Shown here in pieces: positions 1 to 64,000 of a stretch of DNA of 64,000 nucleotides. The notes beneath the pieces were generated by a model that worked only from the letters and a program-made list of their open reading frames with translations, was not told the origin of the DNA and made no database searches. Origin of the DNA: Haloactinospora alba (GTDB lineage: Bacteria > Actinomycetota > Actinomycetes > Streptosporangiales > Streptosporangiaceae); contig NZ_VFQC01000001.1 in NCBI RefSeq assembly GCF_006717075.1, forward strand, positions 1,349,501 to 1,413,500. Direction: 5' to 3'. Both the position numbers and the translations under genes were made by a program. Within the stretch, counting starts at the first letter, position 1. Every line of letters starts with the position of its first letter.

Positions 1-515
1 AGGTGATGGGGCTGGACGCCAACTTCGGTCCGGCCTACGCCAAGTCCCAGTTGGCGGCCTCCGGTCCGCTGCCGACATCCGGATCGGTGTTTGTCTCGGT
101 GGCGAACCGGGACAAACGCAGCATGATCTTTCCCCTCAAGCGTCTCGCCGACCTCGGGTTCGAGATCCTGGCGACGGAGGGGACCGCATGGGTGCTCCGG
201 CGGAACGGGGTGAACGCCCGGGTGGTGCGCAAGCACAGTGCGGGCACCGGTCCGGATGGCGAACCGACTATCGTGCAACGTATCCACGATGGTGGGGTGG
301 ACCTCATCGTCAACACTCCGTTCGGCAGCGCTGGACAGTCCGGGCCGCGGTTGGATGGCTACGAGATCCGTACCGCCGCGATCATGCGCGGAGTGCCGAG
401 CGTAACCACTGTCCAGGGACTGGCGGCAGCGGTGCAGGGGATCGAGGCACTGGTACGCGACGAGCTCGGTGTGCGTTCCCTCCAGCAGCACGCTGACGCG
501 TTGCGCGCACGGTGA
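1..515 (+). CDS. carB: Carbamoyl-phosphate synthase large subunit, C-terminal part (5' truncated by window edge)
   Basis: The reading frame is open from the window edge and encodes the last 170 or so residues of the large subunit of carbamoyl-phosphate synthase, which makes carbamoyl phosphate for pyrimidines and arginine. What is visible is the end of the second ATP-grasp half followed by the MGS-like allosteric domain. That domain shows a beta strand FVSVANRDK, then [15 protein letters not shown], and LIVNTPFG, the phosphate-loop strand typical of this fold. The N-terminal catalytic halves lie outside the window. The stop is 38 bp before pyrK, consistent with a pyr operon. Only the 5' truncation limits the call. 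Confidence 0.93.
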
Positions 516-553
516 GAAGGCACGAACCCGTGGTCGTGGGAGGGCGGTGACCC

Positions 554-1456
554 GTGAGCGAGATGGGGCCGGTGCAGATGCGCAGCCCGGTGCTGAACGT
601 GCGTCGGGTGGAGGCGTACCACTCCATCACGATCGTGGCTCCGGGTATCGCCGACCGGTTCCGCCCCGGGCAGTTCATCGCTGTCGCCGTGGGTGGGGAG
701 CAGTCGAGCATGCTGCTTCGCCGACCGTTCGCGATCCATGACGTCAAACCCGACTACGGAGGGACCGTGGAGTTCCTCTTCCAGGCGCGCGGTCCCGGAA
801 CGGCGTGGTTGGCCGAACGCCGTTCCCGGGACCTGGTTGACGTGGTGGGGCCGCTGGGCCGCCCGTTCCCGCTGCCCCGGGACCCGGTGAACTGCACACT
901 CGTCGGGGGCGGTTCCGGAGCGGCCCCCCTGTTCCCGCTGGCCCAGGCCCTGCGTCGCAGGGGATGTCGAGTGGACTTCGTGTTCGGTGCCGACTCGTCC
1001 GACCACCTCTTCGGCATCATCACCGCACGCCGGGCAGCGGCGACCGTTACCTGTACCACCGAGGACGGGACGTTCGGCGAGCACGGACGGGTCACCGACG
1101 TGTTCGAACGCGTGCTGCACGAGACCAGCGCCGATGCCGTGTACGCGTGCGGCCCCATGCCGATGCTGCGTGAGGTCAGTGCGAGTGCTGCCAGGCACGC
1201 GCTCCCGGTACAGGTGTCAGTGGAAGAGTCCATGGCCTGTGGCACCGGTATGTGTATGAGTTGTGTGATTCCGGTGGTGGGGGAGGACGGCATCACCCGG
1301 ATGGTGCGCTCATGCGTCGACGGGCCGGTGTTCCGCGGGGAACAGGTGCGTTTCGACGATGCCGGAACGATACCGTTCGACGCCCTGGGCGCACCCGGGT
1401 GGAAATCCCCCGACGAGGAGACGGGCTACGGCGGCAGCACCCGCGAAGCCGGCTGA
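554..1456 (+). CDS. pyrK: Dihydroorotate dehydrogenase electron-transfer subunit
   Basis: A 300-residue iron-sulfur flavoprotein that passes electrons from dihydroorotate dehydrogenase 1B to NAD+. The order is a ferredoxin-reductase-like FAD domain with RRPFAIHD near residue 56, an NAD-binding GGGSGAAPLFPLAQ near residue 117, and a C-terminal [2Fe-2S] motif C-x4-C-x2-C starting near residue 228 (ACGTGMCMSC) with a fourth Cys about 20 residues on (VRSCVDG). Start GTG 554 was chosen because it lies 38 bp after carB and opens the conserved N-terminus. Its normal partner pyrD is 1.7 kb downstream because an IscB element sits between them. All cofactor residues are present. Confidence 0.93.
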   Translation: MSEMGPVQMRSPVLNVRRVEAYHSITIVAPGIADRFRPGQFIAVAVGGEQSSMLLRRPFAIHDVKPDYGGTVEFLFQARGPGTAWLAERRSRDLVDVVGPLGRPFPLPRDPVNCTLVGGGSGAAPLFPLAQALRRRGCRVDFVFGADSSDHLFGIITARRAAATVTCTTEDGTFGEHGRVTDVFERVLHETSADAVYACGPMPMLREVSASAARHALPVQVSVEESMACGTGMCMSCVIPVVGEDGITRMVRSCVDGPVFRGEQVRFDDAGTIPFDALGAPGWKSPDEETGYGGSTREAG

Positions 1457-1472
1457 GTGGTTCTCGGGCGCG

Positions 1473-1489
1473 GCCTCCTGGCAGGAGGC
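1473..1489 (+). terminator. Short hairpin just after pyrK
   Basis: GCCTCC-TGGCA-GGAGGC forms a 6-bp stem 16 bp after the pyrK stop. It could attenuate read-through into the IscB element, or belong to the upstream part of the element's RNA. No U tract follows. Confidence 0.35.
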
Positions 1490-1507
1490 GAGGAGTAGGG
1501 CAGCCAA

Positions 1508-1569
1508 GTAACGGGTTCCCCCGCCTGAAGGCGGGGGCTTTCACCCCGCGAGTGAAGGTCCGCCGTTAC
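1508..1569 (+). ncRNA. Candidate omega-RNA segment: three-way junction upstream of iscB
   Basis: Three stems fit together. An outer stem pairs GTAACGG (1508-1514) with CCGTTAC (1563-1569). Hairpin A is CCCCCGCC-TGAA-GGCGGGGG (1518-1537). Hairpin B is 1538-1544 paired with 1552-1558 (CTTTCAC with GTGAAGG, one G.U pair). Hairpins A and B are adjacent, giving a compact three-way junction. IscB loci are known to encode the guide-carrying omega-RNA immediately 5' of the nuclease gene, so position and fold match. The guide would lie at the RNA's 5' side, before about 1508. The real RNA ends and its extension towards or into the coding region are not determined. Confidence 0.5.
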
Positions 1570-1602
1570 CAGCACTAGCCAACATGAAGGGAGGTGACCC
1601 CG

Positions 1603-3141
1603 TTGGCTACGTTCCACACAGGACCACAGACCCACCAGGCCGTGCCTCCTCAGCGGCCTGCTCTGGAACCCGACCCAGCAGACACCCCCGGGAACAGGGA
1701 CGAAACGGGGGTCGGGCGCCACGACGCACCCGGTGTGGAACATGTGCGAGAGGAGACCCCCGGTGCTGCACCTGGCGCCGGGGGCGCCACCCCCGCCCCC
1801 TCCGGGGTCGGGGAGCAGCCGCGTGAGCGGCACCCCTGCGTCATGGTGCTCGACGCCCACCACCGGCCGTTGCAACCGTGCCACCCTGCTCGGGCGCGCA
1901 CGCTGTTGGCCAAGGGCCGCGCGGTGGTGCACCGCCGTGTTCCGTTCACGATCCGGCTGAAGGACCGCACCGTCGCCGAATCCGACGTCGATGGGGTCGA
2001 GGTCGGCGTGGACCCGGGATCGAAGCACACCGGGCTGGCCGTGTTCACCGCCCAGGGTGGCCAGCGCCGCGGCCGGTTCGCCCTCCGGCTGGACCACCGG
2101 GGCGCACAGATCCGAAAGAAGATGGGGCAGCGCTCCGCCTACCGGAGTCGCCGCCGGACGGCCAATGTGCGCTACCGCGCCCCTCGGTTCAACAACCGAG
2201 CCCGAGCCGAGGAGTGGTTGCCCCCGTCGCTGCGTCATCGGGTTGATACGACCGTGTCGTGGGTGGTCCGGTTGTCCCGGTGGGCGCCGGTGCGGCAGGT
2301 ACACGTGGAACGCGTCGCGTTCGACACCCACGCCCTGTCCGCCGGACACCCGTTGGAAGGCAGGGAGTACCAGCGCGGCACCCTGCACGGTTACGAGGTC
2401 CGCGAATACCTCCTGGCTAAGTTCGGCCGGGCCTGTGTCTACTGCTGGGCGGTGCACACCCCGCTGAACGTGGACCACGTCCACCCCAAATCGCGGGGTG
2501 GGTCCGACCGGGTGTCCAACCTGGTGCTGGCCTGCATCCGCTGCAACCAGACCAAGGGCGAGAAGCCGGTGGAAGAGTTCGCCCCCGCAGCCGCACCACA
2601 CATCCTGGCCCGGGCCAAGACGCCCTTGCGCGACGCCGCCGCCGTGCAGTCCAGCCGGTGGGCGCTGTGGCGCGCCCTCGATGCCCGCCTGCCCGTGCGC
2701 ACAGGTTCGGGGGGTCGCACCAAGTACAACCGCACCCGCAACCACCTGCCCAAGACCCACACCCTGGACGCGTTGTGCGTGGGTGAAACCGGCGCTGTTG
2801 CTGAGGTTGTGAACCGGATGTTGGTGGCCGCCTGCACCGGGCGCGGCACCCACGCCCGCACCCGGTGCGACAAGCACGGGTTCCCCCGGTTGCGCCTACC
2901 GCGCACCAAGACCTTCTTCGGATACCAGACCGGTGACCTTGTCCGTGCGGTTGTGCCCGCCGGGAAGAAGGCCGGAACCCACAGCGGCCGCGTTGCGGTG
3001 CGTGCCAAAGGGGTCTTCAACATCACCACCGTCCACGGAACCGCTAAAGACATCCACCACCGCTACGTCCGCCTGTTGCAACGGGCAGACGGATACGCCT
3101 ACACCATGAGAAAGGAGGAAGCGGCTTCCTCCCCGGCCTGA
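1603..3141 (+). CDS. iscB: RNA-guided endonuclease IscB (RuvC + HNH, Cas9 ancestor family)
   Basis: Predicted 512-residue RNA-guided DNA nuclease. Order from TTG 1603: a Pro/Gly-rich extension (1-80); the N-terminal RRXRR/PLMP-type domain (about 81-125, VLDAHHRPLQPCHPARAR); RuvC-I with Asp137 in GVDPGSKHTGLAVF; an Arg-rich bridge-helix region (about 165-195); RuvC-II with Glu236 in VERVAFD; an HNH domain with CVYC (278), VDH (His292) and CIRC (311); RuvC-III with His386 and Asp389 in HTLDALC; and a basic C-terminal region. Every expected catalytic and zinc residue is visible, so it looks active. TTG 1603 was chosen for the strong Shine-Dalgarno AAGGGAGGTGA (1587-1597) 5 nt upstream. GTG 1594 overlaps that site. 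ATG 1843 would give the core 432-residue protein. The stop codon lies in the loop region of the 3' terminal hairpin. Confidence 0.9.
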   Translation: MATFHTGPQTHQAVPPQRPALEPDPADTPGNRDETGVGRHDAPGVEHVREETPGAAPGAGGATPAPSGVGEQPRERHPCVMVLDAHHRPLQPCHPARARTLLAKGRAVVHRRVPFTIRLKDRTVAESDVDGVEVGVDPGSKHTGLAVFTAQGGQRRGRFALRLDHRGAQIRKKMGQRSAYRSRRRTANVRYRAPRFNNRARAEEWLPPSLRHRVDTTVSWVVRLSRWAPVRQVHVERVAFDTHALSAGHPLEGREYQRGTLHGYEVREYLLAKFGRACVYCWAVHTPLNVDHVHPKSRGGSDRVSNLVLACIRCNQTKGEKPVEEFAPAAAPHILARAKTPLRDAAAVQSSRWALWRALDARLPVRTGSGGRTKYNRTRNHLPKTHTLDALCVGETGAVAEVVNRMLVAACTGRGTHARTRCDKHGFPRLRLPRTKTFFGYQTGDLVRAVVPAGKKAGTHSGRVAVRAKGVFNITTVHGTAKDIHHRYVRLLQRADGYAYTMRKEEAASSPA

Positions 3142-3150
3142 AGGCCGGGG
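3114..3150 (+). repeat. Right-end tandem hairpins of the IscB element
   Basis: Two mutually exclusive hairpins overlap by two bases: GGAGGAAG-CGG-CTTCCTCC (3114-3132) and CCCCGGCC-TGAA-GGCCGGGG (3131-3150). The iscB stop TGA (3139-3141) is formed by the TGAA loop. GCGGC (3121-3125) can also pair with GCCGC (3156-3160) around the second hairpin. This is the expected look of an IS200/IS605-type end. Confidence 0.6.
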
Positions 3151-3201
3151 TACCCGCCGCAAAAATTTGATGGCAACCGGACCGTTCAGGGCGGAGCGGT
3201 A

Positions 3202-4146
3202 GTGAGTACTGATCTGCGAACACGGTTGGGGCGGCTGGAACTGGCCAACCCGATCATGACGGCGGCGGGGTGCGCCGGTACCGGAAGGGAACTGGCGCGG
3301 TTCGTCGACGTCGCCCAACTCGGAGCGGTCGTCACCAAGTCAGTGACGCTGGAACCCCGAGCCGGGCACCCCGCCCCCCGTATGGCGGAGACACCCAGTG
3401 GCATGCTCAGCGTCACCGGAATGCAGGGTCCCGGTATCGACGTGCTGCTCGAACGGGACGTGCCGTGGCTGCGGTCCCAGGGGAGCCGTGCGGCGGTCTC
3501 CATCGGAGGCGGAAGCGCCGCGGAGTACGCCGAACTGGCCAGACGGATCTCCGGCGCCTCCGGCGTGAGCATGATCGAGGTGAACCTGTCGTTCCCCAAC
3601 CCCACCGGGCGGGGACAGGACTTCGCCGATGACCCCGAGGAAGCCGCGCGTGTCGTACACGGGGTGCGTTCGCACGCGCGTTCCGACATTCCGGTGTTCG
3701 CGAAACTGGCACCGGACGTTCGGAATGTGGTCGAGCTCGCTCGGGCGTGCGTGGACGCGCGTGCGGACGGATTCTCCCTGGTCAACACCGTGCGCGGTAT
3801 GGTCATCGACCCGGGAAAACTGCGTCCTGCCGTCTCCGGTGGCGGCGGTGTCTCCGGTCCCGCCATCCGGCCGTTGGCGGTCGCGTGCGTCTACAACGTC
3901 CATGCCGCGCTGCCCCGGGTTCCGATCATCGGTATGGGGGGAGTACGTACCGGTTCGGATGTGGTGGAGTTCCTCGCGGCGGGAGCGTCAGCGGTCGCGG
4001 TGGGAACGGTGAACTTCGCCGACCCCTCCGCCTGTGCCCGGATCCTGCGTGAGCTGACCGAGGCTCTTGACGAACACGGAGTGTCGTCCCCAGCGTCACT
4101 GGTGGGGGCGGCGCACCGCTCGGCGCGAGTGGACGCCGAACAGTGA
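3202..4146 (+). CDS. pyrD: Dihydroorotate dehydrogenase, class 1B catalytic subunit (catalytic Cys replaced by Phe)
   Basis: A 314-residue FMN TIM-barrel enzyme oxidising dihydroorotate to orotate, partnered with PyrK. Family marks are NPIMTAAGCAGTGREL near residue 14, LSVTGMQGPGID near 70, and the FMN phosphate site GMGGVRTGSDVVEFLAAGAS near 247. In class 1 enzymes the loop after the fourth strand reads N-[IL]-S-C-P-N and its Cys is the catalytic base. Here it reads VNLSFPNPTG, with Phe131 (codon TTC, 3592-3594) at the Cys position. TGC to TTC is a single-base change. The rest of the protein looks intact and the frame is clean. Start GTG 3202 follows GGCGGAGCGG. Activity needs testing before it is assumed. 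Confidence 0.9.
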   Translation: MSTDLRTRLGRLELANPIMTAAGCAGTGRELARFVDVAQLGAVVTKSVTLEPRAGHPAPRMAETPSGMLSVTGMQGPGIDVLLERDVPWLRSQGSRAAVSIGGGSAAEYAELARRISGASGVSMIEVNLSFPNPTGRGQDFADDPEEAARVVHGVRSHARSDIPVFAKLAPDVRNVVELARACVDARADGFSLVNTVRGMVIDPGKLRPAVSGGGGVSGPAIRPLAVACVYNVHAALPRVPIIGMGGVRTGSDVVEFLAAGASAVAVGTVNFADPSACARILRELTEALDEHGVSSPASLVGAAHRSARVDAEQ

Positions 4147-5048
4147 CCGGGAGTGGGCCGGCACCGGATCCGCTCGCGGGGCGGAGCGTGGGCCGCTCGG
4201 ACGGGAGACGCCGGTGGGCGGTGCCGTGGTCGCGCCGTACGAGGGGAGGCGCGGAAGAGGGCGGATGTGGTGCGGTCGCCTGTTGTGTCGCGCCCCGGAG
4301 CGCCGGGGTCCCCCGCCGCGATGGCGCCCGCCCTTTCCCCGCCGCTTCCCGCGCCCTCACGTGCGCGGGTGTTGCGCCCGGCACGGCGCGTGGGGGGACC
4401 GTGTCCGTGTTTCCGGTCGTACGTGGCCGGTTTCCCCACCTGCGCGATCGGGGCCCCGCTGACTCGCGCAAGCACGCGCCCCCGCGGCCGGGCGCCCTAC
4501 TGCGGTTGCTGGCGGACGAGCGCCGTCCGCTGGTCCGGGTGTCCGGTGGCCTCCCGGCGCGGGGCCCGTTTCCGGCGCCCCGCTCCTCCGGAGGGGAGGG
4601 GCGCCGGACGCGTGTGCGCGGCGGTCCCGCTCGTGGGGAACGGCGCCCGTCCGGGACGCGAGCGCCGCCCGGGAGACTCCCCGTCGAACGGGTGCGGAGG
4701 CCCGACGCCGGGAGCGGCCCGGGCGCGGCTGTCCGCCCGCCTGTGGTCGGGACGCGGGGCGGCGCGCAGAGCCCCCGGCGGAACGGCTGCCGCGGGGGCG
4801 GAGAGCAGCGGGAGCCGCGGGGGAGTGCCGCTGGGCCACGGACCCGAGCCATGGAGAGACCCCTGCCGAGCGCGGCGAAGGCACGCCACGTGGTTTCTTC
4901 CGCCGCTGGGATGCATGAACGGGGCGAACGCGGGAATCGCACGGTGCAGTGCTGTCTCCGCGCCTCGCCGGGCCTCGGCGGGGTGGTTCTCGTCGCGTCG
5001 GCCCCAGAACCAATTCCGTACGCTTCAGTCACACGAAGGAGAAGGATC
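4147..5048 (+). other. About 900 bp without a recognisable gene between pyrD and pyrF
   Basis: This stretch is visibly more G+C-rich than its neighbours and stays open in several frames on both strands only because stop codons are rare. The conceptual products are Arg/Pro/Gly-rich with no domain or periodic motif I can recognise. No tRNA, hairpin terminator or terminal repeat stands out. Only the last part (about 4990-5048) looks like a pyrF leader: a less GC-rich stretch and the ribosome binding site GAAGGAGAAGG at 5036-5046. Confidence 0.6.
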
Positions 5049-5750
5049 GTGACCGCGCCCATCGCCGTCGCCATTGACGCTCCCGAGATCGAGACCGCAG
5101 CCCGGTGGGCATCAGCGGTGGCTCCACACGTGAGCACGGTCAAGGTCGGTTTGGAGCTGTACCTGCGTTACGGCCCGGAAGTGGTGACCACTGTGCGTGG
5201 GGCCAACAAGGTTTCGGTTTTCCTGGATCTCAAGTTGCACGACATCCCGGCGACAGTAGCCGGAGCCGTTCGCAACGTGGCACGGCTGAAACCGTCCATA
5301 CTGACGGTGCACGCTTCCGGAGGCCGGGAGATGATCCGGGCCGCGGCCGAGGCGGCGCCGGACACCGAGATCGCTGCTGTGACCGTGCTGACCTCCCTGG
5401 ATGATGAGGAACTGGAGCGGGTGGGCGTGCGGGGGCCAGCCCTGGACGCGACGAGGCGATTGGCAACGCTGGCTGTGGAGTCGGGAGCCCGGGCTCTGGT
5501 GTGCTCTCCCCAGGAGGTCGCCTCGTTGCGACGCGAGGTCGGACCGGACGTGACGTTGATCACTCCCGGTGTGCGTCCCGGCGGCGCCGACCAGGGGGAT
5601 CAGGCACGGACGGCGACGCCGCAGGAGGCCCTGGCAGCCGGAGCTGACCTGCTGGTAATGGGGCGCCCGATCACGAGGGCCGCGGATCCGGGGGCCGCCG
5701 CGGCGTCGGCTGCTTCCGCCATCCGGCGCTCGGAGGGAACGTCATCCTGA
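5049..5750 (+). CDS. pyrF: Orotidine 5'-phosphate decarboxylase
   Basis: A 233-residue TIM-barrel enzyme converting OMP to UMP, the last step of the pathway. The catalytic Asp-x-Lys-x-x-Asp motif is present as FLDLKLHDIPATV (about residues 58-70), and the phosphate-binding end is TPGVRPGG followed by MGRPIT. GTG 5049 was chosen because GAAGGAGAAGG lies 2-12 bp upstream and the sequence VTAPIAVAIDAP begins the first barrel strand. The frame is open far upstream, but that part has no domain. It is separated from pyrD by about 900 bp, so it may have its own promoter. Confidence 0.93.
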   Translation: MTAPIAVAIDAPEIETAARWASAVAPHVSTVKVGLELYLRYGPEVVTTVRGANKVSVFLDLKLHDIPATVAGAVRNVARLKPSILTVHASGGREMIRAAAEAAPDTEIAAVTVLTSLDDEELERVGVRGPALDATRRLATLAVESGARALVCSPQEVASLRREVGPDVTLITPGVRPGGADQGDQARTATPQEALAAGADLLVMGRPITRAADPGAAAASAASAIRRSEGTSS

Positions 5751-6079
5751 GCGTGCCGAGCACGGCCATCGCATTCCGCATCCCCTGGTTCCGGTCGAAC
5801 TAAGTGACAGAAAGTGTGTGACCAAAATTGGTGACGCCGTTACGGAATGACCTGCGTCACTCTTCTGAGGAACGCCAGGACAGGGGAGTGGACGGGTGTG
5901 TGGCACGCTCCGAAACCCGTTATTTTATAGGCGCTGCGCAATCACCTTGTGACTCTGGGTGATTAGTGGAAGGAAATGCCCTCTGAAAGGCCACTTTGCG
6001 TTGCCGAAGTGGGTGGAAACCTACTAACTTGCGCAAGCGTCCGCCCTCTACAAACGAGAGAAAACCGAGGTGACCCGGC
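5751..6079 (+). promoter_or_regulatory. Leader region of mihF
   Basis: This 329-bp gap has no gene. It contains the most AT-rich stretch nearby (TTATTTTATAG, about 5920-5930), a plausible -10 area, and several GTGAC/GTCAC half-sites at 5800-5860. The mihF ribosome binding site is the GAGGTGA near 6066-6072. Nothing else is recognisable. Confidence 0.4.
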
Positions 6080-6397
6080 GTGGCCCTTCCTCCCCTTACA
6101 CCAGAACAGCGCTCCGCGGCATTGGAGAAGGCCGCGAAGGCGAGAAAAGAGCGCGCGGAAGTCAAGAACCGACTGAAACACGGCGGCGTGTCGCTGTCCG
6201 AGGTTCTCACGGATGGGCAGACCGACGACGTCATCGGCAAGATGAAGGTCTCCGCTCTGCTGGAATCGCTTCCTGGCGTCGGCAAGGTCCGCGCCAAACA
6301 GATCATGGAGCGGTTGAACATCGCCGAATCCCGGCGTGTCCGTGGTCTCGGAGCCAACCAGCGCTCGGCGCTGGAGCGTGAGTTCGGCGGCGAATAG
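6080..6397 (+). CDS. mihF: Integration host factor, actinobacterial type
   Basis: A 105-residue nucleoid-associated DNA-binding protein of the actinobacterial IHF family, unrelated to enteric IHF. The N-terminus is a charged helix (about residues 8-35, LEKAAKARKERAEVKNRLK). The C-terminal half is a helix-two-turn-helix fold with the DNA-backbone loop ESLPGVGKVRAKQIME (about 62-77). Length matches the family. Start GTG 6080 follows GAGGTGACCC. It stands directly before gmk, rpoZ, coaBC and metK, the usual actinobacterial order. Confidence 0.93.
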   Translation: MALPPLTPEQRSAALEKAAKARKERAEVKNRLKHGGVSLSEVLTDGQTDDVIGKMKVSALLESLPGVGKVRAKQIMERLNIAESRRVRGLGANQRSALEREFGGE

Positions 6398-6681
6398 GTG
6401 AAGGCCGCCGTACGGTTTCCCCCCACAGGAACCGTGCGTAACCGGTCGGCCGTCCCCGACGGCTGACCCTCCTCGCGGACGTAGGCGTGCCGCGGTGCGA
6501 CGACTTTCCGGGACGCTGGAAGGCGAAGCGGACGGTAGCACCGCGGCACGATGGTATAAAAGAGCAAACATCATCGAGCCGACCAGCGGCAGGACCGTCG
6601 CGGTGCCACATCCTGCCGCCCCACATCGGACTCGTCCGCAGAACCGCCCACGCGGGCCCGTTGCGAGAGTTTGATCTTTTC

Positions 6682-7278
6682 GTGCCTATCCAGTCCGGAA
6701 CCGAGAACAGGTCTGCCGACACCTCGAAGCGACTCACCGTGCTTTCCGGCCCCTCCGGGGTGGGGAAAAGCACGATCGTTCAGGAGATCCGCCAGCACCA
6801 TCCCGAGGTGTGGCTGTCCGTGTCGATGACGACCCGAGCGCCGCGGCCTTCCGAGACGGACGGTGTCGAGTACCATTTCACCACCGAGGACGACTTCGAC
6901 CGCATGATCGCCGACGGTGAGCTCCTGGAGTGGGCCGGTTTCTCCGGCAACCGGTACGGCACTCCGCGCCGGCCCGTTGTGGAACGACTGACCGCCGGGA
7001 TCCCGGTACTCCTCGAGATCGACCTGCAAGGGGCCCGGCAGGTCCGGAAGACCATGCCGGGAGCCTTCCACGTGTTCCTGGCCCCTCCCTCGTGGGAGGA
7101 ACTGGAACGCAGGCTGACCGGACGTGGGACAGAGCCGGCGGAGGTCGTTCAGCGTCGCCTGGCGACAGCGCGGGAGGAACTCGCCGCGGAGAAGGAGTTC
7201 GATGCCACGTTGGTCAACACATCCGTACAGGATGTCCGCGATGAACTGCTAACGTTGATCCTGGCATCCAGAGTGTGA
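6682..7278 (+). CDS. gmk: Guanylate kinase
   Basis: A 198-residue kinase phosphorylating GMP to GDP. The P-loop GPSGVGKST is near residue 19, followed by the GMP-binding segments [14 protein letters not shown] and [16 protein letters not shown], and by LEIDLQGA. The frame is open upstream to 6487, but that extra segment is not part of the fold. GTG 6682 was chosen because it gives the family length and opens about 15 residues before the first strand. Only a weak GAGAG ribosome site precedes it. rpoZ follows after 82 bp. Confidence 0.9.
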
Positions 7279-7360
7279 TAGCGGGCTTTTCCGGCCCGTC
7301 GAGACTAGCCAACCCAGTGCCCTGTACCAGGGCCGCTGCGACCGTCCAGGGGGAAAGACC

Positions 7361-7627
7361 GTGGCAGGCACCGAGCCCGTTGCCGAAGGCATCACGAACC
7401 CGCCGATCGACGATCTTCTCGAGTGCGTCGACAGTAAGTACAGCCTGGTCACCATGGCGTCCAAACGCGCCCGGCAGATCAACGCCTACTACGCCCAGCT
7501 GGGCGAGGGGCTGTTGGAGTACGTCGGTCCGCTGGTCGAGACCCAGGTCCAGGAGAAGGCGCTGTCCATCGCGCTGCGTGAGGTCAAGAGCGGCATGCTG
7601 ACGTCGGAGAACTACGAGGGAGCCTGA
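7361..7627 (+). CDS. rpoZ: RNA polymerase omega subunit
   Basis: An 88-residue omega subunit that helps assemble and stabilise the beta' subunit. The conserved core is [20 protein letters not shown] followed by [11 protein letters not shown] (about residues 14-43). The length agrees with other actinobacterial omega proteins. Start GTG 7361 follows a GGGGGAAAG ribosome site. It sits between gmk and coaBC, as is usual. Confidence 0.95.
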
Positions 7628-7670
7628 CAGGCGGCTCGCCCGGGCACGACGATCGGGCTAGGCTTCTGGC

Positions 7671-8912
7671 GTGAGTACCGCATACGAGGCCGCCTCGGCC
7701 ACACACGCACCTGAGGTTGTTCTCGGAGTCGGTGCGGGTATCGCCGCTTACAAGTCGTGCGAACTGCTCCGGCTCCTCACCGAGTCCGGTTACGGGGTCC
7801 GGGTGGTCCCGACTCCCGACGCGCTGCGGTTCGTGGGAGAGGCCACCTGGGCCGCTCTCTCCGGGCGCCCCGCTGCGCAGGAGGTATGGGACACGGTCCA
7901 TCAGGTCGAACACGTTCGTGTCGGACAGAACGCGGACCTGATCGTCGTGGCGCCCGCTACCGCCGATCTGCTCGCCAGGGCCGCGCACGGTCGCGCTGAT
8001 GACCTCCTCACCAACACTCTGCTGACCGCCCGGTGTCCGGTCCTCTTCGCACCGGCGATGCACACCGAGATGTGGGAGCATCCCGCAACACAAGCTAACG
8101 TGGCAACTCTGCGTGAGCGCGGTGCGGTGGTGCTGGATCCCGCCTCAGGGCGTCTGACAGGGACCGACACGGGACGTGGCCGCCTCCCGGAGCCGGAGGA
8201 GATCCACGCCGTATCCCAACGGTTGCTGAACCGGGGAAACCTGCCTGCGGACCTGAGAGGGTGCCGAGTGCTGATCACGGCCGGTGGGACCCGGGAGCCC
8301 ATCGACCCGGTCCGCTATCTCGGGAACCATTCCTCGGGCCGGCAGGGGTACGCGTTCGCGGAGACCGCGTTGGCACGGGGAGCCGAGGTCACCGTGGTCT
8401 CGGCGAACGTCACACTCCCCGACCCCGCTGGCGCCACCGTCCGCCGGGTCGGATCCGCCGCAGAGCTACGGGAAGCCGTACTGCAGGAGCGGTCCGGAGC
8501 CGACGTGATCGTGATGGCCGCGGCGGTGGCGGACTTTCGCCCGGTGAACAGCGCTGAGGGCAAGCTCAAGAAGGACGGTGCGCAACCGCAACCGGTCGCG
8601 CTGGCCCAGAACCCGGACATCCTCGCCGAGATCTCCCAGGATCGTACGCACAGTAGTCAGGTCGTGGTGGGTTTCGCTGCGGAGACGGAGGACGTGCTTG
8701 GAAACGGCAGGTCCAAGCTCGCGGCGAAGGGCTGTGACCTGCTGGTTGTGAACCGTGTGGGGGAGGGCCGCGCTTTCGGGACCACGGACAACCAGGTGGC
8801 GGTCCTCAGCGCTGACGGTTCCGTCGCCGACATTCCGCTCTCCGAAAAAGCGGACATCGCAGACCGGGTGTGGGACTCCGTCGTCGAGCGTGTCACGAAC
8901 GACGCGTCCTGA
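7671..8912 (+). CDS. coaBC: Bifunctional phosphopantothenoylcysteine decarboxylase/phosphopantothenate-cysteine ligase
   Basis: A 413-residue fusion carrying two consecutive steps of coenzyme A synthesis. The N-terminal half is the FMN decarboxylase CoaC: GVGAGIAAYKSCEL near residue 21, the catalytic His in QVEHVRVGQNADL, the PATADLLARAAHGRADDLL loop, and PAMHTEMW. The C-terminal half is the CTP-dependent ligase CoaB: ITAGGTREPIDPVRYLGNHS near residue 202, then VSAN and MAAAVADF. Both halves look intact. GTG 7671 opens 43 bp after rpoZ. Confidence 0.94.
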   Translation: MSTAYEAASATHAPEVVLGVGAGIAAYKSCELLRLLTESGYGVRVVPTPDALRFVGEATWAALSGRPAAQEVWDTVHQVEHVRVGQNADLIVVAPATADLLARAAHGRADDLLTNTLLTARCPVLFAPAMHTEMWEHPATQANVATLRERGAVVLDPASGRLTGTDTGRGRLPEPEEIHAVSQRLLNRGNLPADLRGCRVLITAGGTREPIDPVRYLGNHSSGRQGYAFAETALARGAEVTVVSANVTLPDPAGATVRRVGSAAELREAVLQERSGADVIVMAAAVADFRPVNSAEGKLKKDGAQPQPVALAQNPDILAEISQDRTHSSQVVVGFAAETEDVLGNGRSKLAAKGCDLLVVNRVGEGRAFGTTDNQVAVLSADGSVADIPLSEKADIADRVWDSVVERVTNDAS

Positions 8913-9276
8913 CCTCCCCCGACCGGAAACTGTTGCGTGTTTGGCGACCCCGTTCCGCTGTGCGCTACGGAAAATCCCAGCACAGAACCTTTGTCAGGTT
9001 CCGTCTGGATTTTTTGCTGTGTTCTGCGTCACACTATGGTAAATGGGCTCTGAAGAGGGATTCCGTCGCCGAACATGATTCGGTTTGTCTTGTTGGGGCG
9101 GCCGAAAACGGCCGATTAACCCCCCCTGGGTCCAACGTGGACAGAGACCTCCCACTACAGTGGTCCGAGGTAATAACCCGCCGGCTCGGCGTTGGTCGAG
9201 GTGATACCGCCGTCAGACCAGCACCGAACCGGTGAGACAACTGTCAGCCAGCAGCCGCTGCAAGGAGTCACTTAAC
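8913..9276 (+). promoter_or_regulatory. Structured leader of metK
   Basis: This 364-bp gap has no gene. It holds two plausible RNA hairpins: CGGCCG-AAAA-CGGCCG (9099-9114), and a two-part stem ACCTC/GAGGT (9147-9151 with 9167-9171) closing CCACT-AC-AGTGG (9152-9163). The second sits about 105 bp before the start codon. I do not recognise a known SAM riboswitch consensus, so this is a candidate only. An AT-rich tract near 9010-9050 may hold the promoter. Confidence 0.35.
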
Positions 9277-10470
9277 GTGTCCCGTCGTCTTTTCACCTCC
9301 GAGTCGGTCACTGAAGGCCACCCCGACAAGATGGCCGACCAGATCAGTGACGCGATCCTCGACGAGATGCTCAAGGAAGACCCCAAGAGTCGGGTCGCCG
9401 TCGAGACGATGATCACCACCGGCCAGGTACACATCGCCGGTGAGGTCACCACCCAGACCTACGTCGACATTCCCGCCGTCGTCCGGCAGAAGATCCTGGA
9501 CATCGGCTACGACTCGTCGGCGAAGGGCTTCGACGGCAACTCGTGCGGCGTGTCGGTTTCCATCGATGCCCAGTCGCCCGACATCGCCCAGGGCGTGAAC
9601 ACCGCCCACGAAACCCGTGTCGAGCAGCACACGGACGAGCTGGACAAGCAGGGTGCCGGCGACCAGGGGCTGATGTTCGGCTACGCCTCCAATGAGACTC
9701 CCGAGCTCATGCCGCTGCCGATCAAGCTCGCCCACGCGCTCTCGGAGCAGCTCTCCGCCGTGCGCCGCAACGGCACCATCCCCTACCTCCGTCCCGACGG
9801 CAAGACCCAGGTCACCGTCGAGTACGAGGGCAACAAGCCGGTCCGTCTGGACACCGTGGTGCTGTCCACGCAGCACGCCCCCGACATCGACCTCGACGAA
9901 CTGCTCCAGCCCGACATCAAGGAGCACGTCATCGAGCCGATCGTGTCGCAGTACGGGCTCGAGTCCGACAACTACCAGCTGCTCGTGAACCCCACCGGCC
10001 GGTTCGAGGTCGGGGGCCCGATGGGTGACTGCGGCCTGACCGGCCGCAAGATCATCGTCGACACCTACGGCGGTTACGCCCGCCACGGTGGTGGCGCGTT
10101 CTCCGGCAAGGACCCGTCCAAGGTCGACCGGTCCGCTGCCTACGCCACCCGCTGGGTCGCCAAGAACGTCGTCGCCGCCGGTCTCGCCGACCGCTGCGAG
10201 GTCCAGACGGCCTACGCGATCGGCAAGGCCGCCCCGGTCGGTGTCTTCATCGAGACCTTCGGCACCGAGAAGGTCGCCCCCGAGGTCATCGAGAAGGCCG
10301 TCAACGAGGTCTTCGACCTGCGTGCCGGCGCGATCGCCCGCGACCTCAACCTGTTGAAGTCGATCTACTCCAAGACCGCCTCCTACGGCCACTTCGGCCG
10401 TCAGGAAGCGGAGTTCAGCTGGGAGAAGACGGACCGCGCGGAGGCCCTGAAGGCCGCCGTGGGCGCCTAA
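9277..10470 (+). CDS. metK: S-adenosylmethionine synthetase
   Basis: A 397-residue enzyme making S-adenosylmethionine from methionine and ATP. Signatures in order are [18 protein letters not shown] near residue 6, [12 protein letters not shown] near 127, and the glycine-rich phosphate loop [19 protein letters not shown] near 271. The C-terminus SYGHFGR is typical. GTG 9277 was chosen because AAGGAG (9262-9267) lies 9 bp upstream; an in-frame earlier start at 9232 lacks one. Codon use is strongly biased to C-ending codons, as in highly expressed genes. Confidence 0.95.
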
Positions 10471-10490
10471 CTCCGGAGTTTTTCCGCCAT

Positions 10491-10538
10491 ACGCGGGTGG
10501 GCGTGCCTCTACCAGCACGGGGGTGCGCCCACCCGCGT
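10491..10538 (+). terminator. metK terminator
   Basis: A 13-bp perfect stem, ACGCGGGTGGGCG (10491-10503) with CGCCCACCCGCGT (10526-10538), encloses a smaller GCAC-GGGG-GTGC hairpin. It begins 20 bp after metK. Only a short TT follows, as is common in GC-rich actinomycetes. Confidence 0.8.
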
Positions 10539-11116
10539 TTGTGTCCGCTGTCGCCTGCGCTTCCCACGTGGATGGGCAGCACCACACACCCTCCTCGGCA
10601 GAGGAGGGAGACGAACAGTGCGGAAAAGCCGTTTCTGTCACAAGTCTCGCCGTACGTGGAGATCTGGATACGCTCGGTTAGCCCCAGAGTGGCACCGAAC
10701 GCGCTCGGAACGGTGGTAACGCTGCACTTGGGGATCCCCTGCAGTCCGTTCACCCCGCTGACAGAGGGTCAGGGCAAGCCAACGGGGCGCGTCATAACTG
10801 GACAGAGGCGGAAAGCAAAGTAATACGGCCTTCCGGCGCCGGGCACCGTGAACCGCTACCCACAACACTATCGAAATAATCGGGTTGGAGCATCCAGATT
10901 CATTGGGATGCATCACCAATGAGGCGCTTCGTGGTAGCGATACCCGGTTCTCGTCACGTGCGGATGGACGACATTACGCACGACCGGAAGGCGGTGTGGC
11001 TGTCGACCAGGGCGTGCACCCGTCGTCGCGGCCGGTGTTGTGGCGTTGGTCACCTCCGGGGTGTTGGCGGGATCGGGGGTCGCCCGCAGGGTCGGTTTCG
11101 CTTCGGCTCACAAGAG
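10539..11116 (+). other. Gene-free region upstream of the Rieske gene
   Basis: About 580 bp with no convincing gene on either strand. One dyad, CATTGG (10901-10906) with CCAATG (10916-10921), stands in a locally AT-richer patch (10860-10925) and could be a promoter or protein-binding site. Nothing else is recognisable. Confidence 0.4.
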
Positions 11117-11133
11117 TACTACAGTTCGTAGTA
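11117..11133 (+). promoter_or_regulatory. Perfect dyad TACTAC-N5-GTAGTA upstream of the Rieske gene
   Basis: TACTACAGTTCGTAGTA is an inverted repeat with 6-bp arms and a 5-bp spacer, 32 bp before the Rieske start codon. Close variants occur at 48272-48288 (before ctaB) and, on the other strand, 52005-52021 (at the ctaA start). Shared sequence and position suggest an operator or an unusual promoter element. Confidence 0.55.
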
Positions 11134-11165
11134 ATCTATGGTGCACAGCCGAAGGGAGCGGTGTG

Positions 11166-11591
11166 ATGGATCCGGAGAAGCCCCGGCCCTGCGGGATGAC
11201 CCGGCGGCGGATGCTGGGGGCCACCGGAGCTGCCGGGGCTGTTGCGGCTGGCGCGGGTGCCTGCTCCTCGACGAACGAGCCGCAGCCACAGGATTCCCTG
11301 CGCGGGACGGTAGTCGCCCAGACATCGGACGTTCCTCAGGGGAGCGGGACGGTCCTGGTCGACGACAAGCTGGTGCTAACCCAACCGGAGCAGGGGGAGT
11401 TCCAGGCCTACAGCGCGGTGTGCACACACGCTGGATGCACGATCCAGGAGGTGACGGAGCGCATCCGCTGTCTCTGCCACGGCAGCGAGTTCGACATAGC
11501 CACCGGTGAGGTGGTGGCGGGCCCCGCCAACGACCCCCTGGAGAAGTTCACCGTCTCCGTGGACGGCACTGACATCACCCTGGAAGATTGA
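11166..11591 (+). CDS. Twin-arginine exported Rieske [2Fe-2S] lipoprotein
   Basis: A 141-residue extracytoplasmic electron carrier. The N-terminus is a Tat signal (MTRRRMLGATGAAG) ending in a lipobox-like AGAC with Cys about residue 33, so the mature protein is probably lipid-anchored outside the membrane. The Rieske cluster ligands are CTHAGC (about 89-94) and CLCHGS (about 108-113). It is not the Rieske subunit of the bc1 complex, which has membrane helices. The partner oxidoreductase is unknown. ATG 11166 has AAGGGAG 6 bp upstream. The dyad shared with ctaA and ctaB points to a role linked to the respiratory chain; that is inference. Confidence 0.88.
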   Translation: MDPEKPRPCGMTRRRMLGATGAAGAVAAGAGACSSTNEPQPQDSLRGTVVAQTSDVPQGSGTVLVDDKLVLTQPEQGEFQAYSAVCTHAGCTIQEVTERIRCLCHGSEFDIATGEVVAGPANDPLEKFTVSVDGTDITLED

Positions 11592-11617
11592 CTCCCCGGC
11601 TGGTCGGCGATGACGGC

Positions 11618-12790
11618 TCAGGCGCCGTCCCCGTCACCGCTGTCCAGCGCTTCGGCTCCGCCCGTGCCATCATCGGACACTCCGTTCGTTCGGCTGGGCC
11701 GGCCTGTGGTGCGGAAGGCCGAGGCCGGCCACATCGCGGCGTAGGAGGAGCCCTCGCTGCTCTCGGTCAGCTCGGTGCGCATGCGTGGAAGCGACTCGGG
11801 GAAGGCCGTCTGCAGGAAACCGATCAGATGCTCTCGCAGGTCGCAGCACAGGTCCCAGCGTGCGTCCGAGTCGGCGGTTGTCACGACTATGCGCAGCTGG
11901 ACCAGGCCGTTCTCCAGGATCTCGGTTGCTTGCATCGACCAACGGCGACCGTCCCACAGCGGATGCTGCGAGATGTAGGAACCGGCTTCCTCCCGTACCC
12001 GGTCGATCGGGGTCTTCCAGTCCACACGCAGCATCACGGTTCCCGTTATCGCTGTGCCCTCCTTGGTCCAGTTCTCGAAGGGCTTGGTGGTGAAGTCCGA
12101 CACGGGGACCACGAGCCTGCGCTCGTCCCAGATCCGTAGCGTCACCGTGGTGAGGGTCAGCTGTTCGACCCTGGCCCATTCCCCCTCGAACACGATGACG
12201 TCGTTGATGCGCAGCGTGTCGTTGAACGCGAGCTGTAGTCCGGAGAAGAGGTTGCCGAGGGTGGACTGCGCGGCGATACCCACGACGACGCTGAGCAGGC
12301 CAGCGGAGGCCAACAGTCCCGCGCCCAGTGCCCGTACACCCTCGAAGGTGAACAGTACCGCCGTGACGGCCAGGAACCCGATGAGCGTAGCCACGACCCG
12401 GCGCAGCAGACGGACCTGGGTCTGCAACCGCCGCGCTTTGCGGTCGGCGTCCCCGTTGCGGTAGGAGAGCCTGCTCAGAACGGTGTCGGTGACGCCGTAG
12501 GCCGCGGTGAGGGCGAGCCAGGTCAGCGCGCCGATCATCGCGATCTCCATGCCGTGCTGGATCGGACCGTAGAGTGACGCGTCCTCCATCTCGGCGCGTG
12601 CGGGCAGGGCGAGATTGATCCCGATGACCACCGCCGCCGCGTACGCGGAGTACCGGCACCGGTGGACGAGCGGGCCGGCCAAGGGCTGGATCTTGGCCAA
12701 CTGACGGCTGAGCACCCAGTGCGCCACAGTGACCAGGAGGACTGAGGCCGCCACTGAGACGCCGAGCCCGACCCAGTGCGTGATATTCAC
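11618..12790 (-). CDS. MscS-family mechanosensitive ion channel
   Basis: A 390-residue membrane channel probably releasing solutes on hypo-osmotic shock. Three or four N-terminal membrane helices (about residues 5-25, 48-70, 88-112, 140-165) lead to the pore helix ALGAGLLASAGLLSVVVGIA and the signature SALQS-like segment AQSTLGNLFSGLQLAF (about 183-198). The beta domain (NDVIVFEG, VEQLTLTTVTLRIWD) and a mixed cytoplasmic domain follow. GTG 12790 was chosen because GAGGGGATTTCC precedes it; an open frame from 12829 has no ribosome site. It converges with the Rieske gene, 26 bp apart. Confidence 0.9.
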   Translation of the reverse strand: MNITHWVGLGVSVAASVLLVTVAHWVLSRQLAKIQPLAGPLVHRCRYSAYAAAVVIGINLALPARAEMEDASLYGPIQHGMEIAMIGALTWLALTAAYGVTDTVLSRLSYRNGDADRKARRLQTQVRLLRRVVATLIGFLAVTAVLFTFEGVRALGAGLLASAGLLSVVVGIAAQSTLGNLFSGLQLAFNDTLRINDVIVFEGEWARVEQLTLTTVTLRIWDERRLVVPVSDFTTKPFENWTKEGTAITGTVMLRVDWKTPIDRVREEAGSYISQHPLWDGRRWSMQATEILENGLVQLRIVVTTADSDARWDLCCDLREHLIGFLQTAFPESLPRMRTELTESSEGSSYAAMWPASAFRTTGRPSRTNGVSDDGTGGAEALDSGDGDGA

Positions 12791-12982
12791 GGAAATCCCC
12801 TCGGGTAGGGACGAAAAGACCAGTAACACGTCTAAGGTAGACCATCACGATGCAAAATCGTGACGTCCGGTGCGTGACGACAAGCATGCCCACCGTCTGC
12901 CCGTTGCCCGTGTTCCTGCTGTGGGGAAGCGGTCGACCGGCTGCCCCGCGCCGGAAACGTGGTCTCCTGGGACTGTGTGGCC

Positions 12983-12997
12983 CAGGAACGGTTCCTG
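12983..12997 (+). promoter_or_regulatory. 15-bp palindrome upstream of uvrC
   Basis: CAGGAAC-G-GTTCCTG is a perfect dyad ending 16 bp before the uvrC start codon. It could be an operator or a short hairpin in the leader. It does not match the actinobacterial LexA box (CGAAC-N4-GTTCG). Confidence 0.3.
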
Positions 12998-13013
12998 CGA
13001 CCACAATGGGAGT

Positions 13014-15008
13014 ATGAACCCCGACCTTCGGCCCACTCCCGGTTCGATACCGACCTCGCCCGGTGTCTACCGCTTCCGTGACGAACACCACCGGGTCATC
13101 TACGTCGGCAAGGCCAAGAACCTGCGCGCGCGGCTGTCCTCGTACTTCCAGGACCCCGCTGGGCTGCACCCGCGGACCCAGGCCATGGTCTCCGCCGCGG
13201 CCGACGTCGACTGGACACTGGTCGGGACCGAGGTGGAGGCACTGCAGCTGGAGTACTCCTGGATCAAGGAGTACGACCCACGGTTCAACGTGCGCTACCG
13301 CGACGACAAGAGCTATCCCTACCTCGCTGTGACCCTGGACGAGGAGGTGCCCCGTGTCCAGGTCATGCGCGGGGCGAAACGCAGCGGGACCCGCTATTTC
13401 GGACCGTACGGCCACGCGTGGGCCATCCGGGAAACCGTGGACCTGCTGCTGCGGGTCTTCCCGGTACGCACCTGTTCGGCGGGAGTCTACCGTAGCGCCC
13501 GCAGCAGCGGACGGCCCTGTCTCCTCGGTTACATCGGCAAGTGTTCGGCCCCGTGCGTCGGTCGGATCGACACCAGTGAGCACCGGGCGTTGGCGGAGGA
13601 CTTCTGCTCCTTCATGGCCGGCGACGCGAACCGGTTCATCCGTCGCCTGGAGAAGGAGATGCGCGAGGCCGCGCAGGAGCAGGATTACGAGCGGGCCGCA
13701 CGCCTCCGGGACGACATCCAGGCGCTGCGCACCGCTCTGGAGAAACAGGCCGTTGTACTCGGGGAGTCCACGGACTGCGACGTGATAGCGCTTTCCCAGG
13801 ACGAGCTGCAGGCCGCCGCCCAGGTCTTCTACGTCCGTGGAGGGCGGATCCGAGGGCAGCGGGGATGGGTCGTGGACAAGGTCGAGGACGTCGACACCGG
13901 CCAGTTGGTCGAACGTTTCCTGGCCCAGACGTACGGCGGGGGTGAGAGTTCCGACAGTTCCCGAGACGTCCCGCGTGAGGTCCTCGTCTCCGACGCGCCC
14001 TCCGACCACGGGGCCGTCGCCGCCTGGCTCGGTGAGCTGCGGGGCGCGGCCGTCGAGGTTCGGGTGCCACAGCGCGGCGACAAGAAGACCCTGATGGAAA
14101 CCGTCCACAAGAACGCCGAACAGACCCTTACCCGGCACAAGACACAGCGCGCCGGCGATCTGACGACCCGGAGCCGCGCCCTCGAGGAGATCCAGGAAGC
14201 GCTCGGCCTGGACGAAGCGCCGCTGCGGATCGAGTGCTACGACATCTCCAACCTGATGGGGGAACACGTCGTGGCGTCCATGGTGGTGTTCGAGGACGGC
14301 CTGGCGCGCAAGTCGGAGTACCGCCGGTTCAACGTGCGCGGTTCCGCGGGCGCGGATGACACGGGGTCGATGTACGAGGTCCTCACCCGCAGGTTCAGCC
14401 GTTACCTGGACAGCGCGAAGAAAGCGGGGGAGGCAGGCGGCGCCGTCAGTACCGGGGACGGTCCAGAAACCGTGAAGCCCTCCTCCGAAACCGGGGGCGG
14501 GACCGAGGGGGCGTTTGCCTATCCCCCTAACCTGGTGGTGGTGGACGGCGGACGTCCGCAGGTACAGGCGGCGCGACGCGCCCTGGACGAGCTCGGCATC
14601 TCCGATATCGCGGTGTGCGGTCTGGCCAAACGCTTGGAGGAGGTGTGGCTTCCGGAGGAAGAGGACCCCGTCATCCTGCCGCGAGCGGGGGAGGGGCTGT
14701 ACCTGTTGCAGCGGGTGCGTGACGAGGCGCACCGGTTCGCTGTTACCTACCACCGGCAGAAACGCGCGAAGGCTCTGACGGGAAGCGCTCTGGACGATGT
14801 TCCCGGGTTGGGGCCCGCGCGGCGTAATGCTCTGTTGAAACACTTCGGATCGGTGAAGAAGCTGGCGGCGGCCAGTCAGGAGGAGATCGCGCAGGTCCAG
14901 GGGATCGGACCGGCTATCGCCGCGGCTATCCACGCGAAGCTAACCGGCGACACGGAGGACGATTCCTCCCGTTCGGCCGGCAAGAGGGAGTCAGAAAATG
15001 GGGGGTAA
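13014..15008 (+). CDS. uvrC: Excinuclease ABC subunit C
   Basis: A 664-residue nuclease making both incisions in nucleotide excision repair. Order: GIY-YIG domain with PGVYRF and [14 protein letters not shown] (about residues 16-42); UVR coiled coil contacting UvrB (about 205-240, [18 protein letters not shown]); the RNase H-like C-terminal nuclease domain starting at [15 protein letters not shown] (about 405); and a double helix-hairpin-helix at the C-terminus (about 595-655, [13 protein letters not shown] and [11 protein letters not shown]). ATG 13014 begins the conserved N-terminus; the frame is open further upstream without a domain. Its last 11 bp overlap rapZ, so the two are co-translated. 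Confidence 0.94.
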
Positions 15009-15897
15009 CGACACGGTGCGCGGTCTCAGCGGGGCGCTCCCGCCGGAGATCGTCATCGTCACGGGGATGTCCGGAGCTGGCCGGAGCACGGCCGCGCGGG
15101 CTCTGGAGGATCTGGACTGGTTCGTTGTGGACAATCTCCCGCCAGGATTGCTGCCCACCATGATCGATCTGGCGGGACGTACCCAGGGAGCCGTTCCACG
15201 CGTCGCAGCGGTCGTCGACGTGCGGAGCATGGCGTTCAGCGAGGATCTGCTGTCCATAGTCGAGGAACTGCGCGGCCGGGGGATCGCAGCGCGTTCCGTG
15301 TTCCTCGAAGCCAGCGACGAGGCGCTGGTGCGCCGTTTCGAGAGTGTCCGGCGGCCACACCCGTTACAGGGTGACAACCGGCTGACCGACGGGATCTCCC
15401 GTGAGAGGGAAACGCTGCGGGCGATCCGCGGCGAGGCGGACCTGGTGATCGACACCTCACAGCTCAACGTCCACCAGCTCAAGGCCAAAGTGATCGCGTT
15501 CTTCGGTGAGGCCCAGGAAGAGCGGCCGCACGCCAACGTTGTCTCGTTCGGTTACAAGAACGGGCTCCCGGTGGACGCGGACCTCGTGGTGGACTGCCGT
15601 TTCCTGCCCAACCCCCACTGGGTTCCGGAACTGCGTCAGTTCAACGGGTGCGACGCTCCGGTGCGCGAGTACGTCCTGGCGCAGAACGGTGCCAAGGAGA
15701 TGCTGGACGCCTATACGGAGGTGCTGCGTGTCCTCGTCCCCGGATACCAACGGGAGGGCAAGCACTACATGACCCTGGCCGTGGGGTGCACCGGCGGGCA
15801 GCACCGCAGCGTGGCCATGGCGGAGCAGTTCGGAGAACGGCTGCGTGAGCAGGGGGTGGACGTGAACGTTTCCCATCGCGACGTGGGTCAGGAATGA
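14998..15897 (+). CDS. rapZ: RNase adapter RapZ / nucleotide-binding protein YvcJ family
   Basis: A 299-residue P-loop protein. The Walker A motif is GMSGAGRST near residue 24, with Arg in the place of the usual Lys-Ser, a common form in actinobacteria. [11 protein letters not shown] and DVRS follow. The C-terminal domain has the conserved [10 protein letters not shown] near residue 264. In enterobacteria RapZ controls a small RNA in amino-sugar metabolism; the actinobacterial role is not established. It overlaps uvrC by 11 bp and precedes yvcK and whiA, a conserved trio. Confidence 0.93.
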
Positions 15898-16029
15898 CAC
15901 GTGGCTCCGCGGTCTCCGCACCGGATAGCCCAGCAGCCCCAGCATCTCTAGGATTGTTCCATCTGCCGGTCGGCACGTCCGGTGCCGTGATCGGCTTCGG
16001 CGCACGTAGGTGAGGTTAGGCAGGCGCGG

Positions 16030-17028
16030 ATGCCAGGGACGACGCACCAGCTGGACGGGGAAGACACAAGCGCCGGCTCGGACGGGACGGCCTCCCCGCG
16101 AGTGGTAGCGCTGGGTGGTGGACATGGGCTGCATGCCTCCTTATCGGCGCTGCGTCGGGTCACCGCGGATGTCACCGCTGTGGTGACCGTCGCCGACGAC
16201 GGCGGCTCGAGTGGCCGGCTCCGCCGGGAGCTCGGCGTGCTGCCGCCCGGGGACCTGCGCATGGCACTGTCAGCGTTGTGCGGCGACGACGAGTGGGGGC
16301 ACACGTGGAGCGAGGTCATCCAGCACCGCTTCCGTTCCACGGGTGAGCTGCACGGCCACACGGTCGGCAACCTGCTCATCGTGGCCCTGTGGGAACTCCT
16401 CGGCGACTCCGTCGCCGGACTGGACTGGGTGGGCCAGCTCCTGGGCGCCCACGGCCGTGTGCTCCCGATGTCCTCCATCCCCCTGGAGATCGCCGCCGAG
16501 GTTGAGGGGGAGGACCCGAAACGCCCGTTCGACGTGACGACGGTACGCGGTCAGGTTGCTTGCGCCAGCACCCGAGGGCGGGTGCGCTCGGTGTCCCTGG
16601 TTCCGGAGAAGCCCCCGGCCTCGCCCCAGGCGGTCAAAGCGATCAGGGAGGCGGACTGGATCGTCTTCGGTCCCGGTTCGTGGTTCACGAGCGTCCTGCC
16701 GCACCTGCTGGTGCCGGAGTTGGCCGAGGCGCTGGTGACGTCCCCCGCACGGCGTGCTGTGACGTTGAACCTGTCGCCGCAACAGGGGGAGACCGACGGT
16801 TTCCGCCCCGAGACGCACCTTGAGGTTCTGGCTGCCCACGCCCCCGGCCTGAACGTGGACGTGGTGCTGGCTGACACGGGAACGGTGCAGGAGGTCGAAC
16901 CGCTGCGCGACGCGGTGGCGGATCTCGGCGGGCGTCTGGTGCTCGCCGATGTCAGCGCGCAGGACGGGGCACCGCATCACGACTCGGAAGCGCTGGCCAC
17001 GGTGTTCCGGAAGGTCTTCGCCTGCTGA
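16030..17028 (+). CDS. yvcK: YvcK/CofD-like gluconeogenesis factor
   Basis: A 332-residue protein of the YvcK family, which binds UDP-sugars and affects cell-wall precursor supply and growth on gluconeogenic carbon. The nucleotide-binding start is VVALGGGHGLHASLSALR near residue 25, followed by VTVADDGGSSGRLRRELG. HTVGNLL and IVFGPGSWFTSVLPHL are further family marks. The first 22 residues are an unconserved acidic tail. Usually yvcK is followed directly by whiA; here a DUF488 gene stands between. Confidence 0.92.
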   Translation: MPGTTHQLDGEDTSAGSDGTASPRVVALGGGHGLHASLSALRRVTADVTAVVTVADDGGSSGRLRRELGVLPPGDLRMALSALCGDDEWGHTWSEVIQHRFRSTGELHGHTVGNLLIVALWELLGDSVAGLDWVGQLLGAHGRVLPMSSIPLEIAAEVEGEDPKRPFDVTTVRGQVACASTRGRVRSVSLVPEKPPASPQAVKAIREADWIVFGPGSWFTSVLPHLLVPELAEALVTSPARRAVTLNLSPQQGETDGFRPETHLEVLAAHAPGLNVDVVLADTGTVQEVEPLRDAVADLGGRLVLADVSAQDGAPHHDSEALATVFRKVFAC

Positions 17029-17085
17029 GGGAACGCCGCGTTTCCCGGTTCAGTTTCCGCTGGGAACTGTGGGAAGTATGAGGGT

Positions 17086-17463
17086 ATGTACGGTATTGCC
17101 CTGTGCCGAGTGCAGGACGCCCGTGGTGTGCCACGCCGGCACGACCACGGCAGCGTGTTTCTCGTTGACCGGCTCTGGCCGCGTGGCGTCGCCAAGTCCG
17201 AGTTGGGTTTCGACGCGTGGCTCAAGGAGGTCGCGCCGAGTTCGGAGCTACGGTCGTGGTTCGGCCACGATCCCCGGCGCTGGGAGGAGTTCGTGGTCCG
17301 TTACCGGGCCGAGCTGGACACGCGTCCCGAGGCGTTGCGCCCCATCGTCGATGCTCTGGGTCGGGGGCCGGTTACTTTGTTATACGCGGCTAAGGACACG
17401 GAACACAACCACGCGGTGGTACTGCGCGACTATCTGTGTGAGATTGTGAAAGAGGCCGGGTGA
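17086..17463 (+). CDS. DUF488 family protein
   Basis: A 125-residue single-domain protein of the DUF488 family, whose function is unknown. The family marks are VFLVDRLWPRGVAKSEL (about residues 26-42), WLKEVAPSSELRSWFGHDP, and the C-terminal LLYAAKDTEHNHAVVL. It is not a known partner of yvcK or whiA and appears inserted in that conserved gene pair, 57 bp after yvcK. ATG 17086 has GAGGG just upstream. Confidence 0.85.
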   Translation: MYGIALCRVQDARGVPRRHDHGSVFLVDRLWPRGVAKSELGFDAWLKEVAPSSELRSWFGHDPRRWEEFVVRYRAELDTRPEALRPIVDALGRGPVTLLYAAKDTEHNHAVVLRDYLCEIVKEAG

Positions 17464-17635
17464 GAGGCCGGTACCGTCACCGCGTGTCCTTCGGGCCCAC
17501 CGGACGGGTGGGCTCCGGGAACGGCGTGTGTGTACGGTTGGTGATGTCGCGTGATGAACCATCGGGAACGTGGAGTACACGGCATTCCGGCCAAGCTAGT
17601 ACGAACCCGGAAACCACAGCCCGCGTTCGCGCTCG

Positions 17636-17678
17636 ATTGGCGTAGACACGCCATCAGGGTCGTGGTCAATTGGCGTAG
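17636..17678 (+). repeat. Paired direct repeat ATTGGCGTAG in the whiA leader
   Basis: ATTGGCGTAG occurs at 17636-17645 and again at 17669-17678, exactly 33 bp apart, about three helical turns on the same DNA face. The first copy also starts a small hairpin GGCGT-AGAC-ACGCC. The pair stands 78 bp before whiA and may be a regulator binding site. Confidence 0.4.
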
Positions 17679-17755
17679 GGCCAGTAGTCTGCGGCCTAAG
17701 GGGCGTGCGGTCAGCACGCTTCGCGGCAGTCAGTTCCAGGGGGAGGACCGCACCA

Positions 17756-18736
17756 ATGGCGATGACCGGCGTGGTGAAGGACGAGTTGAGCCGGCTGTCC
17801 GTTCTCAAGCCATGCTGCCGGAAAGCCGAGGTCTCGACGATCCTGCGCTTCACCGGTGGCCTGCACCTCGTGGGCGGACGCATCGTGATCGAGGCCGAAC
17901 TCGACACGGGCGCGGCAGCGCGACGGCTGCGCAAGGACATCTTCGAGGTCTTCGGTCACGACTCGGAGGTGGTTGTTCTCTCCCCCAGTGGGCTGCGTAA
18001 GGGAAACCGCTACGTCGTGCGCGTGATCAAGGACGGCGAGAGTCTCGCCCGCCAGACCGGCCTGATCGACAACAACGGCCGGCCCGTGCGCGGGTTGCCG
18101 CGGCATGTCGTCGTGGGCGGGACCTGTGACGCCAAGGCGGCGTGGCGCGGTGCCTTCATCTCGCACGGATCGCTGACCGAGCCCGGACGCTCCATGTCGC
18201 TGGAGGTGACGTGTCCCGGTCCGGAAGCTGCGCTTGCCCTGGTGGGGGCGGCACGCAGGATCAAGGTGCACGCCAAGGCCCGTGAGGTGCGTGGTGTTGA
18301 CCGTGTGGTCGTGCGCGACGGCGACTCCATCGGAGCGATGCTCACCATGCTCGGTGCCCACCAGAGCGTTCTGACCTGGGAGGAACGCAGGATGCGCCGG
18401 GAGGTCCGGGCTACCGCCAACCGGCTGGCGAACTTCGACGACGCCAACCTGCGGCGCAGCGCGCGGGCTGCGGTCGCCGCCGGGGCCAGGGTGGAACGCG
18501 CACTGGAGATCCTGGGGGACGAGGCACCGGAGCACCTGGTTGCGGCTGGCAGGTTGCGGCTGGCGAACAAGCAGGCGTCGCTGGAGGAGCTCGGTCAGCT
18601 TTCGACCCCGCCGTTGACGAAGGACGCCATCGCGGGCCGGATACGGCGGTTGTTGGCCATGGCTGACAAGCGTGCCGGTGACCTGGGGATCGACGGCACC
18701 GACGCCAACCTGACGCCGGACATGATGGTCCCCTGA
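17756..18736 (+). CDS. whiA: DNA-binding protein WhiA (sporulation regulator)
   Basis: A 326-residue transcription factor needed for sporulation septation in Streptomyces and present across Gram-positive bacteria. The N-terminal half is a degenerate LAGLIDADG homing-endonuclease fold (about residues 1-210), with [13 protein letters not shown] near residue 16 and [20 protein letters not shown] near 124. The C-terminal half is a helix-turn-helix (about 240-310, [20 protein letters not shown] near 278). ATG 17756 has GGAGG 10 bp upstream. Length matches the family. Confidence 0.95.
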
Positions 18737-18862
18737 CACCCCCGCGGACGGTGTGGTCCGGAAACGGGGGACCGTTCGACGGGCCCCTCCCACAGCCACG
18801 GCACCACCAGGGCGGATGTTGGGTTTTGTGACCCGCGGAGGAACGCGGATAACTTCCTCGAA

Positions 18863-18874
18863 TGGTATAGACCT
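18863..18874 (+). promoter_or_regulatory. DasR/GntR-like site upstream of gap
   Basis: TGGTATAGACCT resembles the DasR-responsive element core TGGTCTAGACCA known from Streptomyces, differing at two positions. It lies about 190 bp before gap in a 330-bp gene-free leader (18737-19066). A link between amino-sugar signalling and lower glycolysis would be plausible but is inference. Confidence 0.35.
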
Positions 18875-19060
18875 TTGACGGTGCATGCTGCCACGATGGG
18901 CGGGTTCCCGGGGTGCGATCCGCGCAACCAGGGTGGATACGGTTCGTCTCTCGTACTCGGATAGGCTCGGCACCGCACCCCCGGGCGCGCATTCCTGCGG
19001 ATCCGGCGCGCGCAGCGCTGGGGAAGCGTGAACGAACACATGCGACACGTGAGGAGATAG

Positions 19061-20071
<1,011 letters not shown>

Positions 20072-20173
20072 TCCGGCTTTCCCCACCGGGACTCGGGAGG
20101 CGGTAGAGCAGCGCGCGCCGAACCGCCTCCCGGCCCCTAGCCACCTGATCGACTCTCGCCAAAGGAGAACAGT

Positions 20174-21361
<1,188 letters not shown>

Positions 21362-21437
21362 GGCCGCGCCGGTGACCCGCATCACCCGACGTGGCCAGAA
21401 CTTCCGGAACAATCGGCGTTGAGGACGAACGACACCA

Positions 21438-22223
21438 ATGGCATCCACCAACCGCACACCGCTCATCGCGGGCAACTGGAAACTGAATAACAACCACCTC
21501 GAAGCCATCGCGCTGGTGCAGAAGCTGGCATTCGCGCTCACCGACGCCGACTACGACGCGGCCGAGGTCGTCGTGCTCCCTCCCTTCACCAGCCTGCGCA
21601 GCGTGCAGACTCTGGTCGACGGGGACAAGCTCAGGCTCGGCTACGGTGCCCAGGACATATCCGAGCACGAGCACGGTGCCTACACCGGCGAGGTGTCCGG
21701 TTCCATGCTGGCCAAGCTCGGCTGCAGTTACGCGCTGGCCGGCCATTCCGAACGGCGCCAGTACCACGGTGAGAGCGACGCCGTCGTCAACGGAAAGGTG
21801 AAGGCGGCCTTCGCCAACGAACTCACCCCGATCCTGTGCCTGGGTGAGGGCCAGGAGGTGCGCAAAGCCGGTAACCAGGTGGCCCATACCGTCGCCCAGC
21901 TCGAGGCTGCTCTCGCCGAGGTCTCCTCGGAGCAGGCGGCCCGGTTGGTGGTTGCCTACGAGCCGGTCTGGGCGATCGGCACCGGAGAGGTCGCGACCCC
22001 CGAGGACGCCCAGGAAGTGTGCGCCGCCCTGCGGCAGCGCCTCAGCGAGGTTTACTCCGCTGAGGTGTCCCAGCAGGTCCGGATTCTGTACGGCGGTTCG
22101 GTGAAAGCCGACAACATTGCCGGGATAATGGAACAGGACGATGTTGACGGGGCTCTCGTCGGCGGTGCGAGTATCAAACCCGACGAGTTCGTCGCACTGG
22201 CTCGTCTCGGCCGGGAAGGCTGA
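21438..22223 (+). CDS. tpiA: Triose-phosphate isomerase
   Basis: A 261-residue TIM-barrel enzyme interconverting dihydroxyacetone phosphate and glyceraldehyde 3-phosphate. Visible are the substrate Asn-Lys in AGNWKLNNN near residue 10, catalytic His in [10 protein letters not shown] near 101, catalytic Glu in [11 protein letters not shown] near 175, and the phosphate loop [10 protein letters not shown] near 218. ATG 21438 is 76 bp after pgk. A strong terminator hairpin begins 49 bp after its stop. Confidence 0.97.
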
Positions 22224-22272
22224 CATCACCGGACGGTTCCCGGACCGCACCGGGTCTTCGTTCGACTGGCGA

Positions 22273-22304
22273 CAGGGTGGGCGCGGTGCTCGGCGCCCAC
22301 CCTG
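22273..22304 (+). terminator. Terminator after gap-pgk-tpiA
   Basis: CAGGGTGGGCGC (22273-22284) pairs perfectly with GCGCCCACCCTG (22293-22304) across an 8-nt loop. It starts 49 bp after tpiA and lacks a U tract. Confidence 0.8.
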
Positions 22305-22722
22305 CGCGTGTGTGGGAACCCGTGGGTCGTTTCCGCGGTGGGCACGGGCTGGATGGGGCAGCGCGCCGGCAGGGATAGAATGCGTGGACGGTTTCCCGTG
22401 CGGCGGGTGCCGCGGTTCGCGCGCGTGGGTTCCGGTGCGGTGGTCCGAGAGGTGGGAGACGGGGGCGTCCCCGTGGCCGTCCCGTTCTTTCCCGCCCGGA
22501 CGGTCCGAGCGCGAGGGAAGGTGCCCGAGCGTGTGGCTTTCTTCCGGGGCGCGGAGGAAGCCAACGCGGTGAATGTGTGCCACCATGGCACGCGTTAGAA
22601 TCGGGAACTGTCCCTGGGTCCCGTCGCCGTTGAGTTTGAGGAACGCATGGTCTCGGCTCCGGCAGCGGATCTGGTATCGAGGTTGTCAATGCCCCTTGTC
22701 GGGGTGAGTTACGGGTGAGCGT
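22305..22722 (+). promoter_or_regulatory. secG leader with dyad next to a -10 box
   Basis: About 420 bp without a gene. Near its end GTGCCA-CCA-TGGCAC (22577-22591) is a perfect dyad placed just before TAGAAT (22596-22601), a good -10 hexamer. The dyad covers the -35 area, so a repressor site for secG is plausible. The rest is featureless GC-rich DNA. Confidence 0.4.
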
Positions 22723-22959
22723 GTGATCCTCGGTCTTTCCATTTTCGTGATGGTCTGCAGTGTGCTGCTGATCCTGATGGTGCTTCTGCACAAGGGCAAG
22801 GGCGGCGGCCTTTCCGACCTGTTCGGTGGCGGTGTGACCTCGTCGCTGGGTGGTTCCTCAGTGGTGGAACGCAACCTCGACCGTCTTACGGTCGCTACCG
22901 CGATCGTGTGGATCGTGTGCGTGGTCGCGCTCGGACTGCTGATCAACCAGGGAGCCTAG
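22723..22959 (+). CDS. secG: Preprotein translocase subunit SecG
   Basis: A 78-residue inner-membrane subunit of the Sec translocon. Two membrane helices (about residues 2-21 and 54-74) flank the conserved cytoplasmic loop LLHKGKGGGLSDLFGGG. Length and the GGLS-FGG motif are diagnostic of the family. GTG 22723 was chosen since it opens the first helix. It follows gap-pgk-tpiA as in most actinobacteria. Confidence 0.95.
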   Translation: MILGLSIFVMVCSVLLILMVLLHKGKGGGLSDLFGGGVTSSLGGSSVVERNLDRLTVATAIVWIVCVVALGLLINQGA

Positions 22960-23080
22960 CTCCGGTTTCCCTCCTGTCGGCCGGACTCCGGGTGCGAGAC
23001 CGGAGTCGTGGCCGTGTGTCGCGTCCAGTGCGTGTTGGGTGTTCCCCATACAGGGGCCTGTCCGTACAGAGGAGTTTGTC

Positions 23081-23455
23081 GTGGGTAGTGGTAGTTCGAT
23101 TCGAGGCAGCCGTATCGGTGCGGGGCCGATGGGTGAGGTCGAACGAGGTGAGGCCGCGCCACGGATCAGGGTCCCGTTCTACTGCGCCAACAAACACGAG
23201 GTCGTGCCCAGTTTCGCGGACGAGGCCGCTGTCCCCGAGGAGTGGGACTGTCCACGCTGCGGTTTCCCCGCGGGCAAGGACCCGCAGAACCCTCCGGAAG
23301 CTCCCCGCACCGAGCCGTACAAGACCCACCTGGCCTACGTGAAGGAGCGCCGCAGCGAGGAGGAGGGCCAGCGCATTCTCGACGAGGCACTGGAGAAGCT
23401 GCGGGCGACCCGTGCCGAGGTGGAAGCGCACATGGAAGCCAACGGCTCGGAGTAG
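23081..23455 (+). CDS. rbpA: RNA polymerase-binding protein RbpA
   Basis: A 124-residue actinobacterial transcription activator that binds the principal sigma factor and stabilises open complexes. The order is a disordered N-tail (GSSIRGSRIGAG), a zinc-ribbon-like core with VPFYCANKHEVVPSF and WDCPRCGFPAGKDP, a basic linker, and the sigma-interacting helix KTHLAYVKERRSEEEGQRIL. GTG 23081 has AGAGGAG 7 bp upstream. The frame is open further but without conserved sequence. Confidence 0.95.
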   Translation: MGSGSSIRGSRIGAGPMGEVERGEAAPRIRVPFYCANKHEVVPSFADEAAVPEEWDCPRCGFPAGKDPQNPPEAPRTEPYKTHLAYVKERRSEEEGQRILDEALEKLRATRAEVEAHMEANGSE

Positions 23456-23513
23456 GAAACGGTGTCCCGTTTCTCCGGACACGCAGCCGTTGTTCCCGTT
23501 GCTCCTCCTGCGT

Positions 23514-24200
23514 TCACACGGCGTGTAGCGCGCGGTTGACGGCTGCTGTATAAGCGTAAAATTCTGCCGTGCGGTTTTCCGGGCTCTCGATCGTGCTGCG
23601 TTCCAGATTCGCGCCAGCGAAGAACCGCCTGCGCTGACCTTCGGTGATCTCCAGCTGTACTCCGCGGCCGCGCCGGTTCCGGTTGGCGATGTTGCGTGGG
23701 TTCGTCCCGGCCAGGTGCCGGGGGACGTGGGTGGCCACGGCGAATCCGGCGGAGCGGAGTTCGTGGGCGATCCTGTCCGCCAGGACCGTGTCGCGGCCGC
23801 CGACGAAGGTTCGGACACCGGGCTCGATCGTTCCGTGCCAGGCGACGATCCGTTCCACACTGGCGGCCAGTTCACTCCCCTGCGGTTCGTCGAACCGGAC
23901 AGAGGTGATGTGCATGTCCTCGTTGCCTCCGGGTTTGATCGCCTCGAAGGCGTAGTAGGCCCACTCGCCCGTCGCGGCCGCGTGGTCGGCGAGCTGGCTT
24001 GTCGGTGGTTCGAACATTCCACCGTGGATCGCGATGTGTGCCGCTGTGGTGCGCTGCGGAACACGCCGGAGCCGACGGTAGTCCACGCCTTCCGTCTCGT
24101 GCGTGGCGAGTTCCGCGTAGTCGCGGTACCTGTCCACCACCCGACGGGTGTGGACACGGGACGGTGCGGCTACGTCCGAGGACGGGGCCGGTTCGTACAT
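23514..24200 (-). CDS. Poly-gamma-glutamate hydrolase-like protein (PghP/YmaC/YjqB family)
   Basis: A 228-residue protein resembling phage poly-gamma-glutamate hydrolases and their chromosomal relatives. Zinc-enzyme-like motifs are visible: IAIHGGMFEPPTSQLADHAA near residue 60, MHITSVRFDEP near 95, FVGGRD near 132, and HVPRHLAGTNPRNIANRN near 156. Known members cut gamma-linked glutamate polymers, but many host homologues are untested. ATG 24200 was chosen because GGGAG lies 6 bp upstream. No signal peptide is evident. It converges with rbpA and begins the accessory block. There is no capsule (cap/pgs) synthesis gene nearby. Confidence 0.75.
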   Translation of the reverse strand: MYEPAPSSDVAAPSRVHTRRVVDRYRDYAELATHETEGVDYRRLRRVPQRTTAAHIAIHGGMFEPPTSQLADHAAATGEWAYYAFEAIKPGGNEDMHITSVRFDEPQGSELAASVERIVAWHGTIEPGVRTFVGGRDTVLADRIAHELRSAGFAVATHVPRHLAGTNPRNIANRNRRGRGVQLEITEGQRRRFFAGANLERSTIESPENRTAEFYAYTAAVNRALHAV

Positions 24201-24429
24201 GGGAACTCCCGGAAGGGATCGCTGGTCCTCCGTGCGCCGGCGACACCGTACGGAGTCGTCGCTCCTTCGAGTCTTTCCAGGACACGGCTTCGTCATTCAG
24301 GGAGAACAGCCAAGGTCCCTCCCGGGAGCACCGGATCACGCCCCGCACGCGCCGCTCCTCGCGCGGAGGGTGCGGGCAGGACGGGTCCCGCTTGCCGCGC
24401 CCGTTCGCGCGAACGTTTCGCGCCACTGG

Positions 24430-25191
24430 TCAGGACGGGCGCCTCCCTCCCAACCTGCGGGTGAGTTCGGCCGCGGTGTCGCGTGCGCGCGCGGCGAGCG
24501 CTCTCGGGGTCACCGGCCGTGCGCTGGGAACCGTCACGCTGATGGCGGCCACCGGAGCACCGTTGTGGTCGAACGCCGCCGCAGCCACCGACGCGAACCC
24601 CTCGGTTACGTGGCTGTCCTCGTAGGAGAACCCCTGGTGCCGTTCGTCACTGAGCAGACTGCGCAACTCGGACGGTGTGGCCGGTCCGCGACCGGTGCGG
24701 TTGGCGAAACTGTCCGCGTCGGGATAGAGGGCCCGGACCTGGGCCCGGGGAAGATGGGACAGCAACGCCCGTCCGGAGGCGGTGAGATGGGCGGGCAGCC
24801 TCACCCCGACCCCGGTGACGAGCGGAGGAGTGTAGCGGGGCTGTTCCTTGAGCAGGTACAGGGTGTCCGAGGCGTGCAGCACTCCCAGGTGCGCTGTCGC
24901 GCCGGTCTGCTCGCTCAACCGTTCCAGCAGTGGGCGGGCGAGGCGTTCCAGCGGTTCGTGCCGCAGGTAGGCGGAACCGATCTCGAAAGCCGCCACGCCG
25001 AGCCCCCAACGGCGCTCCTCGGGAAGGTGCGTCACGAACCCTTCCTCCGCCATGACCTCCAGTAACTGGTACACGCTGGAGCGGGGAAGGCCCAACTCCG
25101 CGGCGATGACGGCTGCGGAGACGGGTCCCGGACGTGTCGCGAGGAACCGCAACACCCGCAGCGTTCGGCCGGCCGCCGGAACCCGGGTCAT
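24430..25191 (-). CDS. IclR-family transcriptional regulator, probably of the hut operon
   Basis: A 253-residue regulator. A winged helix-turn-helix occupies residues 5-65 (AAELGLPRSSVYQLLEVMA), followed by the IclR effector domain with GATAHLGVL, ASGRALLSHLP and the C-terminal AISVTVPS. It is transcribed divergently from hutH with 274 bp between the genes, so it probably controls histidine utilisation in response to a pathway intermediate; this is inference from position. Start ATG 25191 was selected because the helix-turn-helix begins about 10 residues later. Confidence 0.9.
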   Translation of the reverse strand: MTRVPAAGRTLRVLRFLATRPGPVSAAVIAAELGLPRSSVYQLLEVMAEEGFVTHLPEERRWGLGVAAFEIGSAYLRHEPLERLARPLLERLSEQTGATAHLGVLHASDTLYLLKEQPRYTPPLVTGVGVRLPAHLTASGRALLSHLPRAQVRALYPDADSFANRTGRGPATPSELRSLLSDERHQGFSYEDSHVTEGFASVAAAAFDHNGAPVAAISVTVPSARPVTPRALAARARDTAAELTRRLGGRRPS

Positions 25192-25229
25192 ACGGCCCCC
25201 GGAGCCGACGACACGATTCCTGTCGACCC

Positions 25230-25249
25230 GTGCGGTGCCGTGACCGCAC
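25230..25249 (+). promoter_or_regulatory. Candidate operator between iclR-type gene and hutH
   Basis: GTGCGGT (25230-25236) and ACCGCAC (25243-25249) form a 7-bp dyad with a 6-bp spacer. A second short dyad, GCGGG-AA-CCCGC (25258-25269), follows. Both are 40-80 bp from the regulator's start codon, a usual place for autoregulation. Confidence 0.4.
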
Positions 25250-25465
25250 CTCGCGTTGCGGGAACCCGCATGACAACCGCCCCACCAGTCCGGTCCCGGG
25301 TAACCGGACGTTCGTCGTACACCACGCGCGGTGCTGTGGGACAACACCGTCTCCGCGGGGAGCGGGACATCTCCGCTTCCGTTCCGGGAGGCAGTGTATG
25401 AGAACTCAGACAGAATGTGCCCGTCAGAGGTCGCGTGCCGGGAGGAAACGGCGTGCAATGGGAAC

Positions 25466-27010
25466 ATGACCATCCCGCGCGACGTTCTGCTCGGCAACGG
25501 GCAGCTGACCCCTGACGACGTGATCGCTGTGGCGCGACACGGCGCGCACGTGCGCCTGACCGAGAGCACCCGGGCTGCGGTACGCAGCGGACGTAACCGC
25601 GTCGAGGAGCTGGCAGCCACCGAGGACCCCACCTACGGGGTCAGCACCGGTTTCGGTGCGCTCGCCACGCGCCACATCGAACCCGACCTGCGTGCCCAGC
25701 TGCAACGTTCCCTCGTTCGTTCACACGCAGCCGGAACCGGAACCGAGGTCGACCGGGAGACGGTACGGGCCCTGATGTTCCTGCGGCTGCGCACCCTGGC
25801 CTCCGGAAACACCGGTTCCCGCCCCGAGACCGTCGACGCGCTCGCCGGGATGCTCAACGCGGGGATCACACCGGTTGTCTACGAACACGGCAGCCTCGGG
25901 TGTTCGGGAGACCTGGCGCCGCTCGCGCACATAGCCCTCGCGCTGACAGGGGAGGGGGAGGCCCGTGACGCGCACGGAGCGAGGGTCGACCCGGCCAGCG
26001 CCCTTCGGGAAGCCGGGCTGGGCCCCGTCGAACTGGGGGCCAAGGAGGGACTCGCCCTGATCAACGGGACGGACGGGATGCTCGGCATGCTGCTGCTGGC
26101 CTGTCGGGACCTCACCCGTCTGTTGCGTACCGCGGACATAACGGCCGCCATGAGCGTCGAGGCGTTGTTGGGGACGGACCGCGTGTTCGCCGCCGACCTC
26201 CACGAGCTGCGTCCGCACCCGGGGCAGGCGGCAGCGGCGGCCAACATGCGCCGTGTTCTCGCCGGGTCGGGAATCATGGCGTCCCACCGCGGGCCGGAGT
26301 GCTCCCGGGTCCAGGACGCCTATTCCCTGCGCTGCGCCCCTCAGGTCGCCGGGGCCGCGCGGGACACGCTGAACCATGCCGAGACCGTCGCGGCCCGGGA
26401 GCTCGCGTCGGTCATCGACAACCCGGTGATACTCGACGACGGAAGCGTGGAGTCCAACGGCAACTTCCACGGCGCTCCGCTCGGCTACGTCCTGGACTTC
26501 CTGGCGGTGGCGGTCGCGGACGTCGCCGCGGTCGCGGAACGACGCACCGACCGGATGCTGGACGTGGCACGTTCCCACGGCCTTCCCGCCTTCCTCGCCG
26601 ACGACCCCGGTGTCGACTCCGGGCACATGATCGCCCAGTACACCCAGGCCGGTGTCGTCACCGACCTCAAACGCCTGGCCGTCCCGGCCAGCGCCGACTC
26701 CATACCGAGCTCGGCACTGCAGGAGGACCACGTGTCCATGGGATGGTCCGCGGCCCGCAAGCTGCGCCGCGCCCTCGACGGTCTGAACAGCGTGCTCGCC
26801 GTCGAGCTCATCACCGCGGCCCGGGCCCTGGACCTGCGTTCCCCGCTCGAACCAGCTCCCGCGACCGCTGCGGTCCGGGACGCGGTGCGCGAACGCGTCG
26901 CAGGCCCCGGCCCCGACCGCTATCTCGCCCCGGAAATATCCGCAGGGGCCGACCTGGTCGCTGACGGTTCCGTCGTATCCGCCGCCGAGAGCGTGACCAA
27001 GCTTGACTGA
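25466..27010 (+). CDS. hutH: Histidine ammonia-lyase
   Basis: A 514-residue enzyme that deaminates histidine to urocanate, first step of histidine use. The prosthetic MIO group forms from three residues in GSLGCSGDLAPLAHIAL near residue 145. The tripeptide here is Cys-Ser-Gly; the family pattern allows Ala or Cys at the first place. Other marks are YGVSTGFGALA near 53 and NGNFHGAPLGY near 332. ATG 25466 was chosen because it opens the first conserved helix; the frame is open upstream without homology. hutU begins 18 bp later. Confidence 0.95.
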   Translation: MTIPRDVLLGNGQLTPDDVIAVARHGAHVRLTESTRAAVRSGRNRVEELAATEDPTYGVSTGFGALATRHIEPDLRAQLQRSLVRSHAAGTGTEVDRETVRALMFLRLRTLASGNTGSRPETVDALAGMLNAGITPVVYEHGSLGCSGDLAPLAHIALALTGEGEARDAHGARVDPASALREAGLGPVELGAKEGLALINGTDGMLGMLLLACRDLTRLLRTADITAAMSVEALLGTDRVFAADLHELRPHPGQAAAAANMRRVLAGSGIMASHRGPECSRVQDAYSLRCAPQVAGAARDTLNHAETVAARELASVIDNPVILDDGSVESNGNFHGAPLGYVLDFLAVAVADVAAVAERRTDRMLDVARSHGLPAFLADDPGVDSGHMIAQYTQAGVVTDLKRLAVPASADSIPSSALQEDHVSMGWSAARKLRRALDGLNSVLAVELITAARALDLRSPLEPAPATAAVRDAVRERVAGPGPDRYLAPEISAGADLVADGSVVSAAESVTKLD

Positions 27011-27028
27011 GTGGGGAGGCACCAGCCG

Positions 27029-28717
27029 ATGACGGACAGATACCCGCGAGACGGGCGAAGTGCGGTACGGGCGCCGCGGGGGAGCCTGCTGTCCGCCCGG
27101 GGGTGGCAACAGGAGGCCGCGCTGCGGATGCTGCACAACAACCTGGACCCGGAGGTCGCCGAACGCCCGGAGGAACTCGTCGTCTACGGCGGAACCGGCA
27201 AGGCCGCGCGGAACTGGGCCAGCTTCGACCGGATCACCGCGTCGCTGCGGGACCTCGACGGCGACGAGACGCTGCTCGTCCAGTCGGGCAAACCCGTGGG
27301 GATCCTCCGCACCCACGAGTGGGCGCCGCGCGTCCTGCTCGCCAATGCCAACCTCGTGGGCGACTGGGCCACGTGGCCCGAGTTCCGTCGGCTGGACGAG
27401 CTGGGGCTCACCATGTACGGCCAGATGACCGCCGGGTCCTGGATCTACATCGGAACCCAGGGCATCCTGCAGGGAACGTACGAGACCTTCGCCGCGGTGG
27501 CCGCCCGCTACCCGTCCGGTGACCTCGCCGGAACGGTCACGCTCACCGCAGGGCTGGGAGGTATGGGAGGTGCCCAACCGCTCGCTGTCACGATGAACGG
27601 CGGAGTGGCCGTCGTCGTGGAATGCGACCCGGGGCGCATCGAACGGCGCGTGAACCACGGGTACCTCGACACATGGACCGACAGCCTGGACGAGGCGCTG
27701 CGGCGCGCGGAACGGGCGCGTCAGGAACGCGAACCGCTGTCCGTCGGTCTGCTGGGCAACATGGCCGAGGTGCTGCCGCGGCTGCTGCGTCGCGGAGCCC
27801 CGGTCGACATCGTCACGGACCAGACGTCCGCGCACGACCCGCTGTCCTATCTCCCCTCCGGGGTGGCCTTCGACGAATGGCGCACCTACGCCGCCGAACG
27901 GCCCGACGAGTTCGCGCACCGGGCGCGGGAGTCCATGGCCGCGCACGTGGCCGCCATGGTCGGTTTCCGCGACTCCGGCGCCGAGGTGTTCGACTACGGG
28001 AACTCGATCCGCAGCGAGGCCCACGACGCCGGATGCGCGCGGGCTTTCGACATCCCCGGTTTCGTCCCCGCCTACATCCGTCCGATGTTCTGCGCTGGGA
28101 AGGGGCCGTTCCGCTGGACAGCGATGTCGGGGGACCCCGCCGACATCGCCCGGACCGACCAGGCCGTGCTGGACCTGTTCCCGGACAACGAGCGGCTGGC
28201 CCGCTGGATCCGGATGGCGGGCGAGCGGGTCGCTTTCCAGGGGCTGCCGTCCCGGATCTGCTGGCTTGGCCAGGGAGAGCGCTCGGCAGCGGGCCAGCGG
28301 TTCAACGAGATGGTGGCCTCCGGTGAGCTCAGCGCTCCCATAGTCATCGGCCGCGACCATCTCGACACCGGATCGGTGGCCTCTCCCTACCGCGAGACCG
28401 AGGCCATGCGCGACGGTTCCGACGCCATCGCCGACTGGCCGCTACTGAACGCCCTGCTCAACACCGCCTCCGGCGCGTCGTGGGTGTCCCTCCACCACGG
28501 GGGCGGAGTCGGTATGGGGCGCTCCATCCACGCTGGCCAGGTCACCGTCGCTGACGGCACTGACCTGGCCGGGGAGAAACTGGCGCGCGTGCTGGACAAC
28601 GACCCGGCGAGTGGAGTGCTTCGCCATGTGGACGCCGGCTACCCCGAGGCGGAACGGACCGCACGGCGACACGGGCTGCGCGTTCCCATGGACGAGGGTC
28701 TGACGGACACGCCCTGA
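27029..28717 (+). CDS. hutU: Urocanate hydratase
   Basis: A 562-residue NAD+-dependent enzyme turning urocanate into imidazolonepropionate. The start of the conserved region is [22 protein letters not shown]-binding [20 protein letters not shown] is near residue 178; the active-site region includes [13 protein letters not shown] near 265 and [13 protein letters not shown] near 350. ATG 27029 was chosen for GGGGAGG 9 bp upstream. It is the second gene of the hut operon. Confidence 0.95.
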
Positions 28718-28810
28718 GAAGACGCGGGGAAACCCGCGGCAGCGTCTATCGTCGCGCACGAACGCCCGGACACGGTAGACAACGGACCCACGACAGCGAG
28801 TGAGGGCGAA

Positions 28811-30028
28811 ATGAGCGACAGCTTCGACCGGATGTGGGCCGAGCTGGCTCCGATCGGGAGGAACCGGACCACGGGAGGGTACCGGCGCTACTCCTGGGAG
28901 GAAGCCGACGCCGAGATGCGGTCCTGGTTCGTCAACTCCGCAACCGCCCGCGGGATGGAGACCGCAACCGACCGCAACGGAAACATCTGGGCGTGGTGGG
29001 GGACTCCCGGTCCCGGAGCGGTCGTCACCGGCTCGCACCTGGACTCGGTCCCGGACGGCGGCGCCTACGACGGTCCGCTCGGTATCGTGAGCGCGTTCGC
29101 GGCGGTGGACGAGCTGCAGCGATGCGGCCTGTCCTCCGGAACCCCACTGGCCGTCGTCGCCTTCGTCGAGGAGGAGGGAGCCCGGTTCGGAGTGCCCTGC
29201 CTGGGGACCAGGCTTCTCACCGGAGCGATCACCCCTGACCGGGCAGCCGGCCTCACCGACGCCGACGGAATCACCTGGGCGCGGGCGATGGAGAACGCCG
29301 GGCTCGACTCCACCCGTATCGGAGCCGAACCCGAGCTTCTCACGAACATCGCCGCGTTCGTGGAGCTGCACATCGAACAGGGAAGGGGGCTCCTCGACGC
29401 TCCCGTCGGAGTCGCCAGCGCGGTGTGGCCGCACGGGCGGTGGCGCATGGACTTCTCCGGACGGGCCGACCACGCCGGAACGACCCGCATCACCGACCGC
29501 AGCGACCCCATGGTTCCGTTCGCCCGCTGCGTGCTGGCCGCCCGGGATGCGGCCGAGTCCACCGGGGCCGTAGCGACCGTCGGAAAAGCCCGTGTATGGC
29601 CGAACGGCACCAACGCGATCCCCTCCCGGGTGCGTGCCTGGTTGGACGCGCGCGCACCGGACGAGGCGACGCTGCGCGAGCTCACGGACGCCGTCGACTC
29701 CGCGGCGCAACGGAGTTCCACGGAGGAGGGGGTCTTCCACGCCAGCTACCTCGAGTCCTACACCCCCGTGGTGGAGTTCGCGAGCGGACTGCGCGACCGG
29801 GTCGCCCGCCTCGTCGGCGGTGCCGAAACCCCGGTTCCCGTCCTCCCCACCGGCGCGGGACACGACGCCGGGGTGCTCGCCGCCAGCGTTCCCACGGCGA
29901 TGCTTTTCGTGCGTAACCCCACCGGTGTGTCACACGCCCCCGCGGAGTCAGCCGATCCGGCCGACTGCCACGCGGGGGTGGCGGCGCTCACCGAGGTCCT
30001 GGCTGACCTGCTGACGGACGGGGTGTGA
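28811..30028 (+). CDS. M20-family amidohydrolase in the hut operon (probable N-formylglutamate or related N-acyl-amino-acid hydrolase)
   Basis: A 405-residue metallopeptidase-fold hydrolase like allantoate amidohydrolase and N-carbamoyl-L-amino-acid hydrolase. Metal and substrate motifs are GSHLDSVPDGGAYDGPLG near residue 76, FVEEEGARFG near 118, ELHIEQGRGLLD near 185, FSGRADHAGTTRI near 217, and GAGHDAGVLA near 353. The operon has no recognisable HutG. Since HutF produces N-formylglutamate, the simplest inference is that this protein releases glutamate and formate from it. Sequence alone cannot separate that from allantoate or carbamoyl substrates. Confidence 0.82.
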   Translation: MSDSFDRMWAELAPIGRNRTTGGYRRYSWEEADAEMRSWFVNSATARGMETATDRNGNIWAWWGTPGPGAVVTGSHLDSVPDGGAYDGPLGIVSAFAAVDELQRCGLSSGTPLAVVAFVEEEGARFGVPCLGTRLLTGAITPDRAAGLTDADGITWARAMENAGLDSTRIGAEPELLTNIAAFVELHIEQGRGLLDAPVGVASAVWPHGRWRMDFSGRADHAGTTRITDRSDPMVPFARCVLAARDAAESTGAVATVGKARVWPNGTNAIPSRVRAWLDARAPDEATLRELTDAVDSAAQRSSTEEGVFHASYLESYTPVVEFASGLRDRVARLVGGAETPVPVLPTGAGHDAGVLAASVPTAMLFVRNPTGVSHAPAESADPADCHAGVAALTEVLADLLTDGV

Positions 30029-30086
30029 GACGGAACCGAGTCCGGCCACCGGGCGGACGACCGAACGAAACGAGGAAGGACCACGT

Positions 30087-31487
30087 GTGGCACAGCAACG
30101 CCCCGTAGCCCGTTACTGGTGCGAGTGGGCGTGGACCGGTGAGAGCGCCTCCGCCGTTCCGGGGGTCGCGCTCGGTGTCAGCGGCGACGGCACGTTCACC
30201 GAGGTCACCCCGAACGTCGCTGCCCCGGCAGACGCCGAACGGCTACCCGGGCTCACCCTTCCAGGGCTGGCCAACACCCACTCGCACGCCTTCCACCGCA
30301 CGTTGCGCGCACGAGCCCACACCGGCGGCTCCTTCTGGGCGTGGCGCGACCAGATGTACGGCGTGCTCGGTCGCCTGACACCGGACTCCTACCACCGCCT
30401 CGCCCGTGCCGTGTACGCGGAGATGGCGTGCGCCGGCGTCACCTGCGTCGGCGAGTTCCACTACCTGCACCACACGGCGGAGGGCAGGAGCTACGACAAC
30501 CCGAACGCCATGGGGGAGGCGCTGGTCGCGGCAGCGGATGAGGCCGGGATCAGAATCACGCTGCTGGACACGTGCTACCTGGCCGGAGGTCTCTCCCCCG
30601 CGGGCCGTCATCTTCCATTGGAGGGGCCCCAACTGCGGTTCGGGGACGCTGACGCTGAGACCTGGGCCGCGCGCGTCGACGCGTTTCGCCCCGACTCCGG
30701 CCACGCGAGGGTGGGAGCGGCGGCGCACTCGGTCCGCGCCGTTCCCGCCCCCGAACTGGCGCGTGTCGCCTCGTGGGCGTCGCGGCACCGTATGCCGCTG
30801 CATGTCCACGTCTCCGAACAGCCCGCCGAGAACGACGCCGCTGTGTCCGCTTACGGCCGTACACCAGCGGGGGTGCTGGCCGATGCGGGAGCGTTGACCC
30901 CCCGTACCGAGCTGGTCCACTCCACCCACCTCAGTGACGGCGACGTTCGCGCCCTTCGGGAAGCCCAGGCCGGAGTGTGCCTGTGTCCGACCACGGAGCG
31001 CGACCTCGCTGACGGTCTTCCCCGCACCGGCGACCTGGCGGCCGCACCGACGGAAACCGGAGGTCCGGTTCGGCTCAGTGTGGGTACCGACCAGCACGTC
31101 CACAGCGACATGTTCGGCGAGATGCGCGGTGTCGAGCTGCACGAGCGGCTCCGCACGGGAACCCGGGGAACGCTGGAGCCCGCTCAGCTCCTCACGGCCG
31201 GAACCCGGAACGGACACACGTCACTGGGATGGAACCCGGCGGGAACCGAGGCCGGTGTGCTGCGTGCCGGCGCACGAGCTGACCTCGTCACCGTCGGCCT
31301 GGACAGTGTCCGGCTCGCCGGGACCGACACCGAGGACGTGGTGGCCGCCGTCGTCTACGCCGCCACCGCGGCCGACGTTCGCAACGTCATGGTCGACGGT
31401 CGTTGGACCGTACGGGAGGGGACACACGCCACCCTCCCCGACACCGCTGTCGAACTGGACACCGCGATCAGGGAGTTGTACCCATGA
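30087..31487 (+). CDS. hutF: Formimidoylglutamate deiminase
   Basis: A 466-residue amidohydrolase converting N-formimidoylglutamate to N-formylglutamate and ammonia, the hallmark of the five-step histidine pathway. Zinc-binding motifs are [17 protein letters not shown] near residue 56, [15 protein letters not shown] near 236, and [17 protein letters not shown] near 332. [10 protein letters not shown] is also typical. GTG 30087 follows GAGGAAGGA. The stop overlaps the hutI start (ATGA), indicating translational coupling. Confidence 0.94.
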
Positions 31488-32689
31488 GCACTGTCCCGCA
31501 GTCCGTCCTCGTCGACGGAATCGGAACCCTCGTCACCAACGATCCCGAGCTGGGGGAGGGGCCGCTTGGCGAGATCCACGACGCCGCTCTCGCCATCGAC
31601 ACCGGACACGTGGCCTGGTGCGGCCCCCGAGGCGCCGCACCCGGGACGGACGCGCGTGTGGACGCTGCGGGGCGGTGCGTCATACCGGGGTTCGTCGACA
31701 GCCACTCCCACGTCGTGTTCGCCGGGGACCGCAGCAACGAGTTCGGCGCGCGTATGAGCGGCCGGCCGTACGAGGCGGGCGGCATCCGTACCACCGTGGC
31801 CGCCACACGCGCCGCCACCGACACTGAACTGTCCGACACCGCCGCCTCGCTCGTCCGCGAGGCCCACGCCCAGGGAACCACCACTCTGGAGATCAAATCC
31901 GGCTACGGGCTGACTGTGGCTGACGAGGAGCGGCTGCTGCGCACCGCGGCTAGGTTCACCGAGGAGGTCACTTTTCTCGGGGCGCACATCGTCGCCCCGG
32001 AGTACGCCGGGGATCCCCAGGGCTACGCGGACCTGGTCACTGGCGCCATGTTGGACGCCTGCGCGCCACACGCTCGCTGGATCGACGTGTTCTGCGAGGA
32101 CGGTGCCTTCGACGCGGAAACGGCGCGCCGGGTATTGCAGGCCGGACAGCGCCGGGGACTCGCGCCCCGGGTGCACGGTAACCAGCTCGGGCCGGGGCCG
32201 GGCGTGCGGGTGGCGGTCGAGTGCGGAGCTGCTTCGGTGGACCACTGCACGTACCTCAGTGATGCCGACGTCTCCGCGCTCGCCGAGTCCGCCGCGGAGG
32301 GGCCGGGGACGGTCGCCACCCTGCTTCCCGGGGTGGACTTCTCCACCCGCCAGCCCTATCCCGACGCCCGGGCGCTGCTGGACGCCGGAGCGTGCGTCGC
32401 CCTGGCCAGCGACTGCAACCCGGGCTCCTGTTTCACCTCCAGTGTCGCTTTCTGTATAGCCATGGCCGTCCGTGAGATGCGGATGAGTCCCGAGGAGGCA
32501 TTGTGGGCGGCGACGGCCGGTGGCGCCCGCGCCCTACGCCGCTCCGATGTCGGACACCTGGCGCCGGGGGCTCGGGCCGACCTCACGCTCCTGGCCGCTC
32601 CCAACCCGATCTATCTGGCCTACCGGCCGGGTGTCCCGCAGGTCGCGGCGGTGTGGAAGGACGGGGAGCTGGTGAGCGGGAACCCGTGA
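31484..32689 (+). CDS. hutI: Imidazolonepropionase
   Basis: A 401-residue metal-dependent amidohydrolase opening imidazolonepropionate to formimidoylglutamate. The metal site is [20 protein letters not shown] near residue 67, then [12 protein letters not shown] near 138, GAHIVAPEY, and the Asp of [14 protein letters not shown] near 307. ATG 31484 overlaps the hutF stop. Its stop is 39 bp from the convergent permease gene. Confidence 0.95.
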
Positions 32690-32728
32690 ACAGCCGCGCC
32701 GCACCGGGAGCCCTGCCGGTGACCGAGC

Positions 32729-34228
32729 TCAGGTGCCCGATGCGTCCCCGGAGCCCTCGTCGGGGGCGGGAGACGGTGTGGAGAGCTGGGTGCCCAGTCG
32801 GCTGTGACGTCTTCCGTAGAGGACGTAGATGGCGATACCGACAGCCATCCAACCGAGGAACCGCGCCCACGTCTCGAGGTTGAGGTTGACCATGAGCCAC
32901 AGGCACGCTGCCGTCGCGAGCGGGGCGACCACCCACACCCCGGGAATGCGGAACCCCCGGCTCAGGTCGGGGCGTTTCACCCGCAGGAGCAGGACGCCGA
33001 CCGCGACCACGACGAAGGCGAACAGGGTACCGATGTTCACCATCTCGGCCAGCGTGGCGATGGGGACGAAGCCCGACAGCAGGGCGACCACCACGGTGGT
33101 GATGACGGTCAGCCGGTAGGGCGTGCCGAACCGGGGGTGGGTTGCGGACAGCCCTCGTGGCAGTAGCCCGTCGCGCGACATGGCGAACACCACCCGGGAC
33201 TGCCCCATGATCAGCACCAGGATGACCGTGGTCATACCGATGACGGCTCCCAGGGCGATGGCCGTTCCCGCCCAGGAAGCCCCGACCGCCTCGAACGCTG
33301 CGGCCAGCGGGGCGTCGTCGTCCAGTTCGGGGTAGGGGCGCATTCCGGTGACGACGGCGGAGACCGCCATGTACAGGATGGTCACGATGAGAAGGGAACC
33401 GAAGATCCCGAGCGGAACGTCGCGCCTGGGCTTCTTGGTCTCCTCGGCGGTGGTGGCGAGAACGTCGAACCCGAGGTAGGAGAAGAAAACGACCGAGGCA
33501 GCGGCGATCACACCCCAGACGCCGAACTGGCTCGGCTCCAGTCCGAGAACGAGCTGGGTGAGCGGGGCCTGCCACACGGAGGTTTCCGACTGCGGGACGG
33601 GAGTGGCCTCGGGAAGGAACGGTTGCCAGTTCGACGCCCGTACGTAGAACGCCCCCACGACCACGATCAGCACCACGATGCTGACCTTCACAGCGACGAC
33701 CACGGTGGAGAACCGGCCGGAGGCCTTGGTTCCGACCGTTGCGATGACGCCGAGTACCCCGGTGACGAGTATCGCGCCCACGTTCACGGGCCAACCGCTG
33801 ATCTCGAGCGTGAGTGGCACTCCGAGGAAGTGGGCGGCGTAGTCGGACCAGCCGGAGGCGACGACGGAAGCCGCCAACGTGAACTCCAGCACCAGGTCCC
33901 AGCCGATGATCCAGGCGGGGAGCTCACCCAGGCTGGCGTAGCTGAAGGTGTAGGCGCTGCCGGCGACCGGAACGGTGGAGGCGAACTCGGCGTAGCACAT
34001 CCCGGCCAGGGCGCACACCAGTCCGGCGATGAGGAAGGCGAGCACCACGCTCGGCCCCGCGTTCTCCGCGGCCTGGTTGCCCGTGACGACGAAGATCCCG
34101 GCACCGATGATGACCCCGACGCCGAAGATCATGAGGTCGAAGGCGTTGAGATCCTTCCGGAGGCGGTGACCCGGCTCGTCGGTGTCCCGGATCGACTGTT
34201 CGATGCTTTTCGTGCGCCAGATACTCAA
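32729..34228 (-). CDS. APC-family amino acid permease (cationic amino acid transporter type)
   Basis: A 499-residue permease with about 12 membrane helices. The first helix has the APC substrate motif GVGVIIGAGIFVVTG near residue 36, and GMCYAEFASTVPVAGSAYTF follows near 95. YLGFDVLATTAEETKKPRRD (about 243) is the conserved helix 6-7 loop. The cytoplasmic tail is Pro/Gly/Asp-rich. Position beside the hut operon makes histidine or another amino acid a likely substrate; specificity is not visible. Start ATG 34228 opens the usual short cytoplasmic N-terminus. Confidence 0.9.
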   Translation of the reverse strand: MSIWRTKSIEQSIRDTDEPGHRLRKDLNAFDLMIFGVGVIIGAGIFVVTGNQAAENAGPSVVLAFLIAGLVCALAGMCYAEFASTVPVAGSAYTFSYASLGELPAWIIGWDLVLEFTLAASVVASGWSDYAAHFLGVPLTLEISGWPVNVGAILVTGVLGVIATVGTKASGRFSTVVVAVKVSIVVLIVVVGAFYVRASNWQPFLPEATPVPQSETSVWQAPLTQLVLGLEPSQFGVWGVIAAASVVFFSYLGFDVLATTAEETKKPRRDVPLGIFGSLLIVTILYMAVSAVVTGMRPYPELDDDAPLAAAFEAVGASWAGTAIALGAVIGMTTVILVLIMGQSRVVFAMSRDGLLPRGLSATHPRFGTPYRLTVITTVVVALLSGFVPIATLAEMVNIGTLFAFVVVAVGVLLLRVKRPDLSRGFRIPGVWVVAPLATAACLWLMVNLNLETWARFLGWMAVGIAIYVLYGRRHSRLGTQLSTPSPAPDEGSGDASGT

Positions 34229-34302
34229 TGACGGGTCGCCTTGTCTGGGGTAGTGGTGCGTGAACCTACACCGCCGTGCGGAGTACGTGCCGGAGGCAGC
34301 AT

Positions 34303-34345
34303 ACGTGCGGTGCCGGACCCACGCTGTGGACCCGGCACCGCACGT
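34303..34345 (-). terminator. Terminator of the metP-metS pair
   Basis: ACGTGCGGTGCCGG (34303-34316) pairs perfectly with CCGGCACCGCACGT (34332-34345), a 14-bp stem. It lies 15 bp after the small symporter subunit gene, and before the downstream permease promoter. Confidence 0.8.
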
Positions 34346-34359
34346 GCCCCGCGGCTACC

Positions 34360-34482
34360 CTACTCGGAGCCCTCGGGCTCGGGTTGTTCCGGGTGTCGAC
34401 GCAACTGGATGATGGCCGCGGCCAGACCGCCCCACACGATGCCGATGGCGACGATCATCATCACGATGGCGCTTGTGCTCAT
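34360..34482 (-). CDS. metS: Small subunit of a MetPS-type sodium symporter
   Basis: A 40-residue peptide with one membrane helix (about residues 4-25) and a charged tail RRHPEQPEPEGSE. Its start ATG shares its A with the TGA stop of the upstream symporter gene, so the two are translationally coupled. In Corynebacterium, MetP needs a similar tiny partner, MetS, for methionine and alanine uptake. The helix pattern MSTSAIVMMIVAIGIVWGGL fits that family. It is easily missed because of its size. Confidence 0.82.
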   Translation of the reverse strand: MSTSAIVMMIVAIGIVWGGLAAAIIQLRRHPEQPEPEGSE

Positions 34483-36026
34483 CAGGATTTCCCTTCCTCT
34501 CCGGCGCCGGACTCGTCCTGGTCGGCGGAGGCGGTACCGGTCGGTGCGTTCTTCCAGGGAAGCAGCGAGAGAACGATGGCGAGGACGACCGCGCCGATGG
34601 CCACACCCCAGCCCATGGAGTTAACGAACGCTTCGGGATACCCTCCGTACGTTTCGGCGAGGTCGGTCTGCAGGTTCTGCCACAGCATCACACCCAGGAT
34701 CACGGGGGTGACCAGGCCGAGGCACACCTTCCACCAGCCGGCGAGGCTGATGGAGGAGTACCGCTGCGCGTGGGCCTGCAGCATGGGCAGGCGGCGCAGC
34801 AGCCAGGAGACCACGACGACCAGCACCAGCGACGCCAACGCGATGCCGTAGTTGTTGATGAAGTTGTCCGCGGTGTCCAGGATGTTGAGCCCCTGGTCGG
34901 TGGGGAACAGGCCGATGGACACTACCGCGGCGAGGCCGCCGCCCGTGAGTACCGCGGGGACCCGTCCCATGCCGGTGCGGTCCTGCACCGCCGACACGAC
35001 CACCTGCACGATGCTGATCAGCGAGGACAGCCCGGCGATCACCAGGGACACGAAGAACAGCAGTCCGAAGACGTCCGCGCCGAACGGCATGTTGGAGATG
35101 ATCTCCGGGAAGGCCATGAAGGCGAGGCCGACCCCGCCCTCACCGATCAGGTCGAGGATGCCCGCCTCGCTGGTGGTGGCCATGAAGCCCAGGGTCGCGA
35201 ACACACCGATGCCCGCCAGCAGCTCGAACGAGCTGTTGGCGAGGCCGGCCACCAGAGCGGATCCCGGCAGGTCGGAGCGGCGGCGCAGGTACGAGGCGTA
35301 GGTGACCATGATGCCGAAGCCGATGGACAGGGAGAAGAAGATCTGGCCGTAGGCGGCGACCCAGACTCCGCTGTTCGTGATCTCCGACCACTGCGGCTGG
35401 AAGAGGGCGTTGAGCCCCTCGGCCGCTCCGTCGAGGAACAGCGCCCGCACGACGAGGACACCGAAGAGCACGACGAGCAGCGGGATGAAGATCTTGTTCG
35501 CCCACTCGATACCGCGCCGGATACCGAAGCAGAGCACGAGGAGCACGAGCACCCACACCGCGACCAGCGGCACGGTGATGCCCGGTATGTAGGAGGAGAT
35601 ACCTCCCGGGTCGGAGGTCTGCAGGAAGTCCTGCACCATGAAGGCCTCGGTGTCATCCCCCCACTGCTGGCCCAGGGAGAACCCGGCGTAGCGCACCGCC
35701 CAGGCGATGATGACCGCGTAGTAGACGGCGATCACGAAGGAGATGAGGACCTGCCACCACCCGATCGCCTCGGCTGGCCGGGAGAGCTGGCGGAACGCCG
35801 CCGGCGGGGACGCGCGGAACCGGTGGCCGATCGCGTAGGAGAGGATGAGCAGGGGGATGCCGGCAGTGAGCAGGGCGATCAGGTAGGGCACGATGAAAGC
35901 GCCGCCGCCATTGTCGTATGCAATGTAGGGGAACCGCCAGATGTTGCCCAGGCCGATGGCCGATCCGATCGCCGCGAGCAGGAACCCTGCCCGGGTCCCC
36001 CACTGCTCGCGGGGTTGTTGTGCCAT
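34482..36026 (-). CDS. Sodium-dependent amino acid transporter, NSS family (MetP-like)
   Basis: A 514-residue symporter of the neurotransmitter:sodium symporter family with about 12 helices. The start is WGTRAGFLLAAIGSAIGLGN, containing the sodium-site helix, then IWRFPYIAYDNGGGAF. The second sodium-binding helix region lies near FFVSLVIAGLSSLISI (about 328). Coupling to the MetS-like peptide suggests methionine/alanine uptake, as in Corynebacterium MetPS; substrate is inference. ATG 36026 follows a GGAGT-type ribosome site. Confidence 0.88.
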   Translation of the reverse strand: MAQQPREQWGTRAGFLLAAIGSAIGLGNIWRFPYIAYDNGGGAFIVPYLIALLTAGIPLLILSYAIGHRFRASPPAAFRQLSRPAEAIGWWQVLISFVIAVYYAVIIAWAVRYAGFSLGQQWGDDTEAFMVQDFLQTSDPGGISSYIPGITVPLVAVWVLVLLVLCFGIRRGIEWANKIFIPLLVVLFGVLVVRALFLDGAAEGLNALFQPQWSEITNSGVWVAAYGQIFFSLSIGFGIMVTYASYLRRRSDLPGSALVAGLANSSFELLAGIGVFATLGFMATTSEAGILDLIGEGGVGLAFMAFPEIISNMPFGADVFGLLFFVSLVIAGLSSLISIVQVVVSAVQDRTGMGRVPAVLTGGGLAAVVSIGLFPTDQGLNILDTADNFINNYGIALASLVLVVVVSWLLRRLPMLQAHAQRYSSISLAGWWKVCLGLVTPVILGVMLWQNLQTDLAETYGGYPEAFVNSMGWGVAIGAVVLAIVLSLLPWKNAPTGTASADQDESGAGEEGKS

Positions 36027-36576
36027 ATCCGGGACTCCTTGATCGTTCGAGGTGATGCGCGGTGATACCGGCAGCGGGGTGTGTCAGCAGTAGGACGTCG
36101 TTCCCCGCTTCTGGTGACGGGAACGTGTCAGGTCTCCGTCCGCGATGTGTACGGGCGGACGCTGGCACTGCGCGGCCGGACGCCGTGCGGCCGCCCCGGT
36201 GATGCGGCCTTCCTGACCGGGGTTCCGGTTGCGGAACGCAGACGGGGGATGCGGGCGGTGGGAAGCCGGTGGCGTGTTTCGCGACGGATACCACCGCGGT
36301 GGAAGAACGCGGTGCGCGCGGACACGGAGGAGCGAGCAACCCCGCTGTGTGGGGGGATCCTCTGCTGGAACGTACTCAATGGCGGCTCCACGCCCGTTTT
36401 TGCCCCTGATGGGGCGGCTGGGGTTAATGTCGTCGCGAGATCTTACCGAGGTTCTTAGTGTTACTAAAACCAGGGATTAAGCTCGGCGCGTTCCGGACGA
36501 ACCACCCAGGTCGTGTGGCGGCGGTGTACGCCACGGAAGGGTGGGCGCTCCAGTACCGCTGACCCCACGAAAACAC
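36027..36576 (-). promoter_or_regulatory. Upstream region of the metP-like gene
   Basis: About 550 bp without a gene. The only AT-rich part (36410-36480) holds the dyad TTAGT-GTT-ACTAA (36455-36467), a possible operator. The rest is GC-rich with no visible structure. Confidence 0.35.
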
Positions 36577-36608
36577 GAGCGGCGGCGCCCGTCCGGACGC
36601 CGCCGCTC
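36577..36608 (-). terminator. Terminator of the small hypothetical gene
   Basis: GAGCGGCGGCG (36577-36587) pairs with CGCCGCCGCTC (36598-36608). On the minus strand it is followed by GTGTTTTCG, a modest T tract, 16 bp after the gene's stop. Confidence 0.75.
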
Positions 36609-36624
36609 ATACGCGGGGTGGCAC

Positions 36625-36963
36625 TCAGCTGTCGGCGGTCTCCTCCGCCTGCCCGTCCGTGGTGTTCTGCTCTCCTGCCGACTCGGCCTTCTGGTCGCTC
36701 TTCTTCGTGGCGCGACGTTTCTTCACCGGGCGGGAGTAATCGACCAGCGGCTCATAACGGGCATCGTGCTCCTGCTTGCACTCGCTGCAGGTGTCGACCT
36801 CGCGGATCGCGCCTTCCCAGGCGAACTGGATGACGTCGGTCGCCTCGACCTTCTCGTCGCGGATGGCGTGCGGGTCGCAGTATTTGCGCGTGAAGACCTC
36901 GGTGACCACGGCGATGGCATCCCTTCGCTCGTCGATATGGGTACGTACAGGAGAATCATACAC
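36625..36963 (-). CDS. Small conserved-looking protein with a Cys/His cluster, function unknown
   Basis: A 112-residue protein I do not recognise. Residues 1-75 look folded and hold a possible metal site: YCDPHA near residue 29 and CSECKQEH near 60. The end (from about 78) is a Lys/Arg then Glu/Gln-rich tail that is probably disordered. No membrane segment or signal is present. The gene is monocistronic with its own terminator. GTG 36963 is the only start that keeps the ordered N-terminus; no clear ribosome site precedes it, so a leaderless transcript is possible. Confidence 0.6.
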   Translation of the reverse strand: MYDSPVRTHIDERRDAIAVVTEVFTRKYCDPHAIRDEKVEATDVIQFAWEGAIREVDTCSECKQEHDARYEPLVDYSRPVKKRRATKKSDQKAESAGEQNTTDGQAEETADS

Positions 36964-37236
36964 GCGTTCGAAGGCGAAAGGCCGCTGTGCAGGACGTATC
37001 CCGTGAAGCGGTGCCGTGTCCCATTCGGGATCCTAGCGAAGTTTCGCGCATGCCGCGTGGGGCCACCGGCGCTCGGGCGGTGTGACGTCCGTTCCGGATT
37101 CCGTGCGCCACCGGGGTTACACGCACCCAACCTGTTTTCCAACGAAGAATTCGTCTGTTTGGCTGGAATCCCATGCCGTAACTAGCCGCCGCCCCGCAAC
37201 GCGATCGGCGCTGCAGACGAGACAGTGAGAGAGACA

Positions 37237-37716
37237 ATGCCAGGTTCGACGCAACCCACGAAGAGCTGGCTCGCCGACACGGTGACGCTCATCGCCCGGA
37301 TCGTCATCGGGATCATCCTCATCGTCCACGGGTGGGAGAAGATCGACATGGGCGTCGACGCCACCGCAACCCAGGTGATGGCGCCCATGGACGTTCCCTA
37401 CCCGACCGTGGCCGCGGTCGTGGCCATGGTCATCGAGTTCGGAGGCGGGATCACACTGCTCCTGGGTGCGGTGCTGCCCGTGACCGGGGTTCTCCTGGCC
37501 GTGCACATGGCCCTCGCCTCCTACTTCGGCCACTTCGCCATGGGCGCCCCCCTGACCGGAGAGGGCGGAGCGGAGCTGCCACTGTCGCTGGGGGCTGGTG
37601 CCCTGGCGCTTGGATTCACCGGCGGCGGTTTCGCTCTCGACCGGTTCACTCCGTGGGGTAGGCGGCGGCGTGCCGCCCGGCGCGACGCGGGCGGTGCCGG
37701 CTCGGTCCCGGAGTGA
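37237..37716 (+). CDS. DoxX family membrane protein
   Basis: A 159-residue protein with four membrane helices (about residues 16-35, 58-78, 83-103, 118-138). The DoxX marks are IARIVIGIILIVHGWEKI near residue 18 and EFGGGITLLLGAVLPVTGVL near 70. Members are linked to thiol and redox balance or act as small membrane subunits, but function here is unknown. ATG 37237 has GAGAGAG 4 bp upstream; GTG 37225 is an alternative. Upstream lies the short dyad ACGAA-GAA-TTCGT (37142-37154). The TnpB remnant begins 10 bp after its stop. Confidence 0.85.
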   Translation: MPGSTQPTKSWLADTVTLIARIVIGIILIVHGWEKIDMGVDATATQVMAPMDVPYPTVAAVVAMVIEFGGGITLLLGAVLPVTGVLLAVHMALASYFGHFAMGAPLTGEGGAELPLSLGAGALALGFTGGGFALDRFTPWGRRRRAARRDAGGAGSVPE

Positions 37717-37726
37717 TACCCCGGGG

Positions 37727-38779
37727 ATGAGTCCCCTGCGGCCGGTCGGCCCGTCGGCGCTGGACAAGATGCTGACCCAAGCTCGCGCGACGATGCCGTG
37801 GCTGCGCGATGGTAGCTCAGTGCCGCAGCAGCAGATCATCCGCGACTTCGGCCGGTCCAAAGCCAAAGCAGTAAAGGACCGAGCCGAGCGGGTGCCGCAG
37901 CCTCGCCGGGCCGGGATGCCGAAGTTCAAGAAGAAGCAGCAGGCCGGGCCGTCGTTGAACTACACCCAGCGCGGGTTCTCCCTGCGCGGGCGGCGACTTC
38001 GGCTGGCTGGCGGCATCGAGGTGCGCCCGGTGTGGTCGCGGGACCTGCCCGCCACCCCGTCGAGCGTGCGCGTGTACCGTGACACGCTGGGCCACTGGTA
38101 CGCCTCGTTCGTCGTGCACGCGGACACAAAACCGTTGCCGGATACCGGCCAGGCACTCGGTGTGGGCTGGGGTGTGACCGAAACCGCCACCACCACCAGC
38201 GACGCGCACGACTTGCCGCACGCGCAGCACGGCAAAGCCGCGCAGGCGAAACTCACCCGGTACCAGCGGATGATGGCCCGGCGGCGCCGTCCGAAAGGGA
38301 AACCGCAGACGCGTGGCTACCGCAAGGCTCAACAGGCGGCGGCGAAACAACACCGCAAAGCCGCCCGGAAACGCCAAGACGACGGGCGCAAGTGGGCCAA
38401 GCACGTGGTGCGCGACCATGACCGGGTGGCGGTGGAGGACTTCAAACCGACGTTTCTCGCCAAGACCACCATGGCGCGCAAGGCCGCCGATGCGGCGATC
38501 GGCGCGACCAAGCACGAACTCGTGGCGTTGGGCCGGAAACACGGCCGGGATGTGCGGCTGGTCGACCCGGCGCACACGACGATGGATTGCGGACAGTGCG
38601 GGGCAAGAACCACGCACCGGCTGCCGCTGTCCGAACGCACCTACACCTGCACCGCGTGCGGAGTGTCCCGGCCCCGGGACAAGAACTCCGCACGCGTGAT
38701 GCTGGACCGGGCAGGTTTCGTCCCGGCTGGTGACGATGGCGTGAGCCCTGGGCGTCCGATGGACGGCCAGGCAGCCTGA
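37727..38779 (+). pseudogene. tnpB: TnpB-type RNA-guided nuclease remnant: N-terminus missing, first RuvC Asp replaced by Gly
   Basis: From ATG 37727 the frame encodes 350 residues of an IS200/IS605 TnpB. The first 60 or so residues of a normal TnpB are absent, and recognisable sequence starts 10 bp after doxX. RuvC-I reads LGVGWGVTE; relatives have VDWGV, so catalytic Asp is Gly147 (codon GGC, 38165-38167). RuvC-II Glu237 (VEDFKP), the zinc ribbon (Cys288, 291, 308, 311) and RuvC-III Asp318 (PRDKNSA) remain. The frame is otherwise open, so decay is recent or the protein is kept. Cutting activity is very unlikely. Nuclease-dead TnpB-like repressors (TldR) are known, but the missing N-terminus argues for a relic. 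Confidence 0.82.
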
Positions 38780-38788
38780 GCCAGGAAT

Positions 38789-38808
38789 CTCCCGCCTTCA
38801 GGCGGGAG
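38789..38808 (+). repeat. Right-end hairpin of the TnpB element
   Basis: CTCCCGCC-TTCA-GGCGGGAG is an 8-bp stem 9 bp after the tnpB stop. The core CCGCCTTCAGGCGG is the exact reverse complement of the core at the left end of the IscB element. TTCAA follows at 38813-38817, resembling the TCAA right-cleavage site of IS608-type elements. TnpB guide RNAs normally overlap this end. Confidence 0.6.
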
Positions 38809-38813
38809 AGGAT

Positions 38814-39095
38814 TCAATCGAAGATCTCGTCGAGGAAGTCCTTCTCCACCTTGCGGCGCTCTCCCTGGTACTCGCTGGGCTCGTAGGAGTCGGGGCCATC
38901 GTCGCGACGGCGCCGTCCCCTGGTGTCCTCGGGGTCCTGCCCCTGACTCCACTTGTGCTCGGCCTCGATGAGCTCCTCCAGCTCGCCGCGGTCGAGGAAT
39001 ATGCCCCTGCACTCCCCGCACTGGTCGATCGTGACCCCGACGAGGGTCTGGGTGGAAAGGCTACCGGGACACTTCGGACAGGTAAGTTCGCTCAT
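38814..39095 (-). CDS. TFIIB-type zinc-finger domain protein
   Basis: A 93-residue protein of the zf-TFIIB family, function unknown. The zinc ribbon is CPKCPGSLSTQTLVGVTI then CGECRGIFLDRGELEELIE (about residues 5-42). The rest is charged and probably disordered, ending in VEKDFLDEIFD. ATG 39095 starts just before the ribbon. Its stop codon lies in the TCA that may be the end of the TnpB element, so the element landed exactly at its 3' end. Confidence 0.85.
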   Translation of the reverse strand: MSELTCPKCPGSLSTQTLVGVTIDQCGECRGIFLDRGELEELIEAEHKWSQGQDPEDTRGRRRRDDGPDSYEPSEYQGERRKVEKDFLDEIFD

Positions 39096-39294
39096 GCCCT
39101 GTTGGATACCGCGCGGGAGCGTACGGTTCCATCCCAACGCGCTGCGATCCGATCCTTTCCGGGGCTCGGGTGGCCCTGCGCCAGCCGGGTCGGGCAACGG
39201 GCGGCTTCCGGCGCCCGGGTGCGGGGTCACCCGCGGGCTTCCGTGGCTCCGTACCGCCAGCGCGCTCCGGTGAGGAACACCCACCGAACAGGAC

Positions 39295-40080
39295 CTAAGC
39301 TACGCTCGGCGCGGTGAACGCGGGGGGAAGCTTGCGCGCGGCGGGACGGTCGACCAGGAGCAGGGTGCGCTCGCTCCCGCGCGCGCCCGCGGCAGGGACG
39401 TGCGCCCCGCCCGCGGTGCTGTCGAGGGACCGTGCCACGGCGTCGGCCTTCTCCCCGCCGGAGGCCACCAGCCATACCTCGCGCGCACCGCGGAGCACCG
39501 GGAACGTCAACGTCACCCGCTGCGGTGGAGGCTTCGGTGCGTCCCGGAGCGCCACCGCAAGCTGATCCTCCTCCCGCGACGCGGAATGGTCGGGGAACAA
39601 CGAGGCGACGTGGGCGTCCGGTCCGACGCCGAGGAGGCAGACGTCGAACCGCGGGAAACCAGCGCTCTCCCCGGCCGCCTCGCGGAGAGCGGAAGCGTAA
39701 CGTTGCGCGCCGCCAGCCGGATCGTCCCCGTACGAGCCGCCCGGTGCCGGCATGGGGTGGACGCGTTCCGGATCCACGTTGACATGGTCCAGCAGGGCGG
39801 AGCGAGCGGCCGTCTCGTTGCGTTCCGCGTCCCCCGTGGGAAGGAAACGCTCGTCGCTCCACCACACGTCCAGTCGACGCCAGTCCACGGCGTCCCGGGC
39901 CGGAGCGGTGGCGACCTCCCGCAGTACGGCGGTGCCGATCCCCCCACCCGTGAGTGCGACACACGCCGAGCCCCGCTCCGCCTGGGCGTCCACCAGACGT
40001 GTGATGAGGCGCGCCGCCACGCTCTTCGCGAGCAGCTCGGCATCGGCGTGTACCCGCACGCTGGCGTCGGATGGTGTCAC
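39295..40080 (-). CDS. pgl: 6-phosphogluconolactonase
   Basis: A 261-residue enzyme hydrolysing 6-phosphogluconolactone in the oxidative pentose-phosphate pathway. Family marks are CVALTGGGIGTAVLREV near residue 39, WSDERFLPTGDAERN near 73, and LLGVGPDAHVASLFPDH near 147. GTG 40080 overlaps the opcA stop (GTGA), so it is translated with opcA. It is the last gene of the tkt-to-pgl cluster. Confidence 0.94.
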   Translation of the reverse strand: MTPSDASVRVHADAELLAKSVAARLITRLVDAQAERGSACVALTGGGIGTAVLREVATAPARDAVDWRRLDVWWSDERFLPTGDAERNETAARSALLDHVNVDPERVHPMPAPGGSYGDDPAGGAQRYASALREAAGESAGFPRFDVCLLGVGPDAHVASLFPDHSASREEDQLAVALRDAPKPPPQRVTLTFPVLRGAREVWLVASGGEKADAVARSLDSTAGGAHVPAAGARGSERTLLLVDRPAARKLPPAFTAPSVA

Positions 40081-41003
40081 GCGTTGGCCTCCGTTCGGTT
40101 GGCCAGCCGGCCGACGTGTTTGGCCGTGCTTTCGTAGATCTCGTCGGCGTCGAGGCGGCGCAGTTCCTCCGCTAGCGCTTCGGAGGCGCGCCGCCGGGAG
40201 AGCGCGACGGTCTGGTCGGGCTGGTTGGGCCAGGAGAGCACGGCGACCCGTCCGTCACGCCGGTTGATGGAGATGTCCCCGCAGTCGGTCGTGAGAGTGG
40301 CGCTGGTGATGCCGGGGCCGTCGGACTCCTCGCGTTGTACGTCCACATCGAGTTGTTCGGACAGCCAGGCGGCGAGCAGGTCAGTACTGGGGTAGTACGG
40401 TTCCCCGACCACCGTGGCGCCGGTGACCCAGCCGCACGGCTGGTCCATGGTGCTGGCCAGCAGGGAGCGCCAGGGTGTGAGCCGGGTCCAGGTGAGGTCG
40501 GTGTCCCCCGGCTGGTAGTGCTGGATACGGGTAACCAGGTCCCCGAGCGGGTCAGGCGCGCGAAGCGCGTCGGTGATGCGCCGGTTGGCGAGCCTTCCCA
40601 CCGGGTCGGCTGCGGGCTCCACCGGCCCCTGGCCCGGCCACCAGGCCACCACGGGAGTGTCCGGGACGAGGAGCGGGGTCACCACGGAGTCGGGATGCTC
40701 GCCCAACGGTCCGTACAGCCGGAGCAGCAGCGCCTCCCCGGGGCCGGAGGTTCCGGGACGGCGGATCTCGGCGTCGATCGCGGGTTCCGCCTCCGGATCG
40801 CGACGGATGAGAGCCAGGATGCGGGAGGGGTGCTCCCGCCCGACCTCCGTCGCGGCGCGCACCGCGTCGTAGTGGTCGGCCTCGTCAGTGACGATGACCA
40901 GGGTCAGGACGATGTTCATCGCGCCACCGCCCACGCTGTGCCGCTCCGCCGTGAGGGCTTCGGTGATCTGCGACGTGGTGGTGCGCGGAAGGTACAGGGT
41001 CAT
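40077..41003 (-). CDS. opcA: Glucose-6-phosphate dehydrogenase assembly protein OpcA
   Basis: A 308-residue protein needed for full glucose-6-phosphate dehydrogenase activity in actinobacteria and cyanobacteria. Marks are SRILALIRRDPEAEPAIDAE, LLVPDTPVVAWWPGQGP near residue 105, and LTWTRLTPWRSLLASTMDQP. No membrane segment is present. It lies directly after zwf, as is usual, and overlaps pgl by 4 bp. Confidence 0.93.
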   Translation of the reverse strand: MTLYLPRTTTSQITEALTAERHSVGGGAMNIVLTLVIVTDEADHYDAVRAATEVGREHPSRILALIRRDPEAEPAIDAEIRRPGTSGPGEALLLRLYGPLGEHPDSVVTPLLVPDTPVVAWWPGQGPVEPAADPVGRLANRRITDALRAPDPLGDLVTRIQHYQPGDTDLTWTRLTPWRSLLASTMDQPCGWVTGATVVGEPYYPSTDLLAAWLSEQLDVDVQREESDGPGITSATLTTDCGDISINRRDGRVAVLSWPNQPDQTVALSRRRASEALAEELRRLDADEIYESTAKHVGRLANRTEANA

Positions 41004-41091
41004 GTGCTCCCCCTGGCAACAGGGTCGTGGCCATCCGGCCGCAGCAGGTCTCCCGCCGGGCTCCGGCGGGGTGGGGCAGGAGCCGCGCTCC

Positions 41092-42636
41092 TCACGGGCG
41101 TCTCCACTGGCGTCCGTCCCGGTTGAGCAGCGCGTGCGCCGAGGGCGGCCCCCACGTTCCCGCCCCGTACTGCTCCGGGGCGGAACCCTTGGCCCAGAAC
41201 TCCTCGACAGGGTCGAGGATCTTCCAGGACAGTTCCACTTCCTCCTGGCGGGGGAACAGCGGCGGGTCCCCGATGAGAACGTCCAGGATCAGCCGTTCGT
41301 AGGCCTCCGGACTCGACTCGGTGAAGGAGTGGCCGTAGGCGAAGTCCATGGTCACGTCGCGGACCTCCATGGCCGATCCGGGGACCTTGGAACCGAACCG
41401 CAGGGTGACGCCCTCATCCGGCTGGATACGCAGCACGAGCGCGTTCTGGCCGAGTTCCTCGACGGCGTTCTGGCTGAACACCTGGTGCGGGGCCCGCTGG
41501 AAGACCAGGGCCACTTCGGTCACCCTGCGCCCCAGGCGTTTGCCGGTGCGGAGGTAGAACGGCACCCCGGCCCATCTGCGGCTGTTGACGCCGAGCTTCA
41601 TCGCGGCGTAGGTCTCGGTGGTGGAGTCCGGCGGGATACCCTCCTCCTCCAGGTAGCTGCTCACTCGCACACCCCCCTGCCACCCGCCGGCGTACTGGCC
41701 GCGTGCGGTGCCCGTGGCGAGGTCGGGTGGCAGCGTGACCGCCGAGAGGACCTTCTCCTTCTCCGCTCGGATCGCGTCAGGGGCGAAGGAGACCGGTTCC
41801 TCCATCGCGACGAGGGCCAGGAGCTGCAGAAGGTGGTTCTGTATGACGTCGCGCGCCGCACCGATCCCGTCGTAGTACCCGGCCCGGCCTCCGACACCGA
41901 TGTCCTCCGCCATGGTGATCTGCACGTGGTCCACGTAGTTGCGGTTCCACAGCGGCTCGAACAGGGTGTTCGCGAACCGCAGCGCCATGATGTTCTGGAC
42001 TGTTTCCTTGCCCAGGTAGTGGTCGATCCGGAACACGGAATGCGGTGGGAACACGTCGTCGACAACGGCGTTGAGCTCCCGAGCGCTCTCCAGGTCGTGA
42101 CCGAACGGCTTCTCGATGACGAGCCTCCGCCAGGCGCCCTCGCGGGACTCGGCGAGACCGGAGCGCTTCAGCTGCCGCGTCACAGTGGAGAACAGCTTGG
42201 GCGGAAGCGACAGGTAGAAGGCGTAGTTACCTCCCGTGCCGCGGCTCTCGTCCAGTTCCCGTACGGTGCGGGCGAGCTCGTCGAACGCCTCGTCGTCGGT
42301 GAGCTCCCCGGAGACGAAACGGATACCCTCGCTCAGCTGCTGCCACACGTCCTCCTGGAAAGAGGTGCGGGCGTGGGCCCGGACGGCCTCCTTCGCCTGT
42401 TCGGCGAATCCCTCGTGGCTCCATTCCCGGCGCGCGAAACCCACCAGTCCGAAGCCGGGCGGCAGCAGACCGCGGTTGGTCAGGTCGTATATGGCCGGCA
42501 GCAGCTTCTTCTGCGCGAGGTCGCCCGTGGCTCCGAACAGTACGAACACGCTCGGCCCGGCGACGCGTGGCAGCCGCCGGTCCGATTCGTTGCGCAACGG
42601 GTTCGGAACCGCGCCTGGCATCACCGGCTCTTTCAC
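41092..42636 (-). CDS. zwf: Glucose-6-phosphate 1-dehydrogenase
   Basis: A 514-residue enzyme making NADPH from glucose 6-phosphate. The coenzyme motif is VLFGATGDLAQKKLLPA near residue 32, and the substrate motif with the catalytic His and Lys is FRIDHYLGKETVQN near 202. VIEKPFGHDLESA is also typical. GTG 42636 was chosen because GAGGGAGGACG precedes it and the sequence upstream in the same open frame has no homology. It stands between pgi and opcA. Confidence 0.95.
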   Translation of the reverse strand: MKEPVMPGAVPNPLRNESDRRLPRVAGPSVFVLFGATGDLAQKKLLPAIYDLTNRGLLPPGFGLVGFARREWSHEGFAEQAKEAVRAHARTSFQEDVWQQLSEGIRFVSGELTDDEAFDELARTVRELDESRGTGGNYAFYLSLPPKLFSTVTRQLKRSGLAESREGAWRRLVIEKPFGHDLESARELNAVVDDVFPPHSVFRIDHYLGKETVQNIMALRFANTLFEPLWNRNYVDHVQITMAEDIGVGGRAGYYDGIGAARDVIQNHLLQLLALVAMEEPVSFAPDAIRAEKEKVLSAVTLPPDLATGTARGQYAGGWQGGVRVSSYLEEEGIPPDSTTETYAAMKLGVNSRRWAGVPFYLRTGKRLGRRVTEVALVFQRAPHQVFSQNAVEELGQNALVLRIQPDEGVTLRFGSKVPGSAMEVRDVTMDFAYGHSFTESSPEAYERLILDVLIGDPPLFPRQEEVELSWKILDPVEEFWAKGSAPEQYGAGTWGPPSAHALLNRDGRQWRRP

Positions 42637-42686
42637 TTGACGTCCTCCCTCGTCCGTAAAGGGTGGGGTGCGCGTCCGACCGCCGT

Positions 42687-44318
42687 TCAGGGGCGGACGC
42701 GGTCCGCGGCCGCGCGTATCTGGGCTATGCCAGCGCCGCGCTCGCGCAGGTGCAGCCGTACGGCGGGTCGTTCCCGGGAGCCCAGGGCGCCGAAGTCCCC
42801 GAGCGCCTGGGCCAATTGCAGCTGACCGAAGGTGTGGGAGACTCCCGGTATACGCAGGTCCTCCTCGCTTTCCCCGGTGATCTGCAGGAACGCGCCGTTC
42901 TGCGGGCCGCCCTTGTGGTACTGGCCGGTCGAGTGGAGGAAGCGCGGCCCCCATCCGAACGTCACGGGACTCGGTGTCAGAGCGGCGAGGTCCTCCCGCA
43001 GCCGGACGGCCCGGGAATCCCCCTCCCGGTCCAGGTAGGCGAGAACGGCGAGGTAGCCGCCCTCCGGAACCGCCTGGAGGAGCTTGCGCAGCACCACGGC
43101 CAGGTCGTCCTCGGCGGACAGCAGCGCGGGGTTCGTGTCGGTGGTGTACACGTCGACCGCGCCTTCCGCCAGCAGTGGTTCGCCGGTCGGCAGCGGATCC
43201 GCGGACGACAGCAGCCGTTTCGTGTTGTCCTTGGACTCCTGGACGTTGGGTTGGTCGAACGGGTCGATCCCCAACAGCCGTCCAGCGACAGCGGTCGCGT
43301 ACTCCCACGCCAGGAACTGGGCGCCAAGCGGGCCGGTCACCGTCGTGTCGGCCAGCTCCGAGACCTCCTGGTGCGATTCCGAGAACGCCACGAGGTGGGA
43401 GTCGGACGCCGGAGCGAACCCGGGAGAGTGGGGACTTCCCACCACGACGGGGAGAAGGCCGGTTCCCTCCTTGCCCGTGGACTCGGCCAGCAGTTGTTCG
43501 ATCCACTCCCCGAACCCGGTGGGGGAGGGGCCTGTCAGCACCACCTTGTCGTGTCCGGTGAACCCGCCCAGAGCCGCGCCGAGCCACAGGGCCGGGTTCC
43601 CCGTCTCCGCGGCCAGCGACGGAACCAGTTCCTGGGCCTCGTCCAGGAGGGCGGCGACATCCACTCCCACCAGGGCCGAGGGCACCAGACCGAACGCGCT
43701 CAACGCGCTGTAGCGGCCGCCCACGTTGGGGTCGGCGAGGAACGTGCGGTACCCGCGCTCGGTTGCCAACTCCGCCAGTGGCGACCCCGGGTCGGTGACC
43801 ACCACGACGCGTTCGGCGGGGTCGATCCCCGCCTCGGAACACGCCTGTTCGAAAGCGCGCCGGTGGCTGTCCGTCTCCACGGTGCCCCCGCTCTTGGAGG
43901 ACACCACCATGACGGTGCGGTCGATCCCGTGGTTCAGTACCCCGCGCACCTGGTCCGGGTCGGTGGTGTCCAGGGTCACGAGTTCACGGCCGCGGTTGGC
44001 GGCGATAACCTCGGGGGCGAGCGACGAGCCGCCCATGCCGGCCAGTACCACCCGGTCCAGCCCGCTGGAGCGCAACTGCTGGGCCAGCTCCTCCAGCTCC
44101 GGAAGGAAGGCGCGCGAGCTCTGGGGGAGATCGAGCCAGCCGAGGCGCACCGCCGCCTCCTCCGCCGCTCGGGGCCCCCACAACTCCGCGTCCTTGGCGG
44201 CTAACCGCTGGGGCACCCCGTCCGCGACGAGCGTCTTCGCCGCCTCCTCGGCGGCGTCACGCGCGGCATCGCGCACATGGACGGTGAGGTTCGTGGCGTT
44301 GACCTGCTCAGTGCCCAC
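42687..44318 (-). CDS. pgi: Glucose-6-phosphate isomerase
   Basis: A 543-residue isomerase linking glycolysis with the pentose-phosphate pathway. Phosphate-binding and sugar-isomerase marks are VVLAGMGGSSLAPEVIAA near residue 88, VVSSKSGGTVETDSH near 134, and LHSTGQYHKGGPQNG near 482. GTG 44318 was chosen although the frame opens at 44378: that earlier GTG lies inside the perfect tal terminator hairpin, whereas 44318 has GGGAAGGG upstream and a GATACT -10 box between hairpin and start. So pgi probably has its own promoter. Confidence 0.92.
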   Translation of the reverse strand: MGTEQVNATNLTVHVRDAARDAAEEAAKTLVADGVPQRLAAKDAELWGPRAAEEAAVRLGWLDLPQSSRAFLPELEELAQQLRSSGLDRVVLAGMGGSSLAPEVIAANRGRELVTLDTTDPDQVRGVLNHGIDRTVMVVSSKSGGTVETDSHRRAFEQACSEAGIDPAERVVVVTDPGSPLAELATERGYRTFLADPNVGGRYSALSAFGLVPSALVGVDVAALLDEAQELVPSLAAETGNPALWLGAALGGFTGHDKVVLTGPSPTGFGEWIEQLLAESTGKEGTGLLPVVVGSPHSPGFAPASDSHLVAFSESHQEVSELADTTVTGPLGAQFLAWEYATAVAGRLLGIDPFDQPNVQESKDNTKRLLSSADPLPTGEPLLAEGAVDVYTTDTNPALLSAEDDLAVVLRKLLQAVPEGGYLAVLAYLDREGDSRAVRLREDLAALTPSPVTFGWGPRFLHSTGQYHKGGPQNGAFLQITGESEEDLRIPGVSHTFGQLQLAQALGDFGALGSRERPAVRLHLRERGAGIAQIRAAADRVRP

Positions 44319-44375
44319 AGTGACCGGCCCTTCCCAGTGAGTTCGCACAGTATCCAACGTAGTGAAATTGTCCGG

Positions 44376-44402
44376 CACGCGCCGGGAGGATCCCGGCGCG
44401 TG
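44376..44402 (-). terminator. tal terminator
   Basis: CACGCGCCGGGA (44376-44387) pairs perfectly with TCCCGGCGCGTG (44391-44402) around GGA, a 12-bp stem 60 bp after the tal stop. It separates tal from pgi and helps fix the pgi start. Confidence 0.8.
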
Positions 44403-44462
44403 TCCGTGTCGCGCGGCGGTACCCGGTTTCCGCCCGGTTCCTCCTACCCGGCGGAAACCCCG

Positions 44463-45569
44463 TCACTCGGTGCTGCCGATCCGCTGCGCGACACCGTCCA
44501 GGAACCCTTCCCAGGACGTCTCGAACTTCTTGACGCCTTCGTCCTCCAGTACCTTGACCACGTCATCCAGATCCACGCCGGCCTCGGCGATGGCTTGCAT
44601 GTCGGCCCGGGCCTGAGCATAGCCGTCCCGAACGGTGTCACCGGTGATATCGCCGTGTTCGGCGACCGCCTCCAGCGTCGCCTCCGGCATGGTGTTCACG
44701 GTTCCGGGAGCGACCAGCCCCACGACGTAGCGGGTGTCGTCGTAGTTCGGGTCCTTGACGCCGGTTGAGGCCCACAGGGGCCGTTGCGGTGCCGCCCCGG
44801 AAGCGGAGAGAGCCGCCCACCGTTGTGAGGCGAGCGCCTCCTCGTGGGCTTCGTAAGCCAGACGGGCGTTCGCGATAGCGGCCCGTCCCTGCAGCTCGGC
44901 CGCCTCCTGCGTTCCGATGTCGGCCAGCCTCCTGTCGACTTCGGTGTCCACCCGGCTCACGAAGAACGAGGCGACCGACTGGATCGCGGAAAGGTCGTGG
45001 CCGTTGCGGCCCGCCTGCTCCATTCCGGCCATGAACGCCTCGATGACGCTACGGTAGCGGTCCAACGAGAAGATCAGCGTGACGTTGACACTGATCCCCT
45101 CGGAGAGTGCCTGGGTGATGGCGGGAAGTCCCTCCACGGTGGCGGGAATCTTGATGAACACGTTGGGGCGGTCCACCGCCCACCACAGTGCTCGGGCCTC
45201 GGCCACCGTGCGTTCGGTGTGGTAGGCCAGCCGGGGGTCCACCTCCAGTGAGACCCGGCCGTCGACACCGCCGGTGGCCTCGTAGACGGGACGCAGTACA
45301 TCCGCGGCCCACCGGATGTCGTAGGTGGTGATGGCCCGGGCCGCCTCGCCGACCGAGACACCGCGCAGTGCGAGGTCGTGGAGCTGGTCGTCGTAAGCTG
45401 TTCCCTCCTTGAGGGCCTTCTCGAATATCGTCGGGTTGGAGGTGACACCGACCAGGGAACGGGACGAGACCAGTTCTGCGAGGTTGCCGGAGTGCAGTCG
45501 CTCTCTGCTGATGTCGTCCATCCAGACTGCGACTCCCTGATCGGACAGTTCCCGAAGCGGATTCACCAT
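44463..45569 (-). CDS. tal: Transaldolase
   Basis: A 368-residue actinobacterial-type transaldolase of the non-oxidative pentose-phosphate pathway. Marks are [13 protein letters not shown] near residue 13, [14 protein letters not shown] near 40, the Schiff-base Lys strand [15 protein letters not shown] near 135, and [13 protein letters not shown] near 158. Start ATG 45569 follows GAGGTTAGAGG. It lies between tkt and pgi. Confidence 0.95.
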
Positions 45570-45709
45570 GGCCTCTAACCTCGCTCTTGCGTATCGGCTG
45601 CTGCAGCGGAACCAGTGGCCGCCGACCGGTTCCCGAACAGCGGTGTGTTGTGCTGTCTCGCCCGTCCCCTACCCGTCGTTGCGGCCGGAGCGACGTAGGG
45701 TCTGTGCGC

Positions 45710-47833
45710 TCAGTCTCCGGTTCCCGCGCCGCTGTCGTTGTTGACGTTGGCGAGGCTCGTGCGCACCGCAGCGGCGACGTGTTCCGGGGTGAGACCGAAC
45801 TGTTGGTACAGCGTCTGGTACGGAGCGGAGGCGCCGAAGTGGTCCAGCTCCACTGCCACGCCGGCCTCGCCGAGGAACTCGCGCCATCCCAGACCGGTCC
45901 CGGCCTCCACCGACACGCGCGCGCGTACCGAGGGGGGAAGTACCTGTCTCCGGTAGGACTCGTCCTGAGCGCGGAACCATTCCACGCTCGGCATGGAGAT
46001 CACCCGGGTGGGTGTTCCGCCGGCCTCCAGCTCACGTCGGGCCCGCAGGGCGATGTCGACCTCGCTGCCCGTCGCGATGATGAGAGCCGAGGGGGAGCCG
46101 TTTCCGGCCTCGGCGAGCACGTATCCGCCGTTGGCCGCCCCCTCGGCGTCCGCCAGCTCCTGCCGGTCGAGCGTGGGGACGTTCTGCCGGGTCAGCGCGA
46201 GCGCAGCCGGACGTTGCCCGTTCTGCAGGATGGTGCGCCACGCCACCACGGTCTCGTTGGCGTCGGCCGGACGGACGACGTCCAGGCCGGGGATGGCCCG
46301 CAGGGCCCACAGCTGTTCGACGGGCTGGTGGGTCGGTCCGTCCTCGCCCAACCCGATCGAGTCGTGCGTCCACACGTAGGTGACGGGCAGCTTCATCAGT
46401 GCCGCCAGCCGGACCGCCGGGCGCATGTAGTCACTGAACACCAGGAACGTGCCGCCGTACGGCCGGGTGGGTCCGTGCAGCGCCATACCGTTGAGCACGG
46501 CTCCCATACCGTGTTCGCGCACGCCGAAGTGCAGGACCCGACCGAACCGGTCCCCGGAGAACATCTTGGTGGAGTACTCCTCCGGCAGGAACGAGGGCTC
46601 GTCCTTGGGAGTGGTGTTGTTGGAGCCGGCCAGGTCCGCCGATCCTCCCCACAGTTCGGGCAGGACCGGAGCGACGGAACTCAGGACCTCTCCGCTGGCT
46701 TTCCGGGTGGCCACGCCTTTCTCGCTGGTGTCGAAGACCGGGAGGTTCTTCTCCCAGCCCTCCGGAAGCTCGCCCTTCTGCAGCCGGTCGAACAGTTCGG
46801 CGCGCGATCCCCCGTCGGCCCGCCAGCTTTCCAGCTCCACGTCCCAGGCGGAGTGCATCTCCCTGCCGCGCTCGATGGCGACACGGGTGTGGTTGAGCAC
46901 GTCCTCGGGAACGTCGAACCGCGCCTGGGGGTCCAGTCCCAGGACGCGTTTGGTGGCGGCCACCTCCTCGGCGCCCAACGCGGCACCGTGCGCGGCGCCG
47001 GTGTTCTGCTTGTTGGGAGCGGGCCACCCGATGATGGTCCGCAGCCGGATGAACGAGGGGCGTTCCGTCTCGGCCTGGGCCGCCAGTACCGCACTGTGGA
47101 GGGCGGCGACGTCCTCGTGGTAGGAACCGTTCGCGGTCCAGTCGATCTCCTGGACGTGCCAGCCGTAGGCGGTGTACCGAGCCGCCACGTCCTCGGAGTG
47201 GGCGACCTGGGTGTCGTCCTCGATCGAGATGTGGTTGTCGTCGTAGACCACGATGAGATTGCCCAGCTTCTGCGTGCCCGCCAGGGCGCTGGCCTCGTGG
47301 CTCACGCCTTCCTGGACGTCCCCGTCGGAGCAGAACGCGTAGACGAAGTGGTCGAAGGGACTCTCCCCGGGGGCCGCCTCCGGGTGGAACAGGCCGAGCT
47401 CGCGGCGGGCCGCCATGGCCATGCCGACAGCGTTGCCGAGGCCCTGCCCCAACGGTCCGGTCGTGGTCTCCACGCCGGGGGTGTGACCGTGCTCGGGATG
47501 CCCCGGGGTGAGGCTGTCCCACTGGCGCAGGCCTTTGAGGTCCTCGAGCCTGAGTCCGTAACCGGAGAGGTAGAGCTGGATGTAGAGGGTGAGGCTGGAG
47601 TGGCCGCACGACAGGACGAACCGGTCCCGGCCCAGCCAGGAGGGGTCGTTGGGGTCATGCCGCATGAGCTTCTGGAACAGGAGGTAAGCGGCGGGGGCCA
47701 GGCTCATGGCAGCACCGGGGTGTCCGGAGCCGGCCTCCTCCACCGCGTCCATCGCCAGGGCACGGGCCACGTCGACGGCGCGCTGGTCGGTGTCCGACCA
47801 TTCGAGGGAGGTTGTCGGGGCGTTGGTGTTCAC
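45710..47833 (-). CDS. tkt: Transketolase
   Basis: A 707-residue thiamine-diphosphate enzyme of the pentose-phosphate pathway. The N-terminal domain has EEAGSGHPGAAMSLAPAAYL near residue 32, the cofactor motif GPLGQGLGNAVGMAMA near 126, and FCSDGDVQEGVSHEASALAG near 168. The pyrimidine domain has FGVREHGMGAVLNGMALHG near 432. GTG 47833 has AAAGGAG about 12 bp upstream. It heads the minus-strand cluster and is divergent from ctaB. Confidence 0.96.
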   Translation of the reverse strand: MNTNAPTTSLEWSDTDQRAVDVARALAMDAVEEAGSGHPGAAMSLAPAAYLLFQKLMRHDPNDPSWLGRDRFVLSCGHSSLTLYIQLYLSGYGLRLEDLKGLRQWDSLTPGHPEHGHTPGVETTTGPLGQGLGNAVGMAMAARRELGLFHPEAAPGESPFDHFVYAFCSDGDVQEGVSHEASALAGTQKLGNLIVVYDDNHISIEDDTQVAHSEDVAARYTAYGWHVQEIDWTANGSYHEDVAALHSAVLAAQAETERPSFIRLRTIIGWPAPNKQNTGAAHGAALGAEEVAATKRVLGLDPQARFDVPEDVLNHTRVAIERGREMHSAWDVELESWRADGGSRAELFDRLQKGELPEGWEKNLPVFDTSEKGVATRKASGEVLSSVAPVLPELWGGSADLAGSNNTTPKDEPSFLPEEYSTKMFSGDRFGRVLHFGVREHGMGAVLNGMALHGPTRPYGGTFLVFSDYMRPAVRLAALMKLPVTYVWTHDSIGLGEDGPTHQPVEQLWALRAIPGLDVVRPADANETVVAWRTILQNGQRPAALALTRQNVPTLDRQELADAEGAANGGYVLAEAGNGSPSALIIATGSEVDIALRARRELEAGGTPTRVISMPSVEWFRAQDESYRRQVLPPSVRARVSVEAGTGLGWREFLGEAGVAVELDHFGASAPYQTLYQQFGLTPEHVAAAVRTSLANVNNDSGAGTGD

Positions 47834-48480
47834 GCGGGATCAGGGCTCCTTTCGCGCATCCGGTTCAGGTCCGGGCGCCACCCGGCCGGGGATCGTGAAT
47901 GTGAGGTTGTCCACGGTCGTAACGCCCTGCCGTGCGAGCCGTGTGGAGGGAAATGACACGGCCTCCGGTTCGCCCGCTGCACGGGACCCTTCCTGGCAAC
48001 ACGACAGTGCGGACCACAAGAAGCCTATCGTTGAATGCCGTCGGCGGGCGTGTTCGTCACGTCATAACGCGCTGTGAGCTCCGGTGCCGGTGCGGCGCGT
48101 GGTTGTGGGGAGCGTGCCAGGTTATGTGTCCGAGATCAGGATGTGGGAGCCTGCAACGCGGTTCGCCGGCACGGGCGGCAGCACCCGTGTTGTTGCGAGT
48201 GCGTTGTTCGTGCAGCGCATGACGGGTTTTGTGCGGTCGCGCCGCCCCGGGGGCGCGCGGCTGACCAAAAGTACTACAGTATGTCGTTGACAGGGATTGT
48301 GGAACTCTGGCGTGACGTCGGGAACGACCGCGATCCGCTGTGGCGAACTAGTGACAATTCCTATCCCGGTTTGAGGTTCGGCGTGGCTGTGTCCGTAATA
48401 CGGATGACTGGTGAGACGGCAGTCCTGGAGTGTGCCCGGAAGGGCAGCGCCCGACCCTTGACCCGGCGGCGGTGATCCCG
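47834..48480 (+). promoter_or_regulatory. Divergent tkt/ctaB promoter region
   Basis: About 650 bp without a convincing gene. It must hold the promoters for tkt (left) and ctaB (right). The notable element is the TACTAC dyad at 48272-48288, listed separately. A locally AT-richer segment (48265-48300) surrounds it. Confidence 0.45.
48272..48288 (+). promoter_or_regulatory. TACTAC-type dyad upstream of ctaB
   Basis: TACTACAGTATGTCGTT repeats the first eleven or so bases of the Rieske-gene site at 11117, with a degenerate right arm (GTCGTT for GTAGTA). It is about 190 bp before the ctaB start. TTGACA overlaps its right end at 48287-48292. Confidence 0.45.
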
Positions 48481-49464
48481 ATGAGCCCGGTGAGTCAGTC
48501 CGTGCAGGAAACGCCACAGACCCGGGACGGCGCCAGGGAACGTCCCGAGGCGCGTACCCGTGTCGCGGCGCTGGGAGACTACGCTCGGGCCTACGTGGCC
48601 CTGTCCAAGCCCCGCGTTATCGAGTTGCTGCTCATCACCACGATCCCGGTGATGTTCGTCGCCGCCGACGGGGTTCCTCCCCTCGGGGTGGCCGTGATGA
48701 CGCTCGTCTTCGGGAGCATGTCGGCGGCGAGTGCCAACGCCATCAACTGCTATCTCGACCGCGACATCGACCAGGAGATGCGGCGCACACGGCGACGTCC
48801 CGTGGCGATGCACCAGGTAACGCCGCGTGGTGCGCTGGTGTACGGTCTCGTGCTGGCTGTCGCGTCGACAGCGGGGTTCGCGCTGTTCGTGAACTGGCTG
48901 TCGGCCGCGCTCTCCCTCGCCGCCATCCTGTTCTACGTCTTCGTCTACACGATGCTGCTCAAACGGCGCACCACGCAGAACGTGGTGTGGGGCGGCATCG
49001 CGGGCTGCATGCCGGTACTGATCGGATGGGCCGCGATCACAGAACGGCTCGACTGGGCACCCCTCGTCCTGTTCCTCGTCGTGTTCTTCTGGACGCCACC
49101 GCACACGTGGGCGCTGGCGATGCGCTACCGCGAGGACTACGCCGCCGCCAACGTCCCCATGCTGCCCGTGGTCGCAGGAGAGCACCGGGTCCTGCTGGAG
49201 TGCGTCCTCTACAGCTGGGCGACGGTCGCATTGTCCCTGCTGCTCTGGCCGGTCGCGCAGACGACGCTGTTCTACCCGCTCGTGGCCACCGTGCTCGGCG
49301 CGCTGCTACTGGTGCAGGCGCACCGCCTGTTGGGGCGGGTCCGGGCCGGGGTCACCGGCCACCACCTCAAGACGATGGGGTTCTTCCACCTTTCCAACGC
49401 CTACCTGGCCCTGCTCTTCTCGGCGGTCACCATCGATCCCCTGCTGGCGGGGGTGCTGGGCTAG
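48481..49464 (+). CDS. ctaB: Protohaem IX farnesyltransferase (haem O synthase)
   Basis: A 327-residue UbiA-family prenyltransferase attaching a farnesyl group to haem B for cytochrome oxidase. About nine membrane helices are visible. The Asp-rich motif [20 protein letters not shown] is near residue 87, and the second polar loop is [20 protein letters not shown] near 213. ATG 48481 follows GGCGGTGATCCC. It pairs functionally with ctaA 1.5 kb downstream on the other strand. Confidence 0.95.
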
Positions 49465-49569
49465 GACCTGTCCGGGCACCACGGGCACCGACTGCCATTC
49501 CCACCGGACACGGGAACGCCGGTGGGGCGCGATGCTCCCTGAGCAGTACACGGGTTACGATCTGAGCCT

Positions 49570-50910
49570 ATGCCCGCACTCGATCCGAAAGCCATCCTGG
49601 AGGGGCGCAGGCCAGGGCGGTACTCCATATCGATCACGATCGGCATCGTCGTCAGCGTCCTGTGCGCCCTGGGGATGCTTGGGTACCTGCTCTGGGCGGG
49701 CCTGGCCAGCGGCGGGGTCACCGGCGTCATCGGGTTCCTCATCAGCGTGGTCGCGGCGGTGATACCGGTCGCGATCCTGGTGCCGCTGATCCTGCTGCTC
49801 GACCGGTTGGAACCCGAACCACCGTCGATGATGATCTTCTCCTTCCTGTGGGGGGCGGGGGTCGCGGTGGTGGTCTCCTACCTGTTGAACACGGTCGGTC
49901 TGGAACTGTGGATGGTCCCCATGTTCGGTGCCGACCTGGGAACCTTCGTCAACACCGCGGTCGGAGCCCCCGTCGTGGAGGAGAGCGCCAAGGGGATGGT
50001 GCTGCTCTTCCTGCTGTGGCGACGCCGCTGGGAGATCGACTCCTTCACCGACGGGGTCATCTACGCGGGCATGGTGGCCACTGGTTTCGCCTTCACCGAG
50101 AACGTGCTGTACTTCCTGCAGTCCTTCTTCGAGGAAGGACTGTTCGGGCTGGTGTTCTCGTTCGTGCTGCGCGGGTTGGTGTCACCGTTCGGCCACCCCC
50201 TCTACACGGCGATGATCGGGATCGGCATCGCCCACGCGGCCATGAGCCGGGGAACACTGCGCTTCGCCGCTCCCGTCGTCGGCTGGTTCGCGGCCGTGCT
50301 GCTGCACGGGATGTGGAACGGCGCCTCGCAGTTCGGCTGGGGCGGTTTCGGGGTGGCCTACGTCCTGCTGTTCTTCGTCCTGCTGTCGATCGTCGTGATA
50401 GCGATCCAGGACCGGCACCAGCAGGTAGCGGCCATCGCGCACTACCTACCGCCCTACATCAGTACGGGGCTGGTGGAACCGCCCGACATCCGGATGCTCA
50501 GTTCGATCAAGGGCAGGCGCGGAGCGCGCAGGTGGGCGCAGCGCAACGCCGGACAGCGCGGCCGTTCGGCGATGAAGGACTACCAGCTCGCCGCGACCGA
50601 ACTGGCGCTGTTGCACCAGCGGCTGGAACGGGGCGTGGCGCGCAGCAACTGGGAGTACCACCGCGACTCGTTCCTCGCGCTCATGCACGTCGCCCGGGAC
50701 GCGTTCGCCGGACGCACGCAGCAGCCGGTCGCCCCGGAGTGGGCGCACAAGACGACCGACTCCGGCTTCCTGCAACGTGCGGACTTCGCCCGCGTCATCG
50801 CTGCGGCTCAGGCGCAGCGGCAGGCCCGGGCCTCCGAGGGGCAGCCGGACGCTTCCGAGGGGCAGCCGGACGACAAGCAGCCCGGCGATGGGGAGCAACC
50901 GTCCCGGTAA
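49570..50910 (+). CDS. PrsW-family intramembrane metalloprotease
   Basis: A 446-residue membrane protein with 8-9 helices in the first 285 residues. The predicted zinc-protease motifs of the PrsW/M82 family are VVEESAKG near residue 136, FAFTENVLYF near 174, GHPLYTAMIGIGIAHA near 212, and LLHGMWNGAS near 241. In Bacillus PrsW cuts an anti-sigma factor; the target here is unknown. The C-terminal 150 residues are soluble, and the extreme C-terminus repeats ASEGQPD twice (a 21-bp DNA duplication). It ends 12 bp from the convergent ctaA stop. Confidence 0.87.
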   Translation: MPALDPKAILEGRRPGRYSISITIGIVVSVLCALGMLGYLLWAGLASGGVTGVIGFLISVVAAVIPVAILVPLILLLDRLEPEPPSMMIFSFLWGAGVAVVVSYLLNTVGLELWMVPMFGADLGTFVNTAVGAPVVEESAKGMVLLFLLWRRRWEIDSFTDGVIYAGMVATGFAFTENVLYFLQSFFEEGLFGLVFSFVLRGLVSPFGHPLYTAMIGIGIAHAAMSRGTLRFAAPVVGWFAAVLLHGMWNGASQFGWGGFGVAYVLLFFVLLSIVVIAIQDRHQQVAAIAHYLPPYISTGLVEPPDIRMLSSIKGRRGARRWAQRNAGQRGRSAMKDYQLAATELALLHQRLERGVARSNWEYHRDSFLALMHVARDAFAGRTQQPVAPEWAHKTTDSGFLQRADFARVIAAAQAQRQARASEGQPDASEGQPDDKQPGDGEQPSR

Positions 50911-50922
50911 CCGGAGGTCCGG

Positions 50923-52005
50923 CTACGAACGGAGCCGGTGGCCGCTGCCGTGTTCCTGCGGTGGGCGGTACCCGCCGCCGGAGGACCGCTCGGTCCGGCG
51001 CGCGGTGGCGAAGTACACCCGCAGTACCGCGACCCACACCAGAGCCGATCCCAGCACGTGCAACACGACCAGGCCCTGCGGAAGGGCGAGCGCGTACTGC
51101 GTGTACCCGAGCGCCCCCTGCGCCAGCACGGCGGCAGCCAACAGCCGGGAAGCGACACGGGCCTCGCGCGGCGCTTCGGTGCGGGACAGGAGGAGGACGA
51201 GGGCGAGGGCGCCCAGCAGCACCGCCCATGCCAGACCGGAGTGGACCCGGGTGGCGATCAGGGGATCGAACCCCCAGCGCGGGGCTTCGGCGTCCCCTCC
51301 GTGGGGACCGGTTCCCGTGACGACGGTTCCCGCGGCGAGCAGGAGGAACCCCAGCGGCACCATGACGGTGGCGATGCTCCGGGTCACGGGCGGGACGGTG
51401 CGCTGCAGCCGGCCACGTGGCTCCCGGCACCGTACGTAGTAAGCGACCGTGAGGACGACGACCAGGCTGGACAGGAGGAAGTGCGCGGCGACCGACGCCG
51501 GGTGAAGCCCCGTCAGGACGGTGACACCCCCGAGGACGCCCTGACCGAGGACTCCGAGCGGGATGATGCCGGCCAGCCGGCGTAGGTCCGGGCGCCGGGG
51601 CCGTAGACGCATGCTCGCCACGAACACGATGACGCCGACGGCCAGCACGAGGAACGTCAGTGTGCGGTTGCCGAACTCGATGGCCGCGTTCAGGGTGGCG
51701 TGGTCGGTGCCGACGGGAACGAAACTGTCCTCGGTGCAGCGCGGCCATTCGGGGCAGCCCAAGCCCGAGGACGTCACCCGAACGGTGGCTCCGGAGACGG
51801 CGATGCCCGCGTTGACGACGATGTTGCCCAGTCCCCACCACCGCAGGGATCGCGTCGTCGGCTCCCAGATCGTGCGGGAGAGGAGGGTCAGAACGCCGAT
51901 CCCGGCGACGGCGAGCACGATCTGCCAGGCCCAGAACGGAAGGGAGAGGAACGTTCCTTCCCCCGATGCGGCCAGAGGTACCAGGAGAGCCGGGTGAGCG
52001 TTCAT
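50923..52005 (-). CDS. ctaA: Haem A synthase
   Basis: A 360-residue membrane enzyme oxidising haem O to haem A for cytochrome c oxidase. Eight helices are visible. Haem-ligand His and signature segments are NAGIAVSGATVRVTSSGLGC, WPRCTEDSFVPVG, FGNRTLTFLVLAVG, HPASVAAHFLLS and TRVHSGLAW; CPEWPRC is the paired-Cys loop near residue 83. The start codon overlaps the TACTAC-type dyad and no ribosome site precedes it, so the mRNA may be leaderless. Confidence 0.95.
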   Translation of the reverse strand: MNAHPALLVPLAASGEGTFLSLPFWAWQIVLAVAGIGVLTLLSRTIWEPTTRSLRWWGLGNIVVNAGIAVSGATVRVTSSGLGCPEWPRCTEDSFVPVGTDHATLNAAIEFGNRTLTFLVLAVGVIVFVASMRLRPRRPDLRRLAGIIPLGVLGQGVLGGVTVLTGLHPASVAAHFLLSSLVVVLTVAYYVRCREPRGRLQRTVPPVTRSIATVMVPLGFLLLAAGTVVTGTGPHGGDAEAPRWGFDPLIATRVHSGLAWAVLLGALALVLLLSRTEAPREARVASRLLAAAVLAQGALGYTQYALALPQGLVVLHVLGSALVWVAVLRVYFATARRTERSSGGGYRPPQEHGSGHRLRS

Positions 52006-52021
52006 ACGACGAACTGTAGTA
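52005..52021 (-). promoter_or_regulatory. TACTAC-type dyad at the ctaA start
   Basis: Read on the minus strand this is TACTACAGTTCGTCGTA, identical to the Rieske-gene site except for one base in the right arm. Its right arm runs into the ctaA ATG. Such a position would block transcription or act as part of a leaderless promoter. Confidence 0.5.
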
Positions 52022-52107
52022 TCCGGTTGTGCGGTGTGGCGAACCGGTCGGCCCGACGTCGGTACAGCGCGAACGCGCGGCCAGGGAGGCGTGCGGGTGT
52101 CCCCTGA

Positions 52108-53022
52108 TCACCCACGTTGTGAGCGTGTGGCTCCGACGCTGGCCACGACGACGCATCCCACGGCGGCCCACTGCCACACCGACAGGAACTCCCCGAGGAC
52201 GACCAGACCGATGAGCGCCGCAGCCGCCGGTTCCAGACTCATCAGGATGCCGAAGACACGGGGAGGCATCCGGCGCAGCGCCTGCATCTCCAGGGTGTAG
52301 GGAACGACGGAGGAGAGCAGCCCCACGGCCAGTCCGATGGCCAGCAACCGGGGGTCGAGCAGCGCTGTTTGGGCTTCCGCTATCCCCACGGGAGCGACGG
52401 CCACGACCCCCACCAGACTGGCGATGGCGAGCCCCGAGGTTCCGGAGAACCGTTTCCCCGTGGCGGCGCTGAGCAGGATGTAGCCGGCCCAGGCGACGGC
52501 GGCCAACAGCGCGAACGCCACGCCCGCGAGAGTGACGTCACCGTCGCTGCGTCCGAGGAGCAGCACGCCCGCGCCGGCCAGGGCGACCCACGCGAGGTCG
52601 GTGATCCGCCGGGAGCCGGCGATCGCGACACCGAGCGGCCCGAGGAACTCGATCGTGACGGCTATGCCGAGCGGGATGTGGGAGATCGCCTGGTAGATGG
52701 CGAAGTTCATGGTCGCCAGGGAAAGGCCGAAACCGACCACTACCAACCAGTCGGCCCGGCTCCGCCCCCGAAGCGCGGGGCGGGTGAGTACCAGCAGCAG
52801 TACGGCCGACGTCAGTAACCGCAGCCAGACCACGGCACTGGGCGGCAGTTCCGCGAACAGGGTCTTCGCGATCCCCGCGCCGAGCTGTACTGACAGGATT
52901 CCGACCAGCACCATCCACGTGGGCGGGATACTGTCCCCAGCCGAACGCAGCAGGGACGCGCTGTGGACAGTGCGGTGCCACAAGGGCCGTTTGTTCGGGG
53001 ATCCTGTCGTCTGCACACTCAC
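52108..53022 (-). CDS. EamA-family (DMT) exporter, RhtA-like
   Basis: A 304-residue transporter with ten membrane helices and two EamA repeats. Marks are GAGIAKTLFAELPPSAVVWL near residue 48, LSLATMNFAIYQAISHIPLG and IAVTIEFLGPLGVA near 120, and VLGEFLSVWQWAAVG at the end. RhtA-like members export threonine, homoserine or similar amino acids; the substrate here is inferred only at family level. On the minus strand TAGGAT lies about 10 bp before GTG 53022, suggesting a leaderless message. Confidence 0.88.
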   Translation of the reverse strand: MSVQTTGSPNKRPLWHRTVHSASLLRSAGDSIPPTWMVLVGILSVQLGAGIAKTLFAELPPSAVVWLRLLTSAVLLLVLTRPALRGRSRADWLVVVGFGLSLATMNFAIYQAISHIPLGIAVTIEFLGPLGVAIAGSRRITDLAWVALAGAGVLLLGRSDGDVTLAGVAFALLAAVAWAGYILLSAATGKRFSGTSGLAIASLVGVVAVAPVGIAEAQTALLDPRLLAIGLAVGLLSSVVPYTLEMQALRRMPPRVFGILMSLEPAAAALIGLVVLGEFLSVWQWAAVGCVVVASVGATRSQRG

Positions 53023-53099
53023 ATTCCATCATCCTATGAATTTCTTCGGCAGCGTGCCGGGGAGGTGTTCTGCCTCACGCGGCCGTTCGCCCGGGGCGC

Positions 53100-53897
53100 C
53101 TATTCCCAGCGGAAGAAGCGGCTGGCGAGGAGGGAACCGAGGAGCCCCCACGCTCCGAGTACTCCGAGCGAGGTGAGGAAGGAGGTGCCGCCGTTCCCCA
53201 GAGCGGCTCGCAGACCTTCGGTCAGGGCGGTTATGGGCAGCAGCTCCAGCAGGGGTTGCGCGCTCGCGGGAAAACGGTGCACGGGAAGGATCACACCGCC
53301 CAGTCCCAACAGGAGAACGTAGACGAGGTTGGCTGCTGCGAGGGTGGCCTCGGCCCGCAGTGTCCCGGCCAGCAGCAGGGCCAGGGAACTGAAGGCCGCG
53401 GTGGCCAGGAGAACGAGCGCGGCGGCATAGCACAGACCGGTGATCCCGCCGGAAGGGGTCCACCCCAACAGGAACGCGGTGACGCAGAGCACGCCGATCT
53501 GGATCAGCTCTATCCCGAGAATCGCCAGGGTTTTGGCCGCGAGAAGCCCGAAACGCGGCAGCGGCGTCGCACCGAGCCGCTTCAGGACCCCGTAGCGGCG
53601 TTCGAACCCGGTACCGATGGCCTGACCCGTGAACGCGGTGGACATGACGGCCAGCGCCAGGATCCCCGGGGTGAGGAACTCCACCCGTGCCCCTGGGCCG
53701 GTTCCCAGGACCGACGTGGTGCTGAACCCGACCAGGAGCAGTACGGGAATGACCAGGGTGAGCAGGATCTGTTCCCCGTTGCGGAGCATGATCCGCACTT
53801 CCATGGACGCCTGGGAGGCGACCATGCGCCACAGCGGGGCGGCGCCCGGCGCGGGAACGAACATGCTGGTGGCGGAGTGCGATTGGGTGTTGGTCAT
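53100..53897 (-). CDS. ABC-2 type transporter permease
   Basis: A 265-residue integral membrane subunit with six helices, typical of drug or lipid exporters. Marks are LTLVIPVLLLVGF, FERRYGVLKRLGATPLPRFG near residue 107, and the C-terminal LPITALTEGLRAALG. Start ATG 53897 overlaps the stop of the ATPase gene (ATGA), so the two form one unit. Substrate unknown. The same pair stands upstream of sufR in many actinobacteria. Confidence 0.9.
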   Translation of the reverse strand: MTNTQSHSATSMFVPAPGAAPLWRMVASQASMEVRIMLRNGEQILLTLVIPVLLLVGFSTTSVLGTGPGARVEFLTPGILALAVMSTAFTGQAIGTGFERRYGVLKRLGATPLPRFGLLAAKTLAILGIELIQIGVLCVTAFLLGWTPSGGITGLCYAAALVLLATAAFSSLALLLAGTLRAEATLAAANLVYVLLLGLGGVILPVHRFPASAQPLLELLPITALTEGLRAALGNGGTSFLTSLGVLGAWGLLGSLLASRFFRWE

Positions 53898-54841
53898 GAG
53901 TCGCGCAGATCCCGGCCGGTGAGTTCGAGGAAAACGTCTTCGAGTGTGCGCTGCTGGACGCGCAGCCCCTCGGGAAGGATCGCGTTGGCGGCGCACCAGT
54001 TGGTGACGGCTGCCAGGAAGGCGGGCCCGGGAGCGGCGGAGTCCGCCGTCGTGACGACGTACTGGCAGCCGTCGGCCCCGCCGTCGTCCAGCGCCGCGAC
54101 GTGACCGGGGGAGGGGAGCGCGGAGCGCAGCGCTTCGGTGTCCAGCTCCCGTGTCGCGCGGAAACGGACCTCCTGGCGGGCGTCGGTGAGCTCGGCGGTG
54201 GTTCCCTCAGCGACAGCGCGGCCGTGGTCGATGATGACGATGCGGTCGGCGAGGCGCTCCGCTTCCTCCATGTGGTGGGTGGTGAGCAGGACGCCCACAC
54301 CGGCGGCGCGCAGTTCCGTGATCAGCTCCCAGCTCGCGTGGCGCGCCTGGGGGTCGAGGCCGGCGGTGGGTTCGTCCAGGAAGACCAGCTCCGGCCGGCC
54401 GATGACAGCGGCGGCCATGGCAAGGCGTTGTTTCTGCCCTCCGGAGAGGTTCCGGTACTGGGTTCCGGCCGCGGACGCGAGTCCCAGCCGTTCGAGCAGG
54501 ACGTCGGCGGGAACCGGGCGCGAGTGGAAAGAGGCCATCAGGCGCAGCCATTCACCGGTCCGGGCCCCGGTGGGGACACCCCCGGACTGCAGCATGACGC
54601 CAACCCTGGGTTTGAGCGCCCGGGCGTGGGCCACCGGGTCCAGCCCGAGAACCCGCACGCGCCCGGAATCCGCGCGGCGGTACCCCTCACAGACCTCCAC
54701 TGTGCTGGTCTTCCCGGCGCCGTTGGGGCCGAGCAGCGCGGTGACGGCGCCGCGGGCGGCGGTGAGAGAGAGGCCGGACACGGCACTCGTGCTGCCGTAG
54801 CTCTTGACCATGTCGGCGACCTCGACCGCGGCTGTGTCCAT
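53894..54841 (-). CDS. ABC transporter ATP-binding protein
   Basis: A 315-residue ATPase subunit for the adjacent permease. Walker A is LLGPNGAGKTSTVEV near residue 37, the signature YRNLSGGQKQRLAMAA is near 131, Walker B is LVFLDEPTAGLDPQA near 153, and the switch His is TTHHMEEAERL near 186. The last 90 residues are an accessory domain (LEDVFLELTGRDL). ATG 54841 was chosen as first codon of the conserved start; no ribosome site is clear. Confidence 0.92.
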   Translation of the reverse strand: MDTAAVEVADMVKSYGSTSAVSGLSLTAARGAVTALLGPNGAGKTSTVEVCEGYRRADSGRVRVLGLDPVAHARALKPRVGVMLQSGGVPTGARTGEWLRLMASFHSRPVPADVLLERLGLASAAGTQYRNLSGGQKQRLAMAAAVIGRPELVFLDEPTAGLDPQARHASWELITELRAAGVGVLLTTHHMEEAERLADRIVIIDHGRAVAEGTTAELTDARQEVRFRATRELDTEALRSALPSPGHVAALDDGGADGCQYVVTTADSAAPGPAFLAAVTNWCAANAILPEGLRVQQRTLEDVFLELTGRDLRDS

Positions 54842-55069
54842 GGGAAGCAGTCTAGAAGGGGTGCGCGCCGAGTCCGTACGGGGGAATATTCGTCGGCCCC
54901 GTGTGGTCTGTACGGTAAGGCGCCCGAGAGTGCGGCACCCCAGTGAGTGTCTCAGTGAGTGGACGGAATGTTCGCCATCCGGCCCACGGGCGGGAGAATC
55001 GTGCCGTTGCGGACACCGGTAGTGGCGTGCTCCGGCTCGGAAAACCCCAGTGAGGGAAGGCTTGCCTGC

Positions 55070-55090
55070 GTGACTAATGGCATGAGTCAC
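55070..55090 (+). promoter_or_regulatory. Candidate operator between ABC operon and sufR
   Basis: GTGACT (55070-55075) and AGTCAC (55085-55090) form a 6-bp dyad with a 9-bp spacer, about 80 bp before the chosen sufR start. It is suitably placed for SufR autoregulation of the suf operon, but it does not match a consensus I can state with certainty. Confidence 0.4.
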
Positions 55091-55171
55091 GGCTTGCCCG
55101 GGGGGATGTATTTACGCCACACTGATGTTGTGAAAAAGGTGAGCAGCGAACAGCGAGCGAAAGGGGGCAGC

Positions 55172-55900
55172 ATGCCGGACGCCTCCCGGACGCCCGCTGG
55201 ACCCGAGCGGGGAGCCGAGACCGGTACCCGCGCGCGGATCGCACGGCTCATTCTGGAACACGGCCCGATAACCGCATCCGCTTTGGGGGAGCACCTCGGG
55301 CTAGCGCCGGCGGGAATCCGCAGGCATCTTGACAACCTTATGCACGAGGGGATGGTCGAGGGTCGCGATGCCCGTCCGATCGGGCGCCGTGGCCGTGGTC
55401 GGCCTGCCCGGGTCTTTGCCATCACGGAGGCAGGACGGGACGCGTTCGTGCACGGATACGACGATCTCGCATCCAGTGCGCTGCGTTTCCTGGCCGAGAC
55501 GGCAGGGCCCCAGGCAGTCACCGAGTTCGCTCGGAGCCAGGTCGCCGAACTGGAGCGTCGGTACCGCCCTCTCCTCGAGGGAGTGCCCCAACAGCAGCGG
55601 GTGCGGGTGCTTGCCGAGGCACTGTCCAACGACGGTTACGCCGCCTCGGCTGGCGAGGCTCCCGCCCCCGGCGGGGGGGAGCAGCTGTGCCAGCACCACT
55701 GTCCGGTCGCCCACGTCGCGGCGGAGTTCCCCGAGCTGTGCGAGGCCGAGATCGAAGCTTTCGGGAGGCTGCTGGGCACCCCGGTGCGCCGCCTCGCGAC
55801 CATCGCCCACGGTGACGGTGTGTGCACCACGCACGTGACTCCCCGCGACATTGACACCCACGATATGAGAGCCCGCCCCTCGCAGAAGGACGGCGGGTAA
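55172..55900 (+). CDS. sufR: Iron-sulfur cluster biosynthesis repressor SufR
   Basis: A 242-residue winged-helix regulator that senses Fe-S cluster status and represses suf. The DNA-binding domain is ARLILEHGPITASALGEHLG (about residues 25-44), with RRHLDNLMHEGMVEGRD following and GRRGRGRPARVFAITEAG. The cluster ligands are the Cys in LCQHHCPVAHV and ELCEAE near residues 174-195. ATG 55172 has AAAGGGGGC upstream; earlier in-frame GTG codons exist. sufB follows after 40 bp. Confidence 0.93.
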   Translation: MPDASRTPAGPERGAETGTRARIARLILEHGPITASALGEHLGLAPAGIRRHLDNLMHEGMVEGRDARPIGRRGRGRPARVFAITEAGRDAFVHGYDDLASSALRFLAETAGPQAVTEFARSQVAELERRYRPLLEGVPQQQRVRVLAEALSNDGYAASAGEAPAPGGGEQLCQHHCPVAHVAAEFPELCEAEIEAFGRLLGTPVRRLATIAHGDGVCTTHVTPRDIDTHDMRARPSQKDGG

Positions 55901-55940
55901 CGCCAGATAACGGACGTCTGAGTCCAGGAGGATCCGCGCA

Positions 55941-57353
55941 ATGACGTCTACTGCGCACCCCGAGCTCGAAGGGCTCGGCACTTACGAATACGGCTGGGCC
56001 GACCCAGACGTTGCCGGCGCCAAGGCGCCCCGCGGCCTGAACGAAGAGGTCGTGCGCAACATCTCCACCCAGAAGAGCGAGCCGGAATGGATGGAGAAGC
56101 TGCGTCTGAAGTCGCTGCGGCTTTTCGGGAAGAAGCCGATCCCGGAGTGGGGTGCGGACCTTTCCAACCTTGACTTCGACAACATCAAGTACTTCGTGCG
56201 GTCGACCGAGGAGCAGGCCCAGACCTGGGAGGACCTGCCCGAGGACATCAAGAAGACCTACGACAAGCTCGGCATCCCGGAGGCCGAGAAGCAGCGCCTG
56301 GTTGCCGGGGTCGCCGCACAGTACGAGTCCGAGGTGGTCTACCACCAGATCCGTGAGGACCTGGAGAAGCAGGGAGTCCTCTTCCTCGACACGGACACCG
56401 CCCTCAAGGAGTACCCCGAGCTGTTCCGGGAGTACTTCGGCAGTGTCATCCCGCCGGGAGACAACAAGTTCGCCGCGCTGAACTCCGCCGTGTGGAGTGG
56501 CGGGTCCTTCGTGTACGTGCCCAAGGGCGTGCACGTGGAGATTCCGCTGCAGGCGTACTTCCGCATCAACACCGAGAACATGGGGCAGTTCGAGCGGACC
56601 CTGATCATCGTGGACGAGGGCGCCTACGTCCACTACGTCGAGGGGTGCACCGCGCCGATCTACCAGTCGGACTCGCTGCACTCGGCCGTCGTCGAGATCG
56701 TGGTCAAAGAGAACGCCCGCTGCCGTTACACGACCATCCAGAACTGGTCGAACAACGTGTTCAACCTGGTGACCAAGCGTGCCGTCGCCTACGAGGGCGC
56801 CACCATGGAATGGATCGACGGCAACATCGGATCCCAGGTCACGATGAAGTACCCCGCCGTGTACCTCATGGGGGAGCAGGCCAAGGGCGAGACCCTCTCG
56901 GTCGCCTTCGCGGGCGAGGACCAGCACCAGGACACCGGATCCAAGATGGTGCACTGCGCTCCGCACACCTCGTCGAACATCGTCTCCAAGTCGGTGGCCC
57001 GCAGCGGTGGCCGCGCCTCCTACCGGGGCCTGATCCAGGTCCAGGAGGGTGCCAACCACGCGAAGTCCACCGTGAAGTGCGACGCGCTGCTGATCGACAC
57101 CATGAGCCGCTCCGACACATACCCCTACAACGACATCCGTGAGGATGACGTGGAGATGGGCCACGAGGCCACCGTCTCCAAGGTCAGCGAGGATCAGCTC
57201 TTCTACCTGATGAGTCGGGGGCTGACCGAGGACGAGGCTATGGCGATGATCGTTCGCGGCTTCGTCGAGCCCATCGCGCGCGAACTTCCGATGGAGTACG
57301 CGCTGGAACTGAACCGGCTCATCGAGCTGCAGATGGAAGGAGCGGTTGGTTAA
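55941..57353 (+). CDS. sufB: Fe-S cluster assembly scaffold SufB
   Basis: A 470-residue scaffold subunit of the SufBCD complex on which Fe-S clusters form. Marks are [20 protein letters not shown] near residue 170, [20 protein letters not shown] near 234, [15 protein letters not shown] near 337, and the sulfur-accepting Cys in [15 protein letters not shown] near 375 with Glu in [13 protein letters not shown]. Start ATG 55941 follows AGGAGG. Its stop is 2 bp from sufD. Confidence 0.96.
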
Positions 57354-57355
57354 GG

Positions 57356-58525
57356 ATGGCCAGCCCGAATCTCGGAATCAAGGAGCACAGCCACGGCGGG
57401 GGGGACGTCCCCATCTCGACCATCGGTGTGCGCGGGTCGTTCGATCCGGAGGACTTCCCGGTACCCAACGGCCGCGAGGAGGAGTGGCGGTTCACCCCCC
57501 TCCGTCGGCTGCGCGGCCTGCACGACGGCTCGACCGAGGACACCGGAACGGTCACGGTGCAGGCGCACAACGCTGACGTCGAGGGTGTCACGGTCGAGAC
57601 CGTGGGCCGTGACGATCCCCGTCTGGGAGCATCGTTCCTGCCCGAGGACCGCATCAGCGCCCGCGCCTGGGCCTCGTTCGAGCAAGCGACAGTGGTCACG
57701 GTGACCAAAGAAGCCCAACTCGAATCCCCGGTCTACATCAAGACCACCGGGGTCGAGCAGGGCGGAGCCTACGGCCACGTCGTGATCCGGGCGGAGCGGC
57801 ACTCCTCGGCCACCGTGGTGCTGGAGTACGAGGGCAGCGCGGTCTACGCCGACAACGTGGAGTTCGTCGTGGACGACGGCGCTCGTCTCGACGTGGTCAG
57901 CCTGCAGGACTGGGACCGGGACGCGGTCCAGGTCTCGCACCAGTACGCCTCGGTGGGGCGGGATGCGCGGTTCAAGAGCGTCGTGGTGACGCTCGGCGGA
58001 GACCTCGTGCGTCTCTCCCCGAACGTGCGCTACAGCAACACCGGTGGTGACGCCGAGATGCACGGCCTGTACTTCACCGGGGCGGGACAGCACCACGAAC
58101 ACCGTTCGCTGGCTAACCACAACGGTTCGAACACCCGCAGCCGGGTGGAGTACAAGGGTGCGCTCAGCGGAGACGACGCGCACGCCGTGTGGATCGGTGA
58201 CGTCATCATCGGGGAGGGGACCCAGGGAACCGACTCCTACGAGCACAACCGCAACCTGGCCCTGACCGACAACACCCGGGTCGACTCGGTGCCGAACCTG
58301 GAGATCTTCACCGGGGAGGTCGAGGGCGCGGGGCACGCCAGCGCCAGTGGCCGCCTGGACGAGATCCACCTGTTCTACCTGCGCTCGCGCGGCATCCCGG
58401 AGGACGAGGCCCGGCGCCTGGTAATCCGCGGTTACTTCGCCGAGCTGATCAACCGGATCGAGGTGCCCGAGCTGCGGGACCGCATCATGGAAGAAGTCGA
58501 GGAGAAGCTGGCCCTCCATGAGTAA
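57356..58525 (+). CDS. sufD: Fe-S cluster assembly protein SufD
   Basis: A 389-residue partner of SufB sharing its beta-helix core. Marks are the N-terminal FPVPNGREEEWRFTPLRRLR, GQHHEHRSLANHNGSNTRSR near residue 243 with a conserved His, and the C-terminal YLRSRGIPEDEARRLVIRGY. ATG 57356 has TAAGG immediately before it. Its end overlaps the next gene by 8 bp. Confidence 0.95.
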   Translation: MASPNLGIKEHSHGGGDVPISTIGVRGSFDPEDFPVPNGREEEWRFTPLRRLRGLHDGSTEDTGTVTVQAHNADVEGVTVETVGRDDPRLGASFLPEDRISARAWASFEQATVVTVTKEAQLESPVYIKTTGVEQGGAYGHVVIRAERHSSATVVLEYEGSAVYADNVEFVVDDGARLDVVSLQDWDRDAVQVSHQYASVGRDARFKSVVVTLGGDLVRLSPNVRYSNTGGDAEMHGLYFTGAGQHHEHRSLANHNGSNTRSRVEYKGALSGDDAHAVWIGDVIIGEGTQGTDSYEHNRNLALTDNTRVDSVPNLEIFTGEVEGAGHASASGRLDEIHLFYLRSRGIPEDEARRLVIRGYFAELINRIEVPELRDRIMEEVEEKLALHE

Positions 58526-58850
58526 CGAGCGTTTCGTCAAGGCGTGCACGCTGAGCGACGTCCCGGAGGAGGGGGTGCTCGGCGTCGAGGTCGGTGACAC
58601 CCCGCTGGCGATCGTGCGCAGTGAGGGGGAGGTGTACGCGGTGAGCGACATCTGCTCCCACGCCGAGGTGAACCTCTCCGAGGGTGAGGTCGACGAGGGC
58701 ACGATCGAGTGCTGGCTACACGGATCCTGCTTCGACCTGGGTTCGGGAAAACCGATCAACCCGCCGGCGACGAAGCCGATACCCACCTACAACATCAGAA
58801 TCGACGGCGACGACGTGCTCGTCTCGCTGGACGACACCACGACTTCCTAA
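58518..58850 (+). CDS. Suf-operon Rieske-type ferredoxin
   Basis: A 110-residue soluble Rieske [2Fe-2S] protein of the non-haem iron oxygenase ferredoxin type. Ligands are CSHAEVNLSEG near residue 46 and CWLHGSCFDLGSG near 65. It is common in actinobacterial suf operons and probably supplies electrons for cluster assembly; the direct partner is not known. It overlaps sufD by 8 bp and precedes sufC by 13 bp. Confidence 0.92.
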   Translation: MSNERFVKACTLSDVPEEGVLGVEVGDTPLAIVRSEGEVYAVSDICSHAEVNLSEGEVDEGTIECWLHGSCFDLGSGKPINPPATKPIPTYNIRIDGDDVLVSLDDTTTS

Positions 58851-58863
58851 GGCAGAGACACAC

Positions 58864-60923
<2,060 letters not shown>

Positions 60924-60944
60924 GAGAGGGCCTCAGAACTCACG

Positions 60945-61427
60945 ATGCAGTTGGACGCGATGTACCAGGAGATCATCCTGGACCACTACCGCAACCCACA
61001 CAACAAGGGCTTGCGGGACCCGCACAACGGCGAGGCGCACCACATCAACCCCACGTGCGGGGACGAGGTCACCCTGCGGGTGACACTCACCCCGGCTGAC
61101 GGGTCGGTTATCGACGGGTCAGCGACGGTCAGTGACGTGTCCTACGACAGTATGGGGTGCTCGATCAGCCAGGCGAGCACCTCGGTACTGACCGATCTCC
61201 TGATCGGCAAGACCGTGGACCAGGGGATGCGGATCGCCGAGGAGTTCAACGAACTCATGCAGTCGCGAGGGCAGGGCGAACCGGACGAGGACGTCCTGGA
61301 GGACGCGGTGGCCTTCGCCGGTGTCTCGAAATACCCTGCCCGTATCAAGTGCGCCCTGCTCGCCTGGATGGCGTGGAAGGACGCGACCGCCCAGTCCCTG
61401 CAGAACGAGAAGGAGGGCGCCTCATGA
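60945..61427 (+). CDS. sufU: Sulfur transfer protein SufU
   Basis: A 160-residue zinc-dependent sulfurtransferase that takes persulfide sulfur from SufS. The three conserved Cys positions are NPTCGDEVTL (about residue 40), SMGCSISQAS (about 73) and ARIKCALLAW (about 142), with Asp42. The start LDAMYQEIILDHYRNPHNKG is typical. Its stop overlaps the sufT start (ATGA). Confidence 0.95.
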   Translation: MQLDAMYQEIILDHYRNPHNKGLRDPHNGEAHHINPTCGDEVTLRVTLTPADGSVIDGSATVSDVSYDSMGCSISQASTSVLTDLLIGKTVDQGMRIAEEFNELMQSRGQGEPDEDVLEDAVAFAGVSKYPARIKCALLAWMAWKDATAQSLQNEKEGAS

Positions 61428-61780
61428 CGGAGAACGACACCGCCACCACCGCGACGGCATCGGAGCAGGGCCAGGAAGGTCTGGCTGAGGACATCAGCGA
61501 GGCGCTGAAGGACGTTGTCGACCCCGAGCTCGGGGTGAACGTGGTGGACCTGGGACTGCTGTACGGGGTGAACGTCGAGGAGAGCACGATCACTCTCGAC
61601 ATGACGCTGACCAGTGCCGCCTGTCCACTGACCGACGTGATCGAGGACCAGGCCACCAGCGCCCTGGACGAGTTCGGCCGCGAGGTCAAGATCAACTGGG
61701 TCTGGATGCCGCCGTGGGGACCGGACAAGATCACGGAGGACGGCAGGGACCAGCTGCGTATGCTCGGGTTCAACGTCTGA
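61424..61780 (+). CDS. sufT: Fe-S cluster assembly factor SufT (MIP18/DUF59 family)
   Basis: A 118-residue protein ending the suf operon and helping deliver or mature Fe-S clusters. Marks are LKDVVDPELGVNVVDLGLLY near residue 28 and the conserved Cys in TSAACPLTDVIEDQ near 66, with a Trp/Pro-rich strand WVWMPPWGPDKI after it. The first 20 residues are a Thr/Ala-rich tail. ATG 61424 overlaps sufU. Confidence 0.93.
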   Translation: MTENDTATTATASEQGQEGLAEDISEALKDVVDPELGVNVVDLGLLYGVNVEESTITLDMTLTSAACPLTDVIEDQATSALDEFGREVKINWVWMPPWGPDKITEDGRDQLRMLGFNV

Positions 61781-61836
61781 CCGTCCCGGAGCGGACAACA
61801 AGCGAGAAGCGGGGAGCGGTTGGTCCAGCCGCCCCG

Positions 61837-61876
61837 CGATGTGAGGGCGCCCTGTCGTGAGGGCGCCCTCACATCG
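61837..61876. terminator. Bidirectional terminator between sufT and the convergent gene
   Basis: CGATGTGAGGGCGCCC (61837-61852) and GGGCGCCCTCACATCG (61861-61876) form a perfect 16-bp stem with an 8-nt loop. It begins 57 bp after sufT and ends 3 bp before the convergent gene's stop, so it can serve both strands. Confidence 0.88.
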
Positions 61877-61879
61877 TTC

Positions 61880-64000
61880 CTACAGGGTGGCGTACAGCGT
61901 GGAGCGCAACTCGTTGACGAGGTCCGTGTCACCACGCTGGTTGAGGTGTTCCAGCAGGGAGTGCGGGTTGGACAGCTCACTCCCGTCATCTGCGCTGACC
62001 CGGTGCGCGATGATGCCCAACGCCTCCTCCACCGAGGCGGGCGCCGTGTAGCCGATGAGATGCAGCGCCTTGCCCATCGGGCCGTTGTCGCCGAGGTCGG
62101 CGGCCGGTAGGCGCCGGGCGTCGAGGCGGTCCTCGTCGACCGTGATGAACACCCGGTCTCCCGCTTCGGCCGACAAGCGGCGCAGCAACGGGCGCAACGA
62201 GTCGAAGGCGGGCTGGTCCCGCCAGACGAGGACCAGAAGGTCGGCGCCAGGCGCGGTGAGGCACAACAGCCGTCCGGGCTGCAACCCCAGATAGGTCGCG
62301 TATCCCGGCGGGACAACGACGGGTGCTCCGTTGAGATGGTCGGCGGAAACATCCACCCGGTGCCACCAGCGTCCGTCCGGGGCGCGGAAGCAGCGGGCTG
62401 ACGTGGAGATTCCGGTGTGCCCTTCGTCCTCCGGCTCGTGCTGTTGAGCCGTTTCGGGACGGCGGCGGATCGGGAGGCCGTTCGTCGTTGTCGAACCGTT
62501 GGCCTCCACCGGCTGTTCGGGAGGGGCGTTGCGCGCGGTCGGCGGCGGAGGGGACGGGGCCTCCGCCGGGGTCGACGGGTCCACCAGCACGTAGCCGTCG
62601 CGAATGCTCACGCCGGGGGTGCTGAGCAGCCACGCGCGCAGGACCTGTTCCCGGATACCGAGGCGTCCCAGCCGCGCTCCGGCATCGGGAAGACTGGGTG
62701 CGTCTCCCAGCATCTCGCGGGTCTGCGCACGCAACCGCTCCGGATCGTCGTTGACGAGCCACCCGTTGTGCAGCCGCCGGTCGGTGAACAGGGTGATGAG
62801 CACCCGCCACAACGGGATCCCGAGGCTGGGAACGTTGACGGGGTGTTCGGTGTGCGCGCTGATGAGGTGGTCGATGGTGCAGGCACTGCCGAGCCAGTCG
62901 GACAGTTCGCGTAGGTGCTGGGTCACGGGCGCGCCCTCGGCGGATCCCAGCCACCGCAGCAGCCGCTCCTCGACACTGCGCTGTGCGGCGCGGATGTCGC
63001 CCGGATCGGCATGGAGCTGGTCGGCCAGTAACCGGATACTGACGGGGTCGGCGGCGAAGAGCCGCTGGGCGGCAACGGTACGTTCCAGACCGTGCCACTC
63101 GGAGAACAACCGTTCCAGTAGACCGACGAGCGGGTAGTCCTCCCCCTCCGTTTCCGGGGGTGCGGCCGTCTCCTGTTCCTGGGAGTCGCGCTCCCGTGTG
63201 TCCTTGGGCGGGCCGAAGGCGGGGCGACGCAAGGTGCGGTTGGGCCCCACCAGGCGGCTCTGGAACGAGCCCCCCGGAGAGGAGCCGGAAGCGCCGTTCT
63301 CCTGCTGCTGTGGCTTCTTCCGCTCCTCGCCCCCGGATGCGGCCGCGGGGCGCTGGGCGCGCAACGCGCGCAGCGTGCGGATCGCTCGGGGGGCACCCGT
63401 CGCTTCCTGGGGGGAGGCCTCCGAGGCCTCCTGGGAACGGGCCTCCTCTGGTTCGTCCGCCGTGTCCGTCCCGGTAGCGCTGGCCAGGTACCCCAGGGCG
63501 CTGTGTACGTGTTCCGGCGCTGTCGCCGGCATCCAGCGGGTGATGGTTCGTACCGCCTCCACCATCAACGCCGGTGAGGGAGCCGGACCGAAGGATTCGC
63601 CGTCCTGGGTGAAGGGAAGTACGGCACACCAGGCCGCTGTACCGACCAGATCAACAACCCCGCAGCTTTCCTGGACACCCCATGTGCCCATGGTGGCGGG
63701 ACTCGCCTCGATCAACCGCTCCCAACCGCCCGCGGTCGCCAGGATGGCACCGCGGATCGGTTCGGCGATGTCGTCCAGCTCCACCTGTTGGTCACACAGG
63801 GTGGGCAGGAACTCGTTCAGTGCGACATGGTCCCAGTGCTCGGTGGAGACCCTGGCTATACCGTGGGAGAGCCAGGCAGGACCGACGATCTCCAGAACAC
63901 GGGACAGCGGCAGGGAGCGCCACCAACCGTCGACGAGTTTCGCGTGCCGCAGTAACGGGGCCACATCTGCGGATTTGCTCCAACGCAGAGCCGGAGCTAA
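61880..64000 (-). CDS. Large protein of unknown function (5' end beyond window)
   Basis: The frame is open from the window edge and encodes at least 706 residues that I do not recognise. Within 694 residues counted from GTG 63964, a first region (about 1-160) has Trp-rich helices (DGWWRSLPLSRVLEIVGPAW). A disordered Ala/Glu/Gln/Pro linker follows (about 165-270). A second folded helical region runs from about 275 to 460, then a Pro-rich linker, and a C-terminal domain (from about 520) contains DGRWWHRVDVSADHL and RVFITVDEDRLDARRLP. No membrane segment, P-loop or metal motif stands out. Codons upstream of 63964 also encode similar sequence, so the true start is probably outside. Confidence 0.7.
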   Translation of the reverse strand, partial: LAPALRWSKSADVAPLLRHAKLVDGWWRSLPLSRVLEIVGPAWLSHGIARVSTEHWDHVALNEFLPTLCDQQVELDDIAEPIRGAILATAGGWERLIEASPATMGTWGVQESCGVVDLVGTAAWCAVLPFTQDGESFGPAPSPALMVEAVRTITRWMPATAPEHVHSALGYLASATGTDTADEPEEARSQEASEASPQEATGAPRAIRTLRALRAQRPAAASGGEERKKPQQQENGASGSSPGGSFQSRLVGPNRTLRRPAFGPPKDTRERDSQEQETAAPPETEGEDYPLVGLLERLFSEWHGLERTVAAQRLFAADPVSIRLLADQLHADPGDIRAAQRSVEERLLRWLGSAEGAPVTQHLRELSDWLGSACTIDHLISAHTEHPVNVPSLGIPLWRVLITLFTDRRLHNGWLVNDDPERLRAQTREMLGDAPSLPDAGARLGRLGIREQVLRAWLLSTPGVSIRDGYVLVDPSTPAEAPSPPPPTARNAPPEQPVEANGSTTTNGLPIRRRPETAQQHEPEDEGHTGISTSARCFRAPDGRWWHRVDVSADHLNGAPVVVPPGYATYLGLQPGRLLCLTAPGADLLVLVWRDQPAFDSLRPLLRRLSAEAGDRVFITVDEDRLDARRLPAADLGDNGPMGKALHLIGYTAPASVEEALGIIAHRVSADDGSELSNPHSLLEHLNQRGDTDLVNELRSTLYATL

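What the first reader, a model, noticed from the sequence alone, without database searches (positions are those of the whole stretch)
1508..3160. Complete, apparently active IscB RNA-guided nuclease lodged inside the pyrimidine operon
Seen: a gene with all IscB domains and every expected catalytic residue (RuvC Asp137, Glu236, His386/Asp389; HNH His292; paired CxxC) sits between pyrK and pyrD in the operon's direction, flanked by terminal-type hairpins and without a Y1 transposase. Known: IscB proteins are the Cas9-ancestor nucleases of IS200/IS605-type elements and use an omega-RNA encoded just upstream. Inference: this is a recent insertion expressed from the pyr promoter, using a trans-acting transposase.
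Basis: partly seen in the sequence, partly recalled or inferred. Interest (0 to 1): 0.75.

Follow-up and report, generated by a model that had tools for sequence, protein, structure and literature searches.

The report
IscB element with start codon in guide RNA
An intact RNA-guided DNA-cutting gene (IscB, a relative of Cas9's ancestor) has inserted between two pyrimidine-synthesis genes, and comparison with about 80 relatives suggests that these elements usually land exactly on the start codon of host genes and carry their own start codon inside a stem of their guide RNA.

Summary
Window 1508-3169 is a complete 1662-bp IscB element between pyrK and pyrD, with intact RuvC/HNH residues, terminal hairpins and no transposase gene. 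Its omega-RNA (Rfam HEARO) lies at 1508-1761. In 24 relatives pyrK and pyrD adjoin without an IscB, so it is a real insertion. 'Recent' is unsupported: the genome's only other intact copy is 87.7% identical, though the nuclease core evolves under purifying selection (dN/dS 0.23).

(1) Elements end at ATGA/GTGA/ATGG, and 50 of 61 (82%) sit exactly on a host gene's start codon (dnaN, era, uppS, ruvA, hisA) versus 15% of control ATGA sites. Half carry a Shine-Dalgarno at that end. The window copy (ATGG) lies 32 nt upstream of pyrD's start. (2) The IscB start codon lies inside a 7-9 bp omega-RNA stem with the Shine-Dalgarno in its loop (74 of 76 loci), and start-codon changes are compensated on the other strand. 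The nuclease frame thus overlaps its guide RNA, unlike in four proteobacterial relatives.

The mechanism (homing at start codons, self-regulated translation) is inferred, not shown. Verdict: new variant of a known kind.

The parts
1508..3169 (+). whole IscB element (1662 bp), left end GTAACGGG, right end AAAAATTTG
   Evidence: Ends shared with the second copy at C1:2021449-2023112; precise ends by homology with L080, whose joined flanks align without a length gap to uninterrupted relatives
1488..1507 (+). predicted guide segment (GCGAGGAGTAGGGCAGCCAA), host DNA directly 5' of the omega-RNA scaffold
   Evidence: Position only; guide length is an assumption
1508..1761 (+). omega-RNA scaffold (Rfam HEARO RF02033)
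   Evidence: 71.7 bits, E 6e-14, below the gathering score of 83; two of 12 relatives pass gathering; 38 of 53 consensus pairs show compensatory change among 45 loci
1518..1537 (+). left-end hairpin CCCCCGCCTGAAGGCGGGGG
   Evidence: sequence; hairpin pairs covary
1577..1608 (+). omega-RNA stem-loop AGCCAAC (1577-1583) / GTTGGCT (1602-1608) with the IscB start codon in the 3' arm and the Shine-Dalgarno in the loop
   Evidence: stem of 7 bp or more in 74 of 76 loci versus 1.4% of displaced controls; first base of the start codon pairs T-A 36, A-T 36, C-G 2, G-T 2
1590..1597 (+). Shine-Dalgarno GGAGGTGA
   Evidence: conserved in relatives
1603..3141 (+). iscB coding sequence from TTG 1603 (first in-frame start GTG 1594)
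   Evidence: lengths of the N-terminal extension in relatives vary but stay multiples of 3
3131..3150 (+). right-end hairpin CCCCGGCCTGAAGGCCGGGG; its loop holds the iscB stop codon (3139-3141)
   Evidence: sequence
3170..3173 (+). predicted TAM / insertion-site tetranucleotide ATGG (ATGA in most relatives)
   Evidence: 66 right junctions: ATGA 58, GTGA 5, ATGG 2, ATGC 1
554..1456 (+). pyrK, intact
3202..4146 (+). pyrD, intact

Best explanation
This is a transposase-less IS200/IS605-type element that encodes an apparently functional IscB nuclease and its omega-RNA. A Y1 transposase supplied in trans probably inserts such elements 3' of TCAT/CCAT (read on the other strand), that is, directly 5' of ATGA/ATGG. 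The host sequence left of the element becomes the guide and ATGA/ATGG acts as the TAM, so IscB can cut only an element-free copy of the same site, which recombination then repairs with the element (homing). Because the TAM contains ATG, elements that survive selection mostly sit between a host gene's ribosome-binding site and its start codon; in one subgroup the right end supplies a replacement ribosome-binding site. Within the element, the IscB start codon lies in an omega-RNA stem and its Shine-Dalgarno in the loop, so folding of the guide RNA and starting translation should exclude each other, possibly as a negative feedback. Shown: anatomy, empty site, insertion motif, start-codon enrichment, covariation, purifying selection. 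Inferred: cleavage, homing, the trans-acting transposase, the feedback.
For: IscB identity and catalytic residues. HEARO at the left end with strong covariation. pyrK-pyrD adjacent without IscB in 24 relatives, the one closest in spacing 79 nt versus 82 nt reconstructed here. Insertion without duplication or loss: joined flanks of L080 align at 177 nt over 177 nt. Right-junction tetranucleotides ATGA 58, GTGA 5, ATGG 2, ATGC 1 of 66. Start-codon position 50/61 versus 206/1330 control ATGA sites, odds ratio 25, p 2e-28. Of 20 downstream proteins tested 19 match known families, most from near residue 1: dnaN, ruvA and sdhB from residue 1, also uppS, era, hisA, ispE, hom, guaB. Shine-Dalgarno-like 4-mers in guides 35/58 and right ends 29/58 versus 13-15% in flanks. 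Start-codon stem. Core dN/dS 0.15-0.36 between 14 pairs of copies. TnpA/TnpB elements L203 and L204 carry the same terminal sequence, also beside an ATGG that is a likely host start codon.
Against: No activity was measured. In the window the ATGG is 32 nt upstream of and out of frame with pyrD's GTG, so this copy is near, not on, a start codon. Four relatives with three or more IscB matches have no detectable Y1 transposase. Codons 1-55 show no amino-acid-level selection (third/first-second ratio 1.04), so translation from TTG 1603 rests on the Shine-Dalgarno, start codon and frame conservation only. The start-codon enrichment partly reflects selection against insertions inside genes. Some loci hit the same gene and junctions were picked by eye, so the p value is optimistic.
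Confidence: 0.75

Rival explanations
1. IscB is translated from an internal start near VMVLD (about 1840), as public annotation of such genes assumes; the open frame over the omega-RNA is incidental and the omega-RNA is an ordinary leader RNA.
For: Codons 1-55 show no codon-position bias. The S. canus plasmid gene is annotated from an internal start. A published screen re-set N-terminal insertions to downstream starts (PMC13180657).
Against: Every locus with a located start has an extension that is a multiple of 3 although lengths vary widely (258-363 nt). GGAGGTG plus NTG is conserved, with only ATG, TTG or GTG and a compensating 5' arm. No Shine-Dalgarno is visible near the internal start.
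Confidence: 0.17
2. Start-codon landing is only survivorship: elements insert at any ATGA, but insertions inside genes are lost, and surviving sites are mostly start codons.
For: The TAM contains ATG; one clear intragenic insertion survives (L080 in an aldehyde dehydrogenase gene). Nothing here separates targeting from selection.
Against: Replacement Shine-Dalgarno sequences at the right end (29/58 overall, 17/18 in the GTCA type) look like adaptation to start codons, and essential genes are hit. This rival is compatible with the homing part of the best explanation.
Confidence: 0.4
3. The pyr copy has been domesticated to regulate pyrD, as nuclease-dead TnpB relatives regulate genes.
For: Intact and under purifying selection since divergence from the second copy; located in a biosynthetic operon.
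Against: Catalytic residues are intact; the position is not shared by any of 24 relatives with pyrK-pyrD; the guide has no other good match in the genome.
Confidence: 0.05

Closest known systems
IscB / HEARO (OMEGA) elements of the IS200/IS605 group
   Same: PLMP-like N-terminal motif, split RuvC, HNH, HEARO omega-RNA at the left end, guide from the left flank, terminal hairpins, usually no adjacent TnpA (also reported in PMC9755519)
   Different: The start codon and about 55 codons lie inside the omega-RNA; four proteobacterial relatives examined have the coding sequence after the omega-RNA
OgeuIscB, HfmIscB, TbaIscB (solved structures)
   Same: aligned catalytic motifs
   Different: Distant in sequence; OgeuIscB starts at the PLMP region. 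Other IscBs recognise TAMs such as NTAAA or NWRRNA-like motifs (PMC13180657); here ATGA/ATGG is predicted
TnpB and its omega-RNA in IS605 elements
   Same: guide RNA overlaps the nuclease coding sequence; homing model (PMC11870625)
   Different: The overlap is at the 3' end in TnpB (established knowledge), at the 5' end with the start codon in a stem here

Membership tests
IscB RNA-guided endonuclease | NCBIfam guided_IscB above its cut-off | tested here: met
   407 bits versus cut-off 175
IscB RNA-guided endonuclease | Intact RuvC I-III and HNH catalytic residues | tested here: met
   D140, E239, H295, H389, D392 invariant and aligned with solved IscBs
IscB RNA-guided endonuclease | HEARO omega-RNA at the left end | tested here: met
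   E 6e-14 but below gathering in the window; above gathering in L115 and L138; covariation
IscB RNA-guided endonuclease | RNA-guided DNA cleavage | not testable with these tools
   needs a biochemical assay
IS200/IS605-type mobile element | Insertion next to a fixed short sequence without target duplication | tested here: met
   ATGA/GTGA/ATGG at 65 of 66 right ends; L080 joined flanks align without a length gap
IS200/IS605-type mobile element | Subterminal hairpins at both ends | tested here: met
   1518-1537 and 3131-3150
IS200/IS605-type mobile element | Mobilised by a Y1 TnpA | tested here: inconclusive
   none in the element; Y1 matches at four places in the genome; similar end beside TnpA in L203/L204; no Y1 in G299, G264, G313, G146

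The most novel reading that the evidence does not exclude
In actinomycetes the omega-RNA is also a translation switch: its stem holds the IscB start codon and its loop the ribosome-binding site, so IscB bound to its guide RNA would shut off its own synthesis. The same elements use host start codons as their TAM and replace the host ribosome-binding site, which lets them sit in front of essential genes.
Probability: 0.4. Interest if true: 0.8.

Novelty: new variant of a known kind. Interest (0 to 1): 0.6.

Why it matters
If true, it shows how a homing nuclease element can persist in front of essential genes (by landing on start codons and bringing a ribosome-binding site) and how a guide RNA and its nuclease can be regulated by one shared RNA fold. 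It also implies that public IscB annotation in actinomycetes may start too far downstream, which matters for anyone expressing these proteins. The predicted ATGA/ATGG TAM is directly testable in vitro.

Tried and rejected
Rfam at gathering level misses most of these omega-RNAs, so covariation was used. The first left-end finder was wrong and was corrected. For the start-codon stem, MAFFT gaps shift the first base of the start codon in part of the rows, so that base pair was counted per locus instead. A search for further genomic targets of the window's guide gave only hits with 2-3 mismatches, fewer than the reversed-pattern control. Literature: Altae-Tran 2021, Meers 2023 and Kapitonov 2015 are not held; searches for IscB with start codon, N-terminal extension or Streptomyces found no report of either feature. 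From memory, not checked: an ATGA TAM was reported for AwaIscB in 2021. Chance, domestication and a dead copy were considered and rejected on the evidence given.

Full report
What is there. Window 1508-3169 is a 1662-bp element between pyrK (554-1456) and pyrD (3202-4146), in operon direction. It encodes an IscB (NCBIfam guided_IscB 407 bits; RRXRR and HNH in Pfam). Numbered from GTG 1594, D140, E239, H295, H389 and D392 are invariant in seven relatives and align with the catalytic motifs of solved IscBs. A HEARO omega-RNA starts exactly at 1508 and runs to 1761 (71.7 bits, E 6e-14, below the Rfam gathering score). Hairpins lie at 1518-1537 and 3131-3150.

Insertion and ends. The genome (4.94 Mb, 4 contigs) has one other intact copy at C1:2021449-2023112, 87.7% identical over the element, and several short pieces carrying one or both ends. 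In 24 relatives pyrK and pyrD are adjacent (gap -11 to 166 nt, one 556 nt) with no IscB match at the locus; the reconstructed gap here is 82 nt, against 79 nt in L022. For L080, inserted in an aldehyde dehydrogenase gene, the joined flanks match uninterrupted relatives over 177 query and 177 target bases, so nothing is duplicated or lost and the element ends directly before ATGA.

Where such elements land. One scan found 439 relatives, 80 kept, all from actinomycetes. Of 66 elements with a clear right end, the next four bases are ATGA 58, GTGA 5, ATGG 2 (both copies of this genome) and ATGC 1. Each element was removed in a script and the site classified: 50 of 61 are the start codon of a coding ORF, versus 206 of 1330 ATGA sites in the flanks (odds ratio 25, p 2e-28). 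Several sites hit the same genes and the junctions were picked by eye, so p is optimistic. The downstream proteins match family profiles from near residue 1, for example dnaN 1-366, ruvA 1-200 and sdhB 1-244, also ispE, hisA, uppS, era, hom and guaB. Shine-Dalgarno-like 4-mers occur at -16 to -5 in 35/58 guides and 29/58 right ends, against 13-15% in flanks, and in 17/18 right ends of the GTCA type. In the window the ATGG lies 32 nt before and out of frame with pyrD's GTG, so this copy is close to, not on, a start codon.

The start codon inside the guide RNA. In 76 loci with a located start, the NTG start lies in the 3' arm of a stem whose 5' arm is AGCCAT, AGCCAA, AGTCAT and similar, with GGAGGTG in the loop; 74 have 7 bp or more, against 1.4% of displaced controls. 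The first base of the start codon pairs T-A 36, A-T 36, C-G 2, G-T 2, and the +4 base C-G 61, T-A 11, T-G 4. RNAalifold on 45 loci gives 53 pairs, 38 with compensatory change, several inside the reading frame. The extension before the PLQP motif varies in length but is a multiple of 3 wherever a start was located. Third-position change is not raised in codons 1-55 (ratio 1.04), slightly in the rest of the extension (1.36) and clearly in the core (3.03): the overlap is constrained as RNA, while the frame is kept. In four proteobacterial relatives HEARO ends before the annotated coding sequence, and the S. canus plasmid gene is annotated from an internal start.

Selection and mobility. Core dN/dS between 14 pairs of copies is 0.15-0.36 (0.23 for the two copies here), so the nuclease has been maintained. 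IscB occurs in 51 of 299 family genomes, up to six matches in one. Y1 genes are undetected in G299, G264, G313 and G146, which carry three or more IscB matches. In L203 and L204, TnpA/TnpB elements begin CCAT|CAAAT, the reverse complement of this element's right end ATTTG|ATGG, and bring GGAGGATTTG before an ATGG that opens a reading frame on the other strand. This makes trans-mobilisation by such a TnpA plausible, not shown.

Verdict. The novel content is the start codon inside the omega-RNA and the landing on start codons. Neither was found in the literature held, but key papers are not held.

Noticed in passing
L003, L004/L007, L005, L006 (own genome): Short pieces with the left and/or right end of the element and most of the middle missing, in the manner of MITEs; L006 and L055 (another genus) lie before the same gene (ATGAACTTCCTGCTCGACGAGGTC).
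   Followed up: partly
G299, G264, G313, G146: Genomes with three or more IscB matches and no detectable Y1 transposase.
   Followed up: no
L203:1312-1447 and L204:1290-1440: TnpA/TnpB elements inserted antisense before a host ATGG with a Shine-Dalgarno in their left end, the mirror image of the IscB right end.
   Followed up: partly
L055 (G029) and G080 contig C25: IscB frames with the middle (RuvC/HNH part) deleted but both ends kept.
   Followed up: no
window 3170-3202: After the element, ATG 3170 opens a 10-codon frame whose TAG overlaps pyrD's GTG; possibly a leader peptide.
   Followed up: no
L087 and L089 (hisA), L106 and L145 (ispE), L122 and L135 (guaB): Different species carry an element before the same gene: repeated targeting or shared ancestry.
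   Followed up: no
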